Origin: Acidobacteriota bacterium
GTDB taxonomy: Bacteria > Acidobacteriota > Vicinamibacteria > Vicinamibacterales > UBA2999
Direction of reading: 5' to 3'
Length of the DNA stretch: 36,311 nt
NCBI GenBank assembly: GCA_022842985.1
Contig: JALHON010000013.1
Span: 1-36,311 of the forward strand
Shown here: one piece after another, positions 1 to 36,311 of the stretch
How positions within the stretch are numbered: the first letter of the stretch is position 1
Layout: every line of letters begins with the position of its first letter
The notes under the pieces: generated by a model
What the model saw: only the letters and a program-made list of their open reading frames with translations
Databases searched by the model: none
What the model was told of the DNA's origin: nothing
Program-made: the position numbers and the translations under genes

Positions 1-131
1 GGCGGCGCCGTGGCGCACGCGCCGGCCACGAGGGCGACGAGGGCCGCGGTCAGACCGCGCACGGCCGCGCGACGCGGCGACCACCGCGTGGCGTCCGTGG
101 TCACCATTGCCGCCAGCCGTGCTCCGCGCAT
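1..131 (-). CDS. Putative lipoprotein or secreted protein, N-terminal fragment
   Basis: Only the first ~43 codons are inside the window; the gene runs off the left edge. The N-terminus has arginines followed by a hydrophobic run (LTAALVALVAGAC), which ends in a cysteine like a loose lipobox, so export and perhaps lipidation are likely. The ATG at 131 is preferred because GAGG lies 6 bases upstream, overlapping the stop of the preceding minus-strand gene. An in-frame ATG at 107 would give a shorter, more usual signal peptide. The tight spacing after the MenC-like gene suggests one transcript. The mature protein is not visible, so no function can be given. Confidence 0.5.
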   Translation of the reverse strand, partial: MRGARLAAMVTTDATRWSPRRAAVRGLTAALVALVAGACATAP

Positions 132-139
132 CGTCCCCC

Positions 140-1267
140 TCAGTGCGACTTGATGTTCGTGATGTCGAGCGAGATCTGCCGCTCGGTGGCGGCCTGCACC
201 CGCTCTTCGACGATGTGCACGCCGATGCCGGGGCCGGTGGGCACCGGGATGGTGCCATCCGGCGCCACCTCGATGCCGGGTTCGATGAGATCGGGCACGA
301 AGTAGCGCTTGCTCGCGGCGATGTCGCCGGGCAGCGTGAAGTTGGGCAGGCTCGCCAGGTGGATGTTGTGCGCGCGGCCGATGCCCGATTCGAGCATGCC
401 GCCATGCCACACCGGAATGCCATGCGCCTGACAGAGGTCGTGCAGCTTGATCGACTCGCCGTGCCCGCCAACGCGTCCGGGCTTCACGTTGATGATCTTG
501 CAGGCCTTCGCCTCGATGGCGTCGCGGGCGATGCGCACCGTGTGGATCGACTCGTCGAGACAGATGGGCGTCGCAATCTCCTTCTGGAGCTGCACGTGGT
601 CCATCACGTCGTCGTAGTCGAGCGGCTGCTCGATCATCATCAGCTTGTAGGGATCGAGCTTCGCGAGGTGCGCGCCGTCGGTCGCCGAGTAGGCGGCGTT
701 CGCATCCACCATCAGCAGGATGTCGGGGAACTTCGCACGCACGGCTTCGACCGCGTTCAGATCCCAGCCGGGCTTGACCTTGATCTTGATGCGCCGATAG
801 CCGGCCGCCAGTTCCTTCTCGACCTTGGCGACGAGCTGGTCGAGCGAGTCCTGGATGCCGATCGAGACACCCGACGCGATGCGATCACGCGTGCCGCCGA
901 GCACGGCCGAGAGCGGCTTGCCGAGGATGCGGGCGTAGAGGTCCCACGCCGCCATCTCGATGCCGGCCTTCGCCATGTTGTTGCCGCGCACGCGGGCCAT
1001 CGCCGGGAAGATGTCGCGCGGGTGCTCGAAGGTCTTGCCGACGACACGCTGCGCCAGGAACTCCGTGATGATGTGCCACGTCGTCTCGGTGGTCTCCGAG
1101 CTGTAGTACGGGTGCCCTTCGGCCACCGACTCGCCCCAGCCGACATGCCCTTCGCCTTCGAGACGGATCAGCAGGAAGGACTTCTCGTAGGAGCGGCCGA
1201 AGCTGGTTTCGAAGAATTGGACCAGGGGCAGGCGCAGTAGCTTGACGTCGAGGCGGTCGATTTTCAC
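140..1267 (-). CDS. menC: o-Succinylbenzoate synthase / N-acylamino acid racemase (enolase superfamily)
   Basis: About 375 aa with the muconate-lactonizing-enzyme fold of the enolase superfamily. Numbered from the GTG at 1267, the acid/base lysines sit in RIKIKVK (Lys161/Lys163), the Mg2+ ligands are Asp188 (MVDAN), Glu213 (IEQPL) and Asp238 (LDES), and the second catalytic lysine is Lys262 (NVKPG). The C-terminal signature GGMLESGIGRAHN followed by LPGD is characteristic of the NSAR/OSBS subgroup, which makes o-succinylbenzoate for menaquinone, racemizes N-acylamino acids, or does both. No other men gene is in view, so sequence alone cannot separate these roles. The GTG at 1267 begins VKIDRLDVKLLRLPL, which lines up with family N-termini, and it has GGAG 11 bases upstream. 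ATGs at 1294 and 1300 are alternatives. Confidence 0.85.
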   Translation of the reverse strand: MKIDRLDVKLLRLPLVQFFETSFGRSYEKSFLLIRLEGEGHVGWGESVAEGHPYYSSETTETTWHIITEFLAQRVVGKTFEHPRDIFPAMARVRGNNMAKAGIEMAAWDLYARILGKPLSAVLGGTRDRIASGVSIGIQDSLDQLVAKVEKELAAGYRRIKIKVKPGWDLNAVEAVRAKFPDILLMVDANAAYSATDGAHLAKLDPYKLMMIEQPLDYDDVMDHVQLQKEIATPICLDESIHTVRIARDAIEAKACKIINVKPGRVGGHGESIKLHDLCQAHGIPVWHGGMLESGIGRAHNIHLASLPNFTLPGDIAASKRYFVPDLIEPGIEVAPDGTIPVPTGPGIGVHIVEERVQAATERQISLDITNIKSH

Positions 1268-1341
1268 AGGCGTTGAGTCTCCGGAAGCGACCATCACCAT
1301 ACCACGCAGCCCGGCGGTGCCGGCCCGTGGAATGGGGCTGC

Positions 1342-1347
1342 TATACT
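1342..1347 (+). promoter_or_regulatory. -10 element (TATACT) of the deoxynucleoside kinase gene
   Basis: TATACT ends 9 bases before the GTG at 1357. There is no Shine-Dalgarno in the gap and no good -35. The predicted transcription start falls at or within a few bases of the GTG, so the mRNA is probably leaderless or nearly so. Confidence 0.5.
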
Positions 1348-1356
1348 CGCCTCCGC

Positions 1357-2001
1357 GTGGCATTCCGCCATCTCGCCATCGACGGCCCCATCGGCTCCGG
1401 CAAGACGCGGCTGGCCGAGCGGCTGGCCGCGAAACTCGAAGGCACCGCGGTGCTCGAACGGGCCGAGAACCCGTTCCTCGCCGACTTCTACGCCGACCGC
1501 CCGGGCGCGGCGCTGCAGGCCCAGCTCTTCTTCCTGCTGAACCGGCATCGCCAGCTGTCATCGCTGCGCCAGGTCGATCTGTTCCAGCAGACGACGGTCG
1601 TCGACTATGTCTTCGACAAGGACAAGATCTTCGCGTTCCTGAACCTCGACGACAACGAACTCTTCATCTACCAGCGGCTGTTCGATCTGCTCGCGAAAGA
1701 TGTCCCGCCGCCGGATCTCGTCGTCTACCTGCAGACGCCGACCGACGTGCTGCTGGCGCGCGCGGCCGCCCGCGAGCACCAGCCCGAAGACGAGGCGCCG
1801 CGGCCCGACGCCGAGTATCTCCGGGAACTGAACGAGGCCTACCAGCACTACTTCTTCCACTACACGGCGACACCGCTGCTCGTGGTCGAGACCTCGCAGT
1901 TCGATCCCGAGCACGACGACGAGGCGCTCGACGACCTGATGAAGCAGATCCAGAGCCTCACGCACGGCACCCGCTACTACGTGCCCCGCACGCGTCCCTG
2001 A
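1357..2001 (+). CDS. Deoxynucleoside kinase (dGK/dAK/dCK family)
   Basis: 214 aa from a GTG start. It phosphorylates deoxynucleosides with ATP in the cytosolic salvage pathway. The P-loop GPIGSGKT is at residues 10-17. It is followed by ERAENPFL (substrate-site glutamate and phenylalanine region), then VVDYVFDKDKIFA and a YLQTPTDVLLARAAAR stretch typical of the family's LID/arginine region. The length fits bacterial deoxyguanosine/deoxyadenosine kinases (~200-220 aa). An in-frame extension back to 1273 exists, but family similarity begins at FRHLAIDGPIG and a -10 element sits directly before the GTG. Which nucleoside is preferred cannot be read from the sequence. It lies 37 bases before accD, which has its own -10. 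Confidence 0.85.
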   Translation: MAFRHLAIDGPIGSGKTRLAERLAAKLEGTAVLERAENPFLADFYADRPGAALQAQLFFLLNRHRQLSSLRQVDLFQQTTVVDYVFDKDKIFAFLNLDDNELFIYQRLFDLLAKDVPPPDLVVYLQTPTDVLLARAAAREHQPEDEAPRPDAEYLRELNEAYQHYFFHYTATPLLVVETSQFDPEHDDEALDDLMKQIQSLTHGTRYYVPRTRP

Positions 2002-2025
2002 CGGCCACGGCGCCGCCCGGACTGA

Positions 2026-2031
2026 TAAACT
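2026..2031 (+). promoter_or_regulatory. -10 element (TAAACT) of accD
   Basis: TAAACT ends 7 bases before the accD ATG. The gap (GACCCCC) has no Shine-Dalgarno sequence. This fits the leaderless pattern seen repeatedly in the window. No convincing -35 is present. Confidence 0.45.
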
Positions 2032-2038
2032 GACCCCC

Positions 2039-2902
2039 ATGGCGTGGTTCAAGAAGACACGGAAGCCCATCGAGGCCTCGACGGCCCCGAGCCGGGTGCC
2101 CGAGGGGCTCTGGGTGAAGTGTCCGGACTGCGAGGCCACGATCTACACGAAGGATCTGGTCGAGACGCTCAGTGTGTGCCCGAAGTGTGCGCACCACTTC
2201 CGGCTCACCGCCACCGAGCGGCTCAAGACGCTGTTCGACCACGAGCACTGGATCGAACACGACGCCGGTCTGGCCTCGAACGACCCGCTGTCGTTCACCG
2301 ACACCAAGCCCTACGCCGCCCGCCTCGCCGCCAGCCGGAAGTCCACCGGCATGAAGGACGCGATTCTCGTCGGCGCCGGCACCATCGACGGCGTGCCGGC
2401 GGTGGTCGCGGCCATGGAATACGGCTTCATCGGCGGCAGCATGGGCGTCGTGATGGGCGAGAAGCTCGTGCGCGCCATCGAACACGCGCTCGACCGCCGC
2501 GTCGGCGTCATCATCGTCTCGTGTTCGGGCGGCGCCCGCATGATGGAAGGCGCGCTGTCGCTCATGCAGATGGCGAAGGTCTCGGCCGCGCTCGCCCGCC
2601 TCGACCGCGCGCAGCTGCCCTTCATCTCGCTCCTGACCGACCCGACCACCGGCGGCGTCACGGCCAGCTTCGCGATGCTCGGCGACTTCATCGTGGCCGA
2701 GCCGAAGGCGCTCATCGGTTTCGCCGGCCCGCGCATCATCGAACAGACGATCAGACAGAAGCTGCCGCCGGGCTTCCAGCGCAGCGAGTTCCTGCTCGAA
2801 CGCGGCATGCTCGACCTCGTGGTCGACAGGCGTGAACTCAAGGCCACGCTCGCCCGCCTGCTGCGCTTCATGGGCCCCGACGCGGCAGCCTCCGCGCGCT
2901 GA
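2039..2902 (+). CDS. accD: Acetyl-CoA carboxylase carboxyltransferase subunit beta
   Basis: 287 aa, full family length. With AccA it transfers the carboxyl group from biotin to acetyl-CoA, giving malonyl-CoA for fatty acid synthesis. The N-terminal zinc ribbon is intact: Cys28, Cys31, Cys47 and Cys50 (CPDC and CPKC). The crotonase-fold carboxyltransferase core follows, with AMEYGFIGGSMGVVMGEK, the oxyanion-type glycines in SCSGGARMMEG, and the acyl-CoA segment TDPTTGGVTASFAMLGD. folC starts 17 bases after the stop; accD-folC adjacency is common in bacteria and supports one transcript. Confidence 0.97.
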   Translation: MAWFKKTRKPIEASTAPSRVPEGLWVKCPDCEATIYTKDLVETLSVCPKCAHHFRLTATERLKTLFDHEHWIEHDAGLASNDPLSFTDTKPYAARLAASRKSTGMKDAILVGAGTIDGVPAVVAAMEYGFIGGSMGVVMGEKLVRAIEHALDRRVGVIIVSCSGGARMMEGALSLMQMAKVSAALARLDRAQLPFISLLTDPTTGGVTASFAMLGDFIVAEPKALIGFAGPRIIEQTIRQKLPPGFQRSEFLLERGMLDLVVDRRELKATLARLLRFMGPDAAASAR

Positions 2903-2919
2903 CCGGGCCTCGCCCCGCC

Positions 2920-4230
2920 ATGACGCCCATCGAGCGGCTCTTCGCCCTCGAGCAGTTCGGCATCAAGCTCGGCCTCGACGCCATGCGAGTGCTGCTGGCC
3001 GCGCTCGGCAACCCGCACCTGGCGTGGCCGGCGCTCCACATCGCCGGCACCAACGGCAAGGGCTCGGCAAGCGCGATGACCGAGCGGGCGCTGCGTGAGG
3101 CCGGCCTGGCCACCGGACGCTACACGTCACCGCACCTCTTCCGCATCGAGGAACGGATGGCGCTCGACGGGCGCGACATCGACACCGCGCGGCTGTCGCA
3201 CGCCCTGGCGCGTGTCTTCGCCGCGGTGGACCGGCTGGTCGCGGAGGGCGCGCTGGCCGCCGTGCCCACCTACTTCGAGGTGTCGACGGCGGCGGCGTTC
3301 CTGATCTTCGCGGAGGCCGGTGTGGACGTGGCCGTGGTGGAGGTGGGCCTCGGCGGCCGCTACGACGCCACCAACGTGCTCACGCCGGTGGCCGGCGCCA
3401 TCACGAGCATCGACTTCGATCACGAGCGCCATCTGGGATCGACGCTCGCCGCCATCGCCGGCGAGAAGGCCGGCATCGCCAAGCGCGGTGTGCCGCTCAT
3501 CGTGGGCGAGGTGGGCGACGAAGCCTGGGGCGCGATCGACACATCCGCGCGCCAGGCCGGCGCGCCCGTGACCCGTGTGCACGACGGCACGACCGTTGAG
3601 ACCGTGTTCGTGAACGGCCACGCCCGCCTCACCGTGACGACGCCGTCGGGCCACTACGGCCCGGTGCGGCTGGCGCTCGGCGGCACCCACCAGGCGGGCA
3701 ACGCGCTCGTCGTCATCCGGCTGCTCGAGGCGTTCGCGGCACGCACGGGCCGCCGCGTGGACGCGTCCCACGTGGAAGCCGGCCTGGGCCGTGTGCAGTG
3801 GCCGGCGCGCCTCGAGTGGCTGCGCCATCCCGGCACCGGCGCACAGGTGCTCATCGACGCGGCGCACAACCCGGCCGGCGCCAGGGCGCTGGCGTCGTAT
3901 CTGTCGATGGCTCGCGTGCCCGCCGCCACCCTCGTCACCTCGGTGATGGCCGACAAGAACGTGCCCGGTGTGCTCGGGCCGCTCCTGCCGCACGCGGCGC
4001 GCGTCGTCGTGACGGAGGCGGCCACGCGCCGGGCGATGCCCGCAGGCGCACTCGCGGCGGCCGTCACGGCCCTCGCCCCCGCCGGCACACCGGTGGACAT
4101 CGTGCGCGATCCCGCGGCGGCCGTGGCCTTCGCGCAGACGTTCGCGACGCCGGCCGTGCTCGCCGGGTCCATTTACCTCATCGGCCCGCTGCGCGCCTCG
4201 CTCCTCGCCGGCGGCTTCGAACCCGCGTGA
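2920..4230 (+). CDS. folC: Bifunctional dihydrofolate synthase / folylpolyglutamate synthase
   Basis: 436 aa Mur-ligase-superfamily enzyme. It adds glutamate to dihydropteroate and extends folate polyglutamate tails, using ATP. The P-loop is GTNGKGS (residues 43-49), followed by the folate-binding SPHLFRIEER, the Mur-type EVGLGGRYDATN (141-152) and SIDFDHERHLG with its metal-binding histidine. The C-terminal domain contains LIDAAHNPAGA and SVMADKN, both family signatures. It probably shares a transcript with accD. The next gene, lptD, begins 38 bases on, with TATTCT directly after the folC stop as a weak -10 candidate. Confidence 0.95.
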   Translation: MTPIERLFALEQFGIKLGLDAMRVLLAALGNPHLAWPALHIAGTNGKGSASAMTERALREAGLATGRYTSPHLFRIEERMALDGRDIDTARLSHALARVFAAVDRLVAEGALAAVPTYFEVSTAAAFLIFAEAGVDVAVVEVGLGGRYDATNVLTPVAGAITSIDFDHERHLGSTLAAIAGEKAGIAKRGVPLIVGEVGDEAWGAIDTSARQAGAPVTRVHDGTTVETVFVNGHARLTVTTPSGHYGPVRLALGGTHQAGNALVVIRLLEAFAARTGRRVDASHVEAGLGRVQWPARLEWLRHPGTGAQVLIDAAHNPAGARALASYLSMARVPAATLVTSVMADKNVPGVLGPLLPHAARVVVTEAATRRAMPAGALAAAVTALAPAGTPVDIVRDPAAAVAFAQTFATPAVLAGSIYLIGPLRASLLAGGFEPA

Positions 4231-4268
4231 TATTCTTCCCAGGTTCGCCTCCGGCCGGCGACCACCGC

Positions 4269-6542
4269 ATGACGCCCCGCCTGCGCCGCTCGCTCGTGCT
4301 CCTGCTGCTCTGCCTTCCGGCCGTGGCGCGGGCGCAGGTGCCGGGCTACAACAGCAAGCAGTTCCGCATCGAGCAGGTGGACGAGAACCACTGGCGCTTC
4401 ACGGGGCAGGTCGAACTCGAGAACGCCGAGGTCAAGGGGCAGAAGTTCTACGCCAGCGCGGTGGACCTGCACACCGACACGCACGTGCTCGAAGCCACGG
4501 GCAACGTGCTCTACGAAACGCCCACCGCGCGCATCGCCGCCGAGCGGGTGCTCTTCAACACGAAGACCGGCACGGGGACGTTCTTCGATGCCTCGGGGAT
4601 GGCGGCCATCGGCGACCGCGCCGACAAGAGCATGTTCGGCGGCCTCGAACCCGACGTCTACTTCTATGGCACGCTGGTCGAGAAGACCGGCGACGACCGC
4701 TACAGGATCACGAAGGGCGGCTTCACCACCTGCGTGCAGCCCACGCCGCGGTGGGAGATGACGGCCGGCGCCTTCACGATCAACGTCGGCGACTACGCCA
4801 TTCTGCGGAACGCCGTGATCCGGGTGAAGGATGTGCCGCTCTTCTACCTGCCGATCCTCTACTACCCCATCCAGGAAGACGGCCGGTCCACGGGCTTCCT
4901 GCTCCCGACCTACGGCCGCTCGACGTACCAGGGCCAGTCGGTCAGCAACGCCTTCTTCTGGGCCATCTCGCGCAGCCAGGATCTGACCATCATGCACGAC
5001 TGGTTCACCTCGCGCGGCCAGGGCTACGGCAGCGAGTACCGCTGGGTCCGGTCGGGCACCGCCAACGGCAACATCCGGGCCTATCGCCTCAGCCAGAAGG
5101 CCGGCACGATCAACGGCATCGAACTGCCTGAAGCCCAGAGCACGCTCATCGACGGGTCGATCAACCAGAACCTGCCGTTCGGCCTCGTGGGCCGCGCCCG
5201 CATCAACTACTCGTCGCAGCTCACGCTCAACCAGTTCTACAGCCGCGACCTCTTCAACGCCACGCAGGGCACGAGTTCGGCCACCGGCAACATCTCGGGC
5301 TCGTGGAGCTTCGTGAACACGTCGCTCACCGCCGCGCGCACCGAGAACTTCTTCAACGCCAGCGACTCCATCGTCACCGGCTCGCTGCCAAGCCTCACCG
5401 CCTCGATCTCGAGCCGGAAGCTCGGCCGCCTGCCGGTCTTCTTCGCGCTGCAGTCGGAGGCCACGCGCGTGCTCTTCGTGCAGAAGAACGCGACCACCGA
5501 GGCCGACGACAGCCTGAACAAGATCGACATCACACCGACGCTGCGCGCCCCGATCAGCAACCTGCCGTTCCTGACGGCCACGCTGAATCTCTCGGCACGC
5601 TCGACCACCTACAGCGCCAGCAAGGATCTGACGACCGGCCGGCGCGTCGAGGAGCGGTACACGCGCAATTACGCCGAGCTGAAGGCCGACTTCACGGGCC
5701 CGGTCTTCAGCCGCGTCTATACCCCCAATAACTTCCTGGCCGACCGCCTCAAACATGTCATCGAGCCGGCCTTCTCGGTGCAGCGCATCACGGATATCGA
5801 AGGGCAGGACCGCGTGCTCCTGCTCGGCAGCTCCTACGACCGCGTGATCGGCGGCGTGACGCGCGCGACCTACGGGCTCACGAACCGCGTGCTCATCCGC
5901 AAGGCGCCGAAGACGGCGAGCGCGTCGGCCACCGCGAGCGCGCCGCGCGAGCTGCTCACGGCGAGCGTGACGCAGAGCTACTACACCGACCAGCGCGCCA
6001 GCGCCTTCGACCCCGCCTACAACTCGAGTTATGTCGATGCCGGCAGCGTGCGTCCACCGAGCAACTACTCCCCCGTCGCCCTGAACGTGCGCTCCCAGGC
6101 ATCGCAGATGCTCGCCATGACGCTCCGCACGGAATACGATTGGCCCACGAAGAAGATGCTCAGCGTCTCGACCGGCGGCAACTTCGTGACGCCAACGACG
6201 AGCGTGTCGGTGGCGTGGAGCCGGAGCCTCTCGGCCTTCTTCCCGACCAACGCGCTCAATGGCTCGTCACGCGTCAACTTCCTGGACGGCCGGGTGAGCG
6301 GCGACTATCAGATCGCCTGGGACATCCAGCGGAAGACGGTCATCCGGCAGGGCATCGTGGCCGCCTACAACGCCCAGTGCTGCGGCATCGTGATGGAATA
6401 TCAGGAGTTCAACTTCGGCAACTTCGGCGGCTCGTCGGCCATCCCGAAGGACCGGCGCTACAACATCGGCTTCACGCTCGCTGGCGTGGGGACGTTCTCC
6501 AACTTCTTCGGCAACTTCGGCGGCGCCGGAGGCGGACGATGA
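4269..6542 (+). CDS. lptD: LPS-assembly protein LptD (OstA), outer-membrane beta-barrel
   Basis: 757 aa. It forms the outer-membrane translocon that inserts lipopolysaccharide, normally with the lipoprotein LptE. The chosen ATG gives a clean signal peptide (RRSLVLLLLCLPAVARAQ). An OstA/LptA-like beta-jellyroll follows (residues ~20-170, including VELENAEVKGQKFYASAVDL), then the LptD core with DVPLFYLPILYYPIQ and STGFLLPTYGRSTYQG, and a barrel of alternating strands to the C-terminus. A lone Cys in FTTCVQP and the adjacent pair in NAQCCG match positions where LptD carries structural disulfides. The C-terminus is rich in FGNFGG. A low-complexity alanine/serine stretch (~residues 546-560) lies in a predicted loop. 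The open frame extends far upstream through folC but has no family similarity there. It overlaps the next gene by ATGA. Confidence 0.92.
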   Translation: MTPRLRRSLVLLLLCLPAVARAQVPGYNSKQFRIEQVDENHWRFTGQVELENAEVKGQKFYASAVDLHTDTHVLEATGNVLYETPTARIAAERVLFNTKTGTGTFFDASGMAAIGDRADKSMFGGLEPDVYFYGTLVEKTGDDRYRITKGGFTTCVQPTPRWEMTAGAFTINVGDYAILRNAVIRVKDVPLFYLPILYYPIQEDGRSTGFLLPTYGRSTYQGQSVSNAFFWAISRSQDLTIMHDWFTSRGQGYGSEYRWVRSGTANGNIRAYRLSQKAGTINGIELPEAQSTLIDGSINQNLPFGLVGRARINYSSQLTLNQFYSRDLFNATQGTSSATGNISGSWSFVNTSLTAARTENFFNASDSIVTGSLPSLTASISSRKLGRLPVFFALQSEATRVLFVQKNATTEADDSLNKIDITPTLRAPISNLPFLTATLNLSARSTTYSASKDLTTGRRVEERYTRNYAELKADFTGPVFSRVYTPNNFLADRLKHVIEPAFSVQRITDIEGQDRVLLLGSSYDRVIGGVTRATYGLTNRVLIRKAPKTASASATASAPRELLTASVTQSYYTDQRASAFDPAYNSSYVDAGSVRPPSNYSPVALNVRSQASQMLAMTLRTEYDWPTKKMLSVSTGGNFVTPTTSVSVAWSRSLSAFFPTNALNGSSRVNFLDGRVSGDYQIAWDIQRKTVIRQGIVAAYNAQCCGIVMEYQEFNFGNFGGSSAIPKDRRYNIGFTLAGVGTFSNFFGNFGGAGGGR

Positions 6543-7486
6543 GCGGCCCCGTGCTCGTCACGGGCGCGGCCGGCTTCGCCGGTCAGCACCTGCTGCGGCT
6601 GCTCGCCACCGAGGGGCCCGTGGTGGGCTGGTACCGGCCGGACACGACACATCCGGACATGGCCGGCGTGTCGTGGGCGGCCGTCGAACTGCTCGACCGC
6701 GCGGCCGTGGCCGACGCCGTCCGCGAACTCGCGCCCTCGGCCATCTACCATCTGGCCGGCGTGCCGCACGTGGGCGATTCGTGGGCGCACGCGGAAGAGA
6801 CGCTGGCCGGCAACGTCGTCGGCACGCTGAACCTCTTCGATGGTCTGCGCGCCGCGGGGCTGGCGCCGCGCGTGCTCATCACGAGTTCGGCCACGATCTA
6901 CAAGCCCTCGACCGAGGCGCTCACCGAAGACGCGCCCATCGCCCCGAACACACCCTACGGCACGAGCAAGCTGGCAGAGGAAATGGTGGCGCTCGGCGCC
7001 TGGCGCGAACACGGGATTCCGGTCGTCATCACACGCTCGTTCAACCACATCGGCCCGCTGCAGTCGCCGGCCTTCGCGGCCCCCGGCTTCGCGCGTCAGC
7101 TCGCGCGCATCGAAGCCGGCCTGATGCCGCCCACGCTGATGGTGGGCAACCTCGAGGCACTGCGCGACCTGAGCGACGTGCGCGACACGGTGCGCGCGTA
7201 TCGCGCGCTCATGCAGAGCGGACGCGCCGGCACCTGCTACAACGTGTGCTCGGGCACGGCTGTCTCGATGCAGGCGATGCTCGACGGGCTGCGCGCACAC
7301 GTGCGCGTGCCGGTCACCGTCACGCAGGATCCGGCGCGCATGCGTCCGGCCGACACACCGATCGTGCTCGGGGACCGCTCGCTCCTCACCGCCGACACGG
7401 GATGGGAGCCCACGTATCCGCTCGCGACCACGCTTGCGGACCTCGTGGAGTACTGGCGCGCACAGGCTCTCGCCGAGCGCGGCTGA
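6539..7486 (+). CDS. NAD(P)-dependent sugar epimerase/reductase, GDP-6-deoxy-mannose reductase-like
   Basis: 315 aa extended short-chain dehydrogenase. The nucleotide-binding motif GAAGFAG is at residues 9-15. The catalytic site is Ser116/Ser117 (TSSATIY) with Tyr140 and Lys144 (YGTSK). The segments SFNHIGPLQSP and VGNLEALRDLSDVRD resemble GDP-4-keto-6-deoxy-D-mannose reductases (Rmd) and GDP-mannose 4,6-dehydratases, which supply GDP-rhamnose-type sugars for surface polysaccharide. The ATGA overlap with lptD shows translational coupling, and an envelope-sugar role fits that neighbour. The reductase assignment is more likely than dehydratase but is not certain without comparison. Confidence 0.8.
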   Translation: MSGPVLVTGAAGFAGQHLLRLLATEGPVVGWYRPDTTHPDMAGVSWAAVELLDRAAVADAVRELAPSAIYHLAGVPHVGDSWAHAEETLAGNVVGTLNLFDGLRAAGLAPRVLITSSATIYKPSTEALTEDAPIAPNTPYGTSKLAEEMVALGAWREHGIPVVITRSFNHIGPLQSPAFAAPGFARQLARIEAGLMPPTLMVGNLEALRDLSDVRDTVRAYRALMQSGRAGTCYNVCSGTAVSMQAMLDGLRAHVRVPVTVTQDPARMRPADTPIVLGDRSLLTADTGWEPTYPLATTLADLVEYWRAQALAERG

Positions 7487-7502
7487 CCCGGCCTCGGGAA
7501 CG

Positions 7503-7568
7503 GTGTGGAACCACACACCTTATGTGTGGCACCCTCCTTTGCGTCTCGTGCCGGCACGCGGCTATGCT
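7503..7568 (+). promoter_or_regulatory. Promoter with paired GTGTGG boxes, upstream of the response regulator
   Basis: GTGTGG occurs at 7503-7508 and again at 7524-7529 (21 bp apart). The first copy is half of a perfect inverted repeat, GTGTGGAACCACAC (7503-7516). A -10-like TATGCT is at 7563-7568, 60 bp from the first box and 39 from the second. The two-base loop makes an RNA hairpin terminator unlikely, so a protein-binding site is preferred. The same arrangement recurs at 11306 and 11987-12075. Confidence 0.6.
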
Positions 7569-7589
7569 GCGTCGACGGCTGCGGTGCAC

Positions 7590-8243
7590 ATGGCCTCACA
7601 GATCACGATCGTGCTGGCGGACGATCACCCCGTGGTCCGCAGCGGCCTGCGGCAGGCCATCGACCGCGACCCGGCGCTCACCGTCGTCGCGGAAGCCGAC
7701 GACGGCGAGGCGGCGCTCGCGCACCTGGTCAGGCTGCGCCCCGAGATTGCGGTGCTCGACATCGACATGCCGAAGCTCGATGGCTTCGCCGTGGCGCGCG
7801 CCGCGCAGCAGCAGTGCCCAGATACCCGACTGGTATTCCTGACCATCCACGGCAAAGCTGATCTGTTCCACGCGGCTATGGACCTCGGCGCGCGCGGCTA
7901 CGTGCTCAAGCAGAGCGCCCTGCCCGACATCGTGCGCGGTCTGAAGGCGGTGGCGGGCGGCGAGCACTTCGTGACCTCGTCGCTCACCTCGTTCCTGATC
8001 GACCGGCGGACCCGGGCAAAGGCGCTGGCCGAGCGCCTGCCCGAGCTGGGGGCGCTCACCGCGAACGAGCGGCGTATCGTGCAGCTCATCGCCGACGGCC
8101 GGTCGAGCAAGGAGATCGCCAGCGAGCTGTTCCTGCACTATCGCACGGTGGAGAACTACCGGACCGCGATCTGCCAGAAGCTCGGCATCAGCGGCGCCAA
8201 CGCCCTGCTGAAGTTCGCGCTCCAGCACCGCTCCGATCTGTGA
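7590..8243 (+). CDS. LuxR/NarL-family response regulator
   Basis: 217 aa. The receiver domain (1-120) has the acidic pair Asp11/Asp12, phospho-acceptor Asp57 (VLDIDMP), Thr85 and Lys107 (YVLKQS), all the residues needed for phosphorylation and switching. The C-terminal helix-turn-helix (about 150-210) has the LuxR/GerE pattern LTANERRIVQLIADGRSSKEI and the recognition helix HYRTVENYRTAI. It is a transcriptional regulator and presumably takes phosphate from the kinase encoded next, whose GTG start overlaps this stop codon. A GTG at 7584 could add two residues. The promoter region carries boxes shared with two downstream genes, suggesting autoregulation. Confidence 0.92.
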   Translation: MASQITIVLADDHPVVRSGLRQAIDRDPALTVVAEADDGEAALAHLVRLRPEIAVLDIDMPKLDGFAVARAAQQQCPDTRLVFLTIHGKADLFHAAMDLGARGYVLKQSALPDIVRGLKAVAGGEHFVTSSLTSFLIDRRTRAKALAERLPELGALTANERRIVQLIADGRSSKEIASELFLHYRTVENYRTAICQKLGISGANALLKFALQHRSDL

Positions 8244-11200
8244 ACCGGACTCAGCACCCGCCCCGCCCCCGTCGCTTCTCGCGTGCCTGCCAGGCGGGCC
8301 TCCTCGCGCTCGTGCTCGGCTGGCCGTGGCTCGCGGCGGCGCAGCAGGTCAGCCCGCGGAAGGTATTCGGCCATTTGCGGCAATGGACCTGGACGGAACA
8401 GCACGGCCTGCCGCCGAGCGCGGTCATCGCGGCGCTGCGCACACGGGACGGCTATGTGTGGTTGTCGACCGAAGCCGGCGTGGCGCGGTTCGACGGCGTG
8501 GAGTTCACGCGCGTCACCCAGGCTGGCGAGGCGGGCGGGCGATTGTCGGCCGCCACCGCCTTTCTCGAGGATCGGGCCGGCTCTCTGTGGATGGCCACCG
8601 ACGGGTCTGGCCTGGTTCGCTGGCGCGACGGAAGGTTCACGACGTACGGCACCGCCGACGGGCTGCCGAGCCTCAGGGTGTTGTCGCTCCTCGAAGACCG
8701 GCAGGGGGCGCTCTGGGTAGGCACCAGCGGCGGCCTTGCGCACCTGACCGAACAGCGCTTCACCGTCTACCGGTCCACCGACGGGCTTCCCTCGAACGAG
8801 ATCACCGCGGTGACGCAGGATCGCCGGGGCGACATCTGGGCAGGGACACGGTTCGGCCTGGCGCGCATCCGGGACGGCCAGGTGCACTCGTACGCGGAAC
8901 GTCACGGCCTGCCCGCCACCATCATCCACGCGCTCGTGCCGGGCGACGATGGCGAGCTCTGGCTCGGCACGAACGGTCAGGGCGTGCTGCGCTTCGCGGA
9001 GGACCGCGTCACGCCGTTCGGCGTGGCGCAGGGCCTTTCGCACGCGATGGTCCAGTCGATGATGCGCGATCGCGACGGCGCCATCTGGGTCGGTACGTAT
9101 GGCGGTGGCCTGTGCCGCCTGGCAGAGGCCCGATACCGCTGCGCCGGCACCCGGGACGGCCTGGCCGGCGATCGCGTATCGTCCATCACGCAACACGCCG
9201 ATGGCGACATCTGGCTGGGGACCGAGGGCGGCCTCGTCCAGCTCAAAGACCCACCGCTCCAGGTGCTCGGCACCGAAGACGGGCTGGCGCACGACTACGT
9301 CGGCGCGCTGCTCACCGACCGAACGGGCACCCTCTGGGTGGCCTCGGTCCTCGGATTGAACCGGTATCGCGACGGCCGCGTCACGATCTACACGACCCGG
9401 GATGGCCTGCCCTCCAACGCCATCCGCTCCATCGCCGAAGATCGCGCAGGGGCGATCTGGTTCGGCGGCGTCGAGGGGCTCGCCCGCTACGAGAACGGGC
9501 GGTTCTCGACGTTCACGGCCCCGCCGGGCTCGCCCGCCACGCGTGCCTACTCGATCCTCGAGGACCGATCCGGACGCCTGTGGCTGGGCGGCCACGGCGT
9601 GATTAGCGAGTTCAGGGATGGTGCCTTCAATTCGATGCCGCTACCAGGGCCGACACCCACGAGCGACGTGCTCGCGATGCACGAAGACGCCGAGGGCAGC
9701 CTGTGGCTGGGCACGCGCGGGGGCGGGCTTGTACGGTACCGCGACGGCGTCTTCACGCGCTGGACGACCGACGATGGGCTGTCGAGCGATCACATCGAGA
9801 TCATCCACGAAGACTCGTCCGGCAGCCTCTGGCTCGGCACGAGCACGGGACTGAACCGGTTACGGAATGGGCGGTTCGTGCAGTTTGCCGAAGCCACCGG
9901 GCTGAGCGGCGTCCCTGTGGTGTCGCTGGTGCCTGACGGGGTGGGCCATCTCTGGATCGGCACCGGCGCCGGCCTGTACCGGGCCGGCCTGGCACAGCTG
10001 AACGACGTCGCCGACGGCACACGTGCCGAGCTCACGGCGGCCGCATTCGGGCTGGCGGACGGGCTCCTCAGTCGCGACTTCTCCGGCGCTTCCCGCACGG
10101 GTGGACGGGCACCGGACGGACATCTTTGGTTCGCGACCACACGTGGTCTCGTGCGCGTGCGTCCAGAGCGCATTCGGCAGAGCCTCAGCCGGACGCTGAT
10201 CGAGCGGGTGACTGTGGACACCGCCGACGTCGATGCCGCCGGCCCGGTGCGCATCCGTGCCACGCAGAAGAACCTCGAGATCCGGTACGGGGCGCTCCAA
10301 TGGGAGCGGCCTGGCGCGGTGGCCTATCGCTACCGGATGCTCGGTCTCGACCGCGACTGGATCCTGGCGAAGGAGCGGCGCACTGCCTACTATCCGTACC
10401 TGCCGCCCGGCAGCTACACGTTCGAGGTGATGGCCGACAACGGTTACGGCGAGTGGCCGGATGCCGCTGTCCGCCTCGACATCACGGCGATTCCTGCGTT
10501 CTACCAGACATGGGCGTTCGCCCTGGCCACCGGCGCCGCGGGCATGGCCTTGCTCGGCTATGTGTGGCGGCGACGCGAGCGGACGGTGCGCCGGCAGCAG
10601 GCGCTGCAACACGGCTTCGCGCAGCGGCTCATCGGCTCCCAGGAAGCCGAACGCCAGCGCATCGCCTCCGAGCTGCACGACTCGCTGGGCCAGCGGCTCG
10701 TCGTGATCAACAATCTCGCGCTCCTGGCGATGGAACCGTCGGCGCCGCCGGAGGTGTCGCGCGAACAGTTGCGGCAGATCTCGCAACAGGCGGGCGACGC
10801 GCTCGACGAGGTGACCCAGATCTCGTACAACCTGCGGCCGTACCAACTCGACCGGATCGGACTGACCAAGGCCATCGAAGCCGTGATTCACAGTGCTTCG
10901 ATGGCATCGGGCGTGTCGATCTCGCCGGCACTCGACGACGTCGATGGATTGTTGTCGCGCGATGGCGAGATCAACCTTTACCGGATCCTGCAGGAATGCC
11001 TGAACAATGTCGTCAAACACGCTCAGGCGACCGCGGCCTCGGTGACGGTCAGCCGCGACGAGGCGCTGCTGCGTGTCACCGTGCAGGACAACGGCCGGGG
11101 GTTCGACTTGTCAACACTGCCGACCGGCAGCGGCAAAGGCGGGTTCGGGCTGATCGGCCTGCGAGAGCGCGCGACGCTCCTGGGCGGATCGCTCACGATC

Positions 11201-11257
11201 GAGTCGACCCCGGACCGCGGCACGCGCGTGCATGTCGACATTCCGCTGACGACCTGA
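8240..11257 (+). CDS. Membrane sensor histidine kinase with double seven-bladed periplasmic propeller
   Basis: 1005 aa from a GTG that overlaps the regulator stop. A signal peptide (LLALVLGWPWLAAAQQ) is followed by 14 tandem ~45-residue repeats of the Reg_prop type (cores such as DIWAGT, ELWLGT, DGLPSN), enough for two seven-bladed propellers. A Y_Y_Y-type Ig-like domain follows (about residues 670-750), then one transmembrane helix (about 755-778), a HisKA_3 dimerization domain with phospho-acceptor His813 (ELHDSLGQR), and a HATPase with N-box (ECLNNVVKHA), G1 (DNGRGF) and G2 (GFGLIGLRER). The kinase core is of the NarX/DesK class that pairs with LuxR-type regulators. The sensor half resembles the polysaccharide-sensing hybrid systems of Bacteroides, but here kinase and regulator are separate proteins. 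The ligand is unknown. Confidence 0.92.
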   Translation: MNRTQHPPRPRRFSRACQAGLLALVLGWPWLAAAQQVSPRKVFGHLRQWTWTEQHGLPPSAVIAALRTRDGYVWLSTEAGVARFDGVEFTRVTQAGEAGGRLSAATAFLEDRAGSLWMATDGSGLVRWRDGRFTTYGTADGLPSLRVLSLLEDRQGALWVGTSGGLAHLTEQRFTVYRSTDGLPSNEITAVTQDRRGDIWAGTRFGLARIRDGQVHSYAERHGLPATIIHALVPGDDGELWLGTNGQGVLRFAEDRVTPFGVAQGLSHAMVQSMMRDRDGAIWVGTYGGGLCRLAEARYRCAGTRDGLAGDRVSSITQHADGDIWLGTEGGLVQLKDPPLQVLGTEDGLAHDYVGALLTDRTGTLWVASVLGLNRYRDGRVTIYTTRDGLPSNAIRSIAEDRAGAIWFGGVEGLARYENGRFSTFTAPPGSPATRAYSILEDRSGRLWLGGHGVISEFRDGAFNSMPLPGPTPTSDVLAMHEDAEGSLWLGTRGGGLVRYRDGVFTRWTTDDGLSSDHIEIIHEDSSGSLWLGTSTGLNRLRNGRFVQFAEATGLSGVPVVSLVPDGVGHLWIGTGAGLYRAGLAQLNDVADGTRAELTAAAFGLADGLLSRDFSGASRTGGRAPDGHLWFATTRGLVRVRPERIRQSLSRTLIERVTVDTADVDAAGPVRIRATQKNLEIRYGALQWERPGAVAYRYRMLGLDRDWILAKERRTAYYPYLPPGSYTFEVMADNGYGEWPDAAVRLDITAIPAFYQTWAFALATGAAGMALLGYVWRRRERTVRRQQALQHGFAQRLIGSQEAERQRIASELHDSLGQRLVVINNLALLAMEPSAPPEVSREQLRQISQQAGDALDEVTQISYNLRPYQLDRIGLTKAIEAVIHSASMASGVSISPALDDVDGLLSRDGEINLYRILQECLNNVVKHAQATAASVTVSRDEALLRVTVQDNGRGFDLSTLPTGSGKGGFGLIGLRERATLLGGSLTIESTPDRGTRVHVDIPLTT

Positions 11258-11305
11258 GCCGGTTCGCGACAGGCGCCTGTCGGGCTCCCCGCTGCACATC
11301 CGAAA

Positions 11306-11371
11306 GTGTGGAACTACACCCCGACTTCGTGTGGCGGCGCTCTACCCGGTCGTCGCGGTCTTCATTACCGT
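11306..11371 (+). promoter_or_regulatory. Promoter with paired GTGTGG boxes, upstream of the 166-aa secreted protein
   Basis: GTGTGGAACTACAC at 11306-11319 differs at one base from the 7503 site. A second GTGTGG is at 11329-11334 (23 bp on). A TANNNT -10 (TACCGT, 11366-11371) is 60 bp from the first box and 37 from the second. The first box is 86 bp from the start codon, against 87 bp at the regulator gene. Confidence 0.6.
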
Positions 11372-11391
11372 TGGCCCGGAGGTTTCAGACG

Positions 11392-11892
11392 ATGAAGATG
11401 TTCCCCCCCGTTACGCTACTCCTGCTGCTCATGGGTCTCGCGCCATCGACCGCCCAGGCCCAGCAGACCCTGAACTACACGGCCTGCGTCGCCCAGCTGG
11501 ACCAGATGGTGGCGGAAGTCGAAGGCGCGGCACAGTCAGGCTTTTTCGGGCTGACCTTTACCCCGACCGTGCCCATTGACGCCATCCGGCCACCGCAGTT
11601 TCAGGCGCAGCAGGGCATTCTCGACTACCGCTATGAAACCGGGGTGACAGCCGGCCTCCTCCTCTCGGACGACGAAAGTCAATCTGAGATGGTCCCTCAG
11701 GTATGGGAGTTCGCCATCGTGCGATCCGGCGGCGCGTTCTCCTGCGCCTTTCGGCGGGGCTCCATCGTTGCGGGGGAGTGGACTACGGCCTACGAATACT
11801 CGCTGCCGTTGTCGTCGGTGTCTGAGATCAACCGCTGGCATGCGGCATACGTCCGCACGACCCGTCACCTCGAACGGCTGCTCGTCCCGTAA
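11392..11892 (+). CDS. Small secreted protein of unknown function
   Basis: 166 aa. I do not recognise the family. A typical signal peptide (VTLLLLLMGLAPSTAQAQ) precedes a mature protein of about 143 aa with two cysteines (TACVAQ near the start and FSCAFRR in the second half) that could pair in the periplasm. The rest looks like mixed alpha/beta: a helix-like DQMVAEVEGAAQ, strands around EFAIVRSGGAFSCAFRRGS, and a C-terminal helix EINRWHAAYVRTTRHLERLL. GGAGG lies 9 bases before the ATG. It directly follows the kinase gene but has its own promoter with the regulator-type boxes, so it is probably a target of that two-component system. It could be a ligand-binding accessory or effector; this is inference. 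Confidence 0.8.
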   Translation: MKMFPPVTLLLLLMGLAPSTAQAQQTLNYTACVAQLDQMVAEVEGAAQSGFFGLTFTPTVPIDAIRPPQFQAQQGILDYRYETGVTAGLLLSDDESQSEMVPQVWEFAIVRSGGAFSCAFRRGSIVAGEWTTAYEYSLPLSSVSEINRWHAAYVRTTRHLERLLVP

Positions 11893-11986
11893 GCCCCACC
11901 GACGCGGACGTCCGCGCGCCGGATGTTCTCCCGAATCTGCCGGCAGGCGCAGCCCGCTGCTCCGGCATCTCCGCGCATTCCGGCCC

Positions 11987-12075
11987 GTGTGGCACCGCAC
12001 GCCAGGTGGTGTGGCCGCCCGCGTCGAGAAAGTGTGGTCCTGCTGTGGTATCCGTCCGCTGCGCCGCGGTACGGT
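11987..12075 (+). promoter_or_regulatory. Promoter with three GTGTGG boxes, upstream of the PASTA-domain protein
   Basis: GTGTGG occurs at 11987, 12009 and 12032 (22 and 23 bp apart). A TANNNT -10 (TACGGT, 12070-12075) lies 61 bp from the middle box and 38 from the last, the same geometry as at 7503 and 11306. The last box shares its GAAAGTGTGG context with the 11306 site. No palindromic extension is seen here. Confidence 0.5.
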
Positions 12076-12107
12076 TTGGCCTCACCGTGACTGAGAGGAG
12101 GCATGCG

Positions 12108-14222
12108 ATGCGACTGTCTATAGCCGGGGCGAGCGCCGCCCTGCTACTCACCCTTGTGACCGTTGGGCCCGTGTTCGGCCAGGGGCGGCCCGCGGTTCAG
12201 ATTGGGGTCTCACCGCAATCGGCAGTTGCGGCCACCCGTGCCGCTCTGAGCTTCGTGGTCACCGCTGTCGAATCGCAGGACGGTGTCGTGGAGATCGCTC
12301 TGCCGAACGGGTGGCAGGCGCCACCGCTGGCGACGGTGACCGTGAATCGTGGCACCTGCAACTCCGCCTCACTGACGACGGGTACCGCCGGTACGTTGCG
12401 AGCCGCGTTCAAGTGCAGCAAGGGCCGCACGTTCACAATCGGCTACAGCAGCGTCGTGCCGACGGCGGCCGCGACGTATCGGTTCGCAACCGCAGCCAGC
12501 GCCGGCCGCACGCTGGCGCCCGTGGCCAGCTCCCCGTCCTTCGATGTGATGGCAGGGCCGGCGGCGGATCTGCGGCTCGAGAGCCTGAGCGGAGTCATCG
12601 CCGGCACCGCGCAGACGACGACGGTGCGGGCCGTCGACCAGTACGGCAACACCGCTCCGACCTATCGCGGCACCGTGCGTTTCGCGTCGGGCGATCTGCA
12701 GGCGGATCTGCCCGGCCCCTACACGTTCTCGGCCGGCGACGCCGGACGACGGACATTTCCGGTGACGCTGAAGACGGCCGGCGCGCAGACCGTGACGGTG
12801 TCGGACCCCGACTCGCGGAACGTGTCCTTCGATTTCGAGGACGCGCAGTCGGCAGCTGTCACGCCGGCGCCGACCTCGCGCTTCGCCGTGTGGATCGCGC
12901 CGAGCATCGACGCGTTCCGCCTGATCACGACCTTCAACTGCAACTACCGGCCGGCGGACGCCTACGGCAATCTCACCACCGACTACGCGGGGGCCGTGAC
13001 CTGGTCGTCCTCGGACGCCGCCGCAGTGCTGCCGGTGAGTGGGCCCTACAACCCGTTGCAGCAACCGTTCTGCCAGATGCGGACGGCAGGCAGCCAGCAG
13101 GTGACGGTCACCGACCAGGCGAATCCCGAGATCCGCGGCAGCGCGACGACGATGGTGAACCCGCCGCCGGCGCGGGGGGATGCGGTCATCATCACCGACC
13201 CCACGCATTTCGGCGGCGTCACCGCGCACGCGCTCGATCCACTCGAGAATGACGGCTGGCCGAACTTCTCCGCTTCCCAGCTCCGCTTGGTGCGCGTGTC
13301 GCAAGCCACGTTCACCGACGAGAACGGCGTGACGCGCCAGCTCGGCCAGACCTACGTGAATGCGGGCGGCGGCAGCCTCACGCTGGATCTCTTCCCGCCC
13401 GCCGACCTCGATCCTGAGGTCGAGGGTATGCAGATCTGGCGCTGCTCGCCTGATGGCCAAGGCGGTGTCTGCCTGATCGGCGTCCCGATCAGCATCACCT
13501 ACGAGGCCACCGACTCCGTCAATCGAGTGAGCGCCACAGTGACCGTGACGCTCAACACCCCCGAGTTCTACCTGTTCCCATTCAACGCCATTGCGCCGGC
13601 GCCGGTCTATCCGCTCATCGGTCCCGGTGGCGCGTACGTCGAGGGCGGAAACGTGTTCTTCCCGATCGACATCACGACGACTCTTTCGAATCGTCGTGAT
13701 AACCCGAGCGGCACCGTCACTTTCAGGCTCACGACACCGGGGCCCTGCGCGGCCGATCGGACGCGCACCTGCACGATATCGGGCGACATGGAGCTGATCC
13801 TTCCCCCACTCCCAGGCAACTTCAACCCCGTCGGCCTGAGCACGAATCTCAGCGGCGCCATCGAGTCTCCGCTCAACAGGTTTGCCTCCGTGCGGTACAT
13901 GGGCCGGGTGAGCAGCGGCGACGTCACGCTCGACCCCATCGGCATCCTGGCAGGCGTGGCCAGCCTGACCGGCGTCACCAACGATGGTCGTGACGCTTTC
14001 CTGGGCGGCAGACCGAGTACGGTGCCCGACGTCCTGCGCAGGAGCGCCACGGAAGCCCGGGCACTCCTCCTGGCCGCCGGCTTGCAGCCGGTTGATCAAT
14101 GCCGGCCGAGCGCAACGTCCATTGTCACGAGCCAGAGCCCGGCGGCGCCAACGGCCGTCCCGATTCCGACCATTCCCTGGCCGTTTCCCGTCACGCTCGG
14201 CTACAGCAGCTGCCAGCCCTGA
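12108..14222 (+). CDS. Large secreted protein with Ig-like domains and a C-terminal PASTA-like domain
   Basis: 704 aa with a signal peptide (ALLLTLVTVGPVFGQG) and AGGAGG 6 bases before the ATG. Residues ~25-155 form a beta-rich domain with a Cys pair. Around 160-235 is an Ig-like repeat of the bacterial surface-protein type (RAVDQYGNTAPTYRGTVRFA, then TLKTAGAQTVTVSD). A second, diverged copy around 270-350 carries two extra cysteines. A long threonine/proline-rich beta region follows. The last ~75 residues read VPDVLRRSATEARALLLAAGL, then SQSPAAPTAVP and a final VTLGYSSC, the layout of a PASTA domain. PASTA domains usually sit on Ser/Thr kinases or penicillin-binding proteins and bind peptidoglycan fragments; here none is attached. 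Its promoter shares boxes with the nearby two-component operon. An adhesin or wall-binding role is inference. Confidence 0.8.
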   Translation: MRLSIAGASAALLLTLVTVGPVFGQGRPAVQIGVSPQSAVAATRAALSFVVTAVESQDGVVEIALPNGWQAPPLATVTVNRGTCNSASLTTGTAGTLRAAFKCSKGRTFTIGYSSVVPTAAATYRFATAASAGRTLAPVASSPSFDVMAGPAADLRLESLSGVIAGTAQTTTVRAVDQYGNTAPTYRGTVRFASGDLQADLPGPYTFSAGDAGRRTFPVTLKTAGAQTVTVSDPDSRNVSFDFEDAQSAAVTPAPTSRFAVWIAPSIDAFRLITTFNCNYRPADAYGNLTTDYAGAVTWSSSDAAAVLPVSGPYNPLQQPFCQMRTAGSQQVTVTDQANPEIRGSATTMVNPPPARGDAVIITDPTHFGGVTAHALDPLENDGWPNFSASQLRLVRVSQATFTDENGVTRQLGQTYVNAGGGSLTLDLFPPADLDPEVEGMQIWRCSPDGQGGVCLIGVPISITYEATDSVNRVSATVTVTLNTPEFYLFPFNAIAPAPVYPLIGPGGAYVEGGNVFFPIDITTTLSNRRDNPSGTVTFRLTTPGPCAADRTRTCTISGDMELILPPLPGNFNPVGLSTNLSGAIESPLNRFASVRYMGRVSSGDVTLDPIGILAGVASLTGVTNDGRDAFLGGRPSTVPDVLRRSATEARALLLAAGLQPVDQCRPSATSIVTSQSPAAPTAVPIPTIPWPFPVTLGYSSCQP

Positions 14223-14254
14223 GCGGGAACGCCGCTCTGGCCGAGTTGCTTCTC

Positions 14255-14285
14255 GACGGGCCGGTGGACACGCCATCGGCCCGTC
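14255..14285 (+). terminator. Hairpin after the PASTA-domain gene
   Basis: A 13-bp stem (14255-14267 with 14273-14285, one G-T wobble) has a 5-base loop. The outer arms are GACGGGCCG and CGGCCCGTC. It begins 33 bases after the stop codon. The following bases are pyrimidine-rich but not a true T-tract, so it is a probable, not classical, terminator. Confidence 0.55.
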
Positions 14286-14336
14286 ACCTCTCTACTGTCT
14301 CGGCGCTTCCGAACTCCGTGAGACGGCAAGCTGAAC

Positions 14337-14365
14337 TTGACTAGGCAAATAAAAAGCGAAATAGT
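14337..14365 (+). promoter_or_regulatory. Promoter of the radical SAM gene (TTGACT-17-AATAGT)
   Basis: A near-consensus -35, TTGACT (14337-14342), a 17-bp A-rich spacer and AATAGT (14360-14365) lie 9 bases before the ATG. The predicted start of transcription is within about 3 bases of the start codon, so the mRNA is leaderless or nearly so. No Shine-Dalgarno is visible. Confidence 0.65.
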
Positions 14366-14374
14366 GCGATCGCC

Positions 14375-15361
14375 ATGCAGGACCGGCTGTCGCGCGATCT
14401 CTTCGACTTCGCTCCGCCGCCCACCACGCGCGACGTCGCCCGTCTGGTGAAGGCCGGCGGGCTCGCCGCCCTTCCGGATGCGGTGCAGCGGGCGGACCAG
14501 GCCACCTATCAGGAGATCCGCTGCCGTTCGGCGCTCAACCGCGCCGTGGGCATGCCGTTCTTCAAGTGGACGCTCAATCCGTACCGCGGCTGCACGCACG
14601 GCTGTCACTACTGCTTCGCGCGGAAGTACCAGCCGCATCTCGAACTCGGCGCCGGCGACGACTTCGCGTCGGTCATCTTCGTGAAGACGAACGTGGCCGA
14701 GGTGCTGCGGCGTGAGTTGCAGCTGTCGTCACGCCGGGGCGAACAGGTGGCCCTCGGGACGGCGACCGATCCCTATCAGCCCATCGAAGGTACCTACGGC
14801 CTGACGCGCGCCTGTCTCGAGGCGTTTCGCGACGCGCCGACGCCGCTCGGCATCGTGACGAAGGGACCGATGGTCGTGCGCGACATCGATCTGCTGCGCG
14901 ACCTCGCGAAGGCCACGAAGCTGAGCGTGTACCTGAGCGTGCCCTCACTCGACGACGACGCGTGGCGCCGGCTCGAACCGGGCACGGCGCCGCCGTTGCA
15001 GCGCCTGCGCGCGGTGCGGGCCCTCGTGGATGCCGGCATCCACTGCGGCGTGCTGATGGCGCCGCTCGTGCCCGGCATCACGACGAAGCCCTCACTCATC
15101 GAGGCCACGGTCAAGGCCGCGGCTGAACACGGCGCCGTGTCGGTCGGCGCGATGGTGCTGCACCTCGAAGGCGGCGCGAGAAGCCACTTCCTGCAGGTGA
15201 TCGCCGCGGAGTATCCGCACCTCGTGGACGGCTACGAGCGGCTGTTCACGAAGAAGCGCGCGCCCGCGGCCTACACCGGCGAGGTCGCCCGTATCGTCGG
15301 GCTGCTCAAGGCGCGCTACGGCGTGGCGCAGGCAAGGGAGCGGCGAGCAGAGGCGTCGTGA
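14375..15361 (+). CDS. Radical SAM protein (Rv2578c / SplB-like)
   Basis: 328 aa. The cluster-binding motif is Cys73-x3-Cys77-x2-Cys80 (GCTHGCHYCFAR), the radical SAM signature for a 4Fe-4S cluster that cleaves S-adenosylmethionine. Family features are the N-terminal SALNRAVGMPFFKWTLNPYRG, the motif GTATDPYQPIE, and GVLMAPLVPGI in the C-terminal half of the barrel. This matches the widespread Rv2578c-type proteins often called spore-photoproduct-lyase-like, whose substrate is unknown. No spore genes are nearby, so photoproduct repair should not be assumed. It is transcribed alone and convergent with the M20 peptidase. Confidence 0.85.
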   Translation: MQDRLSRDLFDFAPPPTTRDVARLVKAGGLAALPDAVQRADQATYQEIRCRSALNRAVGMPFFKWTLNPYRGCTHGCHYCFARKYQPHLELGAGDDFASVIFVKTNVAEVLRRELQLSSRRGEQVALGTATDPYQPIEGTYGLTRACLEAFRDAPTPLGIVTKGPMVVRDIDLLRDLAKATKLSVYLSVPSLDDDAWRRLEPGTAPPLQRLRAVRALVDAGIHCGVLMAPLVPGITTKPSLIEATVKAAAEHGAVSVGAMVLHLEGGARSHFLQVIAAEYPHLVDGYERLFTKKRAPAAYTGEVARIVGLLKARYGVAQARERRAEAS

Positions 15362-15484
15362 TCTGAAGGTGCGCCGGCGCGGCAGCGGGACTGGGGCGGC
15401 GGCCGTCCGGAGCAGGCCGCGCACGCGTGAGACGGCAAACGACGAGGCGGCGCCGAAGTCCGCGTGGGGTGTTCAGGCACAGCG

Positions 15485-15505
15485 GCGACGTGCGGCGCAC
15501 GTCGC
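15485..15505. repeat. Inverted repeat in convergent intergenic region
   Basis: A perfect 9-bp inverted repeat (GCGACGTGC / GCACGTCGC) with a 3-base loop lies in the 263-bp gap 15362-15624 between two convergent genes. It has no T-tract on either side. It could help end transcription from both directions. Confidence 0.5.
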
Positions 15506-15561
15506 GCAGCACCGCCCGGGGCCCCGCGCTTCCGGCCGACACTCGCCCCCGCTGTCGTTTG

Positions 15562-15579
15562 CCGGCCTGCGTAGGCCGG
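15562..15579. repeat. Short palindrome in convergent intergenic region
   Basis: CCGGCCT and AGGCCGG surround a 4-base loop (GCGT). Palindromes of this kind are often dispersed REP-like units in GC-rich genomes, but only one copy is in this window. The remainder of 15362-15624 has no supported gene. Confidence 0.45.
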
Positions 15580-15624
15580 GCGCAGCACCAGTTCCGCTGC
15601 CGCGGCGGCAGTCGGACACGGCGC

Positions 15625-16785
15625 TCAGCGCGGCGGCAGCGTGCCTTCCGGCGACAGCAGACGCGCGATGAGCGCGGCCAGCAGCGACGTGCGCGGCACG
15701 AGCGTGTCGAGCAGCACGTGCTCGTGCAGTGCGTGCGCACCGTCGCCCACGCCGCCCAGGCCGTCGAGCGTCGGCACGCCGAGGGCGGCCGTCAGGTTGC
15801 CGTCCGAGCCGCCGCCGGTGCCACCTTCGGCAATCGTCTGCCCGAGCGCCGCGGCCGCCGCCTGCGCGTGTTCGTAGAGGGCGATGACGCCGGCCGAGCG
15901 CTCCATCGGCGGACGCTCGAAGCCACCCGTCACGACCAGACGCGCGCCGGGAAGGATGGGCCGCAGCGCCTTGAACGCGGCGTCGATACGGGCGGCATCA
16001 TCGAGCGTCGGCGCGCGCACGTCCACGATCGCGACGGCCTCCTCGGGCACCACGTTGGGCCGCGTGCCGCCGCTCACCACGCCGACGTTCACCGACACGC
16101 CGCGATCGAGGTCGTGCAGCGCTTCAACCGCGATGATCTGACGCGCCAGCTCACGGATCGCGCTCACGCCCTTGCCGGGGTCCACGCCGGCATGTGCCGA
16201 GACGCCGGTGACGGCGAGCTGATACTGCCCGATTCCCTTGCGGCTCGTCTTGAGCGGACCGCCGGCCAGCGCCGGCTCCAGCACGAGCACGGCGTCACTG
16301 GCGAGCGCCTCGGCCTCGATGAGCCCGCGCGAGCTGTCGCTGCCGGTTTCTTCGTCCGACGTCACGAGCATCGCGATGGTGCCGGTCGCCGGCCGCGCCG
16401 TTTCAAAGACCGCGCGCGTCGCGAGCAGTCCCATCGACACGCCCACCTTCATGTCGAGCGTGCCGGGACCGCAGAGCTTGCCGTCCTTGCGCACGAGCGG
16501 CATGCGCGCGATCTGGCCGTGCGGCCACACCGTGTCGACGTGCCCCACGAGCAGGATGCGCGGGCGGCCCTCGCCAATCTCGACCACGCTGTGATCGCCG
16601 GCCTCGGACCGCGGCTCGACGCGCACGCGCATGCCGATGCCGGCGGCAATCCGGCGGAACTCCGCGCCGCAGCGATCCACCGCGGCCTTGTCGCTCGTGG
16701 GTGACTCGATCGAGACGAGGGCGTCGATGGCCTCGTGCAGCCAGGCTTCGTTGGTGCGGACGAACGTTTCGAGCGGATGGGCCAT
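15625..16785 (-). CDS. M20 family zinc metallopeptidase (carboxypeptidase G2-like)
   Basis: 386 aa without signal peptide, so probably cytosolic. The metal ligands and catalytic residues are present: His82-x-Asp84 (VGHVDTVWP), bridging Asp111 (GTLDMK), the catalytic base pair Glu145/Glu146 (SDEETGS), an EPA segment after the lid domain and a late histidine in GAHALHEH. The lid/dimerization domain starts near SRKGIGQYQLAVTGVSAHAG. Members cleave C-terminal glutamate from folates or dipeptides, or hydrolyse N-acyl amino acids; the specific substrate cannot be read. It diverges from the gene at 16811 across 25 bp. The upstream region has a TATTAT that overlaps the other gene's -10. Confidence 0.88.
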   Translation of the reverse strand: MAHPLETFVRTNEAWLHEAIDALVSIESPTSDKAAVDRCGAEFRRIAAGIGMRVRVEPRSEAGDHSVVEIGEGRPRILLVGHVDTVWPHGQIARMPLVRKDGKLCGPGTLDMKVGVSMGLLATRAVFETARPATGTIAMLVTSDEETGSDSSRGLIEAEALASDAVLVLEPALAGGPLKTSRKGIGQYQLAVTGVSAHAGVDPGKGVSAIRELARQIIAVEALHDLDRGVSVNVGVVSGGTRPNVVPEEAVAIVDVRAPTLDDAARIDAAFKALRPILPGARLVVTGGFERPPMERSAGVIALYEHAQAAAAALGQTIAEGGTGGGSDGNLTAALGVPTLDGLGGVGDGAHALHEHVLLDTLVPRTSLLAALIARLLSPEGTLPPR

Positions 16786-16798
16786 GGGATTCGGGTTC

Positions 16799-16804
16799 TA
16801 TAAT
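16799..16804 (+). promoter_or_regulatory. Consensus -10 (TATAAT) of the 181-aa secreted protein gene
   Basis: A perfect TATAAT ends 6 bases before the ATG at 16811 with no Shine-Dalgarno between, so the transcript should begin at the start codon. Read on the other strand the same bases give TATTAT, 14 bases from the divergent M20 peptidase start. Confidence 0.65.
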
Positions 16805-16810
16805 ACGGGC

Positions 16811-17356
16811 ATGGCCCGCCACCCGCGCCGTCTGCCGCTCCTCGTTGGCGCCGTCGTCTGCGGCGTCGCGGTCTCACTCTCGGCCCAGGCGCCCGCGACG
16901 CGTCCCGCGCAGCAGCCGCCACCGCCGCCGCGCGCCGGCGTCTCGGTGCCCACGGCCGCGGCTCCGCAGGTAGCCACGAACGACGGACGCCCGTCGGAGG
17001 CCGAACTCGGCTTCCCGGTGTATCCGTCGGCCGTGTATCTGCGGTCGTACGACGCCGGCCGCGGCCAGAAGTACTACATCTTCGGTTCGACGGTGCCCTT
17101 CACCGAGATGGTGACCTACTACCGCAACCTGCTGAAGGAGAAAGGCAACCTCGTGTTCGAGGTGCCGCCCACGCACGTCTTCGAAGTGGGCCGCTTCCGC
17201 GAAGAGACGATGGCGTTTCCGCCAAGCGTCACGGTGAAGGACTACACGTTCAGCGGCTCCGGCGGGTATCCGAACCCGAAGCCCGGCGCCACGCCGGAGC
17301 GCTTCCCGACCCTCGTGCAGATCGTCGCGCCGCCCGCCGGCACGACGCCGCGGTAG
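16811..17356 (+). CDS. Secreted protein of unknown function
   Basis: 181 aa, not recognised. The signal peptide (LLVGAVVCGVAVSLSAQA) is followed by a proline/alanine-rich linker (residues ~27-60) and a compact domain of ~115 aa. This starts LGFPVYPSAVYLRSYDAGRG and continues with a helix-like PFTEMVTYYRNLLKEKG, then FEVGRFREETMAFPPSVTVKDY. The order (strand, long amphipathic helix with paired Tyr, strands) resembles small periplasmic domains in which a short strand-helix-strand unit packs on a sheet; no fold is claimed. There are no cysteines in the mature part. The start is fixed by the -10 directly before it. It converges with the next gene, leaving only 12 bases between stops. Confidence 0.75.
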   Translation: MARHPRRLPLLVGAVVCGVAVSLSAQAPATRPAQQPPPPPRAGVSVPTAAAPQVATNDGRPSEAELGFPVYPSAVYLRSYDAGRGQKYYIFGSTVPFTEMVTYYRNLLKEKGNLVFEVPPTHVFEVGRFREETMAFPPSVTVKDYTFSGSGGYPNPKPGATPERFPTLVQIVAPPAGTTPR

Positions 17357-17368
17357 CGCGCGTGCGGC

Positions 17369-17950
17369 CTACTTCGGCCGCACGGGGCTGATCATGATGT
17401 GCGCGCCGGCCGTGCCGGGGTCCATCAGCCACGGCACCCCGGGCGCAGGCTTCGCGGGCAGGCCCGTGGACGCCGCCGTGGCGTACGGCACGTAGATCAC
17501 CCAGCGCGTGTAGGCCTCGGCCACTTGGCCGGTGGCTGGGTCGAACGACTTGCCGGTCAGCACGGTCAGGAAGCCGTCCTTGCCGATCGCGAGCTTCTTG
17601 TCGTCCACTTCCTTCCAGCGCGTGGCATCGCGCTGCTTGTCGTCGGTGACACCCTGCGCGGTGAGTTCGCGGCCGCGGGCCATGAACGCCTCGAGATCCT
17701 TGTGATAGCAGGAGACGTTGAAGCCCTCGACCTTCGGGTTGTCGGCCACGCACACCTGCTCGTTGGTGCCCTCGCGCAGCGTCACGATCTTGCCGGCCGC
17801 ATCCCAGCCGAGCACCCTGGCGCCGGCGCGGCGCTCTTCAGGCGCGGCGAGCACGGCGCCGGCAATCTGCGTGGCGGGCGGGGGCACATCCTGCGCCGAG
17901 GCCACGGCCGCGAGCAGCAGGAACCCACACGTACATCCGGAAACCTTCAC
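17369..17950 (-). CDS. Secreted protein of unknown function
   Basis: 193 aa from a GTG start with AGGAGG 8 bases upstream. The signal peptide (GCTCGFLLLAAVASAQDV) is clear. The mature part contains a Cys pair (QVCVADN and NVSCYHKDLEAF), a charged central helix (FMARGRELTAQG) and a C-terminal PGVPWLMDPGTAGAHIMISPV that looks like a conserved family motif. No enzyme signature is recognised. A TATACT -10 (18024-18019) gives a leader of about 60 bases, so it can be transcribed separately from thiC, which lies upstream on the same strand. No terminator is seen between them, so read-through from thiC is possible. Confidence 0.75.
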   Translation of the reverse strand: MKVSGCTCGFLLLAAVASAQDVPPPATQIAGAVLAAPEERRAGARVLGWDAAGKIVTLREGTNEQVCVADNPKVEGFNVSCYHKDLEAFMARGRELTAQGVTDDKQRDATRWKEVDDKKLAIGKDGFLTVLTGKSFDPATGQVAEAYTRWVIYVPYATAASTGLPAKPAPGVPWLMDPGTAGAHIMISPVRPK

Positions 17951-18018
17951 GACGACATCCTCCTCGGCCAGTGGCGTGCTGGCCCTGCCGGCCCTCGCGA
18001 ACGCGGGGCCACGAGGAA

Positions 18019-18024
18019 AGTATA
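18019..18024 (-). promoter_or_regulatory. -10 element (TATACT) of the 193-aa secreted protein gene
   Basis: Read on the minus strand this is TATACT, just after the thiC stop. It leaves a leader of about 60 bases that includes the AGGAGG of the downstream GTG. Confidence 0.4.
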
Positions 18025-18032
18025 TCGGTCGG

Positions 18033-19748
<1,716 letters not shown>

Positions 19749-19760
19749 CCTACGCTCCGG

Positions 19761-19766
19761 ACTATA
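19761..19766 (-). promoter_or_regulatory. -10 element (TATAGT) of the thiC transcript
   Basis: TATAGT on the minus strand lies about 12 bases before the 5' end of the riboswitch fold, so the transcript would begin almost exactly at the aptamer. The -35 is not recognisable. Confidence 0.5.
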
Positions 19767-19814
19767 TCAGAGGGCGCCGGCACGCATCGCCGACAGTGGT
19801 GCGAGAATCGAGGC

Positions 19815-20618
19815 ATGGCCGCGCGGTCCACAGCCGCCCAGCTCTGCGATGAGATGCGCCGCCTCGGGGTGACGCCGGGCGAGGTGCTGATGGTGCATGC
19901 CTCGCTCCGCCGGATCGGCCCCGTGGAGGGAGACGCGGCCGGCCTCATCGCGGCCATCGATGCCGCGGTCGGTGACGACGGCACGTGGCTGATGGTGCTC
20001 GGAGCCCGCGACGACTGGTCGTGGGTGAACGAACACTCGGAGGAGGCGCGCGAGGCACTGCTCGTGGACGCCGAGCCCTTCGACGCGCGCACGACACCCG
20101 CCCAGGAAGACGTGGGGCTGCTGGCGGAGATCTTCCGCACCACGCCCGGCACGGTGGTCTCGGACCATCCGGAGGGGCGCTTCGGCGCGCGCGGGCGCCG
20201 GGCCCGGGAATTGATGGCGGATCAGCCGTGGCACGACTACTACGGACCGGGCTCGCCGCTCGAGCGGGTGGTCGATGCCGGCGGCCACGTGCTGCGTCTG
20301 GGCGCCGACGAGAACACCGTCACGCTCATCCACTACGCGGAGTACCTGGCCCAGGTGCCCGACAAGCGGCGCGTGCGCCGGCACCGCCGCGTCTCGACCC
20401 CGGCGGGTCCGATCGTGCGCGTCGTGGAGTGCCTCGACGACAGCCTCGGCATCGTCGACTGGCACGGCGAGGACTACTTCTCGCTCATTCTGCGCGAGTA
20501 CATCGCCTCGCACGACGTGCCCCGCGGTCTCGTCGGCGGCGCGCCGAGCGAGCTGCTCGACGCGCGCGACCTCGTGACCTGCGCGGCACGCTGGATGTCG
20601 ACGCATCTGGCGCCGTGA
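19815..20618 (+). CDS. AAC(3)-family N-acetyltransferase (antibiotic acetyltransferase fold)
   Basis: 267 aa, the usual length for aminoglycoside N(3)-acetyltransferases, which transfer acetyl from acetyl-CoA. Family landmarks are VMVHASLRRIG near residue 26 (commonly HSSL), the acetyl-CoA site around VVSDHPEGRFGARG with His118, and the late ENTVTLIHYAEYLAQVP with His173. The serine common after the HP motif is replaced by arginine (EGRF), so activity on typical aminoglycosides is uncertain. The family also includes enzymes that acetylate other substrates. The surroundings and base composition look chromosomal, with no mobile element. The gene converges with the M28 peptidase gene, and a GGCGCC/GGCGCC hairpin (20609-20624) spans its stop. 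Confidence 0.8.
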   Translation: MAARSTAAQLCDEMRRLGVTPGEVLMVHASLRRIGPVEGDAAGLIAAIDAAVGDDGTWLMVLGARDDWSWVNEHSEEAREALLVDAEPFDARTTPAQEDVGLLAEIFRTTPGTVVSDHPEGRFGARGRRARELMADQPWHDYYGPGSPLERVVDAGGHVLRLGADENTVTLIHYAEYLAQVPDKRRVRRHRRVSTPAGPIVRVVECLDDSLGIVDWHGEDYFSLILREYIASHDVPRGLVGGAPSELLDARDLVTCAARWMSTHLAP

Positions 20619-20637
20619 GGCGCCGCGCCGTGCCGAC

Positions 20638-22818
20638 TCAGCGGCCGACGCGCGAGAGCCCCGCGGACGCGCGATCCACCTGCGCCGCCAGTGCGTTGAT
20701 CGCGGCCGCCACCTTCGTGACGCCCTGGCGCGCTTCGTCCCACTGCCCTTCTTCGAGCCCTTCGCGGATCTGCGGCAGCGTCTTCACGCCGTAGCCGGTG
20801 TAGAAGCCCGGCGCGTAGATCTGATGCCGGAACCAGTCGCGGCGCGGCAGCCCCTGCTCGTTGCCGAGGCGGCGTTCGGATGAGAACACGAGCTGGTTCA
20901 CCACCTTGAGCGCTTCCTCCTGCGTCTGCAGCGCCTTCGCGCTCGCGGCCGGCACGCCCGCGTGGGCCTTTTCGAAGGCGAGCGATGCCTTCTGAAGCGC
21001 CGCGACGGCGGCCGTGAGGGGCGCGAAGTCGAGGGCCGGCGCGTCCTTCTTCCCGGCGTGGAGCTTCTGCACCTCGGAGACGTAGCGCGCGAGCGTGTCG
21101 CTCATGTCCGAGAACCGGAACGGCAGCACGGACGCTTCCGAGAGCCGCAGCACGGCGGTGCCGGTGACCTGGGCCAGCGTGCGGCCGTAGGTGAAGTCGG
21201 TGTCGGAGAACCGCGTGTACCACTCGAACGAGTCGTAGACCGAGTGATACACACCGCCGGGACTCTCACCGCCGAAGCTCAGGTTGAGCGACGCGACGGT
21301 CAGGTGCTGCAGGAAGGGCGTGAAGTCCGACCCCGAGCCGAGCGGCGCGATGCGGATGTTCGGGTCTTTCTCGGCCTCGGCGCGTTCGGCCTCGGGCAGG
21401 CCGTCAATGGCCTTGCGGCGGCCCACCTCGAGCACGGGTTTGCCGGTGCGCGGGTCGTTGATGTCGCGCGCCACCTCACTCACGAACTGCTGGAGCGAGT
21501 GCGAGCCGCCGGCGTTCAGCCAGCCTTTGCCGGTGCCATCGGTGTTGATGTAGACGACACCCTTGCCGTTGAGCTCATCGCGATGGGCTTCGGCCCATTC
21601 GGTGGAGCCGAGCAGCCCCCATTCCTCGCCGTCCCAGAGCGCCAGCACGATCGTGCGCTTCGGCTTCCAGCCGCCCTTCACGAGTTCGCCGAGGCCGCGG
21701 CCCACTTCCATGAGCGACACGGCGCCGCTGATGGGATCGTCGGCGCCGTTGACCCACGCGTCGTGGTGGTTGCCGAACATCACCCACTCGTCGGGCAACG
21801 TCGCGCCGGGGATGCGCACGATCACGTTGTAGAGCGGCCGGTGCTTCCACTCGTGCGTCAGCTTGAGGCGCATCTTGAGCGGCCCGCCGCCCATCCGGTA
21901 GGTCACCGGCATGCCGCCGCGCCACGACTCGGGCGCCACCGGACCACGCATCGCCTGGAAGATCGGCAGCGCGTCGCCCCACGCAATCGGCATCACGGGA
22001 ATCTTGAGGATGGTCTTCGCTTCGCTCACCGGCAGCTTCTTCCCGCCGGCCGTGGAGCCCCACCCCGGCGTGAGCGGATCACCCGTGTGAATGGGCATGT
22101 CCATCACGCTGCCGCGCTGCACGCCGAACTCGGGACGGTACGGCCCGTCGGGGTAGACCTCCCCCTGGAAGAAGCCGTCGTCCTTCGGGTCCGAGAAGAT
22201 GAGGCAGCCGATGGCGCCGTGTTCGTACGCCACCTTCGGCTTGATGCCGCGCCAGCTGCCGCCGTAGCGCGCCAGCACGATCTTGCCCTTCACGCTCACG
22301 CCCATCTTCTCGAGCTGCTCGTAGTCGGCCGGCACGCCGTAATTGACGTAGACGACCTCGCCGGTCACATCGCCATCAGCCGAATACGCGTTATAGGTGG
22401 GCGTCTGGTCGTTGTCGGTCGAATCGGGATCGCCGGCGACCGGCGGCTCCTGGATGAGCATCGCCCGGCCCACCGGCGCCACCATCTCGAGCCGGCGCTC
22501 GACGGGCCACGGCATGTAGGCCTCGAACTCTTCGATCGCGGCGTCCAGCCCGAACGACTTGAACTTCGCCAGTGCGTACTCGGCGACCTTCTTCGAGCCG
22601 GGACGTCCGGCCACGTGCGGCTCCTCCGTCATCGCCCGCATGTATTCGCGCAGCCTGGCCGGGTCGGGCACGGCGCGGAACTTGTCTTCGAGCGCCCGCT
22701 GCGCGGCGAGGCTCTCGGACGAAAACCCGCGCAGGGCCGGCGCCTGTCCGGCGAGGCGCGCCGGCTGGAGCTGGACGAGGACGAGCAGGACGGCGGCAAG
22801 GACAATCGGACGACGCAT
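20638..22818 (-). CDS. Secreted M28 zinc peptidase, glutamate carboxypeptidase II-like
   Basis: 726 aa with signal peptide (VLAAVLLVLVQLQPARLAG). The order is that of GCPII/transferrin-receptor-like proteins: an N-terminal strap, a protease-associated insert (about residues 120-300, including VNYGVPADYEQLEKMGVSV), the M28 catalytic domain and a helical C-terminal dimerization domain. All metal-site residues can be seen: His-His-Asp at 351-353 (NHHDAW), Asp in NGADDP, Glu398/Glu399 (WDGEEWG), Asp in YINTDGTG and His in YHSVYDSFEW. It should trim C-terminal glutamate/aspartate from peptides in the periplasm or outside the cell. Frame extends upstream to 23031, but the ATG at 22818 gives the signal peptide and has TAACCT 7 bases before it. 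Confidence 0.9.
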   Translation of the reverse strand: MRRPIVLAAVLLVLVQLQPARLAGQAPALRGFSSESLAAQRALEDKFRAVPDPARLREYMRAMTEEPHVAGRPGSKKVAEYALAKFKSFGLDAAIEEFEAYMPWPVERRLEMVAPVGRAMLIQEPPVAGDPDSTDNDQTPTYNAYSADGDVTGEVVYVNYGVPADYEQLEKMGVSVKGKIVLARYGGSWRGIKPKVAYEHGAIGCLIFSDPKDDGFFQGEVYPDGPYRPEFGVQRGSVMDMPIHTGDPLTPGWGSTAGGKKLPVSEAKTILKIPVMPIAWGDALPIFQAMRGPVAPESWRGGMPVTYRMGGGPLKMRLKLTHEWKHRPLYNVIVRIPGATLPDEWVMFGNHHDAWVNGADDPISGAVSLMEVGRGLGELVKGGWKPKRTIVLALWDGEEWGLLGSTEWAEAHRDELNGKGVVYINTDGTGKGWLNAGGSHSLQQFVSEVARDINDPRTGKPVLEVGRRKAIDGLPEAERAEAEKDPNIRIAPLGSGSDFTPFLQHLTVASLNLSFGGESPGGVYHSVYDSFEWYTRFSDTDFTYGRTLAQVTGTAVLRLSEASVLPFRFSDMSDTLARYVSEVQKLHAGKKDAPALDFAPLTAAVAALQKASLAFEKAHAGVPAASAKALQTQEEALKVVNQLVFSSERRLGNEQGLPRRDWFRHQIYAPGFYTGYGVKTLPQIREGLEEGQWDEARQGVTKVAAAINALAAQVDRASAGLSRVGR

Positions 22819-22825
22819 GCCCGCG

Positions 22826-22831
22826 AGGTTA
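22826..22831 (-). promoter_or_regulatory. -10 candidate (TAACCT) of the M28 peptidase gene
   Basis: On the minus strand TAACCT ends 7 bases before the ATG at 22818 with no Shine-Dalgarno between. It matches TANNNT but is weaker than the other examples. Confidence 0.35.
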
Positions 22832-22883
22832 TCCGGCGCCGACGGGCGACGCAAGCGTTGCGCGGCGCATGCAACCGATGCGT

Positions 22884-22889
22884 TATAGT
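22884..22889 (+). promoter_or_regulatory. -10 element (TATAGT) of the FkbM-like gene
   Basis: TATAGT ends 11 bases before the ATG at 22901, leaving room for a leader of only about 4 bases. There is no Shine-Dalgarno sequence. Confidence 0.5.
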
Positions 22890-22900
22890 GTCGCCGCCTG

Positions 22901-23737
22901 ATGCCGCTCCCCACGCGCACCCTCGCCACCGCTGTCGTCATCGTCGTTGCCGCCGCGGGCGCTGCCGCCACCCTGTGGCCTCGCCGGCCGCCACCGGAAC
23001 CGCGCGGCGGTGTCACGGCGGTGCGGGCCATGCTGTGGGAGTCACTGCAGCCGGTGACGCTCGACGGCTGCCGTCTGGAGCGCTACGGCGAAGCCAACGA
23101 CGGCGGCTACCTGGTGTGCGGGAATCTGCTGTCCGATGTGGCCGCGGGGTACTCGTACGGGATCTCCGGCTACGACGGCTGGGGCTGTCAGGTGAGCACC
23201 ACGCTCCGCGTGCCTGTGCACCAGTACGACTGCTTCAACCTGAACGCCCCGGTGTGCGCGGGCGGCGCCACCGAGTTCCACGGCGAATGCATCGGTCGCG
23301 AAGCGGCCACGATCGACGGGCGGCCCTTCGACACGCTCGAACACCAGCTCACGCGCAACGGGCATGGCGCCGCGCGCATCATCATGAAGATCGACGTGGA
23401 AGGCGCCGAATGGGACGTGTTCGCCACGGCGCCCGACGATGTGCTGGAACGGATCGATCAGCTCGTGGTGGAGTTCCACAAGACCGACGAGCGCCGCTTC
23501 CTGACGGTCGTGCAGCGGCTCGCCCGCTACTTCCACGTCGCCAATCTGCACATGAACAATCACGCCTGCTCGGCAGGCGACCAGCCGTTCGGCGCGTGGG
23601 CGTACGAGGTGCTGTTCGTCAACAAGCGCCTGCCGGTCACGGCCGGCCCGCGGCGCGAGCCGGCGTTCGACCGCCTCGACCAGCCGAACGACAACACGCG
23701 TCCGGACTGCCAGGTCGCGCCACCCGCCGCCCGCTGA
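22901..23737 (+). CDS. Membrane-anchored FkbM / METTL24-like methyltransferase-domain protein
   Basis: 278 aa. An N-terminal transmembrane helix (residues ~8-26, LATAVVIVVAAAGAAATL) is followed by a proline-rich linker and a domain with features of the FkbM-type SAM-dependent methyltransferases: NDGGYLVCGNLLSDVAAGYSYGIS (start ~66), QYDCFN (109-113), KIDVEGAEWDVF (163-174) and LVVEFHK. The DGGY start and the KxDVEGAEW motif also match animal METTL24-like proteins. The usual glycine-rich SAM loop is replaced by YSYGISGYDGWG, so catalytic activity is not assured. Six cysteines suggest an exported, disulfide-containing domain facing the periplasm, which would be odd for a SAM enzyme. The C-terminal tail is Pro/Arg-rich. 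Confidence 0.7.
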   Translation: MPLPTRTLATAVVIVVAAAGAAATLWPRRPPPEPRGGVTAVRAMLWESLQPVTLDGCRLERYGEANDGGYLVCGNLLSDVAAGYSYGISGYDGWGCQVSTTLRVPVHQYDCFNLNAPVCAGGATEFHGECIGREAATIDGRPFDTLEHQLTRNGHGAARIIMKIDVEGAEWDVFATAPDDVLERIDQLVVEFHKTDERRFLTVVQRLARYFHVANLHMNNHACSAGDQPFGAWAYEVLFVNKRLPVTAGPRREPAFDRLDQPNDNTRPDCQVAPPAAR

Positions 23738-23749
23738 GCCCGGCGCGGA

Positions 23750-25894
23750 CTACGGCTTGTCCACGTACGCCTCGCGGCGTTCGAACATGGCGAGACGCAC
23801 GGCGATCTGCTTTGCCAGCGCCGGCTCCGCCAGCGCCTGCGCCTCGCGCGCCGTGAAGACGGCATCGTCGAAACGTCCCGCTGACGCGTAGGCCACGGCC
23901 AGCACGTCGAGCGTGCGGGCGTCGCGCCTGGCGGTGAGCCGGGCCGCGCGTTCGGCGAACGTCACGGCCTCGGCCGGCGCCCTGACCGCGCTGTCACCGG
24001 CCGTCGCGAGCACCCACGACGCCGTGGACAGCGCCACGAGCCAGTCGTCCTTGAGCGTCGCCGCCTTGCGGAAGTGGGCCGCGGCGTCGGCGATGCGCCT
24101 GTCGCGCACGGCCGTGTGGCCGAGGTTGAAGTAGGCCTCGGCGTAGGCAGGATTGAGGCGCAAGGCCTCGCGCAGCTCGCGCTCCGCACGGGCGAGCTCG
24201 CCCTTCCGCCACAGCGCCGCACCCAGGTTGTTGTGCGGCTCTGGCGATCTGGGCTCGGCGGTGACGGCGGCTTCGTAGCGCCGGATCGCCTCGTCGTGGC
24301 GTCCGAGCGCCATGAGCGTGTCGGCCAGGTTATTGAGCGCCTTGCCGTAGTCGGGACGCAGCGCCAATGCCCGCTCGTAGCTGACGACGGCATCATCGAA
24401 GAGCCCCGCCGCGGTGAGCGCGGTGCCGAGGTTGTAGTGCGCGGCGGCGCTCGGTCGCTTCTGCACCGAGACGCGGAAGTGCGACACGGCGACCGTCGGG
24501 CGATTGAGCAGCAGGGCGATGACGCCGGCATCATCGTGGAGCTCGGTGTCGTCCGGCGTCGACAGCAGCATCGTCTCGAGGCCGATGAGGTCCTCGGCCG
24601 TCATCTTGGCCTGTACTTCTGTGACGAGCACGGTCCTGTCGGCCTCGCTGTCGGTCGAGAGCTGGAACCACAGGTCGCCCATTTCGTCGAACGACCGTTG
24701 GCCCCAGCGCACCGGCGCCGGCGGCACCTGGGGATTGCGCGGATTCTCCGGCGAGTTGTCGTAGACGTACTTCATCGCCACCGTCGTGCCCTTCGGCAGG
24801 CGGATCGGCGCGGTGTAGCGGTAGACGTGCTGCCAGCGGAAGTCCCAGTTGCCGATGTGGATGAGCGTGCGCGTCGTGCCGTCGGGCAGTGTCGCCGTGC
24901 CGGTCACGTCCTTCGCGCGATAGTGCGCGTGCGGCTGCACGGCGAGCAACGTCGTGTTGACCGGCAGCGTGTAGCGATCCTCCACCACGTACTGACCGTC
25001 ACCCGGCGCAATGTCGATGCCCTGCGAGCCGAGACGCAGGATCGACGGCGTGCGCGTGGCCGGCCGGTCGCCGAAGTAGAGGCCGATGACGGGCTGCACG
25101 GGCTCGGGTCTGCCGCTCGGCTGCATGTGGAGCTGCACGACGAGGTCGGTGTCCGGGTCGAGGCGCCAGGCCAGGTCAGCGTCTACGAGCGGCGCGATCT
25201 GCCCCGGGGTCCAGCCCAGGAAGTGGCCGTCGGGATACACGGCGGTGCGCGCCATCAGGCCGTCGTAGCCGGGCAGGGGGTCGGCGTCGTCGAGACGGCG
25301 TGAGCCGTCGGTGCGGTCGATGCGGATGTTGGCGTGGTGCACGACCCGCGGATTGCCCGGATGGAACTCGATGCCGCGCACGTACTTCGTGCTGCTCACC
25401 TTGAGCGGCACGGCGAAGATGCGGAAGACGTCCGATGGTTCGCCGGGTAACGTGTAACCGGCGGGCAGCGTGACGATGAGATCCGGCTGCCCGAGATGCC
25501 AGCCAGCAGACCATGCCGGCGGCGCCGGCGCACGTCCCGGCCCCTCGACCGGCGACGCCGCCCAGCGCGCGAAGAGTTCGACTTCGTCGCGCGTGAGGCG
25601 CGGCTGGGCCACGAATTCGTCGGGATGGCCGTCGGCCTTCCACGGCGGCATGAAGCCGCTGCCGGTCACCGCCGCGAGCTGCGCGGCACGCTTCGCGGTC
25701 TCGGCGAAGGTGAGCAGGCTGAACGGTCCGGCCCCGCCTGGACGATGACACTGCGCACAATGCGAATGCAGCACCGGCGCGATGTGCTGGTTGAAGGTGA
25801 CCGCATCGGGCGTCTGCGCCGACGCCGCCACGGCAAGGCCCATGACGCCGGCCAGCACCATCACGAGCGAACACAGCCGCGCGCGCACGCTCAT
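23750..25894 (-). CDS. Secreted cytochrome c - copper monooxygenase (PHM/DBH-like) - TPR fusion
   Basis: 714 aa with a signal peptide (LVMVLAGVMGLAVAASAQ). A c-type haem motif, Cys46-x2-Cys49-His50 (CAQCH), with a distal FMPPW, heads the protein. A two-domain copper type II monooxygenase core follows. By comparison with peptidylglycine hydroxylating monooxygenase and dopamine beta-hydroxylase, the first copper would bind His186/His187 (VVHHANI) and His256 (VQLHMQ), and the second His322-x-His324 (QPHAHYRAK) and Met405 (FDEMGD). Residues ~470-640 are tetratricopeptide repeats (for example AHYNLGTALTAAGLFDDAVV). It starts inside the stop codon of the thioredoxin-like gene (ATGA). The substrate is unknown; a haem-fed copper oxygenase is the inference. 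Confidence 0.85.
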   Translation of the reverse strand: MSVRARLCSLVMVLAGVMGLAVAASAQTPDAVTFNQHIAPVLHSHCAQCHRPGGAGPFSLLTFAETAKRAAQLAAVTGSGFMPPWKADGHPDEFVAQPRLTRDEVELFARWAASPVEGPGRAPAPPAWSAGWHLGQPDLIVTLPAGYTLPGEPSDVFRIFAVPLKVSSTKYVRGIEFHPGNPRVVHHANIRIDRTDGSRRLDDADPLPGYDGLMARTAVYPDGHFLGWTPGQIAPLVDADLAWRLDPDTDLVVQLHMQPSGRPEPVQPVIGLYFGDRPATRTPSILRLGSQGIDIAPGDGQYVVEDRYTLPVNTTLLAVQPHAHYRAKDVTGTATLPDGTTRTLIHIGNWDFRWQHVYRYTAPIRLPKGTTVAMKYVYDNSPENPRNPQVPPAPVRWGQRSFDEMGDLWFQLSTDSEADRTVLVTEVQAKMTAEDLIGLETMLLSTPDDTELHDDAGVIALLLNRPTVAVSHFRVSVQKRPSAAAHYNLGTALTAAGLFDDAVVSYERALALRPDYGKALNNLADTLMALGRHDEAIRRYEAAVTAEPRSPEPHNNLGAALWRKGELARAERELREALRLNPAYAEAYFNLGHTAVRDRRIADAAAHFRKAATLKDDWLVALSTASWVLATAGDSAVRAPAEAVTFAERAARLTARRDARTLDVLAVAYASAGRFDDAVFTAREAQALAEPALAKQIAVRLAMFERREAYVDKP

Positions 25895-26472
25895 GGCCGC
25901 TGACGCACGATGGCGCAGCCCACAGCGGGGGCGTGCGGCCGTGTCACCGGACGCCCGTCGAGCACCGCCGCCAGCGCCTCGTCGAGATCGTGGGTAGTGG
26001 CGACCGGCCGATCGACGCCGAAGTCGCTGTAACGATCGTCGATGCGCCCGTGGTAGCGCAGCCGGCCCTCGCCGTCGAACACCGCGGCCTCGGGCGTCAC
26101 CGTCGCGCGCGCCGTGTCAGCGAGCGCCCGCACCGTGTCGAGCACCACGGGCAAGCCATACGAGAACGCTTCCGCGTGTCCCTTCACGGCGGCTGGCAGC
26201 TCGCCCTCATTCGGATAGACGAGCCAGAACCGCACGCCCCTGGCGCTGTAGCGCTCCGCCAGCCGGCGCACGGCGGGCGCGTAACGATCGGAGATCGGGC
26301 ACTCGACAGCCGTAAACAGCAGCACGGTGGCCGGCGACGCGGGATCGACGGGCGTCACGGCGCGGCCGGCCAGATCGCGCACACCGGTCTGCGCCTGCAC
26401 GCCGGCCACGGGGGCGGCCAGCATCAGCCCCGCCGCCACGAGCCACGCCCGCATGCCCGATGCGCGCATCAC
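25891..26472 (-). CDS. Secreted thioredoxin-fold (redoxin) protein with CxxS active site
   Basis: 193 aa. The signal peptide (MRAWLVAAGLMLAAPVAGVQAQ) is followed by a thioredoxin fold: VLLFTAVECPISDRYAPAVRRL contains CPIS in place of CxxC, and TPEAAVFDGEGRLRYHGRIDDRY has the cis-Pro strand region and the redoxin C-terminal strand. A CxxS site can bind or isomerize thiols but cannot by itself perform a full dithiol reduction. The only other mature cysteine is near the C-terminus (AVGCAIV). The start is taken at GTG 26472 because a TATACT -10 ends exactly 6 bases before it; ATGs at 26469 and 26454 are alternatives. Its stop overlaps the start of the cytochrome/monooxygenase gene, so the two are one operon and it may help mature or reduce that enzyme. 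Confidence 0.82.
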   Translation of the reverse strand: MMRASGMRAWLVAAGLMLAAPVAGVQAQTGVRDLAGRAVTPVDPASPATVLLFTAVECPISDRYAPAVRRLAERYSARGVRFWLVYPNEGELPAAVKGHAEAFSYGLPVVLDTVRALADTARATVTPEAAVFDGEGRLRYHGRIDDRYSDFGVDRPVATTHDLDEALAAVLDGRPVTRPHAPAVGCAIVRQRP

Positions 26473-26478
26473 GAGTCG

Positions 26479-26484
26479 AGTATA
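26479..26484 (-). promoter_or_regulatory. -10 element (TATACT) of the redoxin-monooxygenase operon
   Basis: On the minus strand TATACT is followed by 6 bases (CGACTC) and then GTG. No Shine-Dalgarno fits. This is a leaderless-type arrangement and helps fix the start codon. Confidence 0.6.
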
Positions 26485-26501
26485 GCGCCGCCATGCGCCT
26501 G

Positions 26502-26540
26502 AAAAAACGACGGGGCGGACCGTGTGGTCCGCCCCGTCGT
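26502..26540 (-). terminator. Intrinsic terminator after the TonB-dependent receptor gene
   Basis: A perfect 15-bp stem (26507-26521 with 26526-26540) has a GTGT loop. On the minus strand it is followed by a run of six T residues (A-tract 26502-26507 on the plus strand, its last A pairing in the stem). This is a textbook Rho-independent terminator for the receptor gene, which ends at 26597. Confidence 0.93.
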
Positions 26541-26596
26541 CTGTATACGTTTCTTCCGTGAAACCCGGCCCCCCCTTGGGAACCGAGCCCCGGCCT

Positions 26597-29593
26597 TTAC
26601 CAGGTCGTCTCGACGCCGATCCGGAACAACCGGCCCTGGAGGATGGTCGTCGGCCGCAGGTAGGCGGCGGTGCCGAACTGCGCCGTGGCCACCGTGGACC
26701 AGCGGTCGCTGTTCGTGGCGTTGAACACATCCATCTTGGGGGCGATCCGCATGCCCCGCACGGTGAAGGTCTTCGCCAGCGACAGGTCCAGCTGGTTGAT
26801 GCGCGGCATGTACTCCGTCTGCGGCGCGCGCAGCGGAACGTTGAGCGTCGCGGTCGTCAGATTGGGGATGACCAGCTCACCCGGACGGCACGGCCCCGTG
26901 CAGTTGGCGGCGTAGCGGGTGTTCCGGGTGATCTGCCAGAACGTGCCCTGGCCCATCGGCGTTGCGAAGCCCGTGCCGAACGTGAAGACCCCATACGGGA
27001 TCGCCTCAGTTCCGATCACGTAGCCGTTGAGGCTCTGCAGCGCCATGCCCAGGATGAACCCGTAGGGCAGCGGATACGTGCCGGCGACCTTGAACTGCTT
27101 CAGCCACGGCAGCCCGTTCTGCGACTGGTCGCAGAAGACGGTGAAGTTCGGATCGGTGCCGGCGCTGCAGGTGTTCGACAGCGTCCGCTCGAGGTTGAAG
27201 GCGCCGAAGATCCGCGCGCCGCGGCCGGGACGGGCGTTGAAGCCGATCTCGAAGCCGTTGTAGACGCGCGTGATGTCCGGGTCGTGCACGTCGACGTTCT
27301 GCACCGCCGTCAGGAACTGCGGCTTCACGTTGTAGGCCGGGATGATCGAGCCGTCGATCGGGCTCACGACGTCGACGCGGTCGAAGCTGTCGAAGTTGCG
27401 CAGCACGTTGTTGCGCTCGGTGATGTCGGTGAAGCGGTTGTGGTACCACTCCGCCGTCAGCGTCAGCTTGTTCCACAGTTCCTGCGTGGCGCCGAGGTTG
27501 AACGAGTACTGGCCCGGACGCTGGATGTTGGGGTCGGGCGTCGACAGGGCGCGACGGCCGAAGTTCGCCGGCAGCTGCCCGAGGTTGATCTCGCAGCCAG
27601 GCGTGAGGAACGTGCAGCCACGCTCACCCTGGGCGATGTCGTCGCCGTTGAGATCCTGCCAGGCCAGGGTCGCGGTCGTCAGGGCGGTCGGGCTGTAGAG
27701 CTGCGCGAGACCGGTCGTCTGCGCCGTCATGAAGCGGTTGAGCCCGGTGCGGATGGCGGTCTTGCCGTTGCCGAAGATGTCCCACACGACCGACAGGCGC
27801 GGCGAGAAGTCGCTCCACGTGGGCACGGGGATGTCGTCGTAGGCGGGCGAGTCGGCGAAGCGGCCAACCTGCGCGCTCTGGCCCACGATGCTCTGCGCCA
27901 GCCGGTCGTAGCGCACGCCGTAGTTGATCGTGAAGTTGTTCAGCCGCCACGAGTCCTGCGCGAAGATCGCGAACTGGCCGTCCATGTTCTCCTGCACCTC
28001 GAGCGGCGTGTTCAGCACGGTGACCTGCTGCGGCACGCCGTTGTTGTAGGTCTGGTACAGATCGGCGTTGGCGTTGTTGTAGCGGCGGAAGATGCCCCAG
28101 CCGTAGTGGATGCCGGCCTTCATCGTGTGCGAGCCGGTCACGCGTGACAGGGCCGCCGTCAGGTTGTAGCGATCGGGATAGTTGCCGAGCTGCGCCGACG
28201 AGGCGTTCCAGAGGAAGTCGGTGCTCAGGTCGTTCTTGCGGACGTTGCGGAACCACTCGGGCGTGCCGCGTTCGGCGAAGATGCCGTCCTGATACAGGTT
28301 GTCGTAGCGCTCGCGGTTGAACGAGAAGCCGGTCTCGAGCAGCAGGCTCGAGGTCAGCGTCGACGTCCACTTGGCCGAGCCGGTCGCGAAGATCGGGGTG
28401 TTCCACACGACCGAGGCAGTGCGGGGGTCGGTGTTCGCGCCCATCGCCGCCGCGCGCAGACGCAGGGCGCGGTCGTAGTAGACGGCGAACTTGTTCTTCT
28501 GCGACACCTGCCAGGTGAGGCGCAGAATCGGGTTGTCCATCTTCTCAGGCGATTCGCCCTGCTCGCAGGCGATCGCGCCCGACAGGCACTGCGCAAACGC
28601 CTGCGGCGCCGGCACGTTGGTCGGGAGATTGAACGTGTTGGGGACGAACTTGTCGTAGCGGGCGCGGCGGTAGGCGCCGAAGAACCACAGCTTGTCCTTG
28701 ACGATCGGGCCGCCCTGTTCGAGGTTGAACTCGAAGAAGTTCGACACGCGGTCGACGTTGCGGACGCCGAGACCTTCCAGCTCAGGGGTGAGGTTGTCGC
28801 CCTGCCAGGAGGCGGGGCTCTGCAGATACTTGAGGCCGCCGGCGAACCGGTTGCCGCCGTCCTTCGGCACGAGGTTCAGGTTGACGCCGCCCGTCATCGT
28901 CTCCGAGTTGCCGCCGGAGGTCATGTAGACGGCTTCCTGCGTCATCGCCTCGTTGTGGTAGGCGTTGACGGCGCCGTCGCCCATGAGGCCGTTGGTCATG
29001 AGGCCGTCGACCATCACGATGGTCTGCGCCGAACCGGTGCCGCGGACGAAGAAGTAGGTCTGCTGCATGGCGCGCGACCCGCCCACGTCGGGCTGGTTGA
29101 AGGTGACGCCTGGGATGAGCTGGCCGAGGCCCTGGATGGTACGCGCCGTGGGCACGGAGTCGAGCACGTCGCGCGACAGTACCTGCTGCTTCACGTTGCT
29201 CTGCACGTCCACGAGCGGCGACTGGCCCGACACGGTCACGGATTCCTGCAGGGTGCCGACGGCGAGATCCGCATTGATCGTGGCCACGAAGTTCGAGGGC
29301 AGCTCGAGTTCGCGCTTGATCACGTTGAAGCCCTGCAACGTGAAGGTGAGCACGTACTTGCCGGGCCGCAGGTCGATCATGCGGTAGGCCCCGTTTTCGT
29401 CGGTCACCGCCGTGCGCACCTTCTCGATGAGGGCTTCACTTGCGGCTTCGACCGACACACCGGGCATCACGGCGCCCGTTTCGTCCTTCACCACACCACT
29501 GATGGCACTCTGAGCGTAGGCGGGAGCAGAGAAGAGTCCAGCTCCCACGAACGCCAGGCACAGCGCCAACGCTAGCCTGGTCCTAATCGACAT
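26597..29593 (-). CDS. TonB-dependent outer-membrane receptor with N-terminal carboxypeptidase-regulatory-like domain
   Basis: 998 aa. The signal peptide (LALALCLAFVGAGLFSAPAYAQ) is followed by a carboxypeptidase-regulatory-like beta-sandwich (residues ~29-110, ISGVVKDETGAVMPGVSV to YVLTFTLQGF). A TonB plug follows (~115-240, with SVTVSGQSPLVDVQS and SVPTARTIQGLGQLIPGV), then a long beta-barrel ending LQGRLFRIGVETTW with a terminal aromatic residue. Such Oar/SusC-like receptors take up or bind large substrates at the outer membrane using TonB energy. No classic N-terminal TonB box was identified. GGAGG lies 8 bases before the ATG, and TTGACT-17-TAGCCT lies upstream. The substrate is unknown; the nearest genes encode copper/haem proteins, but no co-transcription is visible because it has its own promoter and terminator. 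Confidence 0.92.
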   Translation of the reverse strand: MSIRTRLALALCLAFVGAGLFSAPAYAQSAISGVVKDETGAVMPGVSVEAASEALIEKVRTAVTDENGAYRMIDLRPGKYVLTFTLQGFNVIKRELELPSNFVATINADLAVGTLQESVTVSGQSPLVDVQSNVKQQVLSRDVLDSVPTARTIQGLGQLIPGVTFNQPDVGGSRAMQQTYFFVRGTGSAQTIVMVDGLMTNGLMGDGAVNAYHNEAMTQEAVYMTSGGNSETMTGGVNLNLVPKDGGNRFAGGLKYLQSPASWQGDNLTPELEGLGVRNVDRVSNFFEFNLEQGGPIVKDKLWFFGAYRRARYDKFVPNTFNLPTNVPAPQAFAQCLSGAIACEQGESPEKMDNPILRLTWQVSQKNKFAVYYDRALRLRAAAMGANTDPRTASVVWNTPIFATGSAKWTSTLTSSLLLETGFSFNRERYDNLYQDGIFAERGTPEWFRNVRKNDLSTDFLWNASSAQLGNYPDRYNLTAALSRVTGSHTMKAGIHYGWGIFRRYNNANADLYQTYNNGVPQQVTVLNTPLEVQENMDGQFAIFAQDSWRLNNFTINYGVRYDRLAQSIVGQSAQVGRFADSPAYDDIPVPTWSDFSPRLSVVWDIFGNGKTAIRTGLNRFMTAQTTGLAQLYSPTALTTATLAWQDLNGDDIAQGERGCTFLTPGCEINLGQLPANFGRRALSTPDPNIQRPGQYSFNLGATQELWNKLTLTAEWYHNRFTDITERNNVLRNFDSFDRVDVVSPIDGSIIPAYNVKPQFLTAVQNVDVHDPDITRVYNGFEIGFNARPGRGARIFGAFNLERTLSNTCSAGTDPNFTVFCDQSQNGLPWLKQFKVAGTYPLPYGFILGMALQSLNGYVIGTEAIPYGVFTFGTGFATPMGQGTFWQITRNTRYAANCTGPCRPGELVIPNLTTATLNVPLRAPQTEYMPRINQLDLSLAKTFTVRGMRIAPKMDVFNATNSDRWSTVATAQFGTAAYLRPTTILQGRLFRIGVETTW

Positions 29594-29670
29594 GCTTCAA
29601 ACCTCCAAGTGCGAACAACCACCGGATCCGGCGCGACACGAACCGGAATGCGAAGTTCGCGCCGCGTCAT

Positions 29671-29699
29671 AGGCTACAGACGTCACGCGCATGAGTCAA
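29671..29699 (-). promoter_or_regulatory. Promoter of the TonB-dependent receptor (TTGACT-17-TAGCCT)
   Basis: On the minus strand TTGACT (29699-29694) is followed by a 17-bp spacer and TAGCCT (29676-29671). The expected leader is about 70 bases and contains GGAGG (29606-29602), 8 bases from the ATG. Confidence 0.6.
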
Positions 29700-29820
29700 C
29701 GGCGAAACGCCGAAAACGCCTGAAAAACAAGGGTTTTAATGCATGCCCGGCGTCGATAGCATCGATTACGCGTATCAACAATCAAAGACAATCCATCGCA
29801 TTGGACGACGCGATGGAGCG
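29700..29820. other. AT-rich non-coding stretch upstream of the receptor promoter
   Basis: This stretch is much less GC-rich than its surroundings and holds no gene. Visible symmetry: CCATCGC/GCGATGG (29793-29799 and 29810-29816), TACGCGTA (29767-29774), GGCG/CGCC (29701-29711) and a local AAAAC/GTTTT. It lies between the terminator of the 286-aa protein gene and the receptor promoter, so it may hold operator or UP-element sequence for the receptor. Confidence 0.4.
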
Positions 29821-29857
29821 AAAAACAAAAAGCCGGTCGGTGCGAAACCGACCGGCT
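29821..29857 (-). terminator. Intrinsic terminator after the 286-aa secreted protein gene
   Basis: A perfect 11-bp stem AGCCGGTCGGT (29831-29841) / ACCGACCGGCT (29847-29857) has a 5-base GCGAA loop. The plus-strand A-rich tract at 29821-29830 becomes a T-tract on the minus strand. It ends transcription of the gene stopping at 29913. Confidence 0.9.
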
Positions 29858-29912
29858 GGGCCCAGCACGACATTCCCGCTTCGGCGCAGTGACATGCGCC
29901 GCAACGGCTGAG

Positions 29913-30773
29913 CTACTTGATCGTGACCTTCACGTAGGCGTTGGTCCAGCAGCACTGGAAGCCGCCGCCGCCTTCACCCGAGTTGTCGTTCGCCTGCGCG
30001 CGCAGCGTGTACTCGCCGGGCGCCGTGAACGTGGCCGTCGTCGTGGACTTCCCATCCGCGCCGATCTTCGGGCGCTGCTCGGCGATCTTCACGTCGCCGC
30101 CGGCGGGCCCGCGATGCAGATGCCACGACTGCACGAGACGCGGCGTGCGGCTGGCTTGCGCCGGGTTCTCGCCTTCTTCGGTGTGCATGTCGTCGGTCGT
30201 GAACACTTCGAGCGTCACCGGCTGCCCCACCGTGCCGGTCAGCGTCTGCGCGGTTTCCACCGGCGGGCCGGTGAACGTCTTGCCGTTCGGCGTGAACTTC
30301 AGCACCGGCGGCGTGTTGCCCTCGCCCATGTCCTTGAACGGCTCGATCTGATAATCGGGGATGAGCCCCACCGGTACCGAGGCCGGCTTGCCGTTGGCCA
30401 CGATCGTCCAGGTGTAGCGCTTGTCCTTGCCGAAGTCCTTCGGCACCTTGATGGCGAACACGCCCCAGCCACGGCGCGGCGTGAAGCGCGTGGGCTGCCC
30501 CAGATCAGGTCCGCCCGGCTCGACGCGGTTGTTCGGGCCGACCGGAATGTCGAGCGTCTGCTTCTGGTTGCGGTTGAAGTACCCGAGCAGCAGGTTGTAG
30601 CTGCCGTCGGGGTTCTGGTACCACCCCTCGAAAGCGGGATAGACCTGCTGACCGCTGTCCTTGAGCGCCTCGAGCGGCAGCTGCCGGCCCTCGGGCGCCG
30701 CAAGGGCAAGAGCCACGCCGGCGGCGACCACCGCCGCGGGCGCGATCGCGCGAAGCGAGAAGAAACGAGTCAT
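29913..30773 (-). CDS. Secreted beta-rich protein of unknown function
   Basis: 286 aa from the ATG at 30773, with GGAG 8 bases upstream (a GTG at 30782 is also in frame). The signal peptide (AVVAAGVALALAAPEG) leads to a beta-sandwich-like domain (YPAFEGWYQNPDGSYNLLLG at ~46-65) and a second Ig/PKD-like domain (from ~VETAQTLTGTVGQPVTLEVF) with FTAPGEYTLRAQANDNSG. The C-terminus, FQCCWTNAYVKVTIK, has adjacent cysteines in an aromatic setting and looks like a strongly conserved family mark; I cannot name the family. The neighbours are a cytochrome/copper monooxygenase gene upstream and a TonB receptor downstream. A terminator lies between it and the upstream gene, very close to its start. Confidence 0.78.
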   Translation of the reverse strand: MTRFFSLRAIAPAAVVAAGVALALAAPEGRQLPLEALKDSGQQVYPAFEGWYQNPDGSYNLLLGYFNRNQKQTLDIPVGPNNRVEPGGPDLGQPTRFTPRRGWGVFAIKVPKDFGKDKRYTWTIVANGKPASVPVGLIPDYQIEPFKDMGEGNTPPVLKFTPNGKTFTGPPVETAQTLTGTVGQPVTLEVFTTDDMHTEEGENPAQASRTPRLVQSWHLHRGPAGGDVKIAEQRPKIGADGKSTTTATFTAPGEYTLRAQANDNSGEGGGGFQCCWTNAYVKVTIK

Positions 30774-30790
30774 TGCCTGCACTCCATCAC

Positions 30791-30828
30791 AAAGAAAACG
30801 GGGGTGCCGCCCTTCGACAGCACCCCCG
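30791..30828 (-). terminator. Intrinsic terminator after the second cytochrome/monooxygenase gene
   Basis: CGGGGGTGC (30799-30807) and GCACCCCCG (30820-30828) form a 9-bp stem with a 12-base loop, followed on the minus strand by TTTTCTTT. It sits between the stop at 30869 and the next gene's ATG at 30773, ending only 18 bases before that ATG, so it could also act as an attenuator for it. Confidence 0.82.
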
Positions 30829-30868
30829 CTGAGATCCTTCGTCCTTCACAGAGCGACCGCTCCGCGGC

Positions 30869-32218
30869 CTACTGCTGCTGACGGTCCGAGGTGGTCGCCG
30901 TCTTGGCCTTGCGCTTCTCGACTTCGACCTTGAAGTCGGCGTCGTCCATGTAGGTGATGTTCACCCACGCGTGCGCCATTTCGTCGACGGTGCGATCGCC
31001 CCAGCCCACCCACTGATTCGGATCAGGGTTGTTCTTGTTGGCGGCGGTGTTGTCGTGCCACGAGGTGATGCGCAGGATCGTGCCCTTCGGCAGGAGCGGC
31101 GCCGCGTCGTCGGCGTAGACGTAGTTGGTGTGCCAGTTGAAGCTGTAGTCGCTCACCTGGCTGAGCATCTGCGTCTGCCCGGTGGGCAGAATCGCTTCCA
31201 TCGACATGGCCTTGCCGCGCAGGTGCATGTGCGGCTGGAAGTTCTCGACGCGGCCGGCCTTCTTCATCACGTGGAAGCCCTGGGTGACGCTCAGGGAGTT
31301 CGGGGCGATGTCGAGGGCGCGGTTGCCGCCGGTGATGCCGCTGAAGAGTGCCAGCGTCTGGCGGAACTTCGGCTCCTGGCCCTTCGGGTAGAAGTAGATG
31401 CCGAGTTCGACCGAGTCGGTGATGTCCTCACCCACGGCGTGGTAGTGGATGTCCCACACGATCTTCGAGCCGGGCTTCATGAGCTTGCCCGAGCCCTCGC
31501 GCATGATCTCGCCCTGCTTGCCGACGGCCCATTCCATGAAGAGGCCCGGGCCCGGATCGTCGCCGCCGGCGGCGGCCGAGTTGCCGGTCTCGCCGTCGTC
31601 CTGCTGCAGACGCGCCAGCGCGTGGTGCGTGATCTTGCGGCCCGGCACGGTCGAGGGACGCATCTCGATGGCACGCACCCAGCGCTCTTCGGTGAGGCCC
31701 GTGGCCTGCACCGGCTTGTACCAGGCGTCCATCGCGTTGCCCTTCTGCGTGTAGGCGGGCGACTTGATGATGAGGTCGGGCTTGCCGTAGAGCTTCTCGA
31801 AGTTCCAGCCGTCGTTCACCGGCCACTCGATGGCCTTCGGCATGTCCTTCATGTCGCCCTTCGGCGCGCCGGCGGCCACCCACTTGACGATCGTGTCGAT
31901 CTCGGCGTCGGAGAGCGAGCGGTCGTTTTCGAAGTGCTGGATGCCGAGCGACTTGTCGATGTGCCAGGGCGGCATCTGCCGCGTCTGCACACGGTCACGA
32001 ATCGAGCGCGCCCAGGGACGCGACTGCTCGTAGGTGACGAGGGACATGGGGGCGATCGAATCGGGCCGGTGGCACGACTCGCACTTCGCCTGGAAGATCG
32101 GCGCGACGTCCTTCGTGAACGTCGGGGCGTTCGCGGCACTCTGCGCGAACGAGGGCACTGCCATCAACGCTGTCATCGCAAACGCGCCCGCGAGCGGACG
32201 GTACTGACCGTAGGTCAT
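30869..32218 (-). CDS. Secreted cytochrome c - copper monooxygenase (PHM/DBH-like) fusion
   Basis: 449 aa from the ATG at 32218, with GGAGGA 7 bases upstream and a signal peptide ending FAQSAANA. The haem motif is Cys46-x2-Cys49-His50 (CESCH), followed by MPPWH. The copper monooxygenase core has the same ligand pattern as the 714-aa paralogue: His198/His199 (ITHHAL), His258/His260 (DIHYH), His330-x-His332 (QPHMHLRGK) and Met414 (VDEMAH). The DEM motif equals the copper-ligand methionine in dopamine beta-hydroxylase and PHM. It lacks the TPR tail and ends in a charged Lys/Gln-rich tail. A TGGAAA-18-TAAGAT promoter lies upstream and its own terminator downstream. Its substrate is unknown; the fused haem could replace ascorbate as electron donor (inference). 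Confidence 0.87.
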   Translation of the reverse strand: MTYGQYRPLAGAFAMTALMAVPSFAQSAANAPTFTKDVAPIFQAKCESCHRPDSIAPMSLVTYEQSRPWARSIRDRVQTRQMPPWHIDKSLGIQHFENDRSLSDAEIDTIVKWVAAGAPKGDMKDMPKAIEWPVNDGWNFEKLYGKPDLIIKSPAYTQKGNAMDAWYKPVQATGLTEERWVRAIEMRPSTVPGRKITHHALARLQQDDGETGNSAAAGGDDPGPGLFMEWAVGKQGEIMREGSGKLMKPGSKIVWDIHYHAVGEDITDSVELGIYFYPKGQEPKFRQTLALFSGITGGNRALDIAPNSLSVTQGFHVMKKAGRVENFQPHMHLRGKAMSMEAILPTGQTQMLSQVSDYSFNWHTNYVYADDAAPLLPKGTILRITSWHDNTAANKNNPDPNQWVGWGDRTVDEMAHAWVNITYMDDADFKVEVEKRKAKTATTSDRQQQ

Positions 32219-32262
32219 TGCTCGGTCCTCCAAAACGTGAGACGCCAGAGACTGGATGAGGA

Positions 32263-32292
32263 ATCTTACCCGTATATCGGCGAAAATTTCCA
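32263..32292 (-). promoter_or_regulatory. Candidate promoter of the 449-aa cytochrome/monooxygenase gene
   Basis: On the minus strand TGGAAA (32292-32287), an 18-bp spacer and TAAGAT (32268-32263) precede the gene. The predicted leader is about 38 bases and includes GGAGGA. The -35 matches consensus only partly. Confidence 0.4.
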
Positions 32293-32390
32293 CTCCCATC
32301 AGCCGCGCACATGACATCTGCCTGCCGCATGGAACGAGCGGTCAATCCGCATCGATTCCGGCCGGCGCCCCGGGGCCCGGACGGGCGAAA

Positions 32391-33551
32391 TCAGGCCAGT
32401 TTTCGCAGAATCAGGCACTTCAGGTACTTGGTCTCGGGGACGCCGAGCAGTACCGGGTGGTCGCGCCCCTGCGTGCGCTGCTCGACCACCGAGACGAGGC
32501 TGCCGGCATCACACGCCGCCGCGTGCACCACCTCGGCGAACATCTCCTCACTCACGTGGTGGGAACAGGAGCACGTCACGAGGATGCCGCCGGGCTCGAG
32601 CAGGCGCAGCGCCCGCAGGTTGATGTCCTTGTAGCCCGAGAGCGCCTTCTCGACCGAGGCCTTGTTCTTGGCGAACGCCGGCGGATCGAGCACCACCGTC
32701 TCGTAGCGCGCGCCGGCTTTTTCCAGGCGGCGCAGTTCGTCGAACGCATTCGCCTCGCGGGCCTGCACGTGCGGTAGCCGGTTCTTCACCGCGTTCGACG
32801 CGATCGTCGCGACGGCGTCGGCCGAGACGTCGAGCGCTTCGACGCTCGAACACGCCGCCGCGAGCGCCAGCGCGAAGCCCCCGTGGTAACTGAACGCGTC
32901 GAGCAGCCGGCCGCGCGCGTATCCCGCCGCCGCCGCGTGGTTCTCGCGCTGGTCGAGGAAGAGCCCGGTCTTCTGTCCGCCGTGCACATCGACGTCGTAC
33001 TCGACGGCGCCTTCGTGCACGGCCACCCGCGCCGGCACCTCGCCGTGCAGCACCGTGACTCGCGACTCGAGCCCTTCGAGCTGGCGCACGCGCGGATCGT
33101 TGCGCTCGACGATGCCGGCGGCACCGGTCAGGTCCACGAGCAGCTTCGTGAGCACGGGCAGCAGGCGGTCGGAACCCTGGGAGAGCGTCTGCAGGACGAG
33201 AACATCGCCGTAGCGATCCACGATGATCGACGGCAGCAGATCGGCTTCACCGTGCACGAGCCGGAAGGCGGAGCCGTCGATGCCGAGCGTGGCGCGGAAC
33301 CCGATCGCCGCTTCGAGGCGGGCGCGCCAGAACGCCTCGTCCACGGGGCGATCGTCGCGGGTCACCATGCGCAGCGCGATCTGCGAGCGATCGCTGAAGA
33401 ACGCCTGCCCGAGCACACGGTCGCGCGCCCCGCGTACGGTGACGACCTCACCACCGGCGGCGCCAGCGGCATCGACGTCCGAACGATAGATCCAGGGATG
33501 GCCGTGGCGCAGACGGGCTTCCCCACGCGGCGAGATCGAAACAGCGGCCAT
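32391..33551 (-). CDS. rlmI: 23S rRNA (cytosine-C5) methyltransferase RlmI-like
   Basis: 386 aa. It methylates a cytosine of 23S rRNA (C1962 in E. coli) using SAM. The N-terminal PUA domain (AAVSISPRGEARLRHGHPWIY to ~70) is followed by a linker domain (VDRYGDVLVLQTLSQG, GIVERND) and a Rossmann methyltransferase domain with FLDQREN, LLDAFSYHGGFAL (the SAM-binding loop, ~217-229), DPPAF (289-293) and TCSCSHH (326-332), which includes the catalytic-cysteine region. The ATG at 33551 is chosen because the PUA domain begins there and TACACT ends 6 bases before it. It diverges from rpiB across 22 bp. Confidence 0.9.
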   Translation of the reverse strand: MAAVSISPRGEARLRHGHPWIYRSDVDAAGAAGGEVVTVRGARDRVLGQAFFSDRSQIALRMVTRDDRPVDEAFWRARLEAAIGFRATLGIDGSAFRLVHGEADLLPSIIVDRYGDVLVLQTLSQGSDRLLPVLTKLLVDLTGAAGIVERNDPRVRQLEGLESRVTVLHGEVPARVAVHEGAVEYDVDVHGGQKTGLFLDQRENHAAAAGYARGRLLDAFSYHGGFALALAAACSSVEALDVSADAVATIASNAVKNRLPHVQAREANAFDELRRLEKAGARYETVVLDPPAFAKNKASVEKALSGYKDINLRALRLLEPGGILVTCSCSHHVSEEMFAEVVHAAACDAGSLVSVVEQRTQGRDHPVLLGVPETKYLKCLILRKLA

Positions 33552-33557
33552 CCCGCT

Positions 33558-33567
33558 AGTGTACAAT
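33558..33567. promoter_or_regulatory. Overlapping divergent -10 elements of rlmI and rpiB
   Basis: On the minus strand TACACT (33563-33558) ends 6 bases before the rlmI ATG. On the plus strand TACAAT (33562-33567) ends 6 bases before the rpiB ATG. The two hexamers overlap by two bases. Neither gap holds a Shine-Dalgarno, so both mRNAs should be leaderless, and only one polymerase at a time could open this site. Confidence 0.65.
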
Positions 33568-33573
33568 CTCGGC

Positions 33574-34035
33574 ATGTTCGTCGCGCTCGGCGCCGATCAC
33601 GCCGGCTTCGAGTTGAAGGAAGCCCTCAAGCGCGCGCTCGATGCGCGGGGCGTGGCCTGGCACGACGTCGGCACCGCCTCCACCGCTTCGGTCGACTATC
33701 CCGACTACGCCGTGCAGGTGGCCGATGCGGTCGCGAGCGGCCGCGCCGACCGCGGCATCCTGGTGTGCGGCAGCGGCGTGGGCATGGCGATTGCCGCCAA
33801 CAAGGTGCGCGGCGTGCGCGCCGCGCCCATCGTCGATGTCGAGGGCGCCGTGCTGGCGCGCGAACACAACGACCTGAACGTGCTCACGCTGGGCGCCCGG
33901 CGCACCAGCCCCGACGAGGCCGAACGCATCGTCGCCGCGTTCCTCGACACGCCGTTTGCCGGCGGCCGGCACGAGCAGCGGGTCGGCAAGATCGGCCGGA
34001 TCGACAATCGCACCCATCCGACGACGGCCTCGTAG
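33574..34035 (+). CDS. rpiB: Ribose 5-phosphate isomerase B
   Basis: 153 aa. It interconverts ribose 5-phosphate and ribulose 5-phosphate in the pentose phosphate pathway. Family landmarks are Asp8/His9 ([10 protein letters not shown]), the catalytic Cys65 in [20 protein letters not shown] and His98 in [13 protein letters not shown]. The length is right for the family. The ATG at 33574 follows a TACAAT -10 by 6 bases; an in-frame GTG at 33559 lies inside the promoter and is unlikely. glyA starts 28 bases after the stop, probably on the same transcript. Confidence 0.95.
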
Positions 34036-34063
34036 GGCCGCGTCTTTTCCGCGTGCCCACTCC

Positions 34064-35353
34064 ATGAGCGACTCCGCCGAACGAGACCTGTTCCACCGCG
34101 CCCTGGCCAGCGCCGACCCCGAAGTGGCCGCCGCCATCGCGCACGAGGAAGATCGGCAGGAAACCGGCATCGAGCTCATCGCCTCCGAGAACTTCGTGAG
34201 CGTGGCCGTGCTCGAGGCCGCCGGTTCGGTGCTCACGAACAAATACGCCGAGGGCTACCCGGGCAAGCGCTACTACGGCGGCTGCGAACACGTGGACGTG
34301 GTCGAGTCGCTGGCGATCGAACGCGCCAAGGCGCTCTTCGGCGCCGAACACGCCAACGTCCAGCCGCACTCGGGCGCCCAGGCCAACATGGCCGTGCTGC
34401 TCGCCGCGCTCAAGCCCGGCGACACCATCCTCGGGATGAACCTCGCGCACGGCGGCCACCTCACGCACGGGCACCCGCTCAACTTCTCGGGCAAGTACTT
34501 CACGATCGTGCCCTACGGCGTGCGGCAGGGCGACGAGCGCATCGACTACGACGAGGTCGCGCGCCTCGCCGAGGCCCACAAGCCGAAGCTCCTCATCGCC
34601 GGCGCCAGCGCCTACCCGCGCACCATCGACTTCCCGCGCATGAGCGCCATCGCGAAGAGCTGCGGCGCGCTCTTCATGGTCGACATGGCCCACATCGCCG
34701 GCCTCGTCGCCGCCGGCCTGCATCCGAGCCCGGTACCGCACGCGGATTTCGTGACCACCACCACCCACAAGACGCTGCGCGGGCCGCGCGCCGGCCTCAT
34801 CCTGTGCCGCCAGGCGCACGCGAAGGACATCGACCGCGCGCTGTTTCCCGGCATTCAGGGCGGCCCGCTGATGCACATCGTGGCCGCCAAGGCCGTCTGC
34901 TTCAGGCAGGCAGCCGAGCCCGGCTTCGCCGCCTACCAGTCGCGCGTCGTCGACAACGCGCGCACGCTCGCCGCCGAACTCGCCGGCGCCGGTTTCCGCA
35001 TCGTGAGCGGCGGCACCGACAACCACCTGGTGCTGCTGGACGTGTTCTCGAAGGGCCTCACCGGCAAGGTGGCCGAAGCGGCCCTGGGCCGCGCCGCCAT
35101 CACGGTGAACAAGAACGCCATCCCGTTCGACACCAATCCGCCGATGGTGGCGAGCGGCGTGCGCCTCGGCACGCCGGCCGTGACCACGCGCGGCATGGGC
35201 GCGGCCGAGATGCGCGTCATCGCGAAGCTCATCGCGCGGGTGCTCGCGGCGCCCGACGACGCCGCCGTGGCCGCGACGGTAAAGGCCGAGGTCGAGACGC
35301 TGTGTCAGATGTTCCCGCTGTACCGGAAGCCGTCGGCCTCCTCGACGCGGTAA
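34064..35353 (+). CDS. glyA: Serine hydroxymethyltransferase
   Basis: 429 aa PLP enzyme that converts serine and tetrahydrofolate to glycine and methylene-tetrahydrofolate. The substrate and cofactor sites are clear: [34 protein letters not shown], the PLP-anchoring aspartate in [14 protein letters not shown], and the Schiff-base Lys236 in [12 protein letters not shown]. The C-terminal [12 protein letters not shown] and [14 protein letters not shown] are family signatures. It follows rpiB closely with no strong ribosome site, and the next gene, a DinG-type helicase, appears to begin inside its 3' end. Confidence 0.97.
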
Positions 35354-36311
35354 CACGCGCGTTCGCCGGCGACGGCCCGCTGGCGCGGGCGCTGCCGCAA
35401 TTCGAGCCTCGCGACGGGCAGCGCCGGATGGCGCTCGCCGTGGCGCGCGCCATCGACGGCGGCGGCGTGCTCATGGCCGAGGCCGGCACGGGCACCGGCA
35501 AGACGATGGCCTACCTCGTGCCCGCCGTGCTGAGCGGCCGCCGCGTGCTCGTCTCGACCGGCACGAAGAACCTCCAGGAACAGATCTTCGAGAAGGACGT
35601 GCCGGCGCTGCGCGGCGCGCTCGGCATCCCGTTCACCGCGACGTGCATGAAGGGCCGGGCGAACTACCTGTGCCTGCACCGCTTCGAGGAGTACCGCTCG
35701 CGTCAGGGCGTGCGCGGCCGCCAGCTCAACTCCGACGACGCCGTGTTCCTGCCGGTCATCGAACACTGGGCGCCGAAAACCGACACCGGCGACCGCGCGG
35801 AGCTGGCCGAGCTGCCCGAAGATCTCGCGCTCTGGCACGAGGTCTCGGCGACCGCCGACACCTGCCTCGGCTCCGACTGCCCGCGCCACAGCGAGTGCTT
35901 CGTGACGCGCATGCGGCAGCGGGCCGCCGAGAGCGACGTGGTCATCGTGAACCACCACCTGCTCTGCGCCGATGCCGCCGTGCGCGAGAGCGCCTACGGC
36001 GAAGTGATCCCGTCATGTCCGCAGCTCGTCATCGACGAGGCACATCAGCTCGAGGACGTGGCCACGCAGTACTTCGGCCGCGGCGTGACCAACCTGCGCA
36101 TCGACGATCTCGGCCGCGATGCCGACGCGGCCCTGCGCGCGGCAGTCGTGGCGCCGGGCGCCACGGCGAAACACGACGCGTCGCGCGAGGTGATGCGCGT
36201 CGTCGATCACGCGCGGGCGTTCTTCAGCGGCCTGGCGCTCGCGCGCATGAGCCGGGGCGACGAACGGCTGCGCGTGGCCCGCGAGTGGTTCGCCGACCAT
36301 CTGCAGACGGG
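35302..36311 (+). CDS. dinG: DinG/YoaA-type ATP-dependent DNA helicase, N-terminal part
   Basis: 336 codons are visible before the right edge cuts the gene. It is an XPD-like superfamily 2 helicase. The Walker A is [17 protein letters not shown] (GTGTGKT at 62-68), motif Ia is [11 protein letters not shown], and the iron-sulfur domain supplies cysteines in [18 protein letters not shown] and HSECF. The Walker B/DEAH box is [10 protein letters not shown] (DEAH at ~245-248), preceded by VVIVNHHLL. Such helicases resolve R-loops and damaged or replication-linked DNA structures. No ATG lies ahead of the helicase core before residue ~43. The GTG at 35302, overlapping glyA by 52 bases, begins a family-like leader ([18 protein letters not shown]), so it is preferred. 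Motifs III-VI lie outside the window. Confidence 0.9.

Follow-up and report, generated by a model that had tools for sequence, protein, structure and literature searches.

Paired GTGTGG boxes at three promoters as predicted docking sites of an adjacent two-component regulator in an Acidobacteriota bacterium

Three promoters in a 36,311-nucleotide stretch of DNA (the window) from an Acidobacteriota bacterium (lineage Vicinamibacterales; UBA2999; GCA_022842985.1, contig JALHON010000013.1, positions 1–36,311) carry paired GTGTGG boxes. Judged from sequence, these boxes are very probably docking sites of the adjacent two-component regulator, because like boxes at like spacing adjoin relatives of the regulator in other Acidobacteria. 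The promoters are designated P1 (before the regulator-kinase operon), P2 (before the gene of a 166-aa protein), and P3 (before the gene of a PASTA protein). We consider it likely that they make up one small autoregulated regulon, in which regulator dimers would bind tandem sites and activate their own operon and the genes of two exported proteins.

The proposed binder is a response regulator of 217 aa (7590–8243; this and all other locus and promoter features are on the forward strand) with the recognition helix HYRTVENYRT. Its Pfam matches, Response_reg (1.4e-23) followed by GerE (1.2e-12), gave the receiver and GerE/LuxR helix-turn-helix architecture of the NarL/FixJ type. The sensor kinase of 1005 aa (8240–11257) contained Reg_prop repeats, Y_Y_Y, HisKA_3, and HATPase_c, all above curated cut-offs in one protein. 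The GTG start of the kinase gene overlaps the stop of the regulator gene, and this overlap suggests that the two genes form one operon. The two predicted target proteins both have signal-peptide-like starts; one is an orphan of 166 aa without a Pfam match (11392–11892), and the other is a protein of 704 aa with a C-terminal PASTA domain (12108–14222). Among the other 42 genomes of the family, there was no match to either protein, and the regulator had two matches at E ≤ 1e-40 (41% and 37% identity), at whose loci there was no GTGTGG pair; therefore, the window's own family was uninformative on site conservation. The single Rfam match in the window was a TPP riboswitch at 19638–19752.

At P1, the distal site is the inverted repeat GTGTGGAACCACAC (7503–7516), which was the best match in the window of model R1 (described below), followed by a proximal GTGTGG box (7524–7529) and a putative −10 element, TATGCT (7563–7568), 39 bp from the proximal box, a spacing also seen in foreign sites. 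P2 consists of the distal site GTGTGGAACTACAC (11306–11319; third R1 match in the window, E = 0.0054), a proximal GTGTGG box (11329–11334), and the putative −10 element TACCGT (11366–11371) at 37 bp. P3 has three boxes, namely the imperfect inverted repeat GTGTGGCACCGCAC (11987–12000; second R1 match) and GTGTGG at 12009–12014 and 12032–12037, with the putative −10 element TACGGT (12070–12075) located 38 bp from the third box. The initial annotation of this DNA had given the starts of all seven boxes exactly to the base, and the three hexamers it had named were confirmed at their positions. The box-to-hexamer distances, claimed as 60–61 and 37–39 bp, measured 60/39, 60/37, and 61/38 bp for P1, P2, and P3, respectively, and the first boxes, said to begin 86–87 bp before the start codons, were found 87 bp (P1, start at 7590) and 86 bp (P2, start at 11392) upstream. 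The same annotation had treated GTGTGG as the unit of the box; the positions were right, but the distal GTGTGG is just half of an inverted repeat, GTGTGG-NN-CCACAC, the arms of which are perfect in P1 and altered at one base each in P2 and P3. Likewise, boxes 12009 and 12032 of P3 fitted the distance to the −10 element as proposed, but the palindromic box at 11987 lies outside that pair.

GTGTGG alone occurred 23 times in the window against 21.85 expected, a chance-level count that the annotation had anticipated and for which the lone hexamer was rejected as a signal. The pair GTGTGGN{15,17}GTGTGG was uncommon, being found 11 times in the 4.97-Mb genome, with four occurrences at the window sites, and a reversed-pattern control was found four times across the whole genome. 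When the genome was scanned for paired boxes with TANNNT 37–39 bp downstream, as had been suggested, the hexamer was present past the second box in three of the four window pairs (7503, 11306, and 12009, not 11987) and in none of the seven pairs elsewhere, where it was absent even within 30–45 bp. A candidate fourth promoter in the same genome (C132:1538) lies between open frames but has neither the palindrome nor TANNNT, was also missed by models R1 and R2, and was dropped. The strict pair scan of 396 genomes gave four matches in genomes other than that of the window, a count that did not exceed the reversed control (seven).

Model R1 was built from nine sites, all in other Acidobacteria genomes, and model R2 from 41 foreign matches. 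The full site was GTGTGG-NN-CCACAC, followed by 7–9 bp and then GTGTRG-NNN-CCTCTAT. The nine foreign sites had been picked by their boxes alone, not by TANNNT, and TANNNT nevertheless lay 38–39 bp past the second box in all nine; the boxes and the −10 element thus stand at a fixed distance, which in the window is 37, 38, or 39 bp. These sites adjoin kinase-regulator genes and precede genes of predicted exported proteins and of receiver-only proteins; homology between window and foreign targets was sought for two pairs, and none was found. The top three R1 matches in the window were P1, P3, and P2, in that order. Over the whole 4.97-Mb genome, R1 at E ≤ 1 returned only P1 (0.0015) and P3 (0.0049), and R2 at E ≤ 10 returned only P1 (0.0029) and P3 (0.085). 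P2 was missed genome-wide by both models; it is the weakest of the three promoters and is too weak to stand alone. The earlier proposal of a three-promoter regulon was supported by this recovery of the window promoters, P2 the weakest, with a foreign-trained model. A lack of conserved boxes near orthologues had been named as an argument against that proposal; boxes of the same geometry did occur beside regulator orthologues in other Acidobacteria, but only some relatives had them in front of the regulator's own operon, a position before adjacent genes being commoner, and the window's target genes were not found in relatives.

The presence of the site was compared with the recognition helix of the regulator, using a helix class, HYRTV(E/D)N(H/Y)R(T/V) (HY), that was defined after the sites had been seen. 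Without correction for kinship, R1 sites at E ≤ 1 were present in 12 of 13 genomes with an HY-helix regulator and in 0 of 15 with other-helix relatives. Fisher values for helix versus site overstate the evidence, because the class was defined post hoc and a single clade accounts for 13 of the 14 HY regulators. At E < 0.01, R1 sites were detected in 10 of 28 genomes with a relative of the regulator (5 of 23 when the training genomes were omitted) versus 0 of 28 without one; weak R1 matches occurred in six of 28 control genomes, the best at E = 0.0109. One genome (G185) had the HY helix and no site detected by R1. A clade member with an altered helix (L022) had no site. L161, an HY-helix regulator from outside the clade, had a weak site adjoining it. 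In the family of genome G102, regulator and site were both present in the same three of 60 genomes. A site shared by several promoters and conserved with the regulator across genomes, as expected of a regulon, was thus found, with P2 as its weak member.

From the computed sites, their geometry and conservation, and their association with the regulator clade and helix, we infer a course of phosphorylation, binding, start-site selection, and activation. The propeller sensor kinase would phosphorylate the LuxR/NarL-type regulator, dimers of which would bind two tandem sites approximately two helical turns apart. The distal site, the inverted repeat, would be centred near −65, and the proximal site, degenerate and of the form GTGTRG-NNN-CCTCTAT in relatives, would be centred near −43 and abut the −35 region. 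The bound dimers may then recruit RNA polymerase to the TANNNT −10 element, and the two-component system would in this way raise expression of its own operon and of the two exported proteins.

The proximal element, at about −50 to −35, could by its geometry either recruit polymerase or obstruct it, so the boxes might be sites of this regulator at which some or all of the promoters are repressed. We regard repression as unlikely; the boxes were upstream of, not over, the −10/start region in all nine foreign sites, and activator sites of this protein class usually lie upstream of that region. Less probable still is a reading in which the boxes, as genuine conserved promoter elements, are recognised by a different DNA-binding protein and the regulator is merely linked. 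Co-occurrence of site and regulator inside one clade could stem from shared ancestry, but the regulator is the DNA-binding protein that adjoins the sites in distant genomes, the presence of the site tracks the recognition helix, including in L022 and L161, and the joint distribution in the family of G102 also argues against another reader. It is very improbable that a common hexamer has clustered here by chance, or that the boxes belong to an RNA leader. The chance-level frequency of GTGTGG in the window would fit a cluster of this kind, but the boxes are conserved across genomes with fixed geometry, the independent model matches contradict chance for P1 and P3 (not for P2 alone), and no Rfam family matched at P1, P2, or P3, which argues against a leader.

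With activation by the adjacent regulator as the preferred reading, the system is of a kind already known, a NarL/LuxR-type regulon. As in regulons of the NarL/FixJ type such as those of NarL and DevR/OsdR, a receiver and GerE helix-turn-helix regulator goes with a HisKA_3 kinase, inverted-repeat sites lie upstream of a putative −10 element, and autoregulation is probable. Unlike NarL and DevR/OsdR, the present system has a distinct site (GTGTGG-NN-CCACAC plus GTGTRG-NNN-CCTCTAT), lineage-specific targets predicted to be exported, and a propeller sensor. The Reg_prop repeats, Y_Y_Y, and kinase core are shared with the hybrid two-component systems of Bacteroides, in which they belong to one hybrid protein with AraC-type output, whereas the HisKA_3 kinase and the LuxR-type regulator are separate proteins here.

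In titles and abstract openings of the literature, among them a paper on DevR/OsdR (PMC5069765), we found no account of a regulon of this kind in Acidobacteria. The balance tips slightly towards an undescribed regulon that spans several families of Acidobacteria. In it, a propeller-kinase/LuxR-type clade with the helix HYRTVENHRT would read a tandem GTGTGG palindrome code and govern the cell exterior; targets would turn over, regulator and site would stay, and the helix would predict the site. The targets, on the same narrowly favoured reading, would be an exported protein family of ~1,350–1,440 aa, DUF3300 proteins, receiver-only proteins, and lineage-specific exported proteins. This would match one DNA code to one clade of regulators within Acidobacteria and connect a propeller sensor, in a way that can be tested, with exported proteins whose function is unknown; the pairing of helix and site would allow targets to be predicted in more genomes.

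The regulator gene of the window (7590–8243; receiver and GerE HTH domains by Pfam) is followed by the kinase gene (8240–11257; Reg_prop, Y_Y_Y, HisKA_3, and HATPase_c by Pfam), whose GTG start overlaps the regulator stop codon. The predicted targets are this operon itself, a 166-aa orphan protein, and a 704-aa PASTA protein, and the boxes in front of them were P1 (GTGTGG at 7503 and 7524; TATGCT at 7563), P2 (11306 and 11329; TACCGT at 11366), and P3 (11987, 12009, and 12032; TACGGT at 12070), respectively. The coordinates and distances given for these elements in the initial annotation were correct on re-examination, and GTGTGG alone occurs at chance level (23 in the window against 21.85 expected). 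The 166-aa orphan gave zero matches in the Pfam scan, and the N-termini of the 166-aa and PASTA proteins, read from the sequence, resembled signal peptides. A TPP riboswitch (Rfam) was also present in the window at 19638–19752 on the minus strand, scoring 55 bits (gathering threshold, 54.3).

In the window's genome (4.97 Mb, 469 contigs, 93.9% complete), GTGTGG pairs at 21–23 bp numbered 11, four of them within the three window intergenic regions, and the reversed-pattern control gave 4 in the whole genome. TANNNT lay 37–39 bp past the second box in three of the four window pairs versus none of the seven others. Genome-wide, GTGTGGNNCYRCAC gave nine rows, of which four fell in the three promoter regions (three sites, one on both strands), and its control gave four. 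A further pair at 23 bp (loci L166 and L006; G000:C132, near 1538) lay between open frames in front of an exported-looking protein, with both palindrome and TANNNT absent.

The window's family was uninformative as a test of conservation: in the 43 family genomes searched, the 166-aa and PASTA proteins had no match beyond the window's own genome, and regulator matches at E ≤ 1e-40 were found in two other genomes (41% and 37% identity). A genome contig search gave 43 loci, eight of which were regulator orthologues of Acidobacteria with 50–57% identity. In several of these loci, GTGTGG-NN-CCACAC followed by GTGTRG was found in intergenic sequence near the regulator. A relaxed pair pattern gave 10 matches in five of nine genomes (the eight orthologue genomes and G102) versus 0 in the control; one of the ten, G426:C26, was not found by R1, a model trained on nine foreign sites only, and may be due to chance. 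G102 had entered the analysis when 396 genomes of the phylum were scanned blind with the strict pattern. That scan gave seven matches: three belonged to the window's genome, and G102, G263, G279, and G402 had a single match each; as the reversed control also gave 7, the outside matches were not above control in number. This phylum is Acidobacteria, as the sites of G476, a member of the window's phylum, have the same coordinates as those of G428, which carries the named Acidobacteria locus L027. The G102 site precedes a gene read as a propeller kinase and then a regulator orthologue. The kinase precedes the regulator in loci L022, L023, L024, L025, and L028, and follows it in the window (7590–11257).

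When the nine foreign sites, which had been picked by their boxes alone, were aligned, an inverted repeat was seen, followed after a spacer of 7 or 8 bp by GTGTRG-NNN-C..CTAT in most, and three positions of TANNNT (T, A, and the last T) were invariant. The distance from the second box to TANNNT was 38 bp in eight sites and 39 bp in one, and that from box 1 was 59–61 bp, compared with 60, 60, and 61 bp in the window. If the first base of TANNNT is taken as −12, the centers of the repeat and of the second element would fall near −65 and −43, respectively, which suggests binding by tandem dimers. In 41 foreign matches, whose alignment was fitted to the model and hence biased towards it, the strongest columns were those of TGT and ACA within the repeat and those of GTGT, CC, CTAT, and TA...T.

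With stricter filters, R1 detected only P1 (E = 0.0015) and P3 (0.0049) at E ≤ 1 in the whole window genome. Without filters, its top three matches in the window were P1 (1.2e-5), P3 (3.6e-5), and P2 (0.0054), and two weaker ones were P1 and P3 read on the opposite strand. R2, a model built from the 41 foreign matches, found only P1 (0.0029) and P3 (0.085) at E ≤ 10 in the window genome and nothing at that threshold in G006, G010, G011, and G034. P2 was missed genome-wide by both models. At P3, R1 aligned boxes 1 and 2, whereas the distance to TACGGT suits boxes 2 and 3.

Site occurrence was compared in 56 genomes, 28 with a regulator relative (20 from the 396 phylum genomes and the eight orthologue genomes) and 28 controls with none at E ≤ 1e-55. 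At E < 0.01, R1 matched 10 of the 28 holders (5/23 when the five training-site genomes were removed) and 0 of 28 controls; at E ≤ 1, it matched 12 and 6, respectively. The best control match was in G037, which belongs to the window's family and lacks a close regulator relative. This palindrome, at G037:C104:5526–5552, was matched at E = 0.0109 on one strand and at 0.14 on the other, and represents either chance or a site of another regulator.

Among the holders, the recognition helix HYRTV(E/D)N(H/Y)R(T/V), a class drawn up post hoc after the sites had been inspected, occurred in 13 genomes. Of these, 12 had an R1 match at E ≤ 1 (G185 was missed) versus none of the 15 others (Fisher, 4e-7), and 7/8 when the training genomes were removed (3e-5); at E < 0.01, the values were 10/13 and 5/8. 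Seven candidates were scored per genome in the regulator search of the 396 genomes, so further regulators are possible. In a tree of 48 regulators, a clade of 14 with support values of 99/92 contained 13 of the 14 members with this helix, and therefore the helix–site events are not independent. The odd member of the clade, L022, has the helix HFRTVENHRS, and its genome (G423) had no R1 match; L161, which has the helix outside the clade, adjoins a weak site that scored E = 0.15 in that genome. Across 60 G102-family genomes, regulator (E ≤ 1e-60) and site (R2, E ≤ 0.01) coincided in three and both were lacking in 57. Judged by coordinates, G459 and G476 are apparently G425 and G428 under other handles; all three positives thus contributed to R2, and this test informs mainly through its 57 negatives.

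A simple script selected the open frames 3′ of the sites. Among them were receiver-only proteins that adjoin the kinase–regulator genes and have a site in front, at L079, L081, L083, L145, L150, L160, and L161, two of the seven being checked with Pfam; no such protein adjoins the window pair. Exported-looking proteins of about 1,350–1,440 aa lay behind a site in five genomes at six loci (L078:4189–8298, L080:1062–5390, L081:6766–10995, L151:4099–8139, L147, and L155); one pair compared showed 34% identity over its length, and two contained Big_3_5. At L157, a kinase gene followed a weak match. Pfam analysis of 16 target proteins gave Big_3_5, DUF3300, and receiver domains in two each, whereas patatin, RCC1/Big_2, SpoIIE, cupin, and FUSC were each found in a single protein; one further protein had a sub-cut-off match only and four had none. 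The two window targets, each compared with one foreign target protein, showed no homology.

This kind of system is already well known; the literature searched, where coverage of subscription journals was thin, yielded no account of this regulon or of its site. Because the propeller precedes the membrane-spanning part of the kinase, the stimulus may be external. Most likely, the phosphorylated regulator would act as an activator, switching on its own regulator–kinase operon together with the two genes predicted to encode exported proteins.
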